DNA from: Agromyces sp. NDB4Y10
GTDB taxonomy: Bacteria; Actinomycetota; Actinomycetes; Actinomycetales; Microbacteriaceae
Reading direction: 5' to 3'
Assembly (NCBI RefSeq): GCF_001620055.1
Contig: NZ_LQGY01000025.1
Location: forward strand, 1-64,000
DNA: 64,000 nucleotides
Shown: positions 1 through 64,000 of the stretch, one piece after another
How the letters are laid out: each line of letters starts with the position of its first letter
Position numbering within the stretch: position 1 is the stretch's first letter
Position numbers and translations under genes: made by a program
The notes under the pieces: model-generated
Told to the model about the DNA's origin: nothing
What the model saw: only the letters and a program-made list of their open reading frames with translations
Database searches by the model: none

Positions 1-288
1 CGCCATGGCGGGCGGGGGAGGCGGCACGGGCCGCGCGGCGGCGGCGGCCTGCTGCGCGCGCATCCGGCTGAGGACGACCTGCCGCTCCGCCTCGGCGTCC
101 CGCACGCGGGCGCCTGCCGCGAGCGCCTCGGCGGCGAGCGGGACGTCGAGCCGCAGGCCGCACGTGTCGCACACGTTCCGGAACAGCTGCGAGAAGCAGG
201 CGGGGCAGCGGGTGGTGTCGACGAGCATGGCGGGGGCGCTCGGCCAGCGTCGCACGTCGGACGCCGCGGGATGCGTCTGATGGGGCAT
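1..288 (-). CDS. zinc-ribbon protein, N-terminal part (runs off the window)
   Basis: Reading leftward from the ATG at 286-288 gives an open frame to the window edge, so only the first 96 residues are visible and there is no stop. Residues 28-43 hold a zinc-ribbon-like arrangement, CPAC (Cys28, Cys31) followed by CDTC (Cys40, Cys43) and the phrase CGLRL, then an alanine/arginine-rich coiled-coil-like stretch and a proline run near the edge. Large actinobacterial membrane proteins of the SCO7613 type start this way, but with the C-terminal part missing that is a guess. Its upstream region contains two DnaA-box-like sequences. Confidence 0.7.
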   Translation of the reverse strand, partial: MPHQTHPAASDVRRWPSAPAMLVDTTRCPACFSQLFRNVCDTCGLRLDVPLAAEALAAGARVRDAEAERQVVLSRMRAQQAAAAARPVPPPPPAMA

Positions 289-325
289 GCGCTCACTCTG
301 GCACGCCGGCCCACCTCCGTCGTCG

Positions 326-352
326 GTGTCCACACCGAGTCCGTTGTCCACA
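326..352 (+). promoter_or_regulatory. pair of DnaA-box-like sequences
   Basis: TTGTCCACA at 344-352 is identical to the actinobacterial DnaA box and GTGTCCACA at 326-334 differs at the first base only. Both have the same orientation, 18 bases apart, in the spacer between the divergent zinc-ribbon gene and tRNA-Pro. Binding is inferred from sequence alone. Confidence 0.45.
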
Positions 353-400
353 GGGCGCCGCCGGAGGAGTCGTCGTCAGGGCGGGCGGCGCCTCGTGCAG

Positions 401-406
401 TAGACT
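401..406 (+). promoter_or_regulatory. -10 element of the tRNA-Pro promoter
   Basis: TAGACT lies 74 bases before the mature tRNA 5' end. The same hexamer precedes dxs, efp and other genes here. No good -35 is visible. Confidence 0.4.
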
Positions 407-479
407 TTCCGGCGTCCATCCCCACTTCGACGTGCTCCGGCATGCCGACCCGGGCGGACGACGAGTCAAGCCGACGGCT

Positions 480-554
480 CGGGGCGTAGCTCAGCTTGGC
501 TAGAGCGCCCGCTTTGGGAGCGGGAGGTCGCAGGTTCGAATCCTGTCGCCCCGA
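480..554 (+). tRNA. tRNA-Pro (anticodon TGG)
   Basis: The acceptor stem CGGGGCG (480-486) pairs perfectly with CGCCCCG (547-553), and A554 is the discriminator. The anticodon arm is CCCGC-TTTGGGA-GCGGG with TGG at 515-517, and the T-arm loop is TTCGAAT. CCA is not encoded (CGA follows). It decodes CCA/CCG-type proline codons. Confidence 0.95.
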
Positions 555-605
555 CGAGTCGCACCGGCTCGACACGAACTTCCACCAAACAGGAGAATCT
601 TCCCC

Positions 606-2093
606 ATGCCGACCACTTCGGTTGAGAAGCTGAGCCCGACGCGCGCCAAGCTCACCATCTCGGTGACGCCCGAGGAGCTGAAGCCCAGCATCGCCCACGC
701 CTACGAGCACATCGCCGAGCAGATCGCCGTGCCCGGCTTCCGCAAGGGCAAGGTGCCGCCGCCCATCATCGACCAGCGGGTCGGCAAGGCCGCCGTGCTC
801 GAGCACGCGGTCAACGAGGGCCTCGACGGCTTCTACCGCGCCGCGGTGAACGAGCACGAGCTCCGCCCCCTCGGCCGCCCCTCGGCCGACATCGTCGAGT
901 GGCCGAACGAGAAGGACTTCTCCGGCGACCTGCTGCTCGCGATCGAGGTCGACGTCCGTCCCGAGATCGAACTGCCCGACTACCAGGGCCTCGAGCTGAC
1001 CGTCGACTCGGTCGAGGTCGGCGACGACGAGGTCACCGAGGAGCTCGAGCGTCTCCGCAGCCGCTTCGGCACCCTCATCACCGTCGACCGCCCGGCGAAG
1101 ACCGGCGACTTCGTCACGCTCGACCTGGTCGCGACGATCGACGGCACCGAGGTCGACACCGCCAGCGGCGTCTCGTACGAGCTCGGCTCGGGCGAGCTGC
1201 TCGAGGGCATCGACGAGGCGCTCGACTCGCTCACCGCGGGCGAGACCACGACGTTCGAGTCGAAGCTGCTCGGCGGCGACCACCAGGGCGAGACCGCCGA
1301 GATCACCGTGAGCGTCACGGCCGTCAAGGAGCGCGAGCTCCCCGAGGCCGACGACGACTTCGCGCAGATCGCCAGCGAGTTCGACACGCTCGACGAGCTC
1401 ACCGCGAGCCTCAAGGAGCAGGTCGCGAAGAACAAGTCGTTCGGGCAGGGCAGCCAGGCCCGCGACCTCCTCGTCGACAAGCTCCTCGAGCTGGTCGACG
1501 TGCCCGTCGCCGACAGCGTCATCGAGGACGAGGTGCACCGCCACCTCGAGTCCGAGGGTCGCCTCGAGGACGACGAGCACCGCGCCGAGGTCACCGAGTC
1601 CAGCACGAAGGCGTTCAAGACCCAGATCGTCCTCGACGCGATCGCCGAGCAGGAGAAGGTCCAGGTCAGCCAGGAGGAGCTCACCCAGTACCTCGTGCAG
1701 GGCGCCGCGCAGTACGGCATGGACCCGAACGAGTTCGTCCAGATCCTCAGCCAGAACGGTCAGATCCCCGCCATGGTCGGCGAGGTCGCCCGCAACAAGG
1801 CGCTCGCCATCGCGCTCGGCAAGGTCACGGTGAAGGATGCCGCCGGCAACGCGGTCGACCTCTCCGAGTTCACCGCCGTGGTCGACGAGAACGAGGCCGA
1901 GGGCGACGAGGCCGCGTCGGAGGCGCCCGCCGAGGAGGCGCCCGCCGAGGAGGCGCCCGCCGAGGAGGCGAAGCCCGCCAAGAAGCGCTCCAGCAAGAAG
2001 GCCGCCGAGGCCGACGAGGCGTCCACCGAGGAGGCCGACGCCGAGAAGAAGCCGGCGCGCAAGCGCACTGCGAAGCAGGCCGACGCCGAGTAG
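606..2093 (+). CDS. tig: trigger factor, ribosome-associated chaperone / prolyl isomerase
   Basis: Trigger factor docks at the ribosome exit tunnel and shields nascent chains. The protein has 495 residues: an N-terminal ribosome-binding domain with the signature GFRKGKV at residues 44-50, a central FKBP-like isomerase domain at about 150-240, and a helical C-terminal chaperone domain. The last ~65 residues are an acidic/lysine-rich low-complexity tail built from EEAPA and KK repeats, seen in high-G+C actinobacteria and absent from the E. coli protein. The ATG is preceded by AGGAG at 591-595. It stands directly upstream of the Clp protease genes, as in many bacteria, and a strong hairpin closes the transcript. 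Confidence 0.97.
1920..1970 (+). repeat. 15-base tandem repeat inside tig
   Basis: The unit GAGGCGCCCGCCGAG is repeated exactly three times (1920-1934, 1935-1949, 1950-1964) with a partial fourth copy. It encodes the EAPAE repeats of the trigger-factor tail and could change in copy number between strains by slippage. Confidence 0.85.
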
Positions 2094-2119
2094 TCGGCGA
2101 CGACCCGAGCGAGCACGCG

Positions 2120-2149
2120 ACGGGGCCGGGCACCCATGCCCGGCCCCGT
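2120..2149 (+). terminator. intrinsic terminator after tig
   Basis: Perfect 13-bp stem (2120-2132 with 2137-2149) and 4-base loop, 26 bases after the tig stop. No U-run follows, as is usual in high-G+C actinobacteria. Confidence 0.8.
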
Positions 2150-2177
2150 CCGTCGTCTCCGGAGGAGGAAGAGGAGC

Positions 2178-2684
2178 ATGGACGACTGGCAGCGTCGGGT
2201 CGATGCCGTGTGGGCGGCGGCGTCCGACCTCGGCGATCGGGCCGTGATCGAGCGCATCGACCTGCTCGTGGCCGAACTCCCGGCGGACGACCCCCGCGGT
2301 CCCTTCGAGGCCGCGGGCGCACGCGACTCGGCGAGGCTCGAGGCGGAGGCGGAACCGCGCTACCGCCGGGCCCTCGAACTCGGACTGTCGGGTCGGGCTC
2401 GCGTCGAGGCGCACATCCAGCTCGCGTCGACCGTCCGCAACCTCGGACGTCCGGAGGAGGCGCTGGTGCTCCTCGACGGCGTCCGCGACGATGCGGGCGA
2501 CCTCGCCGACGCGGTCGAGGCGTTCCGCGCGCTCGCGCTCGCGTCGTCGGGTCGAACGGATGCCGCGGCATCCGTCGCCCTCATCGCCCTCGCCCCGCAC
2601 CTCACGCAGTACCGCCGCGCGGTCGACGCGTACGCGCGCGAACTCCTCGCGCCCGCACCGGAGGACGACACCACGACGCCGTGA
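2178..2684 (+). CDS. TPR-like helical-repeat protein
   Basis: This is a 168-residue soluble, acidic, helix-rich protein. The ATG at 2178 was chosen because GGAGGAAGAGGAG lies just upstream; a longer in-frame start at 2136 would fall inside the tig terminator. Segments such as AEPRYRRALELGLSGRARVEAHIQ and LGRPEEALVLLDGVRDDAGD, taken as paired short helices, look like tetratricopeptide repeats. Small TPR proteins of this kind occur beside clpP in related actinobacteria, but the partner and role are unknown. Confidence 0.75.
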   Translation: MDDWQRRVDAVWAAASDLGDRAVIERIDLLVAELPADDPRGPFEAAGARDSARLEAEAEPRYRRALELGLSGRARVEAHIQLASTVRNLGRPEEALVLLDGVRDDAGDLADAVEAFRALALASSGRTDAAASVALIALAPHLTQYRRAVDAYARELLAPAPEDDTTTP

Positions 2685-2704
2685 TGCCCGTCGTCGCGAC
2701 GCGG

Positions 2705-2722
2705 CATCCGCCGACGGCGAAC
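2705..2722 (+). promoter_or_regulatory. candidate ClgR operator before clpP1
   Basis: CGCCGACGGCG at 2709-2719 fits the ClgR core CGC-YNANR-GCG recalled for corynebacteria and streptomycetes, and the next three bases AAC fit the 3' flank WWS; the 5' flank does not match. ClgR is known to activate clpP1P2. The site is centred about 48 bases upstream of the start predicted from the -10 at 2750. Confidence 0.5.
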
Positions 2723-2749
2723 AGCCCGGTTCGCGCGTGTTGCACCGGA

Positions 2750-2755
2750 TAGATT
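2750..2755 (+). promoter_or_regulatory. -10 element of the clpP1-clpP2 promoter
   Basis: TAGATT, 34 bases before the clpP1 ATG and just downstream of the candidate ClgR box. The -35 region is poor, which fits an activator-dependent promoter. Confidence 0.5.
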
Positions 2756-2789
2756 CGAGACAACGCACGAACGAAACGGAGCGAAATCC

Positions 2790-3395
2790 ATGGCCGAACC
2801 GACACTGCAGCCCAGTGTGTTCGATCGACTGCTGAAGGACCGCATCATCTGGCTCGGCTCGGAGGTGCGCGACGACAACGCGAACGAGATCGCCGCGAAG
2901 CTGCTGCTCCTCGCCGCAGAGGATCCGAACAAGGACATCTACCTCTACATCAACTCGCCCGGCGGGTCGATCACGGCGGGCATGGCCATCTACGACACGA
3001 TGCAGTTCGTCCCGAACGACATCGTCACGGTCGGCATCGGCATGGCGGCCTCGATGGGGCAGCTCCTGCTCACCGCGGGCACCAAGGGCAAGCGGTACAT
3101 CACGCCGAACGCGCGCGTGCTGCTGCACCAGCCGCACGGCGGCTTCGGCGGCACCGCGAGCGACATCCAGACGCAGGCGCAGCTCATCCTCGACATGAAG
3201 AAGCGCCTCGCCGAGATCACCGCCGCGCAGACCGGCAAGTCGGTCGAGCAGATCAACCGCGACGGCGACCGGGACCGGTGGTTCAACGCGCAGGAGGCCC
3301 TCGAGTACGGCTTCGTCGACCACATCCGCGAGTCCGCGCTCGACGTCTCGGGCGGCGGCGGCACGCAGCCCGGCTTCGAGGACACCAAGGCCTGA
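2790..3395 (+). CDS. clpP1: ATP-dependent Clp protease proteolytic subunit 1
   Basis: ClpP1 is one of the two serine-protease subunits that actinobacteria combine into a mixed ClpP1P2 barrel fed by ClpX or ClpC. The 201-residue protein has the full catalytic triad: Ser88 in GMAASMG, His113 in LLHQPHGG and Asp162 in DGDRDRW, with the family spacing of 25 and 49 residues. INSPGGS near residue 55 is the typical handle-region start. A glycine-rich tail (SGGGGTQPG) ends the protein. clpP2 follows after 17 bases, so the two subunits are co-transcribed. Confidence 0.97.
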
Positions 3396-3412
3396 GGAAG
3401 AGAGAACAGCGA

Positions 3413-4081
3413 ATGAACATCCCCGCTTTCGGCGGCACCGCGTTCAGCGGCGTCCAGGCCCCCGGCTCGCGCTACATCCTGCCGAGCTTCGAGGAGCGCA
3501 CCGCCTACGGCTACAAGCGACAGGACCCGTACGCGAAGCTCTTCGAGGACCGCATCATCTTCCTCGGCGTCCAGGTCGACGACGCGTCGGCCGACGACAT
3601 CATGGCGCAGCTGCTCGTGCTCGAGTCGATGGACCCGGACCGCGACATCATGATGTACATCAACTCGCCCGGCGGCTCGTTCACGGCGATGACCGCGATC
3701 TACGACACGATGCAGTACATCCGTCCGCAGATCCAGACGGTGGTGCTCGGCCAGGCCGCCTCGGCCGCGGCCGTGATCGCCGCGGCCGGCACCCCGGGCC
3801 GACGCCTCGCACTGCCGAACGCGCGCGTCCTGATCCACCAGCCGGCGATGGGCGAGGCCGGCCACGGCCAGGCGTCCGACATCGAGATCCAGGCGGCCGA
3901 GATCCTGCGCATGCGCACCTGGCTGGAGGAGACGCTGTCGAAGCACTCCAACCGCACCATGGAGCAGGTGAACGCCGACATCGACCGCGACAAGATCCTG
4001 TCCGCGGCCGAGGCCCAGGAGTACGGCCTCATCGACCAGGTGCTCACGTCGCGCAAGACGCTGCCGGCGCTCGCGCGCTGA
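3413..4081 (+). CDS. clpP2: ATP-dependent Clp protease proteolytic subunit 2
   Basis: Partner subunit of ClpP1, 222 residues. The triad is Ser117 (GQAASAAA), His142 (LIHQPAMG) and Asp191 (ADIDRDKI). The N-terminal ~40 residues before LFEDRIIFLG are longer than in ClpP1, matching the processed propeptide region of actinobacterial ClpP2. The ATG at 3413 directly follows AGAGAACAGCGA and is the first sensible start after the clpP1 stop. A strong hairpin follows, and clpX lies beyond it with its own promoter. Confidence 0.97.
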   Translation: MNIPAFGGTAFSGVQAPGSRYILPSFEERTAYGYKRQDPYAKLFEDRIIFLGVQVDDASADDIMAQLLVLESMDPDRDIMMYINSPGGSFTAMTAIYDTMQYIRPQIQTVVLGQAASAAAVIAAAGTPGRRLALPNARVLIHQPAMGEAGHGQASDIEIQAAEILRMRTWLEETLSKHSNRTMEQVNADIDRDKILSAAEAQEYGLIDQVLTSRKTLPALAR

Positions 4082-4092
4082 TCGACGACGTC

Positions 4093-4127
4093 CGAGGGGC
4101 GGGTGCGGATGCCGCATCCGCCCCTCG
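4093..4127 (+). terminator. terminator after clpP2
   Basis: A 16-bp stem with one G-T wobble and a 3-base loop (CGAGGGGCGGGTGCGG / CCGCATCCGCCCCTCG), starting 11 bases after the stop codon. Confidence 0.8.
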
Positions 4128-4138
4128 TTCGTCACGTT

Positions 4139-4157
4139 TCCGCCAAACCGTGGCGGA
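4139..4157 (+). promoter_or_regulatory. inverted repeat upstream of clpX
   Basis: TCCGCCA-AACCG-TGGCGGA is a perfect 7-bp inverted repeat in the short clpP2-clpX spacer. A -10-like TAGGCT follows at 4184-4189. It may be an operator; the CGC-to-GCG spacing is 9 rather than the 5 expected for ClgR. Confidence 0.4.
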
Positions 4158-4219
4158 TCGGCCCCGCCCGGCTTCCGTCGGGCTAGGCTCGGAGCAGACG
4201 CGTTTCGAGGGAGGAAACG

Positions 4220-5497
4220 ATGGCACGGATCGGGGAGAGTGCTGACCTGCTGAAGTGCTCCTTCTGCGGAAAGAGCCAGAAGCAGGTGCAGCAATTGATC
4301 GCCGGTCCCGGCGTGTACATCTGCGACGAATGCGTCGAGCTCTGCAACGAGATCATCGAGGAGCGGCTCGCCGAGGCGGGCGAGGCGGAGTCGGGCGAGT
4401 TCGAACTGCCCAAGCCGAAGGAGATCTTCGCCTTCCTCGAGGAGTACGTCATCGGCCAGGAGGCCGCGAAGCGTGCGCTCGCGGTGGCGGTGTACAACCA
4501 CTACAAGCGCGTTCGGGCCAAGGCGGCGATCGCCTCCGCCGACCGGGCGCACGACGACGTCGAGATCGCGAAGTCCAACATCCTGCTCATCGGCCCGACC
4601 GGCTGCGGCAAGACGTACCTCGCGCAGACCCTGGCCAAGCAGCTGAACGTCCCCTTCGCGGTCGCGGATGCGACGGCGCTGACCGAGGCCGGCTACGTCG
4701 GCGAAGACGTCGAGAACATCCTCCTGAAGCTCATCCAGGCCGCGGACTACGACGTCAAGCGGGCCGAGACGGGCATCATCTACATCGACGAGGTCGACAA
4801 GATCGCGCGGAAGGCCGAGAACCCGTCCATCACGCGCGACGTGTCGGGCGAGGGCGTGCAGCAGGCGCTGCTGAAGATCCTCGAGGGCACCGTGGCATCC
4901 GTGCCGCCGCAGGGCGGGCGCAAGCACCCGCACCAGGAGTTCATCCAGATCGACACGACGAACGTGCTGTTCATCGTCGCCGGCGCGTTCGCCGGACTCG
5001 AGGACATCATCTCGTCGCGGGCCGGCAAGCGCGGCATCGGCTTCGGCGCCCCGCTGCACTCCAAGCAGGATGAGGCCGAGCTGTTCAGCGAGGTGCTCCC
5101 GGAGGACCTGCACAAGTTCGGCCTGATCCCGGAGTTCATCGGCCGTCTCCCCGTGGTCGCCACGGTGACGCCGCTCGACCGCACGGCGCTCATGGAGATC
5201 CTCACCGAACCCAAGAACGCCCTCGTGCGCCAGTACCAGCGCATGTTCGAACTCGACGGGGTCCAGCTCGAGTTCGAGCACGCCGCGCTCGAGGCGATCG
5301 CCGACCTCGCCGTGCTCCGCCAGACCGGCGCCCGTGGACTCCGCGCGATCATGGAGGAGGTGCTGGGGCCCATCATGTTCGAGGTGCCCTCGACCACCGG
5401 GGTCGCGCGAGTGGTCGTCACGAAGGAGACGGTCATCGACAACGCCGCGCCGACGATCGTTCCCTCGAAGCCGCGCCGCGCCGAGAAGTCGGCCTAG
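4220..5497 (+). CDS. clpX: Clp protease ATP-binding subunit ClpX
   Basis: AAA+ unfoldase that recognises, unfolds and translocates substrates into the ClpP1P2 barrel. The 425-residue protein shows an N-terminal C4 zinc-binding domain (Cys13, Cys16, Cys35, Cys38), Walker A GPTGCGKT at 125-132, the pore-loop motif GYVGEDVE at about 158-165, Walker B IIYIDE at 186-191, the RKH loop in [10 protein letters not shown], and a sensor-2 GARGLRA near the C-terminus. The ATG is preceded by GGGAGGAAACG. ClpX ends in a short basic tail. Confidence 0.98.
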
Positions 5498-5533
5498 CCT
5501 CGGCAGCCGGCGCGCCGCCACCGGCGGCCGCCG

Positions 5534-5818
5534 TCAGTCGAAGACGCGGAACACCTGCCAGTGGCGACCGTCGTGGCCGACGTCGAAGACGTGGGTCTCG
5601 CCGTCGTCGGCGCTCGCCTGGAACCGCCACCCGGTGATCGCGAGCGGCGCGCGGCCGGGGGCGACGTCGTGGCCGTCGAACGGATGCCACCAGTCGGCCG
5701 GACCCACCAGGGGGGTGGGCGTGTCGCTCACGCGGTACCGGCGTGCCCGCCACACCAGCCGCTCGGGCGCGCCCGATGGCCCCGTCCAGACCTCCGCCGG
5801 TTCGACCGTGCGTCGCAT
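5534..5818 (-). CDS. small Trp-rich protein of DUF6504 type under an SOS box
   Basis: The start was set at the ATG complementary to 5816-5818 because CGGAGGG stands 5 bases upstream; an in-frame ATG at 5836 has no ribosome site and overlaps the operator. The 94-residue product is soluble and rich in tryptophan and aromatic residues (VEPAEVWTG, PADWWHPFDG, ITGWRFQA, GRHWQVFRVFD). From memory it fits DUF6504, short actinobacterial proteins often found near the DNA-damage mutasome genes imuB/dnaE2; that placement is recalled, not verified. A LexA box overlaps the promoter, which supports a DNA-damage role. Its biochemical activity is unknown. Confidence 0.75.
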   Translation of the reverse strand: MRRTVEPAEVWTGPSGAPERLVWRARRYRVSDTPTPLVGPADWWHPFDGHDVAPGRAPLAITGWRFQASADDGETHVFDVGHDGRHWQVFRVFD

Positions 5819-5836
5819 GGCGCCCTCCGCCGTCAT

Positions 5837-5852
5837 TCGAAACTGTGTTCGA
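5837..5852 (-). promoter_or_regulatory. LexA (SOS) box with -10 element
   Basis: TCGAAA-CTGT-GTTCGA matches the actinobacterial SOS box TCGAAC-N4-GTTCGA at 11 of 12 defined positions. On the minus strand TAGGAT (complement of 5853-5858) lies immediately upstream, so LexA bound here would block the promoter of the 5534-5818 gene. Confidence 0.75.
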
Positions 5853-5914
5853 ATCCTAGCAGCGTTCGGGCACGACGGCACCGGTCGACCGAGGTCGACC
5901 GGTCGGCGTTCCGG

Positions 5915-7024
5915 TCAGGCCAGGTCGTCGTCCGTCCGGGCGCCGAAGACGATCTCATCCCAGCTGGGCATCGACGCGCGACCCTTCTTGGCGCGAGGAG
6001 CCGACGACGCCTTGCCGCCCCACAGGGCGCGCGCGGCCGCGCCCGCTCGACTCTCGTCGTCGTGCGAGGCGTCCGTCTCCGCCGGGGCCACCTCGGGAGC
6101 AATCGGTGCCTGGGTCGAGGGCGGGTCGGGCTGCGCCGTGACCGTCACGGTCGGAGCGAAGGGCGCCGGCTGCGGCATCCGCTCGGTCGCGCCGGAGAGG
6201 GACTCGCGTTCCCCGCGCCGGCGCCGGAGGGCCTCGAGCAGGTCCGCGGTCTCGCCGGTCGGGGGAGCGGGCTCGTCGGCGCGCTTGATCGCCGCCCTCG
6301 CGACCGCGCTGGAGGACCCCGCCGGCTGGCGCTGGACGGCGACCTCGGGCTGCGGCGCGGTGTCGTCGTCGGCGGTGTCCGACGATTCGAACGTGAACGC
6401 GCCGCTGTCGAATCGCGACGACTCGTCGTCGGCCGAGACCGCCCGCAGGCGCGGGATCATCCCGCCACGGACCTCGCCATGCTTGGACAGCGTCGCGGCG
6501 TCCGCGTTCTGCGGGTGCAGTGCCTGCTTTCGCGGCTCGAACGACCAGCGGGCGTCGTGGTCGATGCCATCGGCGGTGAACTCGAGCTTCACCATCCAGC
6601 CGTGCTCCTCGTCCTTCCAGCTCGCCCAGCGCTCGCCGTGCGCACCGAGGCCGGCGAGGCGCTCGCGCACCATGCTGCCGAAGGATGCCAGCTCATCGGC
6701 CTCGGCCTCGCCGGGGACGTGGATCGGGACGGCCAGCGCGGAGGTCACCATGTGCTCGCGCTCGGCGATCACCGGGCCCTCGAACCGGCGGATGTAGTCG
6801 ACCGAGGCGCCGGTGAGTTCCGCGACCTCCTCGGCGGAGAGGCCCGAGCGGATGTGCGCCTGGACTTCGCGGGGCGACAGCTTCGGGCCCGTGTGGGCCT
6901 CGGGGATGGCCTGACGGATGCGCGACTGGAGCACCTCGTCGACCTCGATCCGGAATCGCGCCCCGTCTTCTGAGGCTGCGACGAGGGCGCCGTCTTCGAC
7001 ACCGATCACCTTCAGTTCCTGCAT
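5915..7024 (-). CDS. sepH: septation protein SepH (DUF3071)
   Basis: SepH is an actinobacterial cell-division protein that stimulates FtsZ assembly. The start at 7024 gives the family opening MQELKVIGVEDGALV, preceded by GGAAAGG. The 369-residue product has the conserved N-terminal DUF3071 region with a helix-turn-helix-like segment at about 50-82 (KLSPREVQAHIRSGLSAEEV, then DYIRRFEGPV). After residue ~200 it becomes a long Pro/Ala/Asp-rich, probably disordered linker, and the C-terminus is basic and short. It is divergent from the DUF4193 gene, a classic actinobacterial neighbour. Confidence 0.93.
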   Translation of the reverse strand: MQELKVIGVEDGALVAASEDGARFRIEVDEVLQSRIRQAIPEAHTGPKLSPREVQAHIRSGLSAEEVAELTGASVDYIRRFEGPVIAEREHMVTSALAVPIHVPGEAEADELASFGSMVRERLAGLGAHGERWASWKDEEHGWMVKLEFTADGIDHDARWSFEPRKQALHPQNADAATLSKHGEVRGGMIPRLRAVSADDESSRFDSGAFTFESSDTADDDTAPQPEVAVQRQPAGSSSAVARAAIKRADEPAPPTGETADLLEALRRRRGERESLSGATERMPQPAPFAPTVTVTAQPDPPSTQAPIAPEVAPAETDASHDDESRAGAAARALWGGKASSAPRAKKGRASMPSWDEIVFGARTDDDLA

Positions 7025-7218
7025 CGCGAGAAGCCTTTCCGTGCCTTCGTCTCCGCCCAAGGATGCCACGCCTCGGCCCGGCGCCCGGGAATACGGCGGG
7101 CGCGCCGCGAGTTGTGCCTGCAACCGGGGCGAACGCGACTCCGGGAGGGTTTGCCAACGGCATCGAATTGATGCAGACTATGGCGGCCGAACCCTCGGCA
7201 CCGGAAAAAAGGATGGGA

Positions 7219-7512
7219 ATGGCAACGGACTACGACGCGCCACGGAAGACCGAAGACGACTCCGAGTCGATCGAGGCCCTCAAGGAGCGCGTGCCCGACA
7301 AGATGTCGAGCGCCGTCGACGTCGAGGACGCCGACAACCCCGGCAGCTTCGACCTCGCGGGCGCCGACCTGTCCGACGTCGAGCTGGACGTGGTCGTGCT
7401 GCCGCCGCAGGCCGACGAGTTCACGTGCGTGAACTGCTTCCTGGTCAAGCACCGCTCGCAGATGGACCACGAGACCAAGCTCGGGCCGATCTGCCAGGAG
7501 TGCGCCGCCTAG
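7219..7512 (+). CDS. DUF4193 family small zinc-binding protein
   Basis: This is a 97-residue acidic protein beginning MATDYDAPR, the family opening, which fixes the ATG at 7219. The C-terminal part carries two CxxC pairs, CVNC and CQEC, that probably bind zinc. The family is nearly universal in actinobacteria and its function is unknown. Its last codon and stop share the tetramer CTAG (7509-7512) with the stop of the convergent DUF3093 gene. Confidence 0.93.
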   Translation: MATDYDAPRKTEDDSESIEALKERVPDKMSSAVDVEDADNPGSFDLAGADLSDVELDVVVLPPQADEFTCVNCFLVKHRSQMDHETKLGPICQECAA

Positions 7513-7973
7513 GCCCGCTCCTCACCGACTCCTGGCCGCCGCGATCCGTTGATCGCGGCGGCCAGTTCGTTCGGGTGCCGCGTCGAGACGAGCCAGTACG
7601 GCGCCGGGTCCGCGGCATCCGTGATCGGTACCCGGACCACGTCGCGGATCCAACCGCGGATGACGAGGTGGGCGCGCGCGTCGAGGCCGGTGCCGCGTTC
7701 GACCCGGGCGTCCTCGCCGACCGCCGGGACCGCGGTGCCGACGTCCTCGATCGGGACGCGCGCACGACCGGCGCGGAACTCGCCGCCGGACACCTCGACC
7801 ACCGGCGCCGTGAGGGTCAGCGACCCGGCCACCGCCGCGTACATCAGCAGGCCCGTGACCACGCCCGCGGGCACCGACACCGGCGCGAGCACGAGGATGC
7901 TCGAGGGGATGAGCAGGAGGCTGATGAGGTAGATCCAGGGCGTCGGCCACAGCCGTTCGCGGTACTCGGGCAT
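7509..7973 (-). CDS. DUF3093 membrane protein
   Basis: This 154-residue protein has two closely spaced hydrophobic helices at about 14-58 (LISLLLIPSSILVL, then VVTGLLMYAAVAGSLTL) followed by a soluble domain ending WLVSTRHPNELAAAI, typical of DUF3093. This family sits next to dut and DUF4193 in most actinobacteria and has no assigned function. The gene is divergent from dut and convergent with DUF4193. Confidence 0.9.
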   Translation of the reverse strand: MPEYRERLWPTPWIYLISLLLIPSSILVLAPVSVPAGVVTGLLMYAAVAGSLTLTAPVVEVSGGEFRAGRARVPIEDVGTAVPAVGEDARVERGTGLDARAHLVIRGWIRDVVRVPITDAADPAPYWLVSTRHPNELAAAINGSRRPGVGEERA

Positions 7974-7999
7974 GGATCTATCAGACCAGACTTCTGCAC

Positions 8000-8005
8000 T
8001 ACCCT
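8000..8005 (+). promoter_or_regulatory. -10 element of a leaderless dut transcript
   Basis: TACCCT ends 6 bases before the GTG start of dut, so transcription should begin at or next to the start codon. No ribosome-binding site is present. Confidence 0.55.
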
Positions 8006-8011
8006 CGAACG

Positions 8012-8470
8012 GTGACCGATTCCGTCGATGTGCTGATCACGGCCGACCGCGTCCCCGCCTACGCCCACCCGGGCGATGCGGGAGCCGACCTCCACGCCGC
8101 CGAGGCGGTGGTGCTCGAACCGGGGGAGCGCGCGACGGTCGGCACCGGAGTGGCGATCGCGCTGCCCGACGGCTACGTCGCGTTCGTGGTGCCCCGTTCG
8201 GGCCTGGCCTTCAAGCACGGCATCACGATCGTGAACGCGCCCGGGACCGTCGACGCCGGATACCGGGGCGAGATCAAGGTCGCACTGTTGAACACCGACG
8301 CCCGCGAGGCGTACCGCATCGAGCCGGGCGACCGCATCGCCCAGCTCGTGGTGATGCCCGTCAGCCGGGCGCGGTTCGTGGAGGTCGAGAAGCTGCCCGG
8401 CAGCCTCCGCGGCGAGGGGGGATTCGGGTCCACCGGATTCGGGGCGAACCAGTCAGGAGCACACGCGTGA
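8012..8470 (+). CDS. dut: deoxyuridine 5'-triphosphate nucleotidohydrolase
   Basis: dUTPase hydrolyses dUTP to dUMP and pyrophosphate, keeping uracil out of DNA and feeding dTMP synthesis. The 152-residue protein has all five trimeric-dUTPase motifs: I PGDAGADLH (20-28), II PRSGLA (61-66), III NAPGTVDAGYRGEIKV (75-90, catalytic Asp81 and substrate Tyr84), IV GDRIAQL (107-113) and V RGEGGFGSTG (133-142, P-loop-like). The GTG start at 8012 sits 6 bases after a -10 element. The stop overlaps the next start as GTGA, so dut, DUF3710 and DUF3159 form one operon. Confidence 0.97.
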   Translation: MTDSVDVLITADRVPAYAHPGDAGADLHAAEAVVLEPGERATVGTGVAIALPDGYVAFVVPRSGLAFKHGITIVNAPGTVDAGYRGEIKVALLNTDAREAYRIEPGDRIAQLVVMPVSRARFVEVEKLPGSLRGEGGFGSTGFGANQSGAHA

Positions 8471-9087
8471 GCGACATCGAGAACATCGACGACTTCCCGG
8501 TCGACCAGCCCAAGTCGGCCCCCGCCGATCGGGCCGCGAACGGCCCCCTCGACGAGTCGGAGGCCAATCCGGTCCGCCCGTACGTCGACCTCGGCGGCGT
8601 CAAGGTGCTGCCCCGCGAGGGCCTGCACCTCCGGCTCGAGGTCGAGGAGGGCAGCAAGCGCGTGGTCGCGGTCGGCCTCGACTACGCCAATTCGACCCTC
8701 CAGGTCCAGCCGTTCGCGGCACCGCGGTCGAGCGGGCTCTGGCATGAGATCCGCGACCAGATCGCCGAGCAGATCGCCCGGCAGGGCGGCACGACCACGG
8801 TCCGCGAGGGATCGTTCGGTCCCGAGCTCCTCGCGCAGATCCCAGTCACGACGGCCGACGGACAGGCCGGCCAGATGCGGCTCGCGCGCTTCATCGGCGT
8901 CGACGGCCCGCGTTGGTTCCTCCGCGGCGTGATCGCCGGCGAGGCGGCCACCGATCCGGCGGCGGCGGCGAAGGTCGAGGATCTCTTCCGCTCGATCGTC
9001 GTCGTCCGCGGCGACACGCCGATGCCCCCGCGCGACCTCATCCCGCTGCGCATGCCCGCGCCGTCGTCGGGCGGTCCCGGCGCGTGA
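8467..9087 (+). CDS. DUF3710 domain-containing protein
   Basis: This 206-residue soluble protein starts at GTG in a 4-base overlap with dut. It has an acidic N-terminus, then a compact mixed domain with phrases typical of DUF3710: GLHLRLEVEEG, STLQVQPFAAPRSSGLW and DGPRWFLRGVIAGEA. The gene follows dut in mycobacteria, streptomycetes and here; no biochemical function is established. The conserved coupling with dut suggests a housekeeping role, but the nature of that role cannot be read from the sequence. Confidence 0.9.
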   Translation: MSDIENIDDFPVDQPKSAPADRAANGPLDESEANPVRPYVDLGGVKVLPREGLHLRLEVEEGSKRVVAVGLDYANSTLQVQPFAAPRSSGLWHEIRDQIAEQIARQGGTTTVREGSFGPELLAQIPVTTADGQAGQMRLARFIGVDGPRWFLRGVIAGEAATDPAAAAKVEDLFRSIVVVRGDTPMPPRDLIPLRMPAPSSGGPGA

Positions 9088-9863
9088 CCTCGCACGATCC
9101 GGACGCGAACCCGCCCGAGCGCGAGTCCGCTCCCGCCGACGGGGGCGGTCCCGCGCCGGCCGCGCGCGAGGGCGCCCCGGCCGACGACCTCGCGCGTCAG
9201 TTCGCGGCCGCGGCCGAACGATCAGGCCTGGGCCGGATCGCGCGCGACGAGAAGCTGACCCCGGCCGACCTGATCGGCGCGCTCGGCGGCGTGCGCGGCC
9301 TCGCCGAGGCGATCCTGCCCGGCCTGGTCTTCCTCGTCACCTACACCTTCACGCGCGAGCTCGTGTGGGCGCTCGTGGCGTCGCTCGGCCTCGCCGTCGT
9401 CTTCACGGTCGCGCGGCTCGTGGCCCGGACGCAGCCCACGCAGGCCATCGCCGGCCTGATCGGCGTCGCGGCATCCGCTGCGCTGGCGCTCTGGACCGGG
9501 CGCGCCGAGGACAACTACGTCATCGGCTTCTACACGAACGCCGCCTACGCGGTGGCGATCCTGGTCTCGCTGCTCGTGCGCTGGCCGCTCGTGGGACTCG
9601 TGGTCGGCTTCCTCATGGGCGACGGCACGGCGTGGCGCCGGCGGCGGCGGACCTATCGCGCCATGCAGCTGCTGACCGTCGTGTGGCTCGGCATGTTCGT
9701 CGCGCGCCTCGTGGTGCAGGTCCCGTTCTACTACGCCGGCAACGTCGAGGCGCTCGGCGCCACCCGGCTGCTCATGGGCGTGCCGCTGTACGCGCTGCTG
9801 CTCGTCTTCTCGTGGCTGGTCGTCCGGGCGGTGTACCCGGCGCGGACCGCGCCCGCGGAGTGA
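9084..9863 (+). CDS. DUF3159 integral membrane protein
   Basis: The GTG start overlaps the DUF3710 stop by 4 bases. The 259-residue protein has a ~65-residue Pro/Ala-rich acidic cytoplasmic N-terminus, then about six hydrophobic helices (for example AILPGLVFLVTYTF, WALVASLGLAVVFTVA, AVAILVSLLVRWPLVGLVVG). The motif DLIGALGGVRGLAEAILPGL at the start of the membrane part is typical of DUF3159. Function unknown; last gene of the dut operon. Confidence 0.9.
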   Translation: MTSHDPDANPPERESAPADGGGPAPAAREGAPADDLARQFAAAAERSGLGRIARDEKLTPADLIGALGGVRGLAEAILPGLVFLVTYTFTRELVWALVASLGLAVVFTVARLVARTQPTQAIAGLIGVAASAALALWTGRAEDNYVIGFYTNAAYAVAILVSLLVRWPLVGLVVGFLMGDGTAWRRRRRTYRAMQLLTVVWLGMFVARLVVQVPFYYAGNVEALGATRLLMGVPLYALLLVFSWLVVRAVYPARTAPAE

Positions 9864-9869
9864 TAGAGT

Positions 9870-9887
9870 TATCTCGACATCAAGATA
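9870..9887 (+). promoter_or_regulatory. palindromic operator candidate before acnA
   Basis: TATCTCGACATCAAGATA is an 18-base inverted repeat with a single mismatch. It overlaps a -10-like GATAAT (9884-9889) and lies about 130 bases before acnA, whose second possible -10, TAGCCT, is at 9934-9939. A repressor of aconitase expression is a plausible ligand; which one is not known to me. Confidence 0.5.
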
Positions 9888-10019
9888 ATTTCCGGATGCC
9901 GGAGTGAGCCTGTCGGCAGGCGGGGCGCTGCACTAGCCTTGCTTGGGGCGGGGCAACGGATCATGACGAGCACCGCCATGCGCCGCCGCGCGGGCGGCAT
10001 CCGCGAAGGAGAGGACACC

Positions 10020-12830
<2,811 letters not shown>

Positions 12831-12842
12831 CGCGGCGATCCA

Positions 12843-12873
12843 CGAGGGCGGCGAGCACGGCTCGCCGCCCTCG
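12843..12873 (+). terminator. terminator after acnA
   Basis: Perfect 14-bp stem (12843-12856 with 12860-12873) and 3-base loop, 12 bases after the acnA stop; TTCTCT follows. Confidence 0.85.
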
Positions 12874-12904
12874 TTCTCTGCCCGGGCTCTCAGGTCGCCC
12901 GGCG

Positions 12905-12910
12905 TAGACT
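12905..12910 (+). promoter_or_regulatory. -10 element of the dxs promoter
   Basis: TAGACT, 51 bases before the dxs ATG and just after the acnA terminator. Confidence 0.5.
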
Positions 12911-12961
12911 TCTACGAACCCCGCCGGGGCGGCGACGCCCACGTCTTCGGAGGCACGACGA

Positions 12962-14905
12962 ATGAGGCTGCTCGACACGATCCGCGGTCCCCGCGACCTG
13001 GACGCCCTCTCCCACGACCAGCTGGAGGAACTCGCTCGCGAGATCCGCGAGGTGCTCGTCGCGAGCGTCTCGAAGACCGGCGGTCACCTCGGACCCAATC
13101 TCGGCGTGGTCGAGCTCACCATCGCCATCCATCGCGTGTTCGACTCGCCCCGCGACCCGATCATCTTCGACACGGGCCACCAGTCCTACGTGCACAAGCT
13201 GCTCACCGGCCGTCAGGACTTCAGCAGCCTCCGCCAGACCGGGGGGCTCGCCGGCTACCCGCAGCGCTCCGAGTCCGAGCACGACGTGGTCGAGAGCTCG
13301 CACGCGTCGAGCTCGCTGTCCTGGGCCGACGGCATCTCCAAGGCGTTCGAGATGACCGGCCAGGGCGACCGGCACGTGGTCGCCGTCGTGGGCGACGGCG
13401 CCCTGACCGGCGGCATGACGTGGGAGGCGCTGAACAACATCTCCGACGACAACACGCGCAACCTCGTCGTCGTCGTGAACGACAACGGCCGGTCCTACGC
13501 GCCGACCATCGGCGGCATGGCCCGCTTCCTCAACTCGGTGCGCACCAAGCAGTCGTACCGCACGCTGCACCTGCGCAGCCGCAGCGCGTTCGACAAGCTC
13601 GGCTCGCCCGGCCGCGCGTTCTACCGCGGCGTGCGCGGTGGACTCCACGGCTTCCTCAGCCGGTTCAGCGGCAACGAGGCGCTCTACTCGAACCTCGACA
13701 TCAAGTACATCGGACCGATCGACGGCCACGACGAACGCGCGGTGGAGGAGGCGCTCCGGCAGGCGAAGTCGTACGGCGCCCCCGTGATCGTGCACACCAT
13801 CACCGACAAGGGCCGCGGTTACGAGCCGGCGCGTCGCGACGTCGCCGACCAGTTCCACGCCGTCGGCCAGATCGACCCCGAGACGGGCGAGTCGATCGAG
13901 AAGGCGTCGGCGCCCTCGTGGACCGGCGTATTCGCGGATGAGCTCGTGAGCCTCGCCGAGCGCGACGAGCGGCTCGTCGGCATCACCGCGGCGATGCTCC
14001 GTCCGACCGGACTCCACCGGATGGCTGAGCGCTTCCCCGCCCGCGTCTTCGATGTCGGCATCGCCGAGCAGCACGCGGCCACCTCGGCCGCCGGCCTCGC
14101 CTTCGGCGGCCTGCACCCGGTCGTCGCGGTCTACGCGACCTTCATCAACCGCGCCTTCGACCAGGTGCTGATGGATGTCGCCCTCCACAAGGCCGGCGTG
14201 ACCTTCGTGCTCGACCGTGCCGGCGTGACCGGGCCCGACGGCCCCAGCCACCACGGCGTGTGGGACCTGTCGATCCTCCAGGTGGTCCCCGGGATCCGCA
14301 TCGCCGCGCCCCGCGACTCCGTGCGCCTGGCCGAGGAGCTCGGCGAGGCCGTGCGGGTCGACGACGGCCCGACGGTCCTGCGGTTCCCCAAGGGCACGGT
14401 CGGCACGGAGTACGAGGCCGTCCGCCGCACCGACGACGGCGTGGACGTACTGGTCGAGTCCGAGCGGCGCGACGTGCTCATCGTCACGGTCGGCCCGATG
14501 GCCGGGGTCGGACTCGAGGTCGCGCAGCGACTCGAGGCGCAGGGCATCGGGGCCACGGTCGTCGATCCGCGTTGGGTCGTGCCGGTTCCGCAGAGCGTCG
14601 TCGAGCTCGCCGCCGACTATCGGATCGTCGTGAGCATCGAGGACGGGATCCGGGTCGGCGGCATCGGCACCCGCATCCGTCAGGACCTGCGGGAGGCCGG
14701 CGTCGACACGGCCGTGACCGAGGTGGGCCTGCCCGACGAGTTCCTCGACCACGGCTCGCGGGGCGACATCCTGGAGCGCGTCGGCCTCACGCCGCAGCAC
14801 ATCGCCCGGGATGTCACGGCGATGGTGCTCGGCAGCAAGCTCCCGCACGCGCGCAACGCGGGCATCGAGCTCCCGAGCGACACCGCGCCCCAGCCCCGGG
14901 TGTGA
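12962..14905 (+). CDS. dxs: 1-deoxy-D-xylulose-5-phosphate synthase
   Basis: This thiamine-diphosphate enzyme condenses pyruvate and glyceraldehyde-3-phosphate, the entry step of the MEP isoprenoid pathway. The 647-residue protein shows GGHLGPNLG (His42), the ThDP/Mg motif GDGALTGGM (144-152) continuing to EALNNI, and the catalytic Glu369 in [13 protein letters not shown]. The order ThDP-binding, pyrimidine-binding, transketolase C-terminal domain is complete. The ATG has GGAGGCACGACGA upstream. It is transcribed alone; the next gene is convergent. Confidence 0.97.
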
Positions 14906-14920
14906 ACGGCGCGGTCCCGC

Positions 14921-15451
14921 TCACTCGATGCGGTAGACGTGCTCGACGGCGTCGCCGATCCGAGTGACGCCGGTCAGCCGCATCGGCCGGGTCACGGTGC
15001 CCACCGGAAGCAACGGTCGCCCGCTCCCGAGCGCGACCGGCATGTACCCGATGAGCAGCTCGTCGAGCCGGCCCGCCTCGAGGAACTGCGCGGCCACCGG
15101 ACCGCCGCCGATCACCCACACGTTCCGGCCGGCGGCCGCCTCCACCGCGGCATCGGCGATCGCGTCGACCTCGCCGGCGGCGAATCGGATGTCGGCGCCG
15201 TCGGGCACCGGCAGGTCGCGATGGGTGAGCACCCAGGTGGGCAGGGCTCCGTACGGCCAGCCGCCGCCCTCTCGGAGCACCCACTCGTAGGTCGTCGCTC
15301 CGAGCACGAGCGCGCCGACGTCGGCGAAGAACCGGTCGTAGTGCTCCTGGAAGTCCTCCATGCCGAACTGCAGCAGCCACCCGAGGTCGTCGTGCTCATC
15401 GGCGATGAACCCGTCGATGGTGGAGGCGACGTAGTACTGGATCTTCGTCAT
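14921..15451 (-). CDS. dihydrofolate reductase-like (RibD C-terminal) protein
   Basis: This 176-residue protein of the RibD C-terminal/DHFR superfamily starts MTKIQYYVASTIDGFIA, the usual opening of these NADPH-dependent reductases. Further family marks are LVLGATTYEWVL and the nucleotide-binding VWVIGGGPVAAQFLEAG. Substrate is unknown; these stand-alone proteins are not part of riboflavin operons. A -10 TATGCT ends 6 bases before the ATG, so the mRNA is probably leaderless. Confidence 0.88.
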   Translation of the reverse strand: MTKIQYYVASTIDGFIADEHDDLGWLLQFGMEDFQEHYDRFFADVGALVLGATTYEWVLREGGGWPYGALPTWVLTHRDLPVPDGADIRFAAGEVDAIADAAVEAAAGRNVWVIGGGPVAAQFLEAGRLDELLIGYMPVALGSGRPLLPVGTVTRPMRLTGVTRIGDAVEHVYRIE

Positions 15452-15457
15452 CCGCCG

Positions 15458-15463
15458 AGCATA
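15458..15463 (-). promoter_or_regulatory. -10 element of a leaderless transcript (DHFR-like gene)
   Basis: TATGCT on the minus strand, 6 bases before the ATG at 15451. The -35 region lies inside the fad operon terminator hairpin. Confidence 0.5.
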
Positions 15464-15501
15464 CGAACGACCCCCGACAACCAGGTGCCGGGGGTCGTTC
15501 G
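15464..15501 (-). terminator. terminator of the fadA-fadB operon
   Basis: 13-bp perfect stem CGAACGACCCCCG / CGGGGGTCGTTCG with a 12-base loop, 16 bases beyond the fadB stop on the minus strand. Confidence 0.75.
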
Positions 15502-15517
15502 GTCGATCAGGCGTGGA

Positions 15518-17656
15518 TCAGGCGTCGACGCCGCGGATCGGCGGGTGGTGGAACGTGTCGCCGAAGACGCGCTCCGACGCTCCCACCCGGTCGAGGTACG
15601 GCGTGAGCCCGCCCATCTGGAACGGGAAACCCGCCCCGAGGATCATGCAGAGGTCGATGTCCTCCGCGGCGCTCACGACGCCGTCGTCGAGCATGAGCTT
15701 CGTCTCACGCGCCAGGCCGTCCTGCAGGCGGGTCAGGATCTCATCGGGCGACGAGGGGTTCGTGCCGCCGGAGACGATCTTCATCGCGCCCTTGTCGAAG
15801 CCCTTGACCTTGCCCTTGTCGTCCTTCTCGAGCAGCTTGCCGTAGTCGGCGAGCCGGTGCAGGTTCTCGGAACGGTAGAACCGGTCGGGGAACGCCGCGT
15901 GGTGGGTGTCGAGCACATGCGCGCCGACCTTGAGCCCGACGAGGTCGAGCAGGTGCGACGGAGCCATGGGCAGGCCGAGCGGGGCCATCGCCTCGTCGAC
16001 GGTCTCGAAGGGCGTGCCCTCGTCGACCGCGCGCATCGCCTCGCCGAGGAGCACCGCCAGCAGGCGGTTCACGACGAAGCCCGGCGTGTCGGCGGTGATC
16101 ACCGCGTTCTTCTTGAGCTTCGCCGCGGTCACCATCGCGGTCGAGAGCGTCGCGTCATCCGTGCTGCTCGTCTTCACGACCTCGATCAGCGGCATGACCG
16201 CGACAGGAGTGAAGAAGTGGAAGCCCACCACGCGCTCGGGGTGCTGGAGCTTCGCGCCGATCTGCTCCACGGAGAGCGACGAGGTGTTCGTCGCGAGGAC
16301 CGCCTCGGGCGAGATGAACTGCTCGACCTCGGCGAACACCTGCTGCTTGATCTCGAGCTCCTCGAACACGGCCTCGATGACCCAGTCGCAGTCGGCGAAC
16401 TCGGACTTGTCGGTCGTGCCGTGCACGAGCGCCTTCAGGCGGTTCGCCTCGTCGGGGGAGATGCGGCCCTTGTCGCGCAGGGTGTCGATCTCGCCGGTGA
16501 TGTACGCCACGCCCTTGTCGACGCGCGCCTGGTCGAGGTCGGTGATCACGACCGGCACCTGGAGTCGCCGGACGAACAGCAGCGCGAACTGGCTGGCCAT
16601 GTAGCCGGCGCCGAGGACGCCCACCTTGGTGACCGGCTTGGCGAGCGCCTTGTCGGGGGCGCCTGCCGGCTTCTTCGCGCGCTTCTGCACGAGGTTGAAG
16701 GCGTAGACGGATGCCTGCAGCTGGTCGCCGGCGATGAGGTCGGCGAGGACCTCGTCCTCGCGCTCGAAGCCCTCGGCCTTCGTGCCGGACTTCGCGGCCT
16801 TCAGCAGGTCGAGCGCCGCGTAGGGCGACTTGGGCACCGAGCCGATGCGGCTCTGCAGCATCTTGCGGGCGATGCCGATCGCGGCATCCCACTTGACCAG
16901 GCGCTCGACCTTGCCGGGCTCGTTCGGGCGCTTGACCTTCACGCGGCCGGAGACCACGCCGTCGGCCCAGCGGATGGAGTCCTCGAGGTAGTTCACCGAC
17001 GGGAACAGGGCGTCGGCGATGCCGAGCTCCAGCACGTCGCCCGCCTTCAGCGTGCGGTTCTGCTTGAGCGGATTCTCGATGACGACCTTGAGCGCGTTCT
17101 CGATGCCGATCAGGTTCGGCAGCAGGTAGGCGCCGCCCCAGCCGGGGATGAGGCCGAGGAACACCTCGGGCAGCGCCACGGCCGGCGTGGACGCGTCGAC
17201 GGTGCGGTAGTCGGCGTTCAGGGCGATCTCGAGGCCGCCGCCGAGCGCCAGTCCGTTGATGAAGGCGAACGACGGGACGCCCACCTCCGAGAGCTTGCCG
17301 AGGGCGTGGTGTCCGAGCTGCCCCATGCGGAGCGCGATCTCCCGGCTGGGGATCTCGGCGACCTTCGACAGGTCGGCGCCCGCGGCGAGGATGAACGGCT
17401 TGCCGGTCACCGCGACCGCGTGGATCTCGCCGGCCGCGGCCCGCTCGCGCAGCCCGTCGAGGGTCGCGGCGTACTCGAGCAGCGACTTGGGTCCGAGCGT
17501 GTTGGGACGGGTGTGGTCGCGGCCGTTGTCGAGCGTGATGAGCGCGAGCGTGCGCCCCTCGGAGATGGGGATGTCGCGCACGTACGAGTGCGTGACGACC
17601 TCGTCGTCGGACAGCGTCTCGAGCTCGGAGAAGTCGATCTTGGTGTAGTCGGTCAT
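15518..17656 (-). CDS. fadB: multifunctional enoyl-CoA hydratase / 3-hydroxyacyl-CoA dehydrogenase
   Basis: This fatty-acid oxidation enzyme combines hydration of enoyl-CoA and NAD-dependent oxidation of 3-hydroxyacyl-CoA. The 712-residue protein has an N-terminal crotonase domain (oxyanion-hole GADLSKV; both catalytic glutamates present in GGGLEIALNADYR and LPEVFLGLIPGWGG), then an NAD-binding Rossmann domain starting KVGVLGAGYMASQFA and the 3-hydroxyacyl dehydrogenase C-terminal domains (HFFTPVAVMPLIEVV, TPGFVVNRLL). ATG 17656 was preferred over the adjacent 17659 because it gives better spacing to GAGGGG. It lies 8 bases after the thiolase stop. Confidence 0.95.
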   Translation of the reverse strand: MTDYTKIDFSELETLSDDEVVTHSYVRDIPISEGRTLALITLDNGRDHTRPNTLGPKSLLEYAATLDGLRERAAAGEIHAVAVTGKPFILAAGADLSKVAEIPSREIALRMGQLGHHALGKLSEVGVPSFAFINGLALGGGLEIALNADYRTVDASTPAVALPEVFLGLIPGWGGAYLLPNLIGIENALKVVIENPLKQNRTLKAGDVLELGIADALFPSVNYLEDSIRWADGVVSGRVKVKRPNEPGKVERLVKWDAAIGIARKMLQSRIGSVPKSPYAALDLLKAAKSGTKAEGFEREDEVLADLIAGDQLQASVYAFNLVQKRAKKPAGAPDKALAKPVTKVGVLGAGYMASQFALLFVRRLQVPVVITDLDQARVDKGVAYITGEIDTLRDKGRISPDEANRLKALVHGTTDKSEFADCDWVIEAVFEELEIKQQVFAEVEQFISPEAVLATNTSSLSVEQIGAKLQHPERVVGFHFFTPVAVMPLIEVVKTSSTDDATLSTAMVTAAKLKKNAVITADTPGFVVNRLLAVLLGEAMRAVDEGTPFETVDEAMAPLGLPMAPSHLLDLVGLKVGAHVLDTHHAAFPDRFYRSENLHRLADYGKLLEKDDKGKVKGFDKGAMKIVSGGTNPSSPDEILTRLQDGLARETKLMLDDGVVSAAEDIDLCMILGAGFPFQMGGLTPYLDRVGASERVFGDTFHHPPIRGVDA

Positions 17657-17664
17657 CATTCCCC

Positions 17665-18873
17665 TCAGGCCTTCTTCGCGGCCTTGCGCGAGTAGTTCGG
17701 GTTCTCCCAGATCATCGTGCCGCCCTGTCCGAGGCCCACGCACATGGTGGTGATGCCGTAGCGGACGTCGGGGCGCTCGGCGAACTGGCTGGCGAGCTGG
17801 TTCATCAGGCGCACGCCCGACGAGGCGAGGGGGTGACCCACCGCGATCGCTCCGCCCCACGGGTTCACGCGGGGGTCGTCGTCGTCGATGCCGTAGTGGT
17901 CGAGCAGCGAGAGCACCTGGACGGCGAACGCCTCGTTGACCTCGATGAGCCCGATGTCGTCCATCTTGAGTCCGGCCAGCCGCAGCGCCTTCTCGGTCGC
18001 CGGGACGGGGCCGATGCCCATGATCTCGGGGTCGACGCCCGCGAAGGCGTAGCTCACGAGCTTCATCTTGACGTTCAGGCCGAATTCCTTCGCGGCGTCG
18101 GCGCTCGCGAGGAGTGCCGCGGTCGCGCCGTCGTTGAGGCCCGACGCGTTGCCGGCGGTGACCCGGCCGTGCGGACGGAACGGGGTCTTGAGCCCGGCGA
18201 GGCCCTCCATCGTGGTCTCCGGTCGCATGACCTCGTCGCGCGTCGCGAGCCCCCAGCCCTCGGCGGTGCGGATGGCGACGGGGACGAGGTCCTGCTGGAT
18301 CTTGCCGGCCTCGTACGCCGCCGCGGTCTTCCGCTGGCTGCCCAGCGCGTAGCGGTCGGCGCGCTCCTTGGTCAGGTGCGGGAAGCGGTCGTGGATGCGC
18401 TCGGCGGTGGCACCCATGACGAGGGCGTCCTCCGAGACCATCCGCTCCGCGACGAAGCGGGGGTTGGGGTCGACGCCGCTGCCCATGGGGTGGTGGCCCA
18501 TGTGCTCCACGCCGCCGCCGATGGCGAGGCGGTACTGGCCGTAGCCGATCGAGCCCGCGAGCATGGCGACGGACGTCATCGCGCCGGCGCACATGCGGTC
18601 GATCGCGAAGCCGGGCACCGACTTGGGCAGGCCCGCGAGGATGGCGGCCGTGCGGCCGATGGTCAGGCCCTGGTCGCCGGCCTGGGTCGTGGCGGCGATG
18701 GCCACGTCGTCGATCTGCTCCTTCGGGGCGCTCGGGTTGCGTTCCAGGAGTCCGACGATCGCCTTCACGACCAGATCGTCGGCTCGGGTGTTCCAGTACA
18801 TGCCCTTTTCGCCGGCCTTGCCGAAGGGGGTTCGGACCCCGTCGACGAAGACGACATCAGCTCGTTCAGCCAC
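17665..18873 (-). CDS. fadA: acetyl-CoA C-acyltransferase (3-ketoacyl-CoA thiolase)
   Basis: Thiolase cleaves 3-ketoacyl-CoA with CoA in the last step of beta-oxidation. The 402-residue protein starts at GTG (complement of 18871-18873) after AAAGGGAG. The nucleophile is Cys95 in IDRMCAGAMTS; NEAFAVQ, the histidine in AVGHPLASSG and the second cysteine in MCVGLGQGG complete the active site. It is the first gene of a two-gene operon with fadB. An inverted repeat overlaps its -10 element. Confidence 0.95.
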   Translation of the reverse strand: MAERADVVFVDGVRTPFGKAGEKGMYWNTRADDLVVKAIVGLLERNPSAPKEQIDDVAIAATTQAGDQGLTIGRTAAILAGLPKSVPGFAIDRMCAGAMTSVAMLAGSIGYGQYRLAIGGGVEHMGHHPMGSGVDPNPRFVAERMVSEDALVMGATAERIHDRFPHLTKERADRYALGSQRKTAAAYEAGKIQQDLVPVAIRTAEGWGLATRDEVMRPETTMEGLAGLKTPFRPHGRVTAGNASGLNDGATAALLASADAAKEFGLNVKMKLVSYAFAGVDPEIMGIGPVPATEKALRLAGLKMDDIGLIEVNEAFAVQVLSLLDHYGIDDDDPRVNPWGGAIAVGHPLASSGVRLMNQLASQFAERPDVRYGITTMCVGLGQGGTMIWENPNYSRKAAKKA

Positions 18874-18902
18874 GCTGCAGCTCCCTTTCGAATGAGGAAT
18901 CA

Positions 18903-18927
18903 CCCGATCCTAGGAACGCCGATCGGG
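18903..18927 (-). promoter_or_regulatory. fadA promoter with an inverted-repeat operator candidate
   Basis: CCCGATC (18903-18909) and GATCGGG (18921-18927) form a perfect 7-bp inverted repeat with an 11-base spacer. The minus-strand -10 TAGGAT (complement of 18907-18912) lies inside it, so a bound protein would block initiation. A TetR- or GntR-type fatty-acid regulator is a reasonable guess. Confidence 0.5.
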
Positions 18928-18950
18928 CCGACGGAATCGGTTGGCGGTTC

Positions 18951-20147
18951 CTACGAAGCGTCGTGCGCGGCATCCTCGAGGGATTGTGCCGCCTTCACAA
19001 ACGCGGCCGCGATTATCTGTGCGGTAGCGGCAACCTGCCACGGTCGTGCGCCGAGCGCCGCGAGCTCGCCGGCCACCGCGTCCGGGGTCGGCTCGGCGGG
19101 CGGATGCCACGCGAGCCGGCGCAGGTGGTCGGGCGTCAGGAGGTTCTCGACGGGCATGTCGTGCTGCTCGGCGATCTCGGTCACGGCGGCCTTCGCGAGG
19201 CGGAGCCGGGCGTCGGCTTCGGGGTTGCGGGCGGCCCAGGATCGAGGCGGCGGCGGGGCGTCGCTCGGAACGCGCGCGGCGGGCGGCGCGGCGGTCCGCG
19301 CCTCCTCGATCGCGGACCACCAGCGATCGATCTCTGACCGGCTCGCGCGGCCATTGAACGCCTTGAGGTCGGCGAGGGCCCGCTTGGACTCCGGCAGCGC
19401 CTTCGCGGCGGCGAGGATCGACGCGTCGGGCACGAGGCGGCCGGGCGCGGTGTCGGTCTCGGCGGCGAGGGCGTCGCGGGCGTGCCAGAGGGCGCGCGCG
19501 ACAGCGAGGTTCCGCGGCGAACGCAGAGAGTGGATGCCGCTCAGCCGGCGCCACGGCTCGGCGGCGGGCGGCTTCGCCTCGCGTCGGACCGTGGCGTCGA
19601 ACTCCTGCCGGGCGATCTCCTCCTTGCCTGCGTCCACGAGCCGCTCCGCGAGCCGGTCGCGGACGTCGACGAGGAGCTCCACGTCGAGCGCGGCGTACCG
19701 CAACCACGACTGCGGGAGCGGGCGCGTCGACCAGTCGGCGGCCGAGTGCTCCTTCGCGAGGCGGATGTCGAGCAGTTCCTCGACCACCGAGGCGAGCCCC
19801 ACCCGCGGCATCCCGAGCAGGCGCGCTGCGAGCTCGGTGTCGAAGATCGCGGCGGGGTCGAGCCCCACCTCGCGCAGGCAGGCGAGGTCCTGGCTCGCGG
19901 CGTGGAGCACCCACTCCTCGTCGCGGATCACCGACTGCAGCTCCTCGAAGCCGCCGATCGTCGTCGGGTCGAACAGGAAGGTGCCCGCGTCCCGCCGGAA
20001 GAGCTGGATGAGGTACGCGCGCTGCGAATAGCGGAACCCGCTGGCACGCTCGGCATCCACGGCCACCGGGCCCACGCCGCCCGCGATGCGCTCGACGGCC
20101 TCGCCGTACGCCTCGCGGGTCTCGATCACGCGGAACTCGTCAGCCAC
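18951..20147 (-). CDS. RNase D-like 3'-5' exonuclease with HRDC domain
   Basis: This 398-residue protein has an N-terminal DEDD exonuclease domain: VAVDAERASGFRY (Asp31, Glu33), HAASQDLACL, FDTELAARLLG and YAALDVELLVDVR supply the metal-binding acids. An HRDC domain follows at about 215-290 (RSPRNLAVARALWHARDALA, LPESKRALADLK), then a second helical region. This is the RNase D architecture, acting on tRNA and stable-RNA 3' ends. The GTG start at 20147 has GGAGGAGG upstream and overlaps the DUF3000 end by 8 bases, so the two are co-transcribed. Confidence 0.92.
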   Translation of the reverse strand: MADEFRVIETREAYGEAVERIAGGVGPVAVDAERASGFRYSQRAYLIQLFRRDAGTFLFDPTTIGGFEELQSVIRDEEWVLHAASQDLACLREVGLDPAAIFDTELAARLLGMPRVGLASVVEELLDIRLAKEHSAADWSTRPLPQSWLRYAALDVELLVDVRDRLAERLVDAGKEEIARQEFDATVRREAKPPAAEPWRRLSGIHSLRSPRNLAVARALWHARDALAAETDTAPGRLVPDASILAAAKALPESKRALADLKAFNGRASRSEIDRWWSAIEEARTAAPPAARVPSDAPPPPRSWAARNPEADARLRLAKAAVTEIAEQHDMPVENLLTPDHLRRLAWHPPAEPTPDAVAGELAALGARPWQVAATAQIIAAAFVKAAQSLEDAAHDAS

Positions 20148-20727
20148 GGTTCCTCCTCCGTCGGGGAAGGGCCGTCACCCCCTCGGTTCGGGGAGGCAGC
20201 CCCGCCAGCATGCACAACAACTCACTCCACCCTTCCACATGCGGCGCGGCGTGCTCGTCGAGCGGCGTCCACGACGCGCGGAGCTCGAGCTGTGCGCCGT
20301 CGCCCTGGCGGGCGAGCTCGCCGTAGCCGGTGGACAGGATCTTCGTCACGGTCCCCGACGCCGCGACGTATCGGGCGCCGCGAGCATCGAGCGCGTCGAC
20401 GAGCCACGACCACGCGACATCCGCCAGGAACGGATCGACGCCGATGTCGGTCTCGAGCGGGGCCTGCGTGAAGCACACCACCCGGAACCGGCCGCCCCAC
20501 GACTCCGGCTCGGACGGGTCGTACAGCAGCACGAACCGGCCCGTGCCGAGGTCGGAGTCCTCGCCGTGCGGACCGGGGGAGACGTCGGCGGCCAGGGCGA
20601 CGGCCCAGGGCGCCAGCGACGAGGGCGCGTCGATCTCCGACACGCGCAGTTCAGGGCGCGGTGCCGCAGCACGCAGCGATTCGAGCGCCGCGGCGAACTC
20701 CGGGGGTGGCAACGCCGAGTCGGACAC
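20140..20727 (-). CDS. DUF3000 family protein
   Basis: This 195-residue soluble protein contains the DUF3000 phrases RFVLLYDPSEPESWGGRFRVV and FLADVAWSWLVDAL. In actinobacteria DUF3000 genes stand directly upstream of the RNase D-like gene, as here, implying a related but unknown role in RNA metabolism or chromosome maintenance. The GTG start is 6 bases after a minus-strand -10 TAGTCT, so translation is probably leaderless. Confidence 0.9.
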   Translation of the reverse strand: MSDSALPPPEFAAALESLRAAAPRPELRVSEIDAPSSLAPWAVALAADVSPGPHGEDSDLGTGRFVLLYDPSEPESWGGRFRVVCFTQAPLETDIGVDPFLADVAWSWLVDALDARGARYVAASGTVTKILSTGYGELARQGDGAQLELRASWTPLDEHAAPHVEGWSELLCMLAGLPPRTEGVTALPRRRRNRG

Positions 20728-20731
20728 GTGT

Positions 20732-20747
20732 GCAGACTAGAGTCTGC
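20732..20747. promoter_or_regulatory. palindromic overlapping divergent promoter
   Basis: GCAGACT-AG-AGTCTGC is a perfect 7-bp inverted repeat. It contains the -10 TAGTCT for DUF3000 (minus, complement of 20734-20739) and TAGAGT (20738-20743) facing the alpha/beta hydrolase gene. The two -10 elements overlap, so the two polymerases would exclude each other. Confidence 0.5.
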
Positions 20748-20820
20748 GACAGGGGGCACGTCGGCGGCACGCCGCGACCGCCCCGGGAGGATCGACCACG
20801 CGGCGCGGAACGGGGGAGCG

Positions 20821-22002
20821 ATGTCACGGGTGGATCGAGCGATCGGTCCGGTCACCGCCGTGCTCGGCGGCGTGGCACTCGTCGGCGCGGCCTTCATGGC
20901 CGCCGTGACGGCCACCGCGGTCGTGTTCGCCCGCCGGGTCGTCAGCCCCGAACCGCCCCGTGAGGACGACCAGCGCCTCGAGCGCGTCGACCTCGCGGCC
21001 GGCGAGGTGGTCCTCACGGCCTCCGACGACGCTCGCATGCGCGGCCGGTACGGCCTCTGGTTCGAGCACGACTCCGGCTACGCCCGCCTCGGCGACGTCA
21101 TCGACGACGACGGCCACCGCGTGCGCCGCGCCATCGAGTCGGTCGACTTCGGCCGGCTCGACCGCGCCGGTCGGGGGCGCATCAGCGGGTGGTTCCACCT
21201 CGGCCCGTGGGAGGTCGCGGAGCGCTACGAGAACGTGGTCGTCGACACCCCGCTCGGTCCCGCACCCGCGTGGTTCGTGCCCGCGACGGATGCCGCCGGC
21301 GGGGTCTCCGCGGACTGGGTGATCCAGGTGCACGGCCGCGGCGCGAAGCGGCACGAGGGCCTCCGCGCCGTCCAGCCCGCGCGCGAGGCCGGATGGTCGA
21401 CGCTGCTCATCTCGTACCGCAACGACGGCGAGGCGCCCGAGAGCGAGGACCGCCGATACGGGCTCGGCGGCACCGAGTGGGAGGACGTGGTCGCCGCCGT
21501 GCGATTCGCTGTCCGCCGCGGTGCCCGGCGCATCGTCCTCATGGGCTGGTCGATGGGCGGATCGATCTCGCTGCAGACCGTGTTCCGCTCCGCCGAGGTC
21601 CGGGAGCACCTCGTCGGACTCGTCCTCGAGTCGCCCGCGGTCGACTGGGCCGACATCCTCCGCTTCCAGGCGCGGGCCCTGGGCCTGCCCGCCGAGCTCG
21701 GCGGGGTCGTGGCCCGGGTGTTGAGCGCCCCCGTCGGCGGCACGCTCACGGGCCTCGCGGCCCCCATCGATCTCGAGGCGCTCGACGCCGTCGCCCGCGC
21801 CGACGAACTCGACGTGCCCGTGCTCCTCATGCACAGCGAGGACGACGGGTTCGTGCCCATCGAGGGCTCACGCCGGCTCGCGGCCGTCCGGGCCGACCTC
21901 GTCCGGTTCGAGGTGTTCGAGGGCGCGCGGCACACCAAGCTCTGGAACCACGCGCCCGAGCGGTGGACCGGACTCGTCCGCGACTGGCTCGAGGAGCGGT
22001 GA
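20821..22002 (+). CDS. membrane-anchored alpha/beta hydrolase
   Basis: This 393-residue protein has one N-terminal hydrophobic helix (about 12-36, VLGGVALVGAAFMAAVTATA) followed by an alpha/beta-hydrolase fold. The oxyanion strand is VIQVHGRG, the nucleophile elbow GWSMGGS, the acid lies near HSEDDGFVP and the histidine in EGARHTKLW, so the triad is complete. Substrate unknown; it resembles prolyl-oligopeptidase/BAAT-type serine hydrolases. The ATG at 20821 follows GGGGGA. It is divergent from DUF3000. Confidence 0.88.
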   Translation: MSRVDRAIGPVTAVLGGVALVGAAFMAAVTATAVVFARRVVSPEPPREDDQRLERVDLAAGEVVLTASDDARMRGRYGLWFEHDSGYARLGDVIDDDGHRVRRAIESVDFGRLDRAGRGRISGWFHLGPWEVAERYENVVVDTPLGPAPAWFVPATDAAGGVSADWVIQVHGRGAKRHEGLRAVQPAREAGWSTLLISYRNDGEAPESEDRRYGLGGTEWEDVVAAVRFAVRRGARRIVLMGWSMGGSISLQTVFRSAEVREHLVGLVLESPAVDWADILRFQARALGLPAELGGVVARVLSAPVGGTLTGLAAPIDLEALDAVARADELDVPVLLMHSEDDGFVPIEGSRRLAAVRADLVRFEVFEGARHTKLWNHAPERWTGLVRDWLEER

Positions 22003-22039
22003 GCCGCAGCCGCGGCGCCGCGGCCCGCCGACGCGCGGC

Positions 22040-22489
22040 TCAGGCGGCCAGGCGCTCCTGCAGTTGGCGCTTCGCCCGCGCGAGCATGCCCGACATGCCG
22101 CGGACGCGGAGCGGCGAGACCGCCTCGCCGAGCCCCAGGGACTGCGGGTAGTCGGCCGGGATCGCGAAGACCTGCTCGGGGGTGAGCCCGTCGAGGCCCT
22201 GCGCGAGGATCGACGCGAACCCGCGCGTGGTCGGCGCCTCGGCCGGTGCCGTGGCGTGCATGTGCACCAGACCCGCCTCGTCGACCTCGACGAAGATGAA
22301 CACCGGCGACTGGCACTCCTCGACGCGCTCGAGCAGGTCGGGGTGGTCGCGGTAGCGCTCCGGCAGCTCCGGAAGCTCGTTCGAGAAGTCGAGCAGGAGC
22401 GTCAGCCGGTCCTTCACCCCGAGCGCGAGGAAGTCCTCGCGCGTCTCGGCGAGCGCAGCGGGCAGGGTCGTTGCATCCATCGACGACAT
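22040..22489 (-). CDS. sufE: SufE-family sulfur acceptor
   Basis: SufE receives persulfide sulfur from a cysteine desulfurase and hands it to Fe-S cluster assembly. The 149-residue protein has the active cysteine, Cys59, in VEECQSPVFIFVEV, and the C-terminal helices typical of the family. The start is uncertain: ATG at 22489 or 22480, neither with a good ribosome site. It lies 26 bases downstream of a rhodanese gene, a pairing seen in many actinobacteria and consistent with a sulfur-relay role. Confidence 0.9.
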   Translation of the reverse strand: MSSMDATTLPAALAETREDFLALGVKDRLTLLLDFSNELPELPERYRDHPDLLERVEECQSPVFIFVEVDEAGLVHMHATAPAEAPTTRGFASILAQGLDGLTPEQVFAIPADYPQSLGLGEAVSPLRVRGMSGMLARAKRQLQERLAA

Positions 22490-22515
22490 TCTCGCACCCG
22501 GGGATGGACGCGGCC

Positions 22516-23415
22516 TCAGCGCCCCGGCACCTCGCCCCGCTCGGTGCCGGTCACGATCGGCACCCGGACGGCGCTGCCCCACTCGGTCCACGAGCCGTCG
22601 TAGTTGCGCACCTTGTCGAAGCCGAGCAGGTGCGTGAGCACGAACCACGTGTGGCTCGAGCGCTCGCCGATGCGGCAGTACGCGATGACCTCGTCGCCCT
22701 CCTGCAGGCCGACCTCGTCGCGGTAGATCGCGTCGAGCTCCGCACGGCTGCGGAAGGTGCCGTCCTCAGCCGCGGCGCGCGCCCACGGCACCGATGCCGC
22801 GGTCGGGATGTGGCCGGCGCGCAGCGCCCCCTCCTCGGGGTAGGCGGGTGCGGTCGTGCGCTCGCCCGAGTACTCCTCGGGTGAGCGCACGTCGATGAGG
22901 GGCTTGCCGAGGTGCGCGAGCACGTCGTCCTTGTACGCCCGCACGCGCGAGTCGTCGCGCTCGACCACGGGGTACTCGACGGGCTCGACCTCGGGGGTGT
23001 CGGTGGTGAGCGGTCGCCCCTCGGCGATCCACTTGTCGCGGCCGCCGTCGAGCAGCCGCACGTCGTCGTGGCCGAAGAGCGTGAACACCCACAGGGCGTA
23101 CGCGGCCCACCAGTTGTTCTTGTCGCCGTAGATGACGACCGTCGAGTCGCGCGAGATCCCCTTCGAGCCGAGCAGCTCGGCGAAGCGCTCGCTCGAGACG
23201 TAGTCGCGGACGACGGGGTCGTTGAGCTCGGTGTGCCAGTCGACCTTCACCGCACCCGGGATGTGGCCGGTCTCGTAGAGCAGGACGTCTTCATCGGACT
23301 CGACGACCACGAGTCCGGGCCGGCCGAGCTGGTCGGCGAGCCAGTCCGTGGTCACGAGCCGCTCCGGGTGCGCGTACTCGGCCAGCTTGGCGGCGGTGTC
23401 GAACTCGACGGGCAT
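22516..23415 (-). CDS. sseA: thiosulfate/3-mercaptopyruvate sulfurtransferase (two rhodanese domains)
   Basis: Transfers sulfane sulfur from thiosulfate or 3-mercaptopyruvate to an acceptor thiol. The 299-residue protein carries an inactive N-terminal rhodanese domain ([29 protein letters not shown]) and an active C-terminal one with Cys247 in the loop CRIGERSS. The gene precedes sufE on the same strand. SseA-type symbols are used loosely in actinobacteria; the exact donor is not decided by sequence. Confidence 0.9.
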
Positions 23416-23467
23416 GGGGAACCTCCTGTGGTCGCCCGGTCGGGCGAGGCTGATGGGGAGCCGGGAC

Positions 23468-23498
23468 TAGGCTGGTCACCTGTCCACCCTCGAATCTA
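23468..23498. promoter_or_regulatory. divergent promoters of sseA (minus) and zapE (plus)
   Basis: Minus strand: TAGATT (complement of 23493-23498) with a -35-like GTGACT 17 bases upstream. Plus strand: TAGGCT at 23468-23473. The two face apart with overlapping upstream regions. Confidence 0.45.
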
Positions 23499-23560
23499 CG
23501 CGGCGCGCCCGACGGAGTCACCGCACCCGTCATGAGGTGCAACAGGGGAGTCCCACGCCT

Positions 23561-24616
23561 ATGACCACCGGAGCGGCATCCGCCCTCGGCCACCTCGTCG
23601 ACCGCAACCCGTCCATCACGGGTGCCGAGATCGCCTCCGAGCTCGTGCCGCCGCCCCAGTTCGAGCACGCCTCCTTCGAGTCGTACCGGCCCGACCACGA
23701 CTTCCCGTCGCAGCAGGCCGCGCTCGACAAGCTCCACGAGTTCGCGAACGGATGGCGGGGCCAGCGCAATCCGGGCGGGTTCTTCTCCCGCAACCGAAAG
23801 CCGAAGTCCGAGCTGCCGGGCGTGTACCTCGACGGCGGGTTCGGCGTGGGCAAGACCCACCTGCTCGCGGCGCTCTGGCACGTCGCACCGGGACCGAAGT
23901 ATTTCGGGACGTTCATCGAGTACACGGCGCTCGTCGGTGCGCTGGGCTACGCGCCCGCGGTCGAGCTGCTGCGCGGCTCGCGCCTGCTCTGCATCGACGA
24001 GTTCGAGCTCGACGACCCGGGCGACACGATGCTCATGACCCGATTCCTCGGCGAGCTCATGGCCGGCGGCACGCGCGTCGCGGCGACGAGCAACACGCCG
24101 CCGAACGCGCTCGGCGAGGGCCGGTTCGCGGCGGCGGACTTCCTGCGCGAGATCCACGGGCTCGCCGCGAACTTCGAGACGCTCCGCATCGACGGCCTGG
24201 ACTACCGGCGCCGCGACACCGAGGGCCACGCCGAGGCGATGGCGGACGACGCCGCCGTCGAGCACGCGGCATCTGCCCTCGCCGGCCGCGGGCACCGCGT
24301 CACCCTGGATCGGTTCGACGCGCTCATCGCGCACCTCGCCACCGTGCACCCGTCGAAGTACATCAAGCTCATCGAGGGCACCGAGGTCATCGCCCTCACC
24401 GGGGTGCACGAGCTCACCGACCAGAACGCCGCCCTGCGCCTCGTGGCGTTCATCGACCGCGTCTACGACGCCGAAGTGCCCATCGTCGCGAGCGGGACGC
24501 CGCTGGACGCGGTGTTCGGCGGCGGCATGCTCGACGGCGGCTACCGGAAGAAGTATCAGCGCTCGATGTCGCGCATGATCGCCCTGACGACCGGCGAGCT
24601 CCCGCCGCACGACTGA
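23561..24616 (+). CDS. zapE: cell division protein ZapE (AFG1-like ATPase)
   Basis: This 351-residue ATPase of the AFG1/ZapE family has Walker A GGFGVGKTH (92-100), Walker B LLCIDEFEL (142-150), ATSNTPPN as a sensor region and the family C-terminus KYQRSMSRM. In E. coli ZapE destabilises FtsZ polymers at the closing ring; mitochondrial AFG1 acts in protein quality control. ATG 23561 was chosen with AGGGGAG upstream; a GTG at 23537 is also in frame. The gene appears monocistronic. Confidence 0.9.
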   Translation: MTTGAASALGHLVDRNPSITGAEIASELVPPPQFEHASFESYRPDHDFPSQQAALDKLHEFANGWRGQRNPGGFFSRNRKPKSELPGVYLDGGFGVGKTHLLAALWHVAPGPKYFGTFIEYTALVGALGYAPAVELLRGSRLLCIDEFELDDPGDTMLMTRFLGELMAGGTRVAATSNTPPNALGEGRFAAADFLREIHGLAANFETLRIDGLDYRRRDTEGHAEAMADDAAVEHAASALAGRGHRVTLDRFDALIAHLATVHPSKYIKLIEGTEVIALTGVHELTDQNAALRLVAFIDRVYDAEVPIVASGTPLDAVFGGGMLDGGYRKKYQRSMSRMIALTTGELPPHD

Positions 24617-24648
24617 GCCGCCGATTCGGAGCGCCGTCGCGGCATCCG

Positions 24649-24718
24649 GAAACACGCTCGTTACACGGACCGCGTTTTCGTAACCGTCGCGAAACGCTTC
24701 GTGCCCCGTCGACGAAAC
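24649..24718 (+). promoter_or_regulatory. GlnR-binding region upstream of amt
   Basis: Two GlnR-type half-site pairs with 6-base spacers are present: GAAAC-acgctc-GTTAC (24649-24664) and GTAAC-cgtcgc-GAAAC (24680-24695). A further GAAAC is at 24714-24718. These match the actinobacterial GlnR consensus gTnAC-n6-GaAAC, about 120 bases before the ammonium transporter gene. Confidence 0.75.
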
Positions 24719-24816
24719 GTCCCCGCACCATCCTGATCCCCGTACCCCGAGACCGAGCCCCAGTCTCACCCCCTCGCGGTACGTCCCCTGCAGATCACGA
24801 GGTGTGAGGAAAACCT

Positions 24817-26037
24817 ATGGATACGGGAAGCATTGCGTGGGCGATCACGGCCACCGCGCTCGTGCTGTTCATGACGCCGGGCGTCGCGTTCTTCTACGGC
24901 GGCCTGGTCAAGGCCAAGAGCGTCGTCAGCATGATGATGATGAGCTTCGGCGCACTCGGCCTGATCAGCGTCCTCTGGGTGCTGTACGGCTACAACATGA
25001 GCGCGGTCGACAGCGTGTGGAGCTTCGCGGGCAACCCGTTCTCCGACTTCGCGCTCGGCTCGCTCGCGACGGGTGAGACGGCCAACGTCGACCTGATCGG
25101 CGTCGCCTTCGGTGCGACCTTCGCGATCATCACCGTCGCCCTGATCTCGGGTGCGATCGCCGACCGCGCCAAGTTCGGCGCCTGGATGATCTTCGCCGGC
25201 GTCTGGGCCACGCTCGTCTACTTCCCGGTCGCGGCCTGGGTCTGGGGCGGCGGCTGGATCCTCAACCTCGGCGAGGAGCTCGGCCTCCCCGGCGTCATCG
25301 ACTACGCGGGCGGTACGGCCGTGCACATCAACGCCGGTGCGGCGGCGCTCGCCCTGGCGCTCGTGCTCGGCAAGCGCGTCGGCTTCCAGAAGGGCATGGA
25401 CAAGCCCCACAACGTGCCGCTGACCCTCCTGGGCGCCTCGGTGCTCTGGTTCGGCTGGTTCGGCTTCAACGCGGGTGCGGAGTTCCTCAACGAGCTCGCG
25501 AACACGGGCCTCATCGTGCTCAACACGCTCGGCGCGACCGCCGCGGCGATCCTCGGCTGGCTCGTGGTCGAGAAGTTCAAGGACGGCAAGCCCACCTCGG
25601 TCGGTGCCGCATCGGGCGCCGTCGCCGGCCTCGTGGCCATCACCCCCGCCTGCGCCAACCTCGAGCCGGGATGGGCGCTCCTGCTCGGTGCCGTCGCGGG
25701 CGCGGTCTGCGCCCTCGCCATCGAGCTGAAGTTCAAGCTCGGCTTCGACGACTCGCTCGACGTCGTGGGCATCCACCTCGTCGGCGGCCTCATCGGCACG
25801 CTGTACCTCGGGTTCTTCGCGATCGACACCGGCCTGTTCGTCGGCGGCGACCTCGGCCAGCTCGCGGTCCAGACGATCGCGGCCGTGGGCGTGCTGGCCT
25901 ACTCCTTCGTCGTCGCCTTCGTCCTCGGGTTCGCGATCGAGAAGACCATCGGCTTCCGCGTGAAGAACGAGGACGAGCTGGCGGGCATCGACACCATCGT
26001 CCACGGCGAGGAGGGCTACAAGCTCGAGACCGTCTGA
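24817..26037 (+). CDS. amt: ammonium transporter
   Basis: Eleven-helix channel of the Amt/Rh family that takes up ammonium under nitrogen limitation. The 406-residue protein has the family start TPGVAFFYGGLVKAKS, the twin-histidine region (His in AVHINAGAAAL and in VGIHLVGGLIG) and ends in a short cytoplasmic tail. GAGGAAAACCT precedes the ATG. Unlike many actinobacteria, no glnK or glnD follows: the next gene is a MazF-like protein with its own -10. Control by GlnR is suggested by the upstream boxes. Confidence 0.96.
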   Translation: MDTGSIAWAITATALVLFMTPGVAFFYGGLVKAKSVVSMMMMSFGALGLISVLWVLYGYNMSAVDSVWSFAGNPFSDFALGSLATGETANVDLIGVAFGATFAIITVALISGAIADRAKFGAWMIFAGVWATLVYFPVAAWVWGGGWILNLGEELGLPGVIDYAGGTAVHINAGAAALALALVLGKRVGFQKGMDKPHNVPLTLLGASVLWFGWFGFNAGAEFLNELANTGLIVLNTLGATAAAILGWLVVEKFKDGKPTSVGAASGAVAGLVAITPACANLEPGWALLLGAVAGAVCALAIELKFKLGFDDSLDVVGIHLVGGLIGTLYLGFFAIDTGLFVGGDLGQLAVQTIAAVGVLAYSFVVAFVLGFAIEKTIGFRVKNEDELAGIDTIVHGEEGYKLETV

Positions 26038-26067
26038 TCCGCACGATCACCGCGAGGGCGGTGGGGA

Positions 26068-26073
26068 TAGTCT
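26068..26073 (+). promoter_or_regulatory. -10 element of a leaderless transcript (MazF-like gene)
   Basis: TAGTCT ends 6 bases before the GTG at 26080; no ribosome site is present. Confidence 0.5.
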
Positions 26074-26079
26074 GCGGGG

Positions 26080-26634
26080 GTGCCCGACACTCGCAGCCTC
26101 CTCACCGCCCTTCGGCGTGCCATCCGCTCGATCGCCGGGCCCGCCCGGGTGCGTCCCGCGAACCGGGTGCCGGATGCCGCGCCGGACCGCCGCCCCGACG
26201 ACCGCGACGACTGGCCCGGCCGCTCGGGCCCGCACGCCACCGTCGAGGTCGACCCGGCGCGCGTGCGGCGGGTGCGCTTCGCCTACACGCCCGATCGCGA
26301 CGGCGAGCCGGACCCGGGCGAGGTGGTGTGGACGTGGGTCCCGTACGAGGAGAACGACGGGCGGGGCAAGGACCGGCCGGTCGTGATCGTCGCCGCGGGC
26401 GGACCGGGGGAGTTCCTTGCCGTGCAGCTGACGAGCAAGGGCCGCGACGGCGATCGCGACCTCGTGCCCCTCGGAAGCGGCGCGTGGGACGGCGAGGGGC
26501 GTGCGAGCTGGGCGCGCGTCGACCGGCTCTTCCGGGTGCACGCCGTCGGGATGCGGCGCGAGGCCGCATCGTTGGACGCCGCCCGCTACGCGCGCGTGAC
26601 CGAGGCGCTGCGCGCGCGGTACGGCTGGGACTGA
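26080..26634 (+). CDS. PemK/MazF-like protein, no antitoxin visible
   Basis: The 184-residue product has a basic Pro/Arg-rich N-terminus (about 1-60) and a C-terminal domain with the MazF-fold phrases GEVVWTWVPYEENDGRGKDRP and VVIVAAG, the place where MazF toxins carry their substrate loop. The family is annotated as toxin in many actinobacteria, but this long form is a stand-alone gene in core genome context. No small antitoxin gene is visible on either side; amt ends 42 bases upstream and a tRNA follows. It may be a domesticated RNA-binding protein. GTG start, probably leaderless. Confidence 0.75.
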   Translation: MPDTRSLLTALRRAIRSIAGPARVRPANRVPDAAPDRRPDDRDDWPGRSGPHATVEVDPARVRRVRFAYTPDRDGEPDPGEVVWTWVPYEENDGRGKDRPVVIVAAGGPGEFLAVQLTSKGRDGDRDLVPLGSGAWDGEGRASWARVDRLFRVHAVGMRREAASLDAARYARVTEALRARYGWD

Positions 26635-26661
26635 CGCGCGCGCACGCGTCGGGAAACGGAA

Positions 26662-26686
26662 GAACCCCCGGCTGGACCGGGGGTTC
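26662..26686. terminator. bidirectional terminator between the MazF-like gene and tRNA-Val
   Basis: Perfect 10-bp stem GAACCCCCGG / CCGGGGGTTC with a 5-base loop. It can end both the plus-strand gene and the minus-strand tRNA. Confidence 0.8.
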
Positions 26687-26694
26687 CGTTCGTG

Positions 26695-26767
26695 TGGGCG
26701 ATGCCGGGCTCGAACCGACGACCTCTTCCGTGTGAAGGAAGCGCGCTACCAGCTGCGCCAATCGCCC
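26695..26767 (-). tRNA. tRNA-Val (anticodon CAC)
   Basis: Read on the minus strand: acceptor GGGCGAT pairs with ATCGCCC, discriminator A; anticodon arm CTTCC-TTCACAC-GGAAG gives CAC; T-loop TTCGAGC. CCA is not encoded. The body is closely similar to tRNA-Val(GAC) at 27290. Confidence 0.95.
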
Positions 26768-26811
26768 ATCAGGGTTGTCGCGGACCGGGCCTCGCCGGTG
26801 CCGCGGACTCG

Positions 26812-26817
26812 ATACTA
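26812..26817 (-). promoter_or_regulatory. -10 element of the tRNA-Val(CAC) promoter
   Basis: TAGTAT on the minus strand, 44 bases before the tRNA 5' end. Confidence 0.4.
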
Positions 26818-27005
26818 GCCCACGCGCGGGCTCCGGCGCACATCGACGGCGGGCCCGGGCGCGTCGACGGTCGACGGTGCCGGCCGAGGCCGCGTGGGGC
26901 GGATCCGACGCGTGCCGGAGTGGCGCCCGAACAGGCGACACGCCCGGCATGCACGGTCGGATTCGCCTGCTGATCGGCCATGACGTGCCACGCGGCCCGC
27001 TCGGT
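26818..27005. other. intergenic stretch between divergent tRNA promoters
   Basis: No gene is supported here. Open frames on both strands have atypical composition and no ribosome site. The stretch holds only G+C-rich sequence between the tRNA-Val(CAC) promoter and the tRNA-Gly promoter. Confidence 0.6.
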
Positions 27006-27035
27006 TTGTCATTCGTTCACGTCATCCGTTAGAGT
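27006..27035 (+). promoter_or_regulatory. promoter of the Gly-Cys-Val tRNA cluster
   Basis: TTGTCA (27006-27011) and TAGAGT (27030-27035) are separated by 18 bases, the best -35/-10 pair in the window. The first tRNA starts 28 bases downstream. Confidence 0.7.
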
Positions 27036-27062
27036 CTCTCTGCACGCAAAACAGCGGGCAAC

Positions 27063-27135
27063 GCGGATGTGGCGCAGTTGGTAGCGCATCACCTTGCCAA
27101 GGTGAGGGTCGCGAGTTCGAGTCTCGTCATCCGCT
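27063..27135 (+). tRNA. tRNA-Gly (anticodon GCC)
   Basis: Acceptor GCGGATG (27063-27069) pairs with CATCCGC (27128-27134); discriminator T. Anticodon arm CACC-TTGCCAA-GGTG gives GCC. First of a three-tRNA transcript. Confidence 0.95.
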
Positions 27136-27187
27136 CTGACCAAGCCGGCGCAAGCCGGTTTGTTCTTTGGTGGTGAACCCAAGCAAC

Positions 27188-27258
27188 GGTGGATTGGCCG
27201 AGAGGCGAGGCAGCGGCCTGCAAAGCCGTATACACGGGTTCGAATCCCGTATCCACCT
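27188..27258 (+). tRNA. tRNA-Cys (anticodon GCA)
   Basis: Acceptor GGTGGAT (27188-27194) pairs with ATCCACC (27251-27257); discriminator T, as expected for Cys. Anticodon region CGGC-CTGCAAA-GCCG gives GCA. Confidence 0.95.
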
Positions 27259-27289
27259 CGAATGAGCCCCTCGCAGCTCACTCAAACCC

Positions 27290-27364
27290 GGGCGATTGGC
27301 GCAGCGGTAGCGCGCTTCCCTGACACGGAAGAGGTCACTGGTTCGATCCCAGTATCGCCCACCA
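27290..27364 (+). tRNA. tRNA-Val (anticodon GAC)
   Basis: Acceptor GGGCGAT (27290-27296) pairs with ATCGCCC (27354-27360); discriminator A27361, and CCA is encoded at 27362-27364, unlike the other tRNAs here. Anticodon arm CTTCC-CTGACAC-GGAAG gives GAC. Confidence 0.95.
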
Positions 27365-27371
27365 CATGAGA

Positions 27372-27395
27372 AACGCCCCGGCTCGCCGGGGCGTT
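27372..27395 (+). terminator. terminator of the tRNA cluster
   Basis: 10-bp perfect stem AACGCCCCGG / CCGGGGCGTT with the tetraloop CTCG, directly after tRNA-Val. Confidence 0.85.
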
Positions 27396-27418
27396 CGTCG
27401 TTTCACGGGCGTCCCGCG

Positions 27419-28012
27419 TCATCCGTCGGAGATGGGCCCGATGACGATCGGCGGCAGGGCGATCCGCGTGCTGAACCAGGACCAGCTCTCGCCGTCCGTC
27501 TGTTCGATCGAGGCGGAGGCGTCCAGCCCCGGCGGCACGTCGCGGAGGATCACGGTGATGGCGCGCCGTCCCGTGAACCGGACCGAACCGGCCGCGTCCA
27601 CCGTTCCGGATCCGGCGTACCCGCCGGGCCTGAAGTGCGCCCGGGCAGGGGCGTCGACCGCGAACGTGAAGACGTACGTGCCCACTCCGGTCGCTCCGTA
27701 GGCGGCGGGTCGGAAGTGCACGGAGACGGCCGGGTTGCGGCTCGGCGACTCCCGTCGGTCGAACCCGGCGTACGGCTCCGTCGCGTCGGTCTGCAGGATG
27801 GTCGGCCGGATGAGGGTCAGGTTGGTGCGCCCCCGTCCCACCGTCCTCGTCGGCGAGATCACCTCGAGCGTCGACCAGAACAGCGGGCCGCGCCCCAGGT
27901 CGCCGGCGCGGTGCTTCGCGAGCCACTCCTCGGCGGTCAGGTCGCTCTCGAATTCGGTGAACGCGTCGGATCCCGCCGGGCGACCCGCGGCGTCATCAGG
28001 TGCACTGAACAT
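27419..28012 (-). CDS. unrecognised soluble protein, probably beta-rich
   Basis: This 197-residue protein shows no family I can name. It opens MFSAPDDAAGRPAGSDAF, has a helical acidic stretch (ESDLTAEEWLAKHRAGDLG) and then alternating hydrophobic segments (VSVHFRPAAYGATGVGTYVF, ARAHFRPGGYAGSGTV) in which HFRP-A/G-xYG/AGxG occurs twice, suggesting two related beta-sandwich repeats. There is no signal peptide or membrane helix. The start at ATG 28012 is supported by a minus-strand -10 TAGAGT (complement of 28020-28025) 7 bases upstream, a leaderless arrangement. It is convergent with the tRNA cluster and divergent from thrS. Confidence 0.7.
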   Translation of the reverse strand: MFSAPDDAAGRPAGSDAFTEFESDLTAEEWLAKHRAGDLGRGPLFWSTLEVISPTRTVGRGRTNLTLIRPTILQTDATEPYAGFDRRESPSRNPAVSVHFRPAAYGATGVGTYVFTFAVDAPARAHFRPGGYAGSGTVDAAGSVRFTGRRAITVILRDVPPGLDASASIEQTDGESWSWFSTRIALPPIVIGPISDG

Positions 28013-28192
28013 GAGGATCACTCTACAAAGGCTGAAGTTGCCACGCATCCGGGCGGCCCCTGACCGAACGGCGGCCCACCGGGTCGAGACTCTGGGCCGG
28101 CGGGTGCGGCCGGGACCGGCAGGTGATCGCCCGCCGATCCACGCGACTACAGTTGAGGGGTTGCGTCTCACACTGCAGGGGAGTGGATCCAC

Positions 28193-30136
28193 TTGGCCGA
28201 CGGCTTCGAGCTCTTCACCGATCGATCCGTTGTCGCGATGCGCGTCAACGGCGAGCTCCGCGACCTCGCGACGACGGTCGCCGACGCCGACGTGGTCGAG
28301 CCGGTCACCATCGACTCGCCCGACGGCCTCGCGATCCTCCGCCACTCCACCGCCCATGTCCTCGCCCAGGCGGTGCAGAAGATCAACCCCGACGCGAAGC
28401 TCGGCATCGGCCCGCCCGTGACCGACGGGTTCTACTACGACTTCGACGTCGCGGAGCCGTTCACGCCCGAGGACCTGAAGGCGCTCGACAAGGAGATGGC
28501 CCGCATCATCCGTTCCGGGCAGCGCTTCGTGCGCCGCGTCGTCTCCGACGACGAGGCCAGGGCCGAGCTCGCCGACGAGCCGTACAAGCTCGAGCTCATC
28601 GGGCTGAAGGGCGCCGCGGCATCCGGTGACGACAACGAGAACGTGGAGGTCGGCGGCGGCGAGCTGACGATCTACGACAACGTCGACCCGAAGTCGGGCG
28701 AGGTGCAGTGGAAGGACCTCTGCCGCGGTCCCCACCTGCCCAGCACCCGCATGATCGGCAACGGCTGGGCGCTCATGCGCGTGGCCGCCGCCTACTGGCG
28801 CGGATCCGAGAAGAACCCGCAGCTCCAGCGCGTGTACGGCACCGCGTGGCCGACCAAGGACGAGCTGCGCGCCTACCAGCACCGGCTCGAGGAGGCCGCC
28901 CGCCGCGACCACCGCAAGCTCGGCGTCGAGCTCGACCTGTTCAGCTTCCCCGACGAGATCGGGTCCGGCCTGCCGGTGTTCCACCCCAAGGGCGGCGTGA
29001 TCAAGCGCGAGATGGAGGACTACGTCCGCCGGCGCCACATCGAGGAGGGCTTCCAGTACGTCTCGACCCCGCACATCACGAAGGCGCACGTCTTCGAGCT
29101 GTCGGGCCACCTGCCGTACTACAAGGACACGATGTTCCCGCCGATGGAGCTCGAGAACTCCGAGTACTACCTCAAGGCGATGAACTGCCCGATGCAGAAC
29201 CTCATCTTCCGCTCGCGCGGTCGCTCCTACCGCGAGCTGCCGCTGCGGTTCTTCGAGTTCGGCACCGTGTACCGGTACGAGAAGTCCGGCGTCGTCCAGG
29301 GCCTCACGCGCGTGCGCGGTCTCACCCAGGACGACTCGCACAGCTACGTGACCCCCGAGCAGGCACCCGGCGAGATCAAGCACCTCCTCGACTTCGTGCT
29401 GGGCCTGCTACGCGACTTCGGCCTCGACGACTACTACCTCGAGCTCTCCACGCGCGACGCCGACTCCGACAAGTTCAAGGGCACCGACGAGCAGTGGGAG
29501 GTCGCCACCGGCGTCCTCCGCGACGTGGCGGAGGCGTCCGGCCTGGAGCTGGTGCTGGACCCGGGCGGTGCCGCCTTCTACGGCCCCAAGATCTCGGTGC
29601 AGGCGCGCGACGCGATCGGCCGCACCTGGCAGATGTCGACGATCCAGTACGACTTCAACCAACCCGAGGGCTTCGGACTCGAGTACACGGCCGCCGACGG
29701 CACGCACCAGCGCCCGGTCATGATCCACTCGGCGAAGTTCGGTTCCATCGAGCGCTTCTTCGGCGTGCTCACCGAGCACTACGCCGGGGCCTTCCCGGTG
29801 TGGCTGTCGCCCGTGCAGGTGGTCGGCATCCCGGTCGCCGACGAGTACGCGCCCTACCTCGGCGCCATCCTCACCCAGCTCGCCGGTGCCGGCGTCCGCA
29901 CGGAGCTCGACACGAGCGACGACCGCATGCAGAAGAAGATCCGCACCCACACCACGCAGAAGGTGCCGATCCAGCTCATCGCCGGTGAGAACGACCGGTC
30001 CGGCGAGACCGTGAGCTTCCGCTTCCGCGACGGCACGCAGGAGAACGGCGTCTCGATCGCCGAGGCCGAGCGACGCATCCTCGAGGCGATCGCCGACCGC
30101 CGCCAGGTGACCACGAGGGACGACCTGTTCGCATGA
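28193..30136 (+). CDS. thrS: threonine--tRNA ligase
   Basis: Class II synthetase charging tRNA-Thr, with an N-terminal editing domain. The 647-residue protein starts at a TTG codon 9 bases after AGGGGAG; it is the only in-frame start that keeps the N-terminal region. Visible marks: editing-domain [12 protein letters not shown], the class II core with zinc ligand Cys332 in [23 protein letters not shown] (motif 2), and a C-terminal anticodon-binding domain ([16 protein letters not shown]). The HIT gene overlaps its stop by 4 bases. I saw no T-box in the 180-base upstream region; a possible -10 TACAGT is at 28148-28153. Confidence 0.97.
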
Positions 30137-30702
30137 CCCACTACCGGCCCGACGAGTTCGACCGCGACGACGTGCAGACGGATGCCGCGGCCGACCTCGC
30201 GGGCGTGCCGGACGCCTTCCAACGGCTCTGGACGCCGCACCGACTCGTCTACATCCAGCACGGACAGCAGCCGGACGAGCACTCGTGCCCGTTCTGCCGG
30301 GCGCCGGAGCTCGACGACGAGCAGTCGCTGATCGTCGCGCGCGGCGAGCACGCGTATGTGCTGCTCAACCTCTTCCCCTACAACAGCGGACACCTGCTCG
30401 TGTGCCCGTACCGGCATATCGCCACCTACGACCAGGCGACGCCCGAGGAGGTCGCCGAGATCGGCGAACTCACGCAGGTCGCCATGCGCACCGTGAAGCA
30501 GGTGTCGAAGTGCGACGGCTTCAACATCGGCATGAACCAGGGACGGATCGCCGGCGCGGGCATCGCCGAGCACCTGCACCAGCACATCGTGCCGCGGTGG
30601 GCGCTCGACTCGAACTTCTTCCCGATCATCGCCGGCACCAAGGCGCTGCCTCGCCTGCTCGGCGAGGTGCGCCAGGAGATCGCCGAGGCCTGGCCCCGCT
30701 GA
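30133..30702 (+). CDS. HIT-domain nucleotide hydrolase/phosphorylase
   Basis: The 189-residue protein has the histidine triad H-L-H-Q-H at 147-151 ([11 protein letters not shown]) and an N-terminal CPFC pair (52-55). This architecture matches actinobacterial diadenosine tetraphosphate (Ap4A) phosphorylase of the Rv2613c type, which splits Ap4A. The ATG lies in an ATGA overlap with thrS, a pairing that makes sense since synthetases produce Ap4A. In many relatives pgsA follows; here the next gene is the convergent pdxY. Confidence 0.92.
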
Positions 30703-30711
30703 TCCGGTCGC

Positions 30712-31563
30712 TCAGCGGACCTGTCGCACCTCGAACTGCATGCGCGGGTTCGCGTACGCCTCCTGCGACTCGACGAGCTGCAGCTCGCGCTCGCCCGACT
30801 CGTGCGTGTTCGCGAGGAGGTCGAACACGCTCGACGCCGTCCGTGCGAGCGCGTCGGCCGCGTCGCCGGTGCGACGGTAGTGGGCCGTGAAGAGCGCCGC
30901 CGTGACGTCCCCCGAGCCATTGGCCTTCATCGGGAGGAGTGGAGTCCGGACGATCCACGCGCCGCCGTCGTCGACGGCGAGCATCTCGATCGTGCCCGGC
31001 TCCCGGTCGGGACGTTCCACGCTCGTCACGAGGACCGTGCGGGGACCCGACGCCCGCGCGAGGTCGACGGACGCGAGCGTGGACTCGAGCGAATCGGGCT
31101 CGGTCTCGGTGAGGTAGCCGAGCTCGAACTGGTTCGGCGTGATGAGGTCGGCGGCGGGCACCACGCGGTCGCGCAGCAGGACGGGGATCGCCGGCGCCAC
31201 GAAGCATCCGCTCTTCGCGTTGCCCATGACCGGATCGCAGGAGTACACCGCGTCGGGGTTCGCCGCCTTGATGCGGGCGACCGCGTCGAGGATGACGTCG
31301 GCGATGCCCTCCGAGCCCTGGTACCCCGAGAGGATCACGTCGATCTTCGGGAACGCGCCGCGGTCCTCGATGCCGTTGATGACCTCGCGCACGTCGTCCG
31401 GGCTGATGAGCGGGCCGCGCCACGCGCCGTAGCCGGTGTGGTTCGAGAAGTTGACGGTGTAGACCGGCATGACCTCGACGCCGATGCGCTGGAGCGGGAA
31501 GACAGCGGCGGAGTTGCCGACGTGGCCGTAGGCGACGGCGGACTGGATCGAGAGGACCTTCAC
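30712..31563 (-). CDS. pdxY: pyridoxal/pyridoxamine kinase
   Basis: PdxY phosphorylates pyridoxal in the B6 salvage pathway. The 283-residue ribokinase-fold protein starts at GTG 31563 (MKVLSIQSAVAYGHVGNSAA, the family opening) and has SCDPVMG, TPNQFELGYLT and the anion-hole/catalytic stretch PMKANGSGDVTAALF. It lies 7 bases downstream of the pdxR stop, so the regulator and the salvage kinase are co-transcribed, opposite the de novo genes pdxS-pdxT. Confidence 0.93.
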   Translation of the reverse strand: MKVLSIQSAVAYGHVGNSAAVFPLQRIGVEVMPVYTVNFSNHTGYGAWRGPLISPDDVREVINGIEDRGAFPKIDVILSGYQGSEGIADVILDAVARIKAANPDAVYSCDPVMGNAKSGCFVAPAIPVLLRDRVVPAADLITPNQFELGYLTETEPDSLESTLASVDLARASGPRTVLVTSVERPDREPGTIEMLAVDDGGAWIVRTPLLPMKANGSGDVTAALFTAHYRRTGDAADALARTASSVFDLLANTHESGERELQLVESQEAYANPRMQFEVRQVR

Positions 31564-31570
31564 CCCTCGA

Positions 31571-32926
31571 TCATTCCATCCCCGCTGCGGCGAGCCGTCC
31601 GCCGGCGGCACGCACGGCCGCCGCGATGTCCTCGGCGAGCCGGTCGGCGTCGGCCGCGTTCAGGTCGTGCACCGTCAGCCGCAGGCGACGGCTCGCCTCC
31701 GGCGCGTCGGCCAGGGCGAACTCGTCTCCGGCTCGCACGAGCCAGCCGCGTCGCATGAGCTGCTCGGAGACGTCACGTGCCGGCACGGGCATCGGCACCC
31801 AGAGATTGAGGCCGTCGCCCGCCGACGCGGGAACCCCTGACGCGGTGAGCCGTGCGGCGAACGCGTCGTTCCGCGCGGCGTAGTGCTCGCCCGCCGCGCT
31901 GATGGCCCCAGTGACGTCGGGGTCGGTGACGAGGGCGAGCACCAGTCGCTGCAGCAGGTGGCTGACCCACGTCGTGCCCGGCGTCAGTCGCATGGCGAGC
32001 CGCTCCGCCGTGTCGGGGTCGGAGGCGGTGACCGCGAGGCACATGTCGGGACCCAGGAACTTCGAGACCGAGCGGACGAGCGCCCACCGTCGATGCTCGG
32101 GGCCGATGAGCGAACGGAACGGCCGTCGGGAGAGCATCGAGAAGTGGTCGTCCTCGATCACGAGCACGTACGGGTGCGCGCGGAGCACCTCGCGCAGCTC
32201 CGCGGCCCGCCGCTCCGACAGGCTCGCCCCCGTCGGGTTCTGCGCCCGGGGCGTGCAGACGACCGCGCGCACGCCCTGCTCGAGCGCGGCGCGCAGCCCG
32301 TCGACCGTCATGCCCTCGTCGTCGACGGGGACCGGGACGGCCCGGTAGCCGCCGACGCGGACCGTGTGGATGCTCGTGAGGAAGCAGGGGTCCTCGAGGG
32401 CGACCGCGTCGTCGCGCACGAGCGCTTGGGCGAGGAGCCGCTCGACCGCGTCGGCCGCTCCGCTCGTGATCGTGAGGCGGAGGTGGTCGGGTGCGAGGTC
32501 GGCGCGCATCCAGTCCAGCGCCCACCGCTCGAGGCCGGGGTCGATGACGGGCTCGCCGTAGAGCACCGGTCGACCCGCCATCCCGGCGAGCGCGCGCGAC
32601 GGATCCGGGATCAGGTCGGGATCGGGGTTGCCGGTGGCGACGTCGCGCAGCACGCTGTCGGCGGCGAACCCCTCCTGCGCGACCGCCGAGCGGTCGGCGA
32701 CGTGCGTGCCGCCGCGCCCACGGGTGACCACGACGCCGGCCGCGGTGAGCTGCCGGTAGGCGGCGACGGCGGTGTTGCGGTTCACGCCGAGCCGGTCGGC
32801 GAGGTTCCGCACGGGTGGCAGCGGGTCGCCCGGCAGCAGCGCGCCGCGCTCGATGAGGGCGCGCACGTTCGCGGCGATGTCGGCGGCCGAACGGCCGGTG
32901 ATCTCGAGGGTCAGGTCATGTGACAT
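31571..32926 (-). CDS. pdxR: MocR-family (GntR/aminotransferase) regulator, probable PdxR
   Basis: This 451-residue fusion has an N-terminal GntR winged helix (about 10-78; PPVRNLADRLGVNRNTAVAA) and a class I aminotransferase-like domain that binds PLP, with the Schiff-base lysine Lys289 in RSVSKFLGPD. Such proteins called PdxR activate pdxST when PLP is scarce. The position, divergent from pdxST and upstream of pdxY, supports this assignment strongly. The ATG overlaps nothing and the promoter region is shared with pdxS. Confidence 0.9.
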   Translation of the reverse strand: MSHDLTLEITGRSAADIAANVRALIERGALLPGDPLPPVRNLADRLGVNRNTAVAAYRQLTAAGVVVTRGRGGTHVADRSAVAQEGFAADSVLRDVATGNPDPDLIPDPSRALAGMAGRPVLYGEPVIDPGLERWALDWMRADLAPDHLRLTITSGAADAVERLLAQALVRDDAVALEDPCFLTSIHTVRVGGYRAVPVPVDDEGMTVDGLRAALEQGVRAVVCTPRAQNPTGASLSERRAAELREVLRAHPYVLVIEDDHFSMLSRRPFRSLIGPEHRRWALVRSVSKFLGPDMCLAVTASDPDTAERLAMRLTPGTTWVSHLLQRLVLALVTDPDVTGAISAAGEHYAARNDAFAARLTASGVPASAGDGLNLWVPMPVPARDVSEQLMRRGWLVRAGDEFALADAPEASRRLRLTVHDLNAADADRLAEDIAAAVRAAGGRLAAAGME

Positions 32927-32963
32927 GGGCGGCTCCGATGGTCGGCACGGTCCATGCTATCTT

Positions 32964-32977
32964 TTGGCCTAGGCCAA
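32964..32977. promoter_or_regulatory. perfect palindrome between pdxR and pdxS
   Basis: TTGGCCTAGGCCAA is a 14-base perfect palindrome in the 112-base divergent spacer. It is the best candidate for the PdxR operator, with a possible minus-strand -10 TAGCAT (complement of 32954-32959) beside it. Confidence 0.6.
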
Positions 32978-33038
32978 GCCACCTGATTGTTCCGAGCGTC
33001 GCGCGATCCGAGCGCGTCATCCGTCGAAGGGATCCCCG

Positions 33039-33929
33039 ATGAGCACTGCCCAGACCGGCTCCAGCCGCGTGAAGCGCGGCCTCGCCGAGATGCTGAAGGG
33101 CGGCGTCATCATGGACGTCGTCACGCCCGAGCAGGCGCGTATCGCCGAGGACGCCGGTGCGGTCGCCGTCATGGCGCTCGAGCGCGTGCCCGCCGACATC
33201 CGAGCCCAGGGCGGCGTCGCCCGCATGAGCGACCCCGACCTCATCGAGGCGATCATCGCCGAGGTGTCGATCCCCGTCATGGCGAAGGCGCGCATCGGCC
33301 ACTTCGTCGAGGCGCAGGTGCTCCAGGCGCTCGACGTCGACTACATCGACGAGTCCGAGGTGCTCTCGCCGGCCGACTACGTCAACCACATCGACAAGTG
33401 GGGCTTCGACACGCCCTTCGTCTGCGGTGCGACGAACCTCGGCGAGGCGCTTCGCCGCATCAACGAGGGCGCCGCCATGATCCGCTCGAAGGGCGAGGCC
33501 GGCACGGGCGACGTCTCCGAGGCGACCAAGCACATCCGCAAGATCACCTCCGAGATCAACCAGCTGAAGTCGATGACGCGCGACGAGCTCTACGTCGCCG
33601 CCAAGGAGCTGCAGGCCCCCTACGAGCTCGTGCTCGAGGTCGCCGAGACCGGCAAGCTCCCCGTCGTGCTCTTCACCGCTGGCGGCGTCGCGACGCCCGC
33701 CGACGCGGCCATGATGATGCAGCTCGGCGCCGACGGCGTCTTCGTCGGCTCCGGCATCTTCAAGTCGGGCAACCCCGAGCAGCGCGCGGCCGCCATCGTC
33801 AAGGCGACCACGTTCTACGACGACCCGAAGGTCATCGCCGAGGTGTCGCGCGGCCTGGGCGAGGCGATGGTCGGCATCAACGTCGGCGACCTGCCCGCAC
33901 CGCACCGCCTCGCCGAGCGCGGATGGTGA
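33039..33929 (+). CDS. pdxS: pyridoxal 5'-phosphate synthase, PdxS subunit
   Basis: PdxS builds PLP from ribose 5-phosphate, glyceraldehyde 3-phosphate and the ammonia delivered by PdxT. The 296-residue (beta/alpha)8 barrel has the two catalytic lysines Lys83 ([11 protein letters not shown]) and Lys151 ([11 protein letters not shown]). GAAGGGATCCCCG precedes the ATG. It is followed directly by the overlapping pdxT. Confidence 0.97.
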
Positions 33930-34576
33930 CCCTCCGCGACGAGTCGCTCGGGGCGACGGACGCCACCGGTCCGACGGTCGGCGTCCTCGCCCTGCAGGGC
34001 GACTTCCGCGAGCACGCACGCGTGCTGGGCGAGCTCGGCGCGAAGGTCGTGCTCGTCCGCCGCCCCGAGGACCTGGAGGGCCTCGAGGGGCTCGTCATCC
34101 CCGGCGGCGAGTCGACCGTGATGGACAAGCTCTCCCGCGCGTTCGGCGTCGCCGAGCCGCTGAAGCGCCGCATCGCCGAGGGCCTGCCCGTGTACGGCAC
34201 CTGCGCCGGGCTCATCATGATCGCCGACACGCTGCTCGACACGATCGAGGGGCAGCAGAACCTCGGCGGGCTCGACGTCGTCGTGCGCCGGAACGCGTTC
34301 GGCTCGCAGAACCAGTCCTTCGAGACCGACCTGCCGGTGCCCGCACTCGGCGAGCCGCCCGTGCACGCCGTCTTCATCCGCGGCCCCGTCGTGGAGTCGG
34401 TGGGGGAGAAGGCGACCCCGCTCGCGTCGCTGCCCGACGGCCGCGTGGTCGCGGTGGAGCAGGGCGACCTCGTCGGCACGAGCTTCCACCCGGAGATCCA
34501 GGGCGACCACCGGTTCCACGAGTACTTCCTCGGCAAGGTGCGCGCCCGCGCGAGTGCCGCGTCGCCGACCCCGTAG
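33923..34576 (+). CDS. pdxT: pyridoxal 5'-phosphate synthase, PdxT glutaminase subunit
   Basis: Class I glutamine amidotransferase that releases ammonia for PdxS. The 217-residue protein has the triad Cys94 (YGTCAGLIM), His189 and Glu191 (SFHPEIQGD), and the oxyanion GGES motif at 61-64. Two starts are possible, ATG 33923 or GTG 33926 (GTGA overlap with pdxS); both keep the full domain. About 15 extra residues precede the usual [10 protein letters not shown] start. Confidence 0.96.
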
Positions 34577-34608
34577 CGACGGGGCCCCGCCCGCGCCAGA
34601 GTGGGGGC

Positions 34609-35256
34609 ATGAAGCTGTACTCGGATTTCCACGGACCGCGCGCGGTGCAGGTCGTCGGCGACCTCCTCGCGCTCGGGCTCATCGTCGCGTCGGTGTGGGC
34701 CGCCGTGGTCGTCCACGGGCTCGTGACCGAGTTCGCCGCCCTCGGCCGGCGACTCGAGGAGGCCGGCACGGGATTCCGTGGCAGCATGAGCGACATCGGG
34801 AGCACCCTCGCGGGCGTTCCGCTCATCGGCTCGGGGATCGCCGAGCCGTTCGACGGCGCGAGCGCCGCGGGCGCGACGCTCGAGTCCGTCGGTCGGGGCC
34901 AGCAGGACGTGGTGGGCTGGATCGCCGTGGTCGCGGCGATCGGCATCGCGGCCCTGCCCGTGGCGGCGGTGCTCCTGCTCTGGGTCGCGCCCCGGGTGGT
35001 CCGCGCGGTTCGCGCCCAGCGCACGACCGCGGTGCTCGCACGCCCGGGCGGCGCCGACCTGCTCGCGCTGCGCGCGCTCACCGACCGGAACCCGCTCGAC
35101 GTGCTCACTGCCGATGCCGACGCGGCAGGCGGATGGCGACGCGGCGACCCGGAGACGATCCGTGCGCTGGCCGCGCTGGAGGCCCGGGCGGTCGGCGTGC
35201 GGCTGTCCGGTGCTCCGTCCGCCACGATCCGTCCCGCGGGGAGTTCGCGCACATGA
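34609..35256 (+). CDS. membrane protein of unknown function (two helices)
   Basis: The 215-residue protein has two hydrophobic helices, at about 13-37 (VVGDLLALGLIVASVWAAVV) and 102-128 (VGWIAVVAAIGIAALPVAAV), joined by a ~60-residue Gly/Ser/Ala-rich loop, and a ~85-residue arginine-rich cytoplasmic tail. No family is recognised with confidence; similar orphan proteins occur in Micrococcales. CAGAGT ends 6 bases before the ATG, hinting at a leaderless message. Confidence 0.72.
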   Translation: MKLYSDFHGPRAVQVVGDLLALGLIVASVWAAVVVHGLVTEFAALGRRLEEAGTGFRGSMSDIGSTLAGVPLIGSGIAEPFDGASAAGATLESVGRGQQDVVGWIAVVAAIGIAALPVAAVLLLWVAPRVVRAVRAQRTTAVLARPGGADLLALRALTDRNPLDVLTADADAAGGWRRGDPETIRALAALEARAVGVRLSGAPSATIRPAGSSRT

Positions 35257-35269
35257 CGGCGGCCCGCCC

Positions 35270-35275
35270 TACGCT
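35270..35275 (+). promoter_or_regulatory. -10 element of a leaderless transcript (DUF1697 gene)
   Basis: TACGCT ends 6 bases before the ATG at 35282. Confidence 0.5.
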
Positions 35276-35281
35276 GGCCGC

Positions 35282-35809
35282 ATGACCGAGTGGATCGCAC
35301 TGCTCCGCGGCGTCAACGTCGGCGGCATCACGGTGAGGTCGGCCGAGCTGCGCGAGACGTTCACCGGGCTCGGATTCGGCGGGGTGCGAACCGTGCTCGC
35401 CAGCGGCAACGTCGCCTTCGAGAGCGACCGCACGGATGCCGCCGCGCTGAAGCGCGACATCGAGCGGGCCCTCGCCGACCGCTTCGGCTATGAGGCGTGG
35501 ATCGTGCTGCTGACGCGCGAGCGCCTCGGAGCGATCGTCGCAGCCTTCCCGTTCGACGCCTCCGACGCGTCGCGCCAGCCGTACGTCGTCTTCGCCTCCG
35601 AGGCGTCCGTCGTCGATGACCTCATGGCGGCGGCCGGTGAGCCGGACCCCCACGCCGATCCGCTCGAGCGCGGGGACGGGGTCGTGTACTGGCATCCGCT
35701 CGTCGGCACCTCGGTCGACACCGCGTTCGCGAAGGTGCTCGCCAGGCCCGTGTTCAAGCCGACGACGACCAACCGCAACCTCCGCACGCTCGAGAAGCTG
35801 CTCGGCTGA
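35282..35809 (+). CDS. DUF1697 family protein
   Basis: This 175-residue soluble protein begins MTEWIALLRGVNVGG and contains VRTVLASGNVAFES and PTTTNRNLRTLEKL, all diagnostic of DUF1697. The family has a ferredoxin-like fold and no assigned function. It lies 25 bases after the membrane-protein gene but has its own -10 element. Confidence 0.9.
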   Translation: MTEWIALLRGVNVGGITVRSAELRETFTGLGFGGVRTVLASGNVAFESDRTDAAALKRDIERALADRFGYEAWIVLLTRERLGAIVAAFPFDASDASRQPYVVFASEASVVDDLMAAAGEPDPHADPLERGDGVVYWHPLVGTSVDTAFAKVLARPVFKPTTTNRNLRTLEKLLG

Positions 35810-35940
35810 CGACGGCGCCCGCGACCTCCCCGTGTGGCGGTCTCAGGGTGATCCCCGGCTCGCAGTCGGGGGATGGCCCCGGGGCGATCCGGGGGCCCGC
35901 ACGGGCGCGGCGGAGCGCGGCATCCGCTTGCCTTGCCCAC

Positions 35941-36672
35941 ATGACCGAACGACTTCCCAGCACCGGCGCGCCGGCGCCGACCGCCGCCCCCGCCACGACC
36001 TGCCGCAGCGACGAGGTCGTGATGATCCACCGCCTCTTCCGCCGGCTGTTCGCCGAGGCGCCCGGCCTCGTCCGCGCCGTCCCGCCCGGTGACACGGATC
36101 GCGCGCGGTACCTGGCGAAGCACCTGCACGGCATCACCGCGCTGCTCCACGTGCACCACCGCACCGAGGACGACTTCTTCTGGGACCGCATGACCGAGCG
36201 CGCGCCCGCGTGCGGCCTCCACGTCGAACTCATGCGTCGCCAGCACGGTGCGGTCTCCGATCGGCTCGATCTCGTCGACGCGCTCGTCGACCGGTGGTCG
36301 AGGGCAGCGGATGCCGCGACGGCCGCCCGCCTCGCGACCGAGCTCGACGAGGTCGATCGGCTGCTCGTCGAGCACCTCGCCGACGAGGAGCGGGAGGCGT
36401 TCCCGGTGCTCGACCGGATCCTCTCCGACGCCGAGTGGGACGACATCCACCGGCATGCCCGTCGGCACAAGCCGCCGCTGCCGATCTTCGTCCTGCTCGG
36501 ACTCATGATCGAGAGCGTGCCCGAGGGGGAGCGCGACCAGTGGGTCGCCACGCAACTGCCGGCGCCGATCCGCACGGCCTACCGCATCGTGGGCCGCCGG
36601 CAGTACGAGCGGGCCGTGCGGCGCCTCCGCCCGACCCGCGCGAGGGGCGCCGGGGCTCCGGCCACCGCCTGA
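35941..36672 (+). CDS. hemerythrin-like (HHE) protein, intact copy
   Basis: The 243-residue protein has an N-terminal HHE four-helix domain. Candidate iron ligands are His30 (MIHRLF), His70-His73 with Glu76 (HVHHRTEDDFF), His102 (RRQHGAV), His145 and Glu149 (LLVEHLADEEREAF). The C-terminal ~80 residues are helical and basic. Such proteins bind a di-iron centre for oxygen or nitric oxide sensing or storage. A diverged, frameshifted paralogue follows 84 bases later and shares the opening MTERLPST, so this is a tandem duplication. No ribosome site is visible. Confidence 0.85.
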   Translation: MTERLPSTGAPAPTAAPATTCRSDEVVMIHRLFRRLFAEAPGLVRAVPPGDTDRARYLAKHLHGITALLHVHHRTEDDFFWDRMTERAPACGLHVELMRRQHGAVSDRLDLVDALVDRWSRAADAATAARLATELDEVDRLLVEHLADEEREAFPVLDRILSDAEWDDIHRHARRHKPPLPIFVLLGLMIESVPEGERDQWVATQLPAPIRTAYRIVGRRQYERAVRRLRPTRARGAGAPATA

Positions 36673-36756
36673 TCTCGGGACGCCGCCCCCGAAGTGGGGG
36701 CTCGCTCCGGCCCGCTCGCTCTGGCGGACGGGACCGCGGAGGAGTTCGATGAGCGC

Positions 36757-37469
36757 ATGACCGAGCGACTTCCCAGCACCTCCGACCCGTTGCCGGAGGG
36801 TGAGACCGCCGGATGCGACACGTCGGACATCCTCCTCGTGCACCGGATCTTCCGCTGGGGCTTCCGCGAGATGCCCCGGCTGGTCCGCGCTGCGCCGCCG
36901 GGCGATCGGTCGCGGACCGCGACCGTGGCCGATTCGGTCGACCTCGTGCTGCTGGGCCTGCACGTCCACCATGAGGCGAGGACCTGCTGCTGTTCGGCAG
37001 GGTCGAGGCGCGACGTCCGGCCTGCGCCGCCACCATCGACCTGATGCGCGACCAGCATCGTCACGTCGCCGAGCTCCTCAGTCGTGCGGAGCCGCTCTCG
37101 GCCGCCTGGCGCGACTCCGCAGACGGCCGCGCGGCGGAGCGGCTCGCCGCCGCGCTCGACGAGATCGGAACGGTGCTCGGCGTCCACCTCCACGACGAGG
37201 AGGACGACGTCATCCCGGTCGCGGCCGAGGAGTTCAGCCAGCGCGAATGGGACGCGCTCGGCGAACACGGACGCGAGAGCTTCCCCAAGGACGGCATGCC
37301 GATCCAGCTCGGCCTCATGCTGGATGCCCTTCCGCCGGCTGAGCGGGCGGAATGGTCGCGGGGTCACCTTCCCTTCCCGATCCGACTCCTGTGGGCGATC
37401 CTCCTCAAGCGGCGCTACACCGCCTGGCAGCGGGAGCTCTTCCCCGAGGGCATGCCGGCGCTCGTGTGA
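36757..37469 (+). pseudogene. hemerythrin-like paralogue with a one-base frameshift
   Basis: The reading frame from ATG 36757 (MTERLPSTSDPLPEG) is homologous to the preceding gene up to HVHHEA at about 36978, then leaves the family sequence and stops at 37042-37044. The -1 frame carries on the homology (EDLLLFGRV, RDQHRHVAELL, HLHDEEDDVIP) to the stop at 37469. Restoring one base near 36976-36978 gives a ~237-residue HHE protein. The first stop overlaps an ATG as TGATG at 37042-37046, so the second half (141 residues from 37044) could be translated by re-initiation. A true mutation, a sequencing error or a functional split gene are all possible. Confidence 0.8.
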
Positions 37470-37552
37470 CGGGCGGGCGGCCGCGGCATCCGCCGAGGTG
37501 AGGCACTCGGCCGCCGGAGGGCGTCGCTCAGGGGCGTGCGCCCGCGACCGCC

Positions 37553-37558
37553 TAGAAT
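37553..37558 (+). promoter_or_regulatory. -10 element of the yebC-ruvCAB promoter
   Basis: TAGAAT, 32 bases before the yebC ATG; a ribosome site (GGGAG) lies between. Confidence 0.5.
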
Positions 37559-37590
37559 GACGGGGTACTGATCACCGTTACGGGAGACGC

Positions 37591-38352
37591 ATGTCCGGGC
37601 ATTCCAAGTGGGCGACGACCAAGCACAAGAAGGCCGTCATCGACGCGCGCCGCGCGAAGTCGTTCGCCAAGCTCATCAAGAACATCGAGGTCGCGGCCAA
37701 GCTCGGCGGCGCCGACCTCGCGGGCAACCCGACCCTGTACGACGCCGTGCAGAAGGCCAAGAAGACCTCGGTTCCGAACGACAACATCGATCGCGCGATC
37801 AAGCGCGGCGCGGGCATCGGCGGCGAGGCGGTCGAGTACCAGAACATCACGTACGAGGCGTACGGCCCGAACGGCGTCGCGATGATGATCGAGGTGCTCA
37901 CCGACAACAAGAACCGCGCCGCCGCCGAGGTCCGCACGGGGCTCAGCCGGAACGGCGGGACGCTCGCCGACCCGGGCTCGGTCGCGTACAACTTCACCCG
38001 CAAGGGGGTCATCGTCGTCAGTGGCGAGGGCACGACCGAGGACGACGTCATGATGGCCGCCCTCGAGGCCGGCGCCGAGGAGGTCGAGCCGCACGCGCAG
38101 GGCTTCGAGGTCGTCACCGACCCCTCCGACATGGTCGAGGTCCGCAAGGCGCTCCAGGAGGCCGGGCTCGACTACGAGTCGGCCGACATCGAGTTCGTGC
38201 CGAACCTGAAGGTCGAGATCGACGCCGAGACGGCGAAGAAGGTCTTCCGCCTGATCGACGCGCTCGAGGACAGCGACGACGTGCAGAACGTGTACAGCAA
38301 CTTCGACCTCACGCCCGAGGTGCAGGCCGAGCTCGAGAACGAGTCGGAGTAG
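37591..38352 (+). CDS. yebC: YebC/PmpR-family regulatory/translation factor
   Basis: The 253-residue protein starts [19 protein letters not shown], the unmistakable YebC opening, and has the three-domain TACO1 architecture. Family members were described as DNA-binding regulators and more recently as ribosome-associated factors that help translate proline stretches. The gene heads the conserved actinobacterial run yebC-ruvC-ruvA-ruvB; ruvC begins 5 bases after the stop. Confidence 0.96.
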
Positions 38353-38357
38353 CCGTG

Positions 38358-38972
38358 ATGCGGGTGCTCGGCATCGACCCCGGGCTGACCCGCTGCGGCG
38401 TGGGCGTCGTCGACGTGGCGCCCGACCGTTCCGCGGTCCTGGTCGACGTGGTCGTGCTGCGCTCGCCCGCCGACCTCGCGACGCCGGGACGGCTCGCGCG
38501 CATCGCCGACGGCCTCGAGGCGATCGTCGAGGAGCACCGGCCGCATGCGGTGGCGCTCGAGCGCGTGTTCGCGCGCAGCGACGTGTCGACGATCATGGGC
38601 ACCGCGCAGATCTCCGGTGTGGCCATGCTGATCGCCGAGCGGCGGGCGCTCCCGGTCGCGCTCCACACGCCGAGCGAGGTCAAGGCCGCCATCACCGGCT
38701 ACGGTCGCGCCGACAAGAAGCAGGTCGGGGCGATGGTCGCGCGCATCCTCGGTCTCGACGCGGTGCCCAAGCCGGCGGATGCCGCGGACGCGCTCGCCCT
38801 CGCGATCTGCCACGCCTGGCGCACCGGCGGCGTCGCCGGGGCGGCGGTCGCCGACGCGGCCGCCGGACGAGGCGCGGCACCCGCCGGCGGGCTCACTCCC
38901 GCGCAGCGGGCGTGGCTCGCCGCGGAGCGTGCCGCGTCGGTGTCGGGAGCCGCCCGTAGGCTGAAGGAGTGA
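38358..38972 (+). CDS. ruvC: Holliday junction resolvase RuvC
   Basis: RuvC cuts Holliday junctions symmetrically after RuvAB branch migration. The 204-residue protein has the RNase H-fold acids Asp7 ([10 protein letters not shown]), Glu69 (ALERVF), Asp141 and Asp144 ([10 protein letters not shown]). ATG 38358 gives the standard MRVLGIDPG start; a GTG directly upstream (38355) is also possible. The C-terminal ~35 residues are an Ala/Gly-rich extension. ruvA starts inside its stop (GTGA). Confidence 0.96.
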
Positions 38973-39589
38973 TCTCCTCCCTCCGCGGCCGCGTCGCCTC
39001 CGCCTCAGGCGGAACCCTCGTGATCGACGTGTCCGGCGTCGGCTACCTCGTGAACGCGACGCCCGCCTTCGTGCTCTCGAGTCGCGAGGGTCACGAGGTG
39101 TTCGTGCACACGGCGCTCATCGTGCGCGAAGACGCGATGACGCTCTTCGGCTTCGCCTCGCGCGACGAGCTCGACGTCTTCGAGCTCCTCATCGGGGTGA
39201 CCGGCGTCGGGCCGAAGTCGGCGCTCGGGGTGCTCTCGGCGATGTCGCCCGCCGAGGTCGCGCGGGCGGTGCACGACGACGACGACGCCGCCTTCCGGCG
39301 GGTCAGCGGGATCGGGCCGAAGACGGCGAAGCTCATCACCGTCTCGCTGGCGGGCAAGGTCGCGGTTCCGACGGCGGGGGCAGCCGGCGCCCCGGTGGCA
39401 TCCGGGGGCGTGGCCGACGACGTGCTCGCGGCGCTCACCGGGCTCGGCTGGTCCGAGAAGCTCGCGGGCGAGGCGATCGCCGAGACGCTCGAGGCGGCCG
39501 ACCCCGCCGAGGCGGCATCCGTGCCCGCGCTGCTCCGGCTCACCCTGGCCAGGCTCGGGCCGGCACAGCAGGCCGCGAGGGCCCGATGA
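38969..39589 (+). CDS. ruvA: Holliday junction DNA helicase subunit RuvA
   Basis: RuvA binds four-way junctions and recruits RuvB. The 206-residue protein has the N-terminal OB fold ([26 protein letters not shown]), two helix-hairpin-helix motifs ([13 protein letters not shown] and [12 protein letters not shown]) and the C-terminal RuvB-contact domain ([16 protein letters not shown]). GTG start in a 4-base overlap with ruvC; its stop overlaps ruvB as ATGA. Confidence 0.96.
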
Positions 39590-40629
39590 GCGACGCGGAC
39601 CTCGACCTGACCGACCCCGAGCTCGCGTCCGAGGCCGAGCTCGCCTTCGAGGGCGCGCTCCGCCCGCGCAGCCTCGAGGAATTCGTCGGGCAGACCCGCG
39701 TGCGCGGACAGTTGCAGCTGCTGCTCTCCGCGGCGGCCATGCAGCAGCGCACGCCAGACCACATCCTGCTCGCCGGGCCCCCGGGCCTCGGCAAGACCAC
39801 CCTCGCTATGATCGTCGCCCACGAGGGCGGCCGGCCGCTCCGGATGTCGAGCGGGCCGGCGATCCAGCACGCCGGCGACCTGGCGGCGATCCTGTCGTCC
39901 CTCGTGCCGGGCGAGGTGCTGTTCATCGACGAGATCCACCGCATGGCACGGTCGGCCGAAGAGATGCTCTACCTCGCGATGGAGGACTTCCGCATCGACA
40001 TCATGGTGGGCAAGGGCGCCGGCGCGACCTCGGTCCCGCTCGACCTCGCCCCGTTCACGCTCGTCGGCGCGACCACGCGAGCGGGGCTGCTGCCGAATCC
40101 GCTCCGCGATCGCTTCGGGTTCACGGCGCACCTCGAGTTCTACGACGAGGCCGAGCTCGAGCAGGTGCTCGCCCGCGCGGCGACCATGCTCGGCCTGCCC
40201 ATCGGCGCCGAGGCCGTCGCCGAGATCGCCGGACGGTGCCGCGGCACGCCCCGCATCGCGAACCGGCTGCTGCGCCGGGTGCGCGACTACGCGCTCGTGC
40301 ACGGAGGTCACGCCGACGTGGACGCGGTCCGGGCCGCCCTCGAGCTCTACGACGTCGACCCGCTCGGGCTCGACCGTCTCGATCGCGCCGTGATGATGAC
40401 GATCCTCACCCGATTCGGCGGTGGGCCGGTCGGCCTCAACACCCTTGCGGTCTCGGTGGGCGAGGAGGCCGAGACCATCGAAGCGGTCGTCGAGCCGTTC
40501 CTCGTCCGGATCGGCCTGATCACGCGGACTCCTCGCGGCCGGGTGGCGACGCCCCAGGCCTGGCGGCACTTCGGACTCGTCCGCGAGGGCGAGGACGCCG
40601 CCGCGACGCTCCCGATCGATGACCTATAA
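39586..40629 (+). CDS. ruvB: Holliday junction branch-migration ATPase RuvB
   Basis: Hexameric AAA+ motor of RuvABC. The 347-residue protein shows Walker A GPPGLGKT (64-71), Walker B FIDEIH (113-118), sensor-1 [19 protein letters not shown] with the arginine finger, and a C-terminal winged helix ([15 protein letters not shown]). A perfect TATAAT overlaps its last codons and probably starts the next transcript. Confidence 0.97.
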
Positions 40630-40630
40630 T
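40625..40630 (+). promoter_or_regulatory. -10 element upstream of yajC
   Basis: TATAAT, the only perfect consensus -10 seen in the window, overlapping the ruvB stop and 67 bases before yajC. The -35 region is poor. Confidence 0.5.
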
Positions 40631-40696
40631 CCTTGGAGGCTCCAGCCTCCCCGCCCTTGACTGTGCGCACCGCGCACTCCGGAAGGTTCCCACCCC

Positions 40697-41077
40697 ATGG
40701 TCTTCGATCCGTTCACCATCATCATGCTCGCCGTCCTGGCGGTCCTGATCTTCTTCATGTTCCGCAATTCGCGGAAGCGGCAGCAGGAGATGCGCGACCT
40801 CCAGTCGAAGGTCGTGCCGGGTGCGCAGGTGATGACGAACTTCGGGGTGTTCGGCACGATCCTCTCCATCGACGAAGACGAGAACAAGGTCGAGCTCGAG
40901 GCCGGCCCCGGCACGGTGCTCACCGTGCACCGCCAGACCATCGCGCGCGTCATCGACGCGGTCGAGGCGCCCGTCGCCGGCTCGACGCCCGTCATCGAGA
41001 CCGAGCCGGAGTTCGGCGAGCGCGCCGACGAGACGCCTCGCGACGACACCCCCGACACCAAGAAGTCCGAAGGCTGA
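40697..41077 (+). CDS. yajC: preprotein translocase subunit YajC
   Basis: YajC associates with SecDF at the Sec translocon. The 126-residue protein has one N-terminal helix (IIMLAVLAVLIFFMFRNSRKRQQE), the conserved VMTNFGVFGTI core and an acidic disordered tail. It precedes secD-secF as in most bacteria. Confidence 0.95.
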   Translation: MVFDPFTIIMLAVLAVLIFFMFRNSRKRQQEMRDLQSKVVPGAQVMTNFGVFGTILSIDEDENKVELEAGPGTVLTVHRQTIARVIDAVEAPVAGSTPVIETEPEFGERADETPRDDTPDTKKSEG

Positions 41078-41143
41078 GCGACCCGAAACCCGACGCTCGG
41101 CCCGCGCGATGCTGCGCGGACTCCTGCACAGAAAGCAGAACAC

Positions 41144-42886
41144 GTGGCTGCACCATCCAAGCGGTCCTCGCGACCCACGCCCGTCCGTAAGGCCTGGCGC
41201 TCCCTCACCTGGCTCGGCGTCCTCATCGTCGCGCTCTTCGGCATCAACGCCGCAGGCGTGATCTGGGGCGACGGCTCGTGGACGCCGAAGCTCGCGCTCG
41301 ACCTCGAGGGCGGTACGCAGATCATCCTCGAGCCGTCGGTCGCCGACGGGGAATCGGTCTCGCAGGAGCAGCTCGACCAGGCCGTGTCGATCATCCGCCA
41401 GCGCGTCGACGCCTCCGGCGTCTCCGAGGCGGAGATCAACACGCAGGGCGGCCAGAACGTCGTCGTCGCGATCCCGGGTGAGCTCGACGAGCAGACCCGA
41501 GCGCGGATCGAGTCGTCCGCGAAGCTCGAGCTGCGGCCGGTGCTGCTCGCCGACGCGGCAACCAACCAGTCGATCGACCCGAGCGCCAGCCCCGAGCCCG
41601 AGGATGGCGCCGAGGAGGAGCTCGAGTCCACGCCCACGGCCGAGCCGACCGACGCGAGCGACCCGGCCTGGGTCACGCCGGCGCTGCAGGACCAGTTCAA
41701 CACCTTCGACTGCGCTGCCGTCGACGAGAGCGGTGCGAACGTCGCCCCCGCCGACGAGCCGCTCGTGACCTGCGACGCGACGCGCACCATCAAGTACCTC
41801 CTCGGTCCGGTCGAGGTCGGCGGCGAGGACATCGTCGACGCGACGAACGGCATGGTGCAGACCCAGACCGGCGCCACGACCGGCCAGTGGGCCGTGAACA
41901 TCGTCTTCAACGAGCGCGGCGCCGAGCAGTTCGCCGAGGTCAGCCAGCGGCTGTTCGCGCTGAACGGGCAGACCCCGCGCGACCAGTTCGCGTTCGTGCT
42001 CGACGGCGCGGTGCTCTCCGCCCCCCAGATGAACGGCGTCATCACCGACGGCCGTCCGCAGGTGACCGGCAGCTTCACGCAGGAGTCGTCCAAGGCGCTC
42101 GCCGACCAGCTGAAGTTCGGCGCCCTGCCGATCAGCTTCGAGGTCCAGTCCTCCGACACGATCTCCGCCACGCTGGGCACGTCGCAGCTGCAGGCGGGTC
42201 TCGTCGCCGGCCTCATCGGCCTCGTCCTCGTCGTCATCTACACGCTGTTCCAGTACCGCCTCCTCGGGACGGTGACGATCGCCTCGCTCATCATCGCGGG
42301 CGTGATCACCTACCTCACGATCACGATCCTGTCGTGGCGCGAGGGATACCGGCTCTCGCTCGCGGGCATCGCCGGACTCATCGTCGCGATCGGCTTCACC
42401 GCCGACTCGTTCATCGTGTACTTCGAACGCGTGCGCGATGAGCTCCGCGACGGCCGGCCGCTCGTCGGCGCGGTCGAGGCCGGATGGAAGCGCGCGCTCC
42501 GCACGGTGCTCTCGTCGAAGGGCATGAACCTGCTCGCCGCGATCGTGCTGTTCATCCTCGCGGTCGGCAGCGTGCGCGGCTTCGCCTTCACCCTCGGTCT
42601 CACGACCGTGATCGACGTGATCGTCGTGATCCTCTTCACCCACCCGATGCTGCAGCTGCTCGCGCAGACCCGCTTCTTCTCGAGCGGCCACCCCTGGTCG
42701 GGCCTCGACCCGAAGGCGCTGGGCGCGGTCTACCGCGGTCGCGCCGAGTTCCGGAAGCCCGTCCAGGTTCCCGCGACGAAGGTCGCTTCGAGCTCGCGCG
42801 AGGCGCAGCGCCGACAGACGATCGCCGAGCGCAAGGCGGCACAGGTCGACGCCACCGTGGGCGCCGGCGAGAGCAAGGAGTCCTGA
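41144..42886 (+). CDS. secD: protein translocase subunit SecD
   Basis: SecD uses the proton gradient to pull exported proteins out of the translocon. The 580-residue protein has a first transmembrane helix near 22-40, the P1 head with LDLEGGTQIIL, and the C-terminal five-helix block (GLVAGLIGLVLVVIYTLFQYR, GIAGLIVAIGFTADSFIVYFERVRDEL). A Ser/Pro/Glu-rich insert at about 145-190 extends the periplasmic part, common in actinobacteria. The start is GTG 41144. The cytoplasmic C-terminus is basic. Confidence 0.96.
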   Translation: MAAPSKRSSRPTPVRKAWRSLTWLGVLIVALFGINAAGVIWGDGSWTPKLALDLEGGTQIILEPSVADGESVSQEQLDQAVSIIRQRVDASGVSEAEINTQGGQNVVVAIPGELDEQTRARIESSAKLELRPVLLADAATNQSIDPSASPEPEDGAEEELESTPTAEPTDASDPAWVTPALQDQFNTFDCAAVDESGANVAPADEPLVTCDATRTIKYLLGPVEVGGEDIVDATNGMVQTQTGATTGQWAVNIVFNERGAEQFAEVSQRLFALNGQTPRDQFAFVLDGAVLSAPQMNGVITDGRPQVTGSFTQESSKALADQLKFGALPISFEVQSSDTISATLGTSQLQAGLVAGLIGLVLVVIYTLFQYRLLGTVTIASLIIAGVITYLTITILSWREGYRLSLAGIAGLIVAIGFTADSFIVYFERVRDELRDGRPLVGAVEAGWKRALRTVLSSKGMNLLAAIVLFILAVGSVRGFAFTLGLTTVIDVIVVILFTHPMLQLLAQTRFFSSGHPWSGLDPKALGAVYRGRAEFRKPVQVPATKVASSSREAQRRQTIAERKAAQVDATVGAGESKES

Positions 42887-43902
42887 TGGCCAACCGCCTC
42901 ACCACCTTCGGCAACGACCTCTACACGGGCAAGCGCTCGTTCAACTTCATCGGCGGGCGTCGCAAGTGGTACACGATCGCCGCCGTGCTGCTGATCCTGT
43001 CGGCGCTCGTGATGGTCGTCCGCGGCTTCAACTTCGGCATCGAGTTCCGCGGAGGCTCGCAGTTCCAGATCACCGGCGTCGCCGAGGCGACGCAGGACCC
43101 GGCCGCCCAGGCGGTCGAGCAGGTCGCCCCCGGCACCGTGGCTCGCATCACGGTCGTCGGTGACTCGGGCGTGCGCGTCCAGACGGAGCAGCTCGAGAAG
43201 ACGGAGTCCGAGGAACTCGTCGTCGCCCTCGCCGACGCCTACGGCGTCGACCGAAGCGAGGTGACCTCGTCCTTCATCGGCGCGAGCTGGGGTGCCGACG
43301 TGACCCGTCAGGCGATCCTCGGCCTCCTGGCCTTCCTCCTGCTCGCGGGCATCGTGATGGCGCTCTACTTCCGAACGTGGAAGATGTCGGTGGCGGCGAT
43401 CCTGTCGCTCATCGGCGACCTCGTCCTCACGGCCGGCGTCTACGCGGCCGTCGGCTTCGAGGTGACGCCCGCGGCGATGATCGGCATCCTGACGATCCTC
43501 AGCTACTCGCTCTACGACACGGTCGTGGTGTTCGACAAGATCCGCGAGAACACCGCCGAACAGGGCGAGGAGTCCCGGCGCACGTTCGCCGAGTCGGTCA
43601 ACCTCGCCGTGAACCAGACCCTGGTGCGATCGATCAACACGAGCGTGGTCGCGGCCCTGCCGGTCGCCGCCATCCTCTTCATCGGCGCGGGTGCGCTCGG
43701 GGCCGACACGCTCCGCGACATCTCGCTCGCGCTGCTGATCGGCATCATCGTCGGAACCTGGTCGACGGTCTTCATCGCCGCCCCGCTCTACTCGCAGCTC
43801 CGCGAGGGCGAGCCGGCGATCAAGCGCCACGACCAGCGCGTGCTGAAGGAGCGGGAGCGGGCCGGCGTCGCCGGCGCATCGACCGCCGTCACCGCCTCCT
43901 GA
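42886..43902 (+). CDS. secF: protein translocase subunit SecF
   Basis: Partner of SecD. The 338-residue protein opens NDLYTGKRSFNFIGGRRKWY, has GIEFRGGSQFQITG in the periplasmic domain and five more C-terminal helices containing ILSYSLYDTVVVFDKIRENT, the SecF signature. The ATG overlaps the secD stop by one base (TGATG). A basic tail ends the protein. Confidence 0.96.
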   Translation: MANRLTTFGNDLYTGKRSFNFIGGRRKWYTIAAVLLILSALVMVVRGFNFGIEFRGGSQFQITGVAEATQDPAAQAVEQVAPGTVARITVVGDSGVRVQTEQLEKTESEELVVALADAYGVDRSEVTSSFIGASWGADVTRQAILGLLAFLLLAGIVMALYFRTWKMSVAAILSLIGDLVLTAGVYAAVGFEVTPAAMIGILTILSYSLYDTVVVFDKIRENTAEQGEESRRTFAESVNLAVNQTLVRSINTSVVAALPVAAILFIGAGALGADTLRDISLALLIGIIVGTWSTVFIAAPLYSQLREGEPAIKRHDQRVLKERERAGVAGASTAVTAS

Positions 43903-43946
43903 GCGTCCGCTCGGAGCTCGTGGCGCGCGCCCCGCTCTCGAGCAGT

Positions 43947-43952
43947 GATAAT
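43947..43952 (+). promoter_or_regulatory. -10 element upstream of rel
   Basis: GATAAT (extended TGATAAT), 24 bases before the rel ATG in the secF-rel spacer. Confidence 0.45.
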
Positions 43953-43975
43953 TGAGGTCTGGAGGTGCGGCGGCG

Positions 43976-46228
43976 ATGACTGAGACCGGAGTCAACTCGA
44001 CGGCATCGTTGCGCCGTCTGGTGCCCCGGATCTTCTCGAAGGCCGTCCCCTCCGGCGCCGTCGATGCGGTCATCCGCACGGTGCGCATGCACCATCCGAA
44101 AGCCGACCTCGCGGTCATCGAGCGTGCCTACACCGTCGCCGAGCGCGCGCACGAGGGACAGAAACGTCGGAGCGGCGAGCCGTACATCACCCACCCGATC
44201 GCCGTCGCGCAGATCCTCGCCGATCTCGGCATCGGATCGAAGGCGGTGGCCGCGGCGCTGCTGCACGACACAGTCGAGGACACCGCGTACACGCTCGACC
44301 AGCTGCGAGCCGACTTCGGCGATGAGATCGCGATGCTCGTCGATGGCGTGACCAAGCTCGACAAGGTCAAGTACGGCGACTCGACCCAGGCCGAGACCGT
44401 CCGCAAGATGATCGTGGCGATGTCCAAGGACATCCGCGTGCTCATCATCAAGCTCGCGGACCGGCTGCACAACGCCCGCACCTGGGGATTCGTGCCGGCT
44501 CAGTCGGCCGCGCGCAAGGCGACCGAGACGCTCGAGATCTACGCGCCGCTCGCGCACCGCCTCGGCATCCAGACGATCAAGTGGGAGCTCGAGGACCTGT
44601 CGTTCGCGGTGCTCTACCCGAAGCTCTACGCCGAGATCGAGAGCCTCGTGAAGCAGCGGACGCCGCAGCGCGAGGAGTACGTGCAGTCGGTGATCGACAT
44701 GGTCTCCGACGACCTGAAGGGCGCGCGGATCCGCGGCAAGGTGGTCGGGCGTCCGAAGCAGTACTACTCGATCTACCAGAAGATGATCGTGCGAGGCCGC
44801 GACTTCGACGACATCTACGACCTCGTCGGGATCCGCGTGCTCGTGAACTCGGTGCGCGACTGCTACGCGGTGCTCGGATCCATCCACGCGCGCTGGACCC
44901 CGGTGCCCGGGCGGTTCAAGGACTACATCGCGACCCCGAAGTTCAACCTGTACCAGTCGCTCCACACGACCGTGATCGGCCCGAAGGGCCGCCCGGTCGA
45001 GATCCAGATCCGCACCCACGACATGCACCAGCGCGCCGAGTACGGCGTCGCGGCGCACTGGAAGTACAAGGAGCGGATGGCGGGCGGCCGCGCCGAGGTG
45101 GGCGGCCCGAAGGACGACGCCGACATGGCGTGGCTCGCGCACATCTCCGACTGGCAGGCCGAGACCGCCGACCCGGGCGAGTTCCTCGACTCCCTCCGCT
45201 TCGAGATCGGCGCCAAGGAGGTCTACGTCTTCACGCCGAAGGGCCGTGTGATCGGGCTTCCCTCGGGAGCGACGCCCGTCGACTTCGCGTACGCGGTGCA
45301 CACCGAGGTCGGGCACCGCACCATGGGGGCGAAGGTGAACGGCCGCCTGGTCCCGCTCGAGAGCGTGCTGACGAGTGGCGACGTCGTCGAGGTCTTCACG
45401 TCGAAGAACCCGGACTCCGGACCGAGCAAGGACTGGCTCAACTTCGTCAAGAGCCCGCGCGCGCGGAGCAAGATCCGCCAGTGGTTCACCAAGGAACGTC
45501 GCGACGAGGCCATCGAGCACGGTCGCGACGCGATCGCCCGAGCGATGCGCAAGCAGAACCTGCCGTTGCAGAAGCTGATGAGCCAGGACTCCTTCGCCGA
45601 GGTGGCCGCCCAGCTGCGCTATGAAGACGTCTCGGCGCTCTACGCCGCGGTCGGCGAGGGACACGTCTCCACGCAATCGGTGATCGAGAAGGTCCTCGCA
45701 CTCGTCCAGGACGAGGACGACGTCGAGGAGCCCGCCCTCCCGCTGCCCACGCGGTCGCGCTCGCTGCCGCGCAACAGCGACTCCGGGGTGCTGGTCCGGG
45801 GCGCGCCCGACATCCTCGTCAAGCTCGCACGCTGCTGCACGCCCGTCCCCGGCGACGAGATCGTCGGATTCATCACCCGCGGCTCCGGGGTCTCGGTCCA
45901 CCAGGCGACGTGCCACAACGTGCAGTCGCTGCTCCGCGAGCCCGAGCGCATGATCGACGTCGAGTGGGCACCGAGCTCGAAGAGCGTCTTCCTCGTGCAG
46001 ATCCAGATCGAAGCCCTCGACCGGGCGGGCCTGCTGTCGGATGTCACCCGCGTGCTCTCCGAGCACCACGTCAACATCCTGTCGGCGAACGTCTCGACGT
46101 CGACGGACCGGCTGGCCATCAGCCGCTTCGTGTTCGAGATGGGCGACACGACGCATCTCGACCGGGTGCTGAACGCCGTTCGGCGCATCGACGCCGTCTA
46201 CGACGTCTATCGCGTCAGCGACGGCTGA
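43976..46228 (+). CDS. rel: bifunctional (p)ppGpp synthetase/hydrolase Rel
   Basis: Rel makes and degrades the stringent-response alarmone (p)ppGpp. The 750-residue protein has the HD hydrolase domain (His97-Asp98 in LLHDTVEDT), the synthetase domain with the RFKD motif at 313-316 (the RxKD charge pattern of bifunctional enzymes) and [18 protein letters not shown], then TGS ([20 protein letters not shown]), the zinc-finger region ([13 protein letters not shown]) and a C-terminal ACT domain. ATG 43976 was chosen for GGAGGTG 8 bases upstream. The 3' end overlaps the convergent AbiEi-like gene by 22 bases. Confidence 0.96.
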
Positions 46229-46770
46229 CGCACGGCGGCCTCCAACCGCGCGAGCGCGCGGGACTTGTGGGGGAGTCGGTGCGCCGCCGCGACCCGAGTG
46301 CGCAGTCGCTCGTCGAGTCCGGGCGTCGTCTCGAGCAGCGCGCCGACGACCCACGCCACCTCCGCGTCGTCGGCCTCGGCATCGCGCAGCAGGTCGAATC
46401 CGGTGCGGGTCGGCGTCGTGCAGCGGATGCCGCCGATCTCGACGACCTCGGCGGCCTCGATCACCACCTCGCGGACGATGCACGACGGGTCGATCCAGGA
46501 GGAGCCGCGGTCGGCGTAGGGGATGCAGTACTCCGCGACGGCGGGCGGCGCGGGCAGGGCACCGTGCACCCATGCCGCCGAACGCCGCTCGACGATGAGC
46601 CGGCCCGGCGAGACGGGGGCGACCGCGGCGGCGCGCAGGGCGGGCAGGTCCGGTTCATCGACCGGGCACCAGCCACCCCCGATGGCCATGAGCTCGCCGT
46701 CGAGACGCGCCGCGCACAACTCGGGGAGGGGGAGGTCATCGGTGCGCAGCACCGCGGGGAGTCGCGCCAT
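46207..46770 (-). CDS. AbiEi-type (type IV antitoxin-like) protein, orphan
   Basis: The 187-residue product carries the phrases [12 protein letters not shown] and [19 protein letters not shown], typical of actinobacterial proteins annotated as AbiEi-family antitoxin (COG5340-like). No AbiEii nucleotidyltransferase toxin is beside it, so a toxin-antitoxin role is doubtful. The start is uncertain: ATG 46770 is preceded by CACGAT at leaderless distance, and an earlier start at 46800 is possible. Its 3' end overlaps rel by 22 bases in the opposite direction. Confidence 0.7.
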
Positions 46771-46861
46771 GCCGCCATCGTGCCGCACCCGTCGCCCCAC
46801 GCGACGGCGCCCGGTCCTCCCTGTGGAGAACCGGGCGCCGAGGCGATGCGTGGGGGAGTGG

Positions 46862-48094
46862 TCAGCCTCCGACGGCCTTGAGCCAGGCCCGGCGCGCCTC
46901 GAGCGCCTCGCGAGCCTCGGCCGCGGCCTTCGCGTCGCCGGCGGCCTCGGCGTCGGCGAGCTCCGCCTCGAGCTTGGCGATGGCGTCGTGCAACTGACCG
47001 AGCATGCCCTCGGAGCGCGCCTTCTTCTCGGGGTCCTCGCGCTGCCAGCGCTCGTCCTCGAGCGCTCGGACGTGGTTCTCGACCTTGCGCAGGCGGTCCT
47101 CGATCGTGCGCACCTGGTCGCGCGGAACGCGACCGATCTCGTCCCAGCGGCGCTGGATGCCGTTCAGCGTGGTGCGGGCGGAACGCGGGTCCTTCGCCGT
47201 GAGCAACGCGTCGGCCTCGTCGAGCAGTGCGAGCTTCTGCTCGAGGTTCGCGCGGTACTCCTCGTCGTCCTTCGCGTCGATCTCGGCCTTCGCCTGGAAG
47301 AGCACGTCGCCGGCGGCCTTGAACTTCGCCCACAGGGCGTCGTCGACCTTCTTGCCCGCGCGACCCGCGAGCTTCCACTCGTCGAGCAGCGAGCGGTACT
47401 CCGCCACGCCGTCGGCACCGCGCGGCGCGAGGGCCTCGGCGCGCTCGATGAGGCGCTGCTTGCGCTGGCGCACGTCGCGGTGGGCGGCGTCGAGCTCGGC
47501 GAAGAACGCCTTGCGGTGCTGCTCGATCGTCGAGCGCGCGGTGCGGAACCGCTTCCAGAGGTCGTTGGCCTCGCCCTTGGGCAGGCGCGGGCCCTCCTGC
47601 TGGTGCTTCTGCCAGGCGGCGAACAGGGCGTCGAGTTCGGCGCTCGTCTGCTTCCACTGCGTCTTCGCCGGGTCCTGCGCGGCCAGCGCCTCAGCCTGCT
47701 CGACGATGCGGGTGCGCTCGGCGATCGCCGCCTCGACCGCGGCCTTCGCCTCCGCCTGCTGCTGGGCCGTGAGTTCCTGGGTCGTGCCGGACAGCGCCTC
47801 GAGGCGGCGCTGGAGTGACTCGAGGTCGCCGACCGCGTGCGCGTCGGCCACGTTGGCCTGCAGCGTGGCCACGGCCTTGGCGACATCCGCTGCCGGTGCA
47901 CCGCGACGCACGCGCTGCTCGAGGAGCGCCACGGCGCCCGCCAGGTCGGAGTACTTGCGCTCGAAGTACGCGAGCGCCTCCTCCGGCGTCGCGTCGGGGT
48001 ACTGCCCGACCTCGCGCTCGCCCTCGCTGGTCCGCACGAAGACGGTGCCCGTCTCGTCGACGCGGCCCCACGGTTGCTGTGCTGAATCGGTCAC
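46862..48094 (-). CDS. DUF349 domain-containing coiled-coil protein
   Basis: The 410-residue, highly charged and almost entirely helical protein contains several DUF349 repeats, each with an aromatic W/F-K-x(n)-F pattern (KTQWKQTSAELDALFAAWQK, LWKRFRTARSTIEQH, LWAKFKAAGDVLFQAK, RRWDEIGRVPRDQV). The GTG start at 48094 follows CAGGGTGAG. Function unknown; nucleic-acid association is suspected for the family. In actinobacteria it lies between rel and the cyclophilin gene, as here. Confidence 0.9.
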   Translation of the reverse strand: MTDSAQQPWGRVDETGTVFVRTSEGEREVGQYPDATPEEALAYFERKYSDLAGAVALLEQRVRRGAPAADVAKAVATLQANVADAHAVGDLESLQRRLEALSGTTQELTAQQQAEAKAAVEAAIAERTRIVEQAEALAAQDPAKTQWKQTSAELDALFAAWQKHQQEGPRLPKGEANDLWKRFRTARSTIEQHRKAFFAELDAAHRDVRQRKQRLIERAEALAPRGADGVAEYRSLLDEWKLAGRAGKKVDDALWAKFKAAGDVLFQAKAEIDAKDDEEYRANLEQKLALLDEADALLTAKDPRSARTTLNGIQRRWDEIGRVPRDQVRTIEDRLRKVENHVRALEDERWQREDPEKKARSEGMLGQLHDAIAKLEAELADAEAAGDAKAAAEAREALEARRAWLKAVGG

Positions 48095-48229
48095 GGACTC
48101 ACCCTGTCGTCGGTCGGATGCCGCATGCGCGGCGGATGACGGCATCAAGCCTATTGCACCCCGAGAATCGTCGGCGGCCGGTGGCGGGCGCCCGCGTCGA
48201 GGCGGCGCGGAGGGCGCTTCGCCGGTCGG

Positions 48230-48997
48230 TCACTCCACGTCGAAGGACGTGATGGTGACGGGTCGGACGGGCTGGCCGTCCGGTGCCTCGTCGACCGTGC
48301 CGAAGTCGACGATCTCGCTGCGGAGCGCGTCCAGGCCGTCGGTCACGCGCCCGATGACCGTGTAGCCGCCCGCCTCGTCCGCGGTCAGGGTCGTGTCCTC
48401 GTAGACGATGAAGAACTGGCTCCCCTGGCTCTCGGCGTCGCCCGCCTGACGGGCCATCGCGATGGTGCCGGCCGGGTAGACGCCGTCCTCGGGCGCGTTC
48501 TCGATGGGACCGTACGTGTAGCCCGGGCCGCCGGTGCCGTCGCCGTTCGGGTCGCCGCACTGCAGCACGAACAGGCCCTCGGTGGTGAGTCGGTGGCACC
48601 CGAGGCCGTCGTAGAAGCCGGACTGCACGAGGCTGATCGTGCTGGAGACCGCCTGCGGGGCGGCCGCGCCGTCGAGCTCGATCGACAGGGTGGTGTCGTT
48701 GAGCGTGAGCGCGCCCACCCACGTGCGGTCGCCCGCGAGCTCGGCGGAGGGCACCGGCTGGGGCGTCTCCGTCGCTGCGGGAGTGGCCGTGGGCTCGGCC
48801 TCGGGCGAGCCGGGGCCGCCGTCGAAGTAGAGGAGCTGCGCGGCGGTGGCGAGCGCCAGTACGACGACGAGGGCGATGCCGGCGATGACGTTGTCGCGCC
48901 GCCGACGGCGGACGGAGCGGGCGTGGACCTCCTGCCGTGCCTGGTAGGTGCGCAGTCTCGCGCGCGCCTCGCGCGCCTGACGGTCGTTCGTTGCCAC
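48230..48997 (-). CDS. membrane-anchored peptidyl-prolyl isomerase (cyclophilin type)
   Basis: The 255-residue protein has a basic N-terminus, one transmembrane helix at about 37-57 ([20 protein letters not shown]), a Pro/Thr-rich linker and an extracytoplasmic cyclophilin domain. The active-site stretch reads [18 protein letters not shown] and continues into [14 protein letters not shown], followed by [10 protein letters not shown]. This is the actinobacterial PpiB-like form (Rv2582 type). GTG start at 48997 after GAGAAGGAGCAGC. It probably assists folding of exported proteins. Confidence 0.92.
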
Positions 48998-49110
48998 GCT
49001 GCTCCTTCTCGGGATCCTGCGACGGAACTCTACGCAACGGCGGCGTCGGGGTGCCAATCGCCGCGGCCTCCGCCGAGCGGTGGCCGGGAAGCGCTGTCGG
49101 ATGCCGCGGC

Positions 49111-49116
49111 TACGCT
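49111..49116 (+). promoter_or_regulatory. -10 element of a leaderless rarA transcript
   Basis: TACGCT ends 7 bases before the ATG at 49124; no ribosome site is visible. Confidence 0.5.
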
Positions 49117-49123
49117 GATCGGC

Positions 49124-50545
49124 ATGGTGGATACGGCTGCGGGCCTGCGCTCGGGCGCGACGCCGCTCGCGGTGCGCATGCGGCCGCGGAGCCTCGACGA
49201 GGTGGCCGGTCAGCGCCACCTGCTCACGCCCGGTTCGCCCCTCGTCGCGCTCGCCGCCGACCGGACGGGCGAGTCCGGCGCGGTCTCCGTCATCCTCTGG
49301 GGGCCGCCCGGCACGGGCAAGACGACGCTCGCGCAGGCGATCGCGCGGTCGTCGGGGCGCAAGTTCGTCGAGCTCTCGGCCGTGACCGCCGGTGTGCGCG
49401 ACGTCCGCCAGGTCATGGAGGAGGCGCGGGCCAACCGCGACCTCTACGGCGTCTCGACCGTGCTGTTCCTCGACGAGATCCACCGCTTCACCAAGGCGCA
49501 GCAGGACGCCCTGCTGCCCGGCGTCGAGAACGGCTGGGTCATCCTCGTCGCCGCGACGACCGAGAACCCCTCGTTCTCCGTGATCTCGCCGCTCCTGTCG
49601 CGGTCGCTGCTGCTCACCCTCGAGACGCTCGACGACGACGACCTCGGCATGCTCGTCGACCGAGCGGTCGCCGACCCCCGCGGCCTCGCCGGGCGGGTCG
49701 CGCTCGCGCCCGAGGCGCGTGCGGCGATCATCCGGCTCGCCTCCGGCGACGCACGGCGCGCCCTGACGGCGCTCGAGGCCGCATCGCTGTCGGCGACGGC
49801 CGAGGCCGAGGCCGAGGCAGAACGGGCCGGGGGCTCGGGCGCCGCGTCGGTCGACGGCGACGACGCGGATGCCGCGGCATCCGTCGACGGCGACGAGCCC
49901 GCCGTTCCCGTGATCACGCCCGAGACGGTCGCCCGCGCGGTCGATCGCGCCCTCCTGCGGTACGACCGCGACGGCGACGAGCACTACGACGTGATCAGCG
50001 CCTTCATCAAGTCGGTCCGCGGCAGCGACGTCGACGCGGCCCTGCACTACCTCGCGCGCATGATCGAGGCAGGGGAGGACCCCCGCTTCATCGCGCGACG
50101 CATCATCGTCCTGGCCTCGGAGGACATCGGTATGGCCGATCCGACGGCCCTCGGGGTCGCGGTCGCGGCCGCCGACGCGGTGCAGTACATCGGTATGCCG
50201 GAGGGGCGCATCCCGCTCGCGCAGGCGGTCGTCCACCTCGCGACGGCGCCGAAGTCGAACGCGGCGTACGTGGGCATCGACCGCGCCATCGCCGACGTGC
50301 GCGCGGGCAAGGCCGGCCGGGTCCCGAAGCACCTCCGCGATGCGCACTACCCGGGCGCGAAGCGGCTGGGGCACGGCAAGGGCTACGTCTACCCGCATGA
50401 CGACCCCATCGGCGTCGTCCCGCAGCAGTACCTGCCCGACCCGCTGCGCGGGGCGGTGTACTACACGCCGACCGAGCACGGCAATGAGCGCGACGTGTCG
50501 TCCCGACTGGGCAAGCTGCGGCGCATCGTGCGCGGTGAACGCTGA
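49124..50545 (+). CDS. rarA: replication-associated recombination protein RarA (MgsA)
   Basis: AAA+ ATPase that acts at stalled replication forks, related to clamp-loader subunits. The 473-residue protein has [16 protein letters not shown], Walker A GPPGTGKT (60-67), Walker B LFLDEIH (114-120), sensor-1 AATTENPSF and the C-terminal tetramerisation region ([31 protein letters not shown]). Residues 224-263 are an acidic Ala/Glu/Asp-rich insert containing ASVDGD twice, between the lid and C-terminal domains, not usual for the family. Confidence 0.94.
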
Positions 50546-50560
50546 GCCGGGCGTTCGTGG

Positions 50561-50566
50561 TAGCAT
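50561..50566 (+). promoter_or_regulatory. -10 element of the rpsD promoter
   Basis: TAGCAT, predicting a start near 50573 and a leader of about 155 bases before the rpsD GTG. Confidence 0.5.
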
Positions 50567-50572
50567 TTCCGT

Positions 50573-50728
50573 TGGCCTGAAGCCAGATTCTCGCGTGCGG
50601 CTGCGCGGTTTCCACGGCGAAGGGCGCGACCTGTAGCCGGTCCGCCCGTGGCGAACCCCTCTGACAAGTCTTTCCGGCGCCTCGCGCGCCCGGAACCACA
50701 CCGTTCGAGAATCTTCCGAAAGGACATC
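50573..50728 (+). ncRNA. structured 5' leader of rpsD (candidate autoregulatory element)
   Basis: AGATTCTCG (50585-50593) is perfectly complementary to CGAGAATCT (50706-50714), which ends just before the ribosome site GAAAGGA. Inside this closing helix lie CCACGG/CCGTGG (50612-50617 with 50646-50651) and TTCCGG/CCGGAA (50672-50677 with 50690-50695), giving a branched fold. Ribosomal protein S4 is a known leader-binding repressor in other phyla, so feedback control is a reasonable inference. No named RNA family is claimed. Confidence 0.5.
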
Positions 50729-51352
50729 GTGACCAGCCAGTCCCGAAGCAAGACCCGCCTCTCCCGCGCGCTCGGCGTCGCCCTCACCCCGAAGGCCGCC
50801 AAGTACATGGAGAAGCGCCCGTACGCTCCCGGTGAGCACGGCCGCACCAAGCGCAAGCAGGACTCCGACTACGCGGTCCGCCTCCGCGAGAAGCAGCGCC
50901 TGCGCGCCCAGTACGGCATCCGCGAGAAGCAGCTCCGCATCGCGTTCAACGAGGCTCGCCGCACCGACGGCCTGACCGGTGAGAACCTGGTCGAGCTGCT
51001 CGAGATGCGCCTCGACGCGCTCGTGCTCCGCGCCGGCTTCGCCCGCACCATCTCGCAGGCCCGCCAGTTCGTGGTGCACCGCCACATCACCGTCGACGGC
51101 CGCATCGTCGACCGCCCCTCCTTCCGCGTGAAGCCGGGCCAGATCATCGGCGTCAAGCAGCGCTCCGAGGGCACCGAGCCCTTCCAGGTCGCCGCGGCCG
51201 GCGGCCACGTCGACGTGCTCCCCAAGGTCCCGGGCTACCTCGAGGTCGAGCTCGACAAGCTGCAGGCGAAGCTCGTGCGTCGCCCGAAGCGCGTCGAGGT
51301 GCCCGTCACCTGTGACGTGCAGCTCGTCGTCGAGTACTACGCCGCCCGCTAG
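50729..51352 (+). CDS. rpsD: 30S ribosomal protein S4
   Basis: Primary 16S rRNA-binding protein that nucleates the 30S body. The GTG start at 50729 after GAAAGGACATC gives 207 residues beginning MTSQSRSKTRLSRALGVALT, standard for actinobacterial S4; an extended in-frame start at 50648 would add 27 atypical residues across the leader. The S4 RNA-binding domain is seen as RLDALVLRAGFARTISQARQ. It stands alone, not in the alpha operon as in E. coli, and ends in a strong terminator. Confidence 0.96.
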   Translation: MTSQSRSKTRLSRALGVALTPKAAKYMEKRPYAPGEHGRTKRKQDSDYAVRLREKQRLRAQYGIREKQLRIAFNEARRTDGLTGENLVELLEMRLDALVLRAGFARTISQARQFVVHRHITVDGRIVDRPSFRVKPGQIIGVKQRSEGTEPFQVAAAGGHVDVLPKVPGYLEVELDKLQAKLVRRPKRVEVPVTCDVQLVVEYYAAR

Positions 51353-51363
51353 TCGGCGGTTTC

Positions 51364-51397
51364 CGAACGGGGTCGCGGTTCGCCGCGGCCCCGTTCG
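51364..51397 (+). terminator. terminator after rpsD
   Basis: 15-bp stem with one G-T wobble and loop TTCG (CGAACGGGGTCGCGG / CCGCGGCCCCGTTCG), 12 bases after the stop. Confidence 0.85.
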
Positions 51398-51427
51398 TCG
51401 TCCCGGCGGGGAGTGCCGCGCACACCC

Positions 51428-51433
51428 TAGACT
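51428..51433 (+). promoter_or_regulatory. -10 element upstream of the small membrane protein and alaS
   Basis: TAGACT, 56 bases before the GTG of the 62-residue gene; likely start of the alaS-ruvX-mltG-aro transcript. Confidence 0.45.
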
Positions 51434-51488
51434 GGACGGACGCGTGCGCATCGCACGCCGCAACGCCCGACCTCTCGAGGAGTGAGAC

Positions 51489-51677
51489 GTGAAGAGCATC
51501 CTGTGGTTCGCCGTCGGCGTCGCGACCGGCTTCGCCGTCGCGCACCAGGTCAACCGCACCGCGCAGGGCCGGGAGTTCTTCGCGGGCCTCGACGCGAAGG
51601 CGCGCGCCTTCGGCCGCGCGGTCGCCGAGGGCTACCACGCCCGAGAGGCCGAGCTCCGCGCCGCCGAGCAGTCCTGA
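51489..51677 (+). CDS. small membrane protein upstream of alaS
   Basis: The 62-residue protein starts at GTG 51489 with AGGAGTGAGAC upstream. It has one N-terminal helix (SILWFAVGVATGFAVAHQV), then an amphipathic helix with aromatic and charged residues (REFFAGLDAKARAFGRAVAE). No family is assigned, but a small protein in this position, between rpsD and alaS, is common in Micrococcales. alaS follows 70 bases later, probably on the same message. Confidence 0.78.
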   Translation: MKSILWFAVGVATGFAVAHQVNRTAQGREFFAGLDAKARAFGRAVAEGYHAREAELRAAEQS

Positions 51678-51747
51678 TGCTCGGGCGCGACGACGCCCTC
51701 GCCCGCCGTGCGGGCCGCTCCGCCACCCCCTGATCCAGAACGGAACC

Positions 51748-54405
51748 ATGCAGACTGCCGAGATCCGCCAGCGCTGGCTCGACTTCTTCGCCGCTCGCGG
51801 CCACACGGTCGTGCCGTCGGCCTCCCTCGTGTCCGACGACCCTTCGCTGCTGTTCACCGTCGCCGGCATGGTGCCCTTCGTGCCCTACCTCACCGGCGTG
51901 GTGCCCGCGCCCTACGACCGGGCGACGAGCGTGCAGAAGTGCATCCGCACGAACGACATCGAAGAGGTCGGGAAGACGCCGCGCCACGGCACGTTCTTCC
52001 AGATGAACGGCAACTTCTCGTTCGGCGACTACTTCAAGGAGGGAGCGATCCAGTACGCCTGGGAGCTCCTCACGACGCCCGAGGCCGACGGCGGCTACGG
52101 CTTCGACCCGGCCGACCTGTGGGTCACGGTGTACGAGGACGACGACGAGGCGCGCGAGATCTGGCGCCGCGTCGCCGGGCTGCCCGACGACCGCATCCAG
52201 GGCCTCGGCAAGGACACGAACTACTGGCACACGGGTCAGCCCGGCCCCGCCGGCCCGTGTTCCGAGATCTTCTTCGATCGCGGGCCCGAGTACGGCGCCG
52301 ACGGCGGCCCCGCGACCGACGACGACCGGTACGTCGAGATCTGGAATCTCGTGTTCATGCAGTACCTCATCGACGACGTGCGGTCGAAGACCGATTTCCG
52401 GATCGTCAAGGAACTGCCGAAGAAGAACATCGACACCGGCATGGGCCTCGAGCGCGTCGCGTTCATCAAGCAGGGCGTCGACAACATGTACGAGATCGAC
52501 CAGGTGCGCCCGGTCCTCGACGCTGCCGCCGACCTGTCCGGCCGACGCTACGGGGCCGACCACGACGACGACGTGCGCATGCGCGTCATCGCCGACCACA
52601 TCCGGTCCGCGCTCATGCTCATGAGCGACGGCGTCACGCCGTCGAACGAGGGCCGCGGGTACATCCTGCGCCGCCTGCTCCGTCGCAGCATCCGCGCCAT
52701 GCGCCTGCTGGGCGTCGAAGGACCGACCTTCGAGCGCCTCTTCGCGGCGTCGCGCGACGCGATGAAGGCCGCATACCCCGAGGTGGCCGAGAACTACCGC
52801 CAGATCGAGCAGCTCGCGCTCGGCGAGGAGGAGACGTTCCTTCGCACCCTGAGCGCCGGCACGTCGATCCTCGACCAGGCCGTGGCGAAGACCAAGGGCA
52901 CGGGCTCCGACCTGCTCGCGGGCGACACCGCCTTCCTCCTGCACGACACCTACGGCTTCCCGATCGAGCTCACCCTCGAGATGGCCGAGGAGGCCGGGCT
53001 GTCGGTCGACCGGCACGCCTTCGACTCGCTCATGGCCGACCAGCGATCGCGCGCGAAGGCGGACGCGAAGTCGAAGAAGAAGGTCCTCGCGGACCTCTCG
53101 GTCTACGCCGACCTGCGGGCTCGCGGTGAGACGGTCTTCACCGGGTACACCGACCTCCTGACCGACTCGACCGTGCTCGGCATCCTCGTCGACGGGCGGC
53201 CCGCCACGAAGGCCACCCAGGGCCAGACCGCCGAGGTCATCCTCGCCGAGACCTCCCTCTACGCCGAGTCCGGTGGCCAGGCGCCCGACCAGGGCCGCAT
53301 CGTCGGCGACGGGTTCGACCTCGAGGTGCTCGACGTGCAGAAACCGGTCAAGGGCCTCATCAGCCACACGGTCAAGGTCACCTCGGGCGAGGTCGGCGTC
53401 GGCGTGCCCGCCACGACGGTGGTCGACGAGCACTATCGCCGCGGCGCGACCCAGGCGCACTCCGGCACCCACCTGGTGCACGCCGCGCTCCGGCAGGTGC
53501 TCGGTCCCAACGCGCATCAGTCCGGCTCGTTCAACAAGGCCGGCTACCTGCGGCTCGACTACGGCTGGAACCAGGCGCTGTCGACCGCCACGCGCAGCGA
53601 GATCGAGGAGATCGCCAACGACGCCGTGCGCGACAACCTCGAGGTCGTCACGCGCGAGATGCCGATCGACGAGGCCAAGGCGCTCGGCGCGATGGCGCTG
53701 TTCGGCGAGAAGTACGGCGACGTCGTGCGCGTCGTTGACATCGGCGGTCCGTGGTCGCGCGAGCTCTGCGCCGGCACGCACGTCGCGCGGAGCGCCGAGA
53801 TCGGGATGATCAACATCATCGGCGAGTCGTCGGTCGGCGCCTCGAACCGTCGCGTCGAGTCGCTCGTCGGACAGGACGCGTTCCGTCGATTCGCGGCCGA
53901 GCGCGCCCTGGTGAACGAGTTGACCTCGACGCTCAAGACGCGCCCCGAGCAGCTGGTCGACCGGATCGGCGAACTGGTGTCGAGCCTGAAGGCCGCCGAG
54001 AAGCGCATCCAGCAGTTCGAGGCGAAGGCGCTGAACGACCGCGTGCCCGACCTCGCGGGCAAGGCCGAGCGACTCGGCGACCTGCTCGTGGTGGTCCAGC
54101 CCGTGGGCGCGCTCGGCTCGGGCGACGAGCTCCGGTCGCTCGCGACCGCGGTGCGCGGTCGACTCGGCGATGCGGCATCCGTCGTCGCGCTCGTCGGCGA
54201 GGTCGGCGGCAAGCCGCTGGCCATCGCCGCCACCTCGCCCGCCGCGCGCGAGGCCGGCGCGAACGCGGGCTCGATCGCGAAGGCGATGGCGGGCGCGCTC
54301 GGCGGAGGAGGCGGCGGCAAGCCCGACCTGGCCCAGGGCGGGGGCAACGACCTCTCGGCCGTGCCCGCGGCGCTCGAGGCGGCACGGTCGGCGATCACGC
54401 GATGA
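51748..54405 (+). CDS. alaS: alanine--tRNA ligase
   Basis: Class II synthetase with editing. The 885-residue protein has the catalytic core at the N-terminus (RGHTVVPSASLVSDD, TPRHGTFFQMNGNFSFGDYF), the editing-site zinc ligands His571 and His575 (HSGTHLVH) with Cys674 and His678 (CAGTH), and a C-terminal DHHA1-like C-Ala domain (GGGGGKPDLAQGGG). It is the upstream partner of the overlapping ruvX (ATGA). Confidence 0.97.
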   Translation: MQTAEIRQRWLDFFAARGHTVVPSASLVSDDPSLLFTVAGMVPFVPYLTGVVPAPYDRATSVQKCIRTNDIEEVGKTPRHGTFFQMNGNFSFGDYFKEGAIQYAWELLTTPEADGGYGFDPADLWVTVYEDDDEAREIWRRVAGLPDDRIQGLGKDTNYWHTGQPGPAGPCSEIFFDRGPEYGADGGPATDDDRYVEIWNLVFMQYLIDDVRSKTDFRIVKELPKKNIDTGMGLERVAFIKQGVDNMYEIDQVRPVLDAAADLSGRRYGADHDDDVRMRVIADHIRSALMLMSDGVTPSNEGRGYILRRLLRRSIRAMRLLGVEGPTFERLFAASRDAMKAAYPEVAENYRQIEQLALGEEETFLRTLSAGTSILDQAVAKTKGTGSDLLAGDTAFLLHDTYGFPIELTLEMAEEAGLSVDRHAFDSLMADQRSRAKADAKSKKKVLADLSVYADLRARGETVFTGYTDLLTDSTVLGILVDGRPATKATQGQTAEVILAETSLYAESGGQAPDQGRIVGDGFDLEVLDVQKPVKGLISHTVKVTSGEVGVGVPATTVVDEHYRRGATQAHSGTHLVHAALRQVLGPNAHQSGSFNKAGYLRLDYGWNQALSTATRSEIEEIANDAVRDNLEVVTREMPIDEAKALGAMALFGEKYGDVVRVVDIGGPWSRELCAGTHVARSAEIGMINIIGESSVGASNRRVESLVGQDAFRRFAAERALVNELTSTLKTRPEQLVDRIGELVSSLKAAEKRIQQFEAKALNDRVPDLAGKAERLGDLLVVVQPVGALGSGDELRSLATAVRGRLGDAASVVALVGEVGGKPLAIAATSPAAREAGANAGSIAKAMAGALGGGGGGKPDLAQGGGNDLSAVPAALEAARSAITR

Positions 54406-54875
54406 CGTTGCGGCCCGGCGCGCGACTCGGCATCGACGTGGGCCGGGCGCGCGTCGGCGTGTCCCGCTGCGACCCGTCGGCGATCCTCGCGGTCCCCGTC
54501 GAGACCGTGGCGCGTGACGCAGACGGCGACGAGGACATCCGTCGCATCCTCGAACTCGCGGCGGAGCACGAGGTGATCGAACTGGTGGTCGGCAATCCGC
54601 TGTCGCTGTCGGGCACGTCGACGGCCTCGACCGACGATGCGGTGGCGTTCGCCGAGCGGCTCGCGGCAGCCGGTGCAGCGGTCCGGCTCGTCGACGAGCG
54701 GATGTCGACGGTGAGCGCACAGCAGGCGCTGCGATCGGCCGGCAAGTCGTCGCGCAAGCAGCGTCCCATCATCGACCAAGCGGCAGCCGTTATCATTCTG
54801 CAACACGCCATCGATGCCGAGCGGGCATCCGGCACCGCTCCCGGACGAACGATCTCCGCCGACGAAGGGCTCTGA
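54402..54875 (+). CDS. ruvX: Holliday junction resolvase-like nuclease RuvX/YqgF
   Basis: RNase H-fold protein involved in 16S rRNA 5' maturation and possibly recombination. The 157-residue protein opens GARLGIDVGRARVGVSRCDP (first catalytic Asp), has VVGNPLSLSGT and ends the core with VRLVDERMSTVSAQQ and QRPIIDQAAAVIILQ. ATGA overlap with alaS; mltG starts 4 bases after its stop. Confidence 0.95.
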   Translation: MTLRPGARLGIDVGRARVGVSRCDPSAILAVPVETVARDADGDEDIRRILELAAEHEVIELVVGNPLSLSGTSTASTDDAVAFAERLAAAGAAVRLVDERMSTVSAQQALRSAGKSSRKQRPIIDQAAAVIILQHAIDAERASGTAPGRTISADEGL

Positions 54876-54879
54876 CCCC

Positions 54880-56415
54880 GTGACCCAGCTCCCCCCAGAG
54901 CAACGACGCGGCTCCGACCAGCAGCCTCCCTCCGATTGGGATGCCATCCTGTCGGGCAGCGCTCCGCCCACGCCGCCGAGGGGGGTGCCAGAGCCTCCGC
55001 CGCAGCGCCGCCCGGAGCCCGCGGCGTCCACGGCGGACGACGCGCCGCCGCCACGCAGCCGACGCGAACTCCGCGAGGCCGAGCAGCGACGCGCCGCCGA
55101 GGCCGAGCAGCGGCGGACCGCCGAGCACGAGTTCGAGCGGGCGCCCGTGCCGGACGGCCGCGAGCCCAGCGAGCCCCGCGAGCGCATGGTCTCCTCCGCA
55201 GAGCCCGACTCCCGCGTCCGGCGGGAACCGGTGCCGACGCGTCCGGAACCCGACCTCCTGAACCCCTGGGACGACGACCCGGCGCCGCGCTCCTCCCGAG
55301 CGGACCGGCGCGCCCTCGCCGACCTCGACCTCGACGAGCACGAGGTCGAGCATCGCCGGCGCGGTCGCGGCGCGCTCGGATGCCTCGTGGCGTTCCTGGT
55401 GCTCGCCGGCCTCGTGGTCGCCGCGGTGTTCTTCCTGCAGGGGCCGATCAACTCGGTGCTCGACCGCTTCCAGCCACCGGAGGACTACAGCGGGTCCGGC
55501 TCGGGCGAGGTCGTCTTCATGATCGAGGACGGCGACGGCGGCGAGACCATCGCCGCGAACCTCGCCGAACAGGACATCGTGGCCTCCGCCGAGGCGTTCA
55601 TCGACGAGATGAGCGCACGCGATGCCGCGCCGACGTTCTACCCGGGCGCGTACCGGATGGCGAACCAGATGAGCGCCGAAGCCGCGCTCGACGCCCTGCT
55701 CGACCCCGCGTCGAAGATGGAGAACACCTTCGTCATCCAGGAGGGCCTCTGGGCGCGCGACGCCCTCGAGGCGGCATCGGCGGCCACGGGCATCCCGCTC
55801 GAGGAGTTGCAGGCCGCCGCGGCCGACCCCCAGGCGCTCGGGCTGCCCGCCGAGGCGAAGTCCGTGGAGGGCTTCCTCTTCCCGGCCACCTACACGTTCG
55901 GGCCCGACGTCACGGCCGAGCAGCTGATCCAGACCCTGGTCGACCGGACCTTCCAGTCGCTCGACGCCGCCGGCGTGGCCCCGGCGGATCGCTGGGAGAC
56001 CATCATCATCGCCTCGCTCATCGAGCGCGAGTCCGGCTCGGAGGCCGACTCCTACAAGGTGTCGCGCGTCATCCAGAACCGCCTCGATCCGGCGCAGTTC
56101 GACAGCGGACTGCTGCAGTTCGACTCGACCGTGCACTACGGCACGGGTGACGACTCGGTCGTCACCACGACCGACGCGGAGCGCGCCGACGCGTCGAACC
56201 CGTACAACACCTACGTGCATCCGGGGCTGCCGCCGGGGCCGATCGGCAACCCGGGCGACGTCGCCATCGACGCCGCCCAGAACCCCGAGCCGGGGCCGTG
56301 GCTGTACTTCGTGACCGTGAACCTCGAGACCGGCGAGACCGTGTTCTCCGCGACGTTCGCCGAGCACGAGCAGGCGGTGCAGCGGTTCTACCAGTACCTC
56401 GAGGAGAACGGCTAG
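54880..56415 (+). CDS. mltG: endolytic murein transglycosylase MltG
   Basis: Cuts nascent glycan strands at the membrane. The 511-residue protein has a long disordered cytoplasmic N-terminus (about 1-160, Pro/Arg/Glu-rich), one transmembrane helix at about 167-190 (GCLVAFLVLAGLVVAAVFFL) and the YceG domain outside. The catalytic glutamate lies in IASLIERESGSE (Glu382 or 384), and NPYNTYVHPGLPPGPIGNPG is the other conserved stretch. GTG start 4 bases after ruvX. It links alaS-ruvX to the aro genes in one run. Confidence 0.94.
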   Translation: MTQLPPEQRRGSDQQPPSDWDAILSGSAPPTPPRGVPEPPPQRRPEPAASTADDAPPPRSRRELREAEQRRAAEAEQRRTAEHEFERAPVPDGREPSEPRERMVSSAEPDSRVRREPVPTRPEPDLLNPWDDDPAPRSSRADRRALADLDLDEHEVEHRRRGRGALGCLVAFLVLAGLVVAAVFFLQGPINSVLDRFQPPEDYSGSGSGEVVFMIEDGDGGETIAANLAEQDIVASAEAFIDEMSARDAAPTFYPGAYRMANQMSAEAALDALLDPASKMENTFVIQEGLWARDALEAASAATGIPLEELQAAAADPQALGLPAEAKSVEGFLFPATYTFGPDVTAEQLIQTLVDRTFQSLDAAGVAPADRWETIIIASLIERESGSEADSYKVSRVIQNRLDPAQFDSGLLQFDSTVHYGTGDDSVVTTTDAERADASNPYNTYVHPGLPPGPIGNPGDVAIDAAQNPEPGPWLYFVTVNLETGETVFSATFAEHEQAVQRFYQYLEENG

Positions 56416-57279
56416 ATGCCGACGGATGCCGCGACGCCGGCGCCCGGCGCCGGTGACGTCCGGCGCCGCCTCGCGGTGCTGGGCTCGCCCATCGCGCACT
56501 CGAAGAGCCCGGCCCTCCATCGCGCCGCCTACGAGCGGCTCGGGCTCGACTGGACCTACGACCGGATCGAGGTGGGCGAAGGCGGCCTCGCGCGGTTCGT
56601 GGACGGTCTCGGTCCGGACTGGCGCGGGCTGTCGCTGACGATGCCCCTGAAGGGCCAGGCCCTCGCCCTCGCCGACGAGGTGGAGCGCCTCGCCGAGCGG
56701 GCCGGCGCGGTCAACACGCTGCTCCTCTCGCCCGACGGCCGGCGGCTCGGCTTCAACACCGACATCGGCGGGATCGTGCGCGCGCTCGGCGACGCCGGCG
56801 TCCACGCCATCCGACACGGCGTGCTCGTCGGCGGGGGAGCCACGGCCGCATCGGCCCTCGTGGCGATGGCCGAGCTCGGCGCCGTGAGCGTCGAGGTGTG
56901 CGTGCGCGACGCCGGCCGGGCGGCATCCGTCGTCGACCTTGGCCACGCGCTCGGCCTCGTCGTCGACGTGCGGCCGCTCGACCACCTCGCTTCCCGCGCC
57001 GAAGCCGACCTCGTGATCAGCACCGTCCCGGGCGGGACCGACCTCGGCGTCACGCCGTCGGACGACCTCGCCGCGGCCCCGCTCCTCGACGTCGCCTACG
57101 CGCCGTGGCCGACGGCGCTCGCGGCGGCGTGGACCGAGCGCGGCGGCGCCGTCGCCCACGGACTCGGCATGCTCATCCACCAGGCCCTGCTCCAGGTGCG
57201 GGTCTTCCTCACGGGCGACCCGCTCGCCGAGCTCCCCGACGAGGCGGCCGTGCTCGACGTCATGCGGCAGGCCGCCTGA
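56416..57279 (+). CDS. aroE: shikimate dehydrogenase
   Basis: Reduces 3-dehydroshikimate to shikimate with NADPH. The 287-residue protein has the shikimate-binding GSPIAHSKSPALHRAAY and LTMPLKGQ (catalytic Lys), the nucleotide-binding VLVGGGATAASALVA, which deviates from the usual GxGGxx motif, and LDVAYAPWPTALA near the end. ATG immediately follows the mltG stop. The GxGxxA deviation is common in actinobacterial AroE. Confidence 0.94.
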   Translation: MPTDAATPAPGAGDVRRRLAVLGSPIAHSKSPALHRAAYERLGLDWTYDRIEVGEGGLARFVDGLGPDWRGLSLTMPLKGQALALADEVERLAERAGAVNTLLLSPDGRRLGFNTDIGGIVRALGDAGVHAIRHGVLVGGGATAASALVAMAELGAVSVEVCVRDAGRAASVVDLGHALGLVVDVRPLDHLASRAEADLVISTVPGGTDLGVTPSDDLAAAPLLDVAYAPWPTALAAAWTERGGAVAHGLGMLIHQALLQVRVFLTGDPLAELPDEAAVLDVMRQAA

Positions 57280-57303
57280 TCGGGCTGTGGGAGGATGGTG
57301 GGC

Positions 57304-58518
57304 ATGCTCCGTTGGCTCACCGCGGGTGAATCGCACGGCCCCGAGCTGGTCGCGATCCTCGAAGGACTCCCCGCCGGCATCCCGGTCACCCTCGACGACA
57401 TCCGCGCCGACCTGGCGCGCCGCAAGCTCGGCTACGGTCGTGGCGCCCGCATGAAGTTCGAACAGGACGAGCTCGCGATCTCCGGCGGCGTCCGGCACGG
57501 GCTCACGCTCGGCAGCCCCGTCGCGCTGCGCATCGGCAACACCGAGTGGCCGAAGTGGCAGCAGGTCATGAGCGCCGAACCGGTCGACCCCGCGACGCTC
57601 GGCAAGGGCCGCGGCGCGCCGCTGACCCGTCCGCGTCCGGGCCACGCCGACCTGGTGGGCATGCAGAAGTACGGCTTCGACGAGGCCCGGCCGGTGCTCG
57701 AGCGCGCGAGCGCCCGCGAGACCGCGGCCCGCGTCGCGCTCGGCGCCGTCGCACGCGCGTTCCTCGCGGAGCTCGGCATCCGACTGGTGTCGCACACCGT
57801 CGCGATCGGGCCCGTCCGCGTGCCCGAGGGCAGCGCGCTGCCGATGCCGTCCGACGTCGACGCGCTCGACGCCGACCCGCTGCGCTGCTTCGACCCGGCG
57901 ACGAGCGAGCGCATGGTCGCCGAGGTGGATGCCGCGCACAAGGACGGCGACACCCTCGGCGGCGTGGTCGAGGTGCTGGCCTACGGCCTGCCGCCGGGCC
58001 TCGGCTCGCACGTGCACTGGGATCGCCGCCTCGACGCGCGGCTCGCGGCCGCCCTCATGGGCATCCAGGCGATCAAGGGCGTGGAGGTCGGCGACGGCTT
58101 CCTCACCACGACGCGTCGCGGTTCCGCCGCGCATGACGAACTGCACCTCGCCGACGGGCGGATCGTCCGCGCGAGCGACCGCGCCGGCGGCACCGAGGGC
58201 GGCATGTCGACGGGCACGGTCCTCCGCGTGAGCGCCGGCATGAAGCCCATCGCCACCGTGCCGCACGCCCTTCCCACGGTCGACGTGGCGACGGGCGAGC
58301 CGGCGCCGGCGCACCACCAGCGCTCGGACGTCTGCGCAGTCCCCGCGGCCGGCGTGGTCGCCGAGGCCATGGTCGCGCTGACGCTCGCCGACGCCGTGCT
58401 CGAGAAGTTCGGCGGCGACTCGGTCGCCGAGACCCGCCGCAACCTCGAGGCGTACCTCGCCGCGATCCCGGACTCGCTCGCGAGCCAGGTGGCGGCGTCC
58501 GATGCGGTCCGTGCCTGA
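57304..58518 (+). CDS. aroC: chorismate synthase
   Basis: Forms chorismate from EPSP with reduced FMN. The 404-residue protein starts [18 protein letters not shown] at ATG 57304 after GGGAGG. Further signatures are [52 protein letters not shown] and [16 protein letters not shown]. Part of the contiguous shikimate-pathway run. Confidence 0.97.
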
Positions 58519-59050
58519 GTCGACGCCGGGCACCGGTGCGCCGCGGGTCGTGCCGCTGCCGATCGTGCTCGTGGGGCCCATGGGCGCCGGCAAGTCGCGC
58601 GTGGGCGCTCGGCTCGCGGCATCCGTCGGTGCGCCGTTCGTCGACACCGATCAGCGGATCGTCGAGCGCTACGGACCCATCGACGAGATCTTCGCCCGCG
58701 AGGGCGAGGAGTACTTCCGCATCATCGAGCGCGAGGTCGTGGCGGAAGCGCTCCGCGAGGAGGCGATCGTCTCGCTCGGCGGCGGCGCCGTGCTCGACGC
58801 CGACACGCGCGACGACCTCGCGAGCGTGCCGGTCGTCTGGCTCCAGGTGTCGGCCGAGGCCGTCGCACCCCGGCTCTCGGGAGGCACCCGACCGCTCCTG
58901 GCCGACGGCGGGCTCGACCGCTGGATCCGCATCCGCGACGAGCGGCGCCCGCTGTACGAGCAGGTCGCGGGACTCACCATCGACACCTCGCGTCGCTCGG
59001 TCGCGCGGATCGTCGACCGCATCACCGAGTGGGCAGGGGCACGTGCATGA
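58502..59050 (+). CDS. aroK: shikimate kinase
   Basis: Phosphorylates shikimate. The 182-residue protein has the P-loop GPMGAGKS (25-32), [13 protein letters not shown] (shikimate-binding Asp), [19 protein letters not shown] and the lid arginines in GGTRPLLA. The start is uncertain: ATG 58502 or GTG 58511, both overlapping the aroC end. aroB begins inside its stop (ATGA). Confidence 0.95.
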
Positions 59051-60135
59051 GCGAGACCGGAGCGACCACCATCCGAGTGGGCGGTGAGGGCGACGCCGGG
59101 TACGACGTGGTGATCGGCCGCGACCTGCTGGCCGGCGTGGGCGACGCGATCGGCTCGGCCGCGGCCAAGGTGCTGATCGTGCACCCGCCGACGCTCGGTG
59201 CGCGCGCCGCAGCGCTGCGCGAGTCGCTCGCTGGTCGCTACGAGGTGCTGCTCGCCGAGGTGCCCGACGCCGAACAGGCCAAGCGCGTCGAGGTCGCGGC
59301 GTTCTGCTGGCAGATCCTCGGTCAGGCCGACTTCACGCGCACCGACGTGATCGTCGGGTTCGGCGGGGGAGCGATCACCGACCTCGCGGGCTTCGTCGCG
59401 GCGACGTGGCTCCGCGGCGTCCGGATCGTGCAGCTGCCCACGACGGTCCTCGGCATGGTCGATGCGGCGATCGGCGGCAAGACCGGCATCAACACCAACG
59501 AGGGCAAGAACCTCGTCGGCGTCTTCCACGCCCCGGCGGCGGTGCTCTGCGACCTCGAACTGCTCGACACCCTGCCGCGCAACGAGATCCTCGCGGGCTT
59601 CGCCGAGGTGGTGAAGGCCGGGTTCATCCGCTATCCCGAGATCCTCGACGTGATCGAGGCCGACCCGGATGCCGCGACGGACCCGACGACGCCGGAGTTC
59701 CGCCGGGTGGTGGAGCTCGCGATCCGCATGAAGGCCGAGGTCGTCTCCGAGGACTTCCGGGAAGCAGGGCTCCGCGAGATCCTGAACTACGGCCACACCC
59801 TCGGCCACGCGGTCGAGCACGCCGAGCGGTACCAGTGGCGCCACGGCGCGGCCGTGGCGGTGGGCCTCGCGTTCGCCGCCGAACTCGGCCGCCTCTCCGG
59901 ACGTCTGTCGGACGAGGTCGCCGACCGCCACAAGCGCGTGCTCGACCTGCTGAGCCTGCCCACCTCGTACCCGGCCGGCCGCTGGAACACCCTCCTCGCC
60001 ACGATGCAGCGCGACAAGAAGGCGCGGGCCGGCCAGCTCCGGTTCATCGTGCTCGACGACCTCGCCAAGCCCACGGTCATGCTCGCGCCCGACCAGTCGC
60101 TGCTGTTCGCCGCCTACCAGGAGATCGCGTCCTGA
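59047..60135 (+). CDS. aroB: 3-dehydroquinate synthase
   Basis: NAD-dependent cyclase, second step of the shikimate pathway. The 362-residue protein has VGFGGGAITDLAGFVAATWLRG (shown in part), TTVLGMVDAAIGGKTGIN, NLVGVFHAP and the metal-binding histidines in NYGHTLGHAVEH. It overlaps aroK as ATGA and ends the aroE-C-K-B run; aroQ has a separate promoter. Confidence 0.97.
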   Translation: MSETGATTIRVGGEGDAGYDVVIGRDLLAGVGDAIGSAAAKVLIVHPPTLGARAAALRESLAGRYEVLLAEVPDAEQAKRVEVAAFCWQILGQADFTRTDVIVGFGGGAITDLAGFVAATWLRGVRIVQLPTTVLGMVDAAIGGKTGINTNEGKNLVGVFHAPAAVLCDLELLDTLPRNEILAGFAEVVKAGFIRYPEILDVIEADPDAATDPTTPEFRRVVELAIRMKAEVVSEDFREAGLREILNYGHTLGHAVEHAERYQWRHGAAVAVGLAFAAELGRLSGRLSDEVADRHKRVLDLLSLPTSYPAGRWNTLLATMQRDKKARAGQLRFIVLDDLAKPTVMLAPDQSLLFAAYQEIAS

Positions 60136-60163
60136 GCGACCGGGGCGACGGATGCCGCGCCGC

Positions 60164-60169
60164 TAGGCT
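60164..60169 (+). promoter_or_regulatory. -10 element of a leaderless aroQ transcript
   Basis: TAGGCT ends 6 bases before the ATG at 60176. Confidence 0.55.
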
Positions 60170-60175
60170 TCGAGC

Positions 60176-60613
60176 ATGACGACGATCCTCGTGCTCAACG
60201 GGCCGAACCTCGGCCGACTCGGCTCGCGCGAGCCCGAGGTGTACGGCGCTGAGACGCTCGCCGACATCGGCGACCGGCTCGCGGCATCCGTGCCCGAGGG
60301 CGTCGAGATCGACCTGCGCCAGACCGACGACGAGGCCGAGCTCGTTCGCTGGATCCACGAGGCCGTCGACCGTCGCACGCCGGTCGTGCTGAACCCGGCC
60401 GCGTTCACGCACTACAGCTACGCGCTGCGGGATGCCGCGGCCCAGCTGAAGACCGCCGGGGTGCCGCTCGTCGAGGTGCACCTGTCGAATCCGCACGCGC
60501 GCGAGGCGTTCCGGCACACGAGCGTGATCTCCGGGGTCGCGACGGGCGTCATCGCGGGCTTCGGTGCCGAGTCGTACCGCCTCGCGATCGACTGGCTCCT
60601 GCGGCATCCGTAG
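60176..60613 (+). CDS. aroQ: type II 3-dehydroquinate dehydratase
   Basis: Dehydrates 3-dehydroquinate to 3-dehydroshikimate. The 145-residue protein has NGPNLGRLGSREPEVYG with the catalytic Tyr23 and Arg18, LNPAAFTHYSYALRDA and EVHLSNPHAREAFRHTS, the full type II set. Completes the local pathway from dehydroquinate to chorismate except EPSP synthase. Leaderless start. Confidence 0.96.
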   Translation: MTTILVLNGPNLGRLGSREPEVYGAETLADIGDRLAASVPEGVEIDLRQTDDEAELVRWIHEAVDRRTPVVLNPAAFTHYSYALRDAAAQLKTAGVPLVEVHLSNPHAREAFRHTSVISGVATGVIAGFGAESYRLAIDWLLRHP

Positions 60614-60621
60614 CTCTCGAC

Positions 60622-60627
60622 TAGACT
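60622..60627 (+). promoter_or_regulatory. -10 element of the efp-nusB promoter
   Basis: TAGACT, 64 bases before the efp ATG. Confidence 0.45.
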
Positions 60628-60690
60628 CGATCGGTCGCACGCCGCGTCGTGCGCCTTCGACTTCCCCGTCCTCCACCGAACGGATCACCC

Positions 60691-61254
60691 ATGGCAAGCA
60701 CCGCTGACATCAAGAACGGCGTCGTCCTCAACATCGACGGCCAGCTCTGGAGCGTCGTCGAGTTCCAGCACGTCAAGCCCGGCAAGGGCGGTGCGTTCGT
60801 GCGCACCAAGCTGAAGAACGTCGTCACCGGCAAGGTCGTCGACAAGACCTACAACGCCGGCGCCAAGGTCGACATCGAGAACGTCGACCGTCGCGACTTC
60901 ACGTACCTCTACAGCGACGGCGACGGCTTCGTGTTCATGGACCAGACCGACTACGACCAGCTGACGGTCCCCGCCACGGTCGTCGGCGACGCCAAGAACT
61001 TCATGCTCGAGAACCAGGCCGTGACCATCGCGCTGAACAACGGCAACCCGCTCTACATCGAGCTGCCCGCGTCCGTCGTGCTCGAGATCACGTACACCGA
61101 GCCCGGCCTGCAGGGCGACCGCTCCACCGGCGGCACCAAGCCCGCCACCGTCGAGACCGGCTACGAGATCCAGGTGCCGCTGTTCCTCGAGACCGGCACC
61201 AAGGTCAAGGTCGACACCCGCTCGGGCGACTACCTCGGCCGCGTGAACGACTAG
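60691..61254 (+). CDS. efp: elongation factor P
   Basis: EF-P relieves ribosome stalling at proline runs. The 187-residue protein has three beta-barrel domains; the tip loop is [12 protein letters not shown] with Lys32 at the position modified in other bacteria. The C-terminal signature [11 protein letters not shown] is complete. ATG 60691 gives [13 protein letters not shown], the usual start. nusB overlaps the stop by one base. Confidence 0.97.
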
Positions 61255-61667
61255 TGAGCGCCCGTACGAAGGCGCGCAAGCGCGCCCTCGACCTGCTCTA
61301 CGCCGCCGACATGCGCCAGGTGCCGGTCGAGCAGTTGCTCGCCGCCGAGGCGGAGCGCGCGGTGAACGAACCGGAGCGTCAGGCCTCCTGGCTGTACGCG
61401 CGCGAGATCGTCGACGGCGTCGTCGACCACCGCGACGAGATCGACGAGGTCATCACGACGAACTCGCGGGGCTGGACCCTCGAGCGCATGCCGGCCGTCG
61501 ACCGAGCGCTGCTGCGCATCGGCGTGTGGGAGATCCTCTACAACGACGAGGTCCCCGACGCGGTGGCCATCTCCGAGGCGGTCGAGGCCGCGACGGTGCT
61601 CTCGACCGACGACTCCGCGGGCTTCGTCAACGGCCTGCTCGCGGCGATCTCCCACTCGAAGGGCTGA
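61254..61667 (+). CDS. nusB: transcription antitermination factor NusB
   Basis: Part of the rRNA antitermination complex with NusE. The 137-residue all-helical protein opens ARTKARKRALDLLYAADMR and has [20 protein letters not shown] and EAVEAATVLSTDDSAGFVN, the NusB signatures. GTG start at 61254, efp-nusB coupling as in many bacteria. The convergent glycosyltransferase gene ends at the next base. Confidence 0.95.
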   Translation: MSARTKARKRALDLLYAADMRQVPVEQLLAAEAERAVNEPERQASWLYAREIVDGVVDHRDEIDEVITTNSRGWTLERMPAVDRALLRIGVWEILYNDEVPDAVAISEAVEAATVLSTDDSAGFVNGLLAAISHSKG

Positions 61668-62972
61668 TCACCCGCGGTCGCGTGCGCGCACGCGCTCGAT
61701 GAGTGCGAGCGTGTGCGCGACCACCTCCGCCGGGCCGTCGTGCTCGGCGAATCGCGCGGCGAGCTCACGCGACCGGCCACGAATCGCGGCGTCCCGGGAC
61801 ACGCGGCGCCACGCGTCGAGGATGGCGCGTGGTCGCGGTCGTCCCGTGCGCAGGTCGATCCCGGCGCCCGCCCAGGCGACGCGCGCCGCCGCTTCCGGCT
61901 TGTCGAGGTCGCCGCCGGCGACCACGAGCGGCACGCCGTGCGCGAGCGCGGCGAGCACGCCGCCCCATCCGCCGTTGGTGATCATCACGTCCACGTGCGG
62001 GAGGAGGGCCGCGTGCGGCACGAACCCCGCCACGCGCGCGTTCGGCGGCGTCGGGAAGGGCAGCGGCGCGTCATCGGGCCGCCCGGTGGTCGCCACGACC
62101 AGCACCGGCTGGCGGCCGAGCGCCGCGAACGTCGCAGCGATCAGGTCGGAAGGGTCGAGGTTCTGCGTGCCCTGGGTGACATGCACCACGGGCACTGCGG
62201 ACCGCACGACCTCCGACCACCACTCGGGGAGCGCCGGGAAGGGTCCGGGCGTCGGGGAACGACTCGCGAGCTCGCCGACGAACACGATGCGACCGGTCGG
62301 ATCCTCGCGCGGGTACTCCAGTTCCGGAACCCCGACGGCGCACACCAGGTCCGGTGACGCGGTCGCCTCGTCGAACCGGGCCCTGCCCGGTCCGAGGCTG
62401 GCCCGGGTCCGTTCGTCGCGATAGGCACGCTGGATGCCGCGGGTGGCCGACCGCGCTGCACCCCGGAGCGCTGCGTCGCGCACTCGCTCGGCAGCGTTCC
62501 GGGCGGGTGCGATCCCGAGCCCGGGCGGCGGAAGCCGCCGACTCGGCAGCGCCAGCGGGGTGGTGCTCACCGAGACCCACGCGGTGCCCGTGCGTTCGGC
62601 GGCGAAGGCGGCACCGAGCGAGGTCGCATCGGCCACGACGGCGTCCCACGGGCGCACCCTCCACGCTTCGAGCAGGTCCGCGCACTGGCCGGCGCCCGAC
62701 CGCACGAACAGGTGCTCCACGTTGGCGAGCATCTGCCTCGGCCCGCGCCGGCCCGCCAGTTCCGGATACGACCCGGACGGGTCGTGCTCGTCGAAATCGC
62801 GCGCTGACCGCCAGTGGATCACGTCAGCGCCGACCGCCGAGAACGCCGACTCGTAGGCGGCGCCGGTGTAGGCGCGAACGCGGTGGCCGTCCGCCACGAA
62901 CGCGCCGGCGACGGCGGCGAGCGGCCCCGCGTGCCCGTGGAACGGCATCGCCGCGACCATCACGTCGGCCAT
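61668..62972 (-). CDS. UGT/MGT-type glycosyltransferase (GT1-like)
   Basis: The 434-residue GT-B protein starts MADVMVAAMPFHGHAGPLAA, the acceptor-side opening of macrolide-type glycosyltransferases. The C-terminal donor site is HVDVMITNGGWGGVLAALAH (about 357-376) and GVPLVVAGGDLDKPEAAAR, where the family has HGGxGS and DQ; the classic histidine is replaced by asparagine. Substrate unknown: detoxification of an antibiotic or a surface lipid are possible. The ATG at 62972 has no clear ribosome site. It is an isolated accessory gene between nusB and doxX. Confidence 0.87.
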   Translation of the reverse strand: MADVMVAAMPFHGHAGPLAAVAGAFVADGHRVRAYTGAAYESAFSAVGADVIHWRSARDFDEHDPSGSYPELAGRRGPRQMLANVEHLFVRSGAGQCADLLEAWRVRPWDAVVADATSLGAAFAAERTGTAWVSVSTTPLALPSRRLPPPGLGIAPARNAAERVRDAALRGAARSATRGIQRAYRDERTRASLGPGRARFDEATASPDLVCAVGVPELEYPREDPTGRIVFVGELASRSPTPGPFPALPEWWSEVVRSAVPVVHVTQGTQNLDPSDLIAATFAALGRQPVLVVATTGRPDDAPLPFPTPPNARVAGFVPHAALLPHVDVMITNGGWGGVLAALAHGVPLVVAGGDLDKPEAAARVAWAGAGIDLRTGRPRPRAILDAWRRVSRDAAIRGRSRELAARFAEHDGPAEVVAHTLALIERVRARDRG

Positions 62973-63200
62973 GAGCGATCGCACCACGACCGGGCGGCGT
63001 GCGGCGGCCCCCGAACGGGGTGGAACGCCGTGTCCGCCCTGAGCGCAGGCCGGGGCATGCCCCGCCGGGCGGCCCGGACCAGCCCTCGCCCAAGACCCGC
63101 GCGAGCCCGGATCCACCGCCGTCCGGGCGTCGATTCACTGGAATGGTCGCCCGTTCGCGGCGGCCGCCACCGAAACGATCGCTCTGGAAGGAGCACCGCC
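62973..63200. other. spacer between glycosyltransferase and DoxX-like gene
   Basis: 228 bases with no supported gene. The end next to 63201 carries the ribosome site GGAAGGAG of the DoxX-like gene; no clear promoter stands out. Confidence 0.6.
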
Positions 63201-63731
63201 ATGTCCACCCTCTCCGCCCACACCGGGTTGCACCCCGTCCCGCACCGCCACCTGGCCGACCGTCTCGCGCCGGTACTCGCTCGGGCATCGGCCGCCGAGG
63301 CCGCCCTGAAGGCGTTCCTGCTGCGCTGGAGCATCCCCGCGTTGCGCGTCGCCCTCGGCGCCGTGTTCGTCGCATTCGGCGTCCTGAAGTTCATCCCGGG
63401 GGTGAGCCCCGTCGAGCCGCTCGTCCAGGCGACGTGGGGCGTCCTCACGTTCGGTCTCGTCGGCGGGCAGCTCGCGATGGTGCTGACGGCCGTCATCGAG
63501 ACCGTCGCCGGAGTCGCGCTCATCTCGGGCGTCTTCGCCCGCTTCGGCCTCGCCATGCTCGCCGTCGCGTTCGTCGGGATCTTCTCGCCCATCGTGTTCT
63601 TCACGAGCGAGCTCGTCACGGCCGCCGGTCCGACGCTGCTCGGCCAGTACATCGCGAAGAACGTTGTGCTCGTCGCCGCGGCGCTCGTCGTCGCCTCCCG
63701 GGTGCTCCGCGCCCCGCGCTCGACCGAGTGA
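63201..63731 (+). CDS. DoxX-like integral membrane protein
   Basis: The 176-residue protein has a soluble ~40-residue N-terminus and four hydrophobic helices (ALRVALGAVFVAFGVLKFIP, GQLAMVLTAVIETVAGVALI, GLAMLAVAFVGIFSPIVFF, NVVLVAAALVVASRVL). VFVAFGVLKFIPG matches the DoxX/DUF417-like pattern. Members take part in redox or sulfur stress or are of unknown function. ATG with GGAAGGAG 8 bases upstream. Confidence 0.82.
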   Translation: MSTLSAHTGLHPVPHRHLADRLAPVLARASAAEAALKAFLLRWSIPALRVALGAVFVAFGVLKFIPGVSPVEPLVQATWGVLTFGLVGGQLAMVLTAVIETVAGVALISGVFARFGLAMLAVAFVGIFSPIVFFTSELVTAAGPTLLGQYIAKNVVLVAAALVVASRVLRAPRSTE

Positions 63732-63754
63732 GCCGGCGGTGCCGGCCGCCAGAC

Positions 63755-63781
63755 GGGGTGGGACGCGTCGCGTCCCATCCC
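63755..63781 (+). terminator. terminator after the DoxX-like gene
   Basis: 12-bp stem with one G-T wobble and a 3-base loop (GGGGTGGGACGC / GCGTCCCATCCC), 24 bases after the stop. Confidence 0.65.
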
Positions 63782-63829
63782 GTCCGCATGGTCGCGGCCC
63801 GGGTCGCGTCGCCGACCGCGTGGCGCTGG

Positions 63830-63835
63830 TAGCAT
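63830..63835 (+). promoter_or_regulatory. -10 element of the pyr operon
   Basis: TAGCAT, 54 bases before pyrR, upstream of the PyrR-binding hairpin. Confidence 0.5.
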
Positions 63836-63857
63836 CGATCGACCGACAACCTTGAAG

Positions 63858-63875
63858 TCCGTCCCGTGAGGCGGA
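63858..63875 (+). promoter_or_regulatory. PyrR-binding RNA hairpin in the pyrR leader
   Basis: TCCGTC pairs with GGCGGA (one G-T wobble) around the hexaloop CCGTGA, which fits the PyrR-recognised loop CNGNGA. It lies just before the ribosome site AAGGGA of pyrR, as in mycobacteria where PyrR bound to UMP blocks translation initiation. Confidence 0.75.
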
Positions 63876-63888
63876 GAAGGGAGTCCGC

Positions 63889-64000
63889 ATGGCTGTGCGC
63901 ACCGTGCTGCAGCAGGCTGACCTCGAACGGGCGCTGACCCGCATCGCGCACGAGATCCTCGAAGCCAACAAGGGCCCCGACGATCTCGTCCTCCTCGGCA
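63889..64000 (+). CDS. pyrR: bifunctional PyrR: pyr operon regulator / uracil phosphoribosyltransferase (partial)
   Basis: Only the first 37 residues are inside the window: MAVRTVLQQADLERALTRIA followed by HEILEANKG and LVLLG, the PyrR opening. PyrR senses UMP and controls the pyrimidine genes through the leader RNA. The rest of the gene lies beyond the edge. Confidence 0.92.
   Translation, partial: MAVRTVLQQADLERALTRIAHEILEANKGPDDLVLLG

Follow-up and report, generated by a model that had tools for sequence, protein, structure and literature searches.

Control of its own synthesis by the ribosomal protein S4 is a textbook case of autoregulation. S4 is an established ligand of leader RNAs in phyla other than the Actinobacteria (PMC7247131; PMC10931766). 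In Bacillus subtilis, where rpsD stands alone, S4 binds the leader of its own gene and represses its own translation, and in the alpha operon of Escherichia coli S4 is again the regulator and the control is translational (PMC10931766). The S4 leader of the Firmicutes contains a conserved GUAA that imitates rRNA, and further S4 leaders were predicted in Bacteroidia, Clostridia, Flavobacteria and Fusobacteriales (Eckert and Weinberg 2020, PMC7247131). As with the leader analysed here, these predictions are supported by covariation, concern S4 genes or operons and take their ligand from the gene context; the Bacteroidia and Flavobacteria motifs are described there as hairpins, unlike the present leader (PMC7247131). 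Neither Table 1 nor the Results text of PMC7247131 lists an actinobacterial S4 leader, and none is among the S4 leaders that section 13 of PMC10931766 describes. A survey of open-access titles and of the openings of abstracts, a scope that takes in little of the subscription literature, likewise returned no actinobacterial S4 or rpsD leader.

The window, i.e. the whole stretch of 64,000 nucleotides of contig NZ_LQGY01000025.1 of the soil bacterium Agromyces sp. NDB4Y10 that was analysed, carries rpsD on the forward strand at 50729..51352, with a GTG start. Its product is the 30S ribosomal protein S4 according to the NCBIfam models PRK05327 and rpsD_bact (both above cut-off), and the nearest named rpsD loci are those of Agromyces. 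The neighbouring genes encode an AAA ATPase (NCBIfam matches including RarA, below the cut-offs) and alaS (above cut-off). The gene is therefore outside any ribosomal protein operon here, in agreement with a sequence-only reading of this stretch, which had described rpsD as standing alone. A leader of about 156 bases lies between the AAA ATPase gene, which ends at 50545, and the GTG at 50729. The stretch 50573-50728 is the 5' untranslated leader of rpsD, its transcription start being predicted.

50558..50566, + strand: extended -10 promoter motif TGGTAGCAT, a pattern common to 68/76 representative leaders
50573..50728, + strand: class I rpsD leader RNA (match of covariance model R1 at 50571-50669, E 9.3e-16; covariation)
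50718..50724, + strand: Shine-Dalgarno sequence GAAAGGA, from the sequence

The extended -10 motif is found upstream of helix P1 in 68 of the 76 representative leaders against 5% of shuffled regions, and it predicts a transcription start near 50573 in the window. A start downstream of 50593, which would speak against the structure proposed by the sequence-only reading, is not indicated. The GAAAGGA that this reading placed near the 3' end of its helix was found at the position listed above. A sigma-70 consensus scan requiring a -35 element gave no match, and no terminator-like site was found in 50400-50900.

Leaders for comparison were gathered from the rpsD loci of 80 named records and from related genomes, including 36 of the window's genus. 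The 80 named loci are divided among 47 leaders of the window's type (class I), 31 of another type (class II) and two that belong to neither (L063 and L088). The pairing of each helix was evaluated by a model-free strand-swap test, in which the pairing of the native 5' strand with the native 3' strand is compared with its pairing with the 3' strands of other species. The sample was composed of 76 representatives sharing at most 80% core identity, chosen from the 168 leaders that parsed in a set of 217 (the window and 216 loci). Outside these 168 are the leaders missed by the anchor pattern, those with no recognised Shine-Dalgarno sequence and the 31 loci of class II. Because variable spacers blur the MAFFT alignment, the helices were identified by visual inspection, with the two loops as anchors, before being swap-tested. 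Applied to 48 class I leaders as MAFFT had aligned them, RNAalifold returned one six-pair helix only, which corresponds to the loop-loop complement.

In the class I fold, P1 closes two arms, namely P2 with the loop GCGGCUG and P3/P4 with the loop UGUAGCC, and P5 comes after them. The order along the RNA is predicted start, P1, P2, P3/P4, 3' strand of P1, a strand similar to AUCCCUCU, P5 around a variable hairpin, Shine-Dalgarno sequence and GTG. The window contains the following elements.

50575..50577, + strand: P1 5' strand, pairs with 50650-50652 (strand-swap z -4.0, 76 leaders)
50592..50607, + strand: P2 hairpin, four inner pairs 50592-50595/50604-50607 (strand-swap z -16.6)
50596-50603, + strand: P2 loop UGCGGCUG, from loop counts in class I cores
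50599..50603, + strand: GGCUG of loop 1, complementary to UAGCC of loop 2 (50634-50638), proposed loop-loop contact
50622..50626, + strand: P3 5' strand, pairs with 50643-50647 (strand-swap z -6.2)
50628..50642, + strand: P4 hairpin, four pairs 50628-50631/50639-50642 (strand-swap z -16.6)
50632-50638, + strand: P4 loop UGUAGCC (loop 2)
50643..50647, + strand: P3 3' strand, pairs with 50622-50626 (strand-swap z -6.2)
50650..50652, + strand: P1 3' strand, pairs with 50575-50577 (strand-swap z -4.0)
50655..50662, + strand: conserved strand ACCCCUCU (AUCCCUCU in most relatives), from alignment columns
50659..50665, + strand: P5 5' strand CUCUGAC, pairs with 50703-50709 with one mismatch (strand-swap z -3.9; local folds of relatives)
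50703..50709, + strand: P5 3' strand GUUCGAG, pairs with 50659-50665 (strand-swap z -3.9; local folds of relatives)

P1 to P5 form a conserved RNA fold on the S4 gene, supported by strand-swap covariation. Each of the five z values is beyond all 5000 permutations, the signals of P1, P3 and P5 being much weaker than those of P2 and P4; these values are not probabilities, since the permutation ignores relatedness. The stems around the GGCUG and UAGCC loops vary freely yet stay paired. Among 135 unique cores drawn from 167 parsed leaders, P4 pairs 1 to 4 occur in 134, 135, 133 and 131 cores respectively, and the two middle pairs each display all four Watson-Crick types. Pair counting on a model-made alignment of the 76 representatives gave 122 changes that affect both sides of a pair, where shuffling gave a mean of 33, and such changes are present at every P4 pair; 92.9% of the cells were paired against 22-43% when the partners were slid. 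The strand-swap test weighs more than this counting, because the alignment behind the counts had been fitted to a model that already contained these pairs, its 76 rows having been picked by a pattern demanding GGCTG and TAGCC and then aligned to that model. P5, whose end is about 8 bases 5' of the Shine-Dalgarno sequence, is clearest in relatives (UCUUAC/GUAAGA in L153, UCGAUU/AAUCGA in L176). In the window and the seven nearest leaders, P2 is weak in its lower part. No signal was obtained for the CCCUC strand as a partner of the Shine-Dalgarno sequence (strand-swap z +1.2). A contact between the GCGGCUG and UGUAGCC loops is plausible from their complementarity; the GGCUG/UAGCC match is invariant in the 76 representatives (whose selection pattern contained both words), and as both loops are invariant the contact has no covariation support.

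The same observations bear on the idea that no RNA structure is involved and that what is conserved here is a DNA element or a short coding region. Such an element would fit the position beside the promoter and the strong conservation of two short words, but base pairing is preserved through changes, G-U pairs included, and this covariation contradicts both a DNA and a coding reading. Moreover, all three frames are represented in the spacing from one loop to the other (22, 25 and 29 of the 76 leaders). We consider this explanation to be extremely improbable.

The sequence-only reading had given the leader another shape, with a perfect 9-bp long-range helix closing it onto the ribosome site and enclosing two further 6-bp helices, which it mentioned without coordinates.

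50585..50593, + strand: 5' strand of the first-proposed helix, AGATTCTCG, perfect complement of 50706-50714
50706..50714, + strand: 3' strand of the first-proposed helix, CGAGAATCT, perfect complement of 50585-50593

The complementarity of these two strands is indeed perfect. The accompanying argument was that its A-T pairs are unlikely by chance in this composition. A perfect stem of at least nine pairs was obtained anywhere in 22/300 dinucleotide shuffles of the leader and with a span of at least 100 bases in 6/300, so the helix is mildly unusual and not compelling. The folding energy of the whole leader is no better than that of shuffled sequences (z -0.67; 56/200 shuffles as good). The longest exact complement between the same two stretches, 9 in the window, falls to 6-8 in the seven nearest leaders (L003-L006 and L032-L034, some of which may be a single species sampled twice through two collections) and to 0-6 in the remaining 45 of the 53 leaders from Agromyces and its near relatives, the window included. 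Over the 76 diverse leaders, the strand swap returned no support for the helix (z +0.5; 3421/5000 permutations as good), which is in clear contrast with P1 to P5 within one and the same test. As a conserved closing stem, the 9-bp helix is thus ruled out by the swap test together with the species comparison, being kept in the nearest species only; it fails the covariation check that the sequence-only reading had itself proposed.

A narrower version would make this helix a working structure, with the leader closed onto the ribosome site by it in the close relatives of the window if not more widely, perhaps as one state of a switch with P2 and P5. The persistence of six to eight pairs in the seven nearest leaders and the scarcity of shuffles with so long a stem at this span agree with it, as does the minimum-energy fold of the window (-61.3 kcal/mol), which contains the helix. 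Enforcing the conserved P1-P4 core in the window yields -53.9, i.e. 7.4 kcal/mol worse with the loop-loop energy uncounted, and single-sequence folding assigns the inner P2 pairs a probability of 0.01. Among the relatives, such folding gives a poor recovery of P2 and P4 in several, while in others, L101 for instance, both are recovered well. As the complement persists in close relatives and the energy favours it, the helix is a possible local alternative state near the window. Nevertheless, the strand swap over diverse leaders, the poor complement in the other 45 and the consumption of P2 and P5 bases (the conserved fold occupies the region of the 5' strand with P2 and that of the 3' strand with P5) make a working role very unlikely.

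What is retained from the sequence-only reading is a structured cis-acting leader on a lone rpsD, with S4 autoregulation as its likely function; covariation and the exclusive linkage to rpsD in the loci examined support it, and the shape that had been proposed was replaced by the class I fold. This class is, in our opinion, probably a new S4 ribosomal leader of Actinobacteria that acts on translation, in which S4 would be both bound and repressive. S4 is the presumed ligand because the only regulated ribosomal protein gene is rpsD, following the rule of PMC7247131. Translational control is preferred over transcriptional control because no terminator-like site was found in 50400-50900 and P5 adjoins the ribosome site. 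S4 in excess over 16S rRNA would bind the P1-P4 body, in which the loops of the P2 and P3/P4 arms can pair with each other. This binding would stabilise the body together with P5 beside the ribosome site, and the stabilised leader would lower the translation of the mRNA of S4 itself.

Conservation and linkage to rpsD fit any element that serves this gene. The conserved RNA might then determine how stable the rpsD mRNA is or how much it is translated at the basal level, or answer another factor, with no binding of S4, and the lack of a clear imitation of 16S rRNA in the leader is consistent with this. Against it, the invariant loops inside varying stems resemble a recognition site, and in several other phyla the leaders of the S4 gene, or of the operon containing it, have S4 as their established or predicted ligand (PMC7247131). 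We find this alternative rather improbable and retain the S4 leader acting on translation.

Compared with the described systems, the window shares with the Firmicutes a lone rpsD preceded by its own leader, whereas the GUAA of the Firmicutes leader is absent from it. With Rfam 15, no family reached any gathering threshold at the window's leader and none matched with E up to 5; no match was obtained in 8 and then 18 loci of class I and of other rpsD leader types. In the E. coli alpha operon, rpsM comes first and its ribosome site is part of the pseudoknot, while in the window rpsD is alone and the conserved helices stop before the Shine-Dalgarno sequence. The S4 leader is known as a kind; the architecture of class I and its lineage appear to be new. 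If S4 binds the class I RNA, one protein recognises yet another scaffold.

Covariance model R1 matched in 167/249 Microbacteriaceae genomes, representing 60/85 genera, and once per genome among the matches listed at E up to 0.001; at the strict threshold, 82/249 genomes have no match. Across the order, 10/297 genomes were recovered, all ten from Microbacteriaceae, and across the phylum 2/246, both from the window's genus. The gene rpsD is downstream of 95/95 of the R1-matched loci examined. In a permissive search of 20 selected genomes, the matches with E below 0.02 were beside rpsD in 11/11 cases and those with E of at least 0.23 in 0/7. Both words GGCTG and TAGCC are present upstream of rpsD in five of 15 Microbacteriaceae genomes negative at the strict threshold (L260, L262, L264, L269 and L270), and this threshold understates the range of class I. 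The two words occur together in 105 of the 106 leaders counted; the exception is L218, where the GGCTG matched is upstream of the promoter motif. The Microbacteriaceae genome of this locus (G104, L218/L257) has a leader devoid of P2 that keeps the UGUAGCC hairpin, the proposed loop partner in front of it being changed to GGUUG. The model is offered for the annotation of an element present in most of the sampled Microbacteriaceae. In the window's own genome, a second similar stretch (contig 39, 81% over 44 bases) was taken as a chance match, apparently within coding sequence.

Besides class I, the relatives carry at least two further architectures of rpsD leaders. Class II is found in Microbacterium, Microcella and relatives (L048, L053, L057, L058, L062 and 26 further named loci; e.g. 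L108:1361-1472). It is composed of a 5' hairpin, a long-range helix of the GACGUG/CACGUC type and a hairpin just before the ribosome site, and in an alignment of 25 sequences each of its 19 modelled pairs is formed in 22-25. An additional helix, CAUCCC/GGGAUG, was noticed by eye and would give a pseudoknot. Like class I, class II is upstream of rpsD, but it has none of the class I arms. Its model R2 matched in 21/249 Microbacteriaceae genomes (9/85 genera) and, across the order, in 12/297 genomes, all from a single Microbacteriaceae genus. When the tables were compared by eye, none of the 21 class II genomes was among the 167 class I genomes. If S4 binds, lineages of one family use two different scaffolds on the same gene, and the replacement of one regulatory RNA by another becomes directly testable.

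For other families (designated f with a number), rpsD loci were taken from one genome in each of 19, and 80 upstream stretches were obtained from 142 matched genomes. Class III is a hairpin of the form CUGGGR..UAGCC-type..GGYCCC upstream of rpsD, whose stems include GGGGCC/GGCCCC, GGGACC/GGTCCC and GGGATC/GATCCC; examples are L322, L326, L333, L349, L361 and L378 (families f3, f9, f13, f14 and f20). By pattern, it was detected in 8/8 genomes of f3, 9/9 of f9, 1/1 of f13, 8/8 of f14 and 7/9 of f20, in 2/8 of f4 (doubtful) and in 0/37 of f6, f7, f8, f10 and f12 together; these counts include at least two matches at the wrong place or strand (L318 in f14, L328 in f9) and miss two f20 leaders. Many class III leaders open with GGUUG or GGCUG, which might pair with the loop as in class I, whereas in others, e.g. 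L357 with GGUCG, the loop pairing would carry a mismatch. The helices differ from those of class I, while the GGYUG word and the UAGCC-type loop are common to many members. The leader of G104 resembles a link between classes I and III. In the five families f3, f9, f13, f14 and f20, the word ACAGGA is present near the start codon in 33/35 leaders.

Imitation of an rRNA site is a feature of some ribosomal protein leaders and not of all. The similarity of the whole leader to the 16S rRNA of this genome is not beyond that of shuffled sequences. The loop pair GGCU/AGCC equals what we take to be the strands of the h18 pseudoknot of 16S rRNA. We propose tentatively, as a possibility that we would not yet favour, that the actinobacterial rpsD leaders share an old S4 target, a GGYUG word pairing with a UAGCC loop, perhaps as a mimic of the h18 (530-loop) pseudoknot. 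The scaffold would have been rebuilt in each family: Microbacteriaceae would have three arms with kissing loops, and at least five other families a hairpin whose GGYUG partner is located 5' of it.

Several minor observations concern the words themselves. The reverse complement of the loop word GCGGCUGC (50597-50604 in the window) matches part of the 530 loop exactly in the 16S rRNA of this genome (L256), and the word is absent from the rest of that 16S sequence on both strands; this may reflect chance, imitation or pairing. Further types of rpsD leaders share words with class I: those of f12 (L352, L355, L356 and others) form a short hairpin with GCGGCUGC in the loop, those of f10 (L330, L335 and others) contain AGCC then GGCUGC within a hairpin loop, and those of f7, e.g. 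L358, have a AAUCCCUCUUUCCC strand with GGGAAACAAC downstream. Finally, in seven loci (L286-L292) rpsD apparently comes directly after rpsK.
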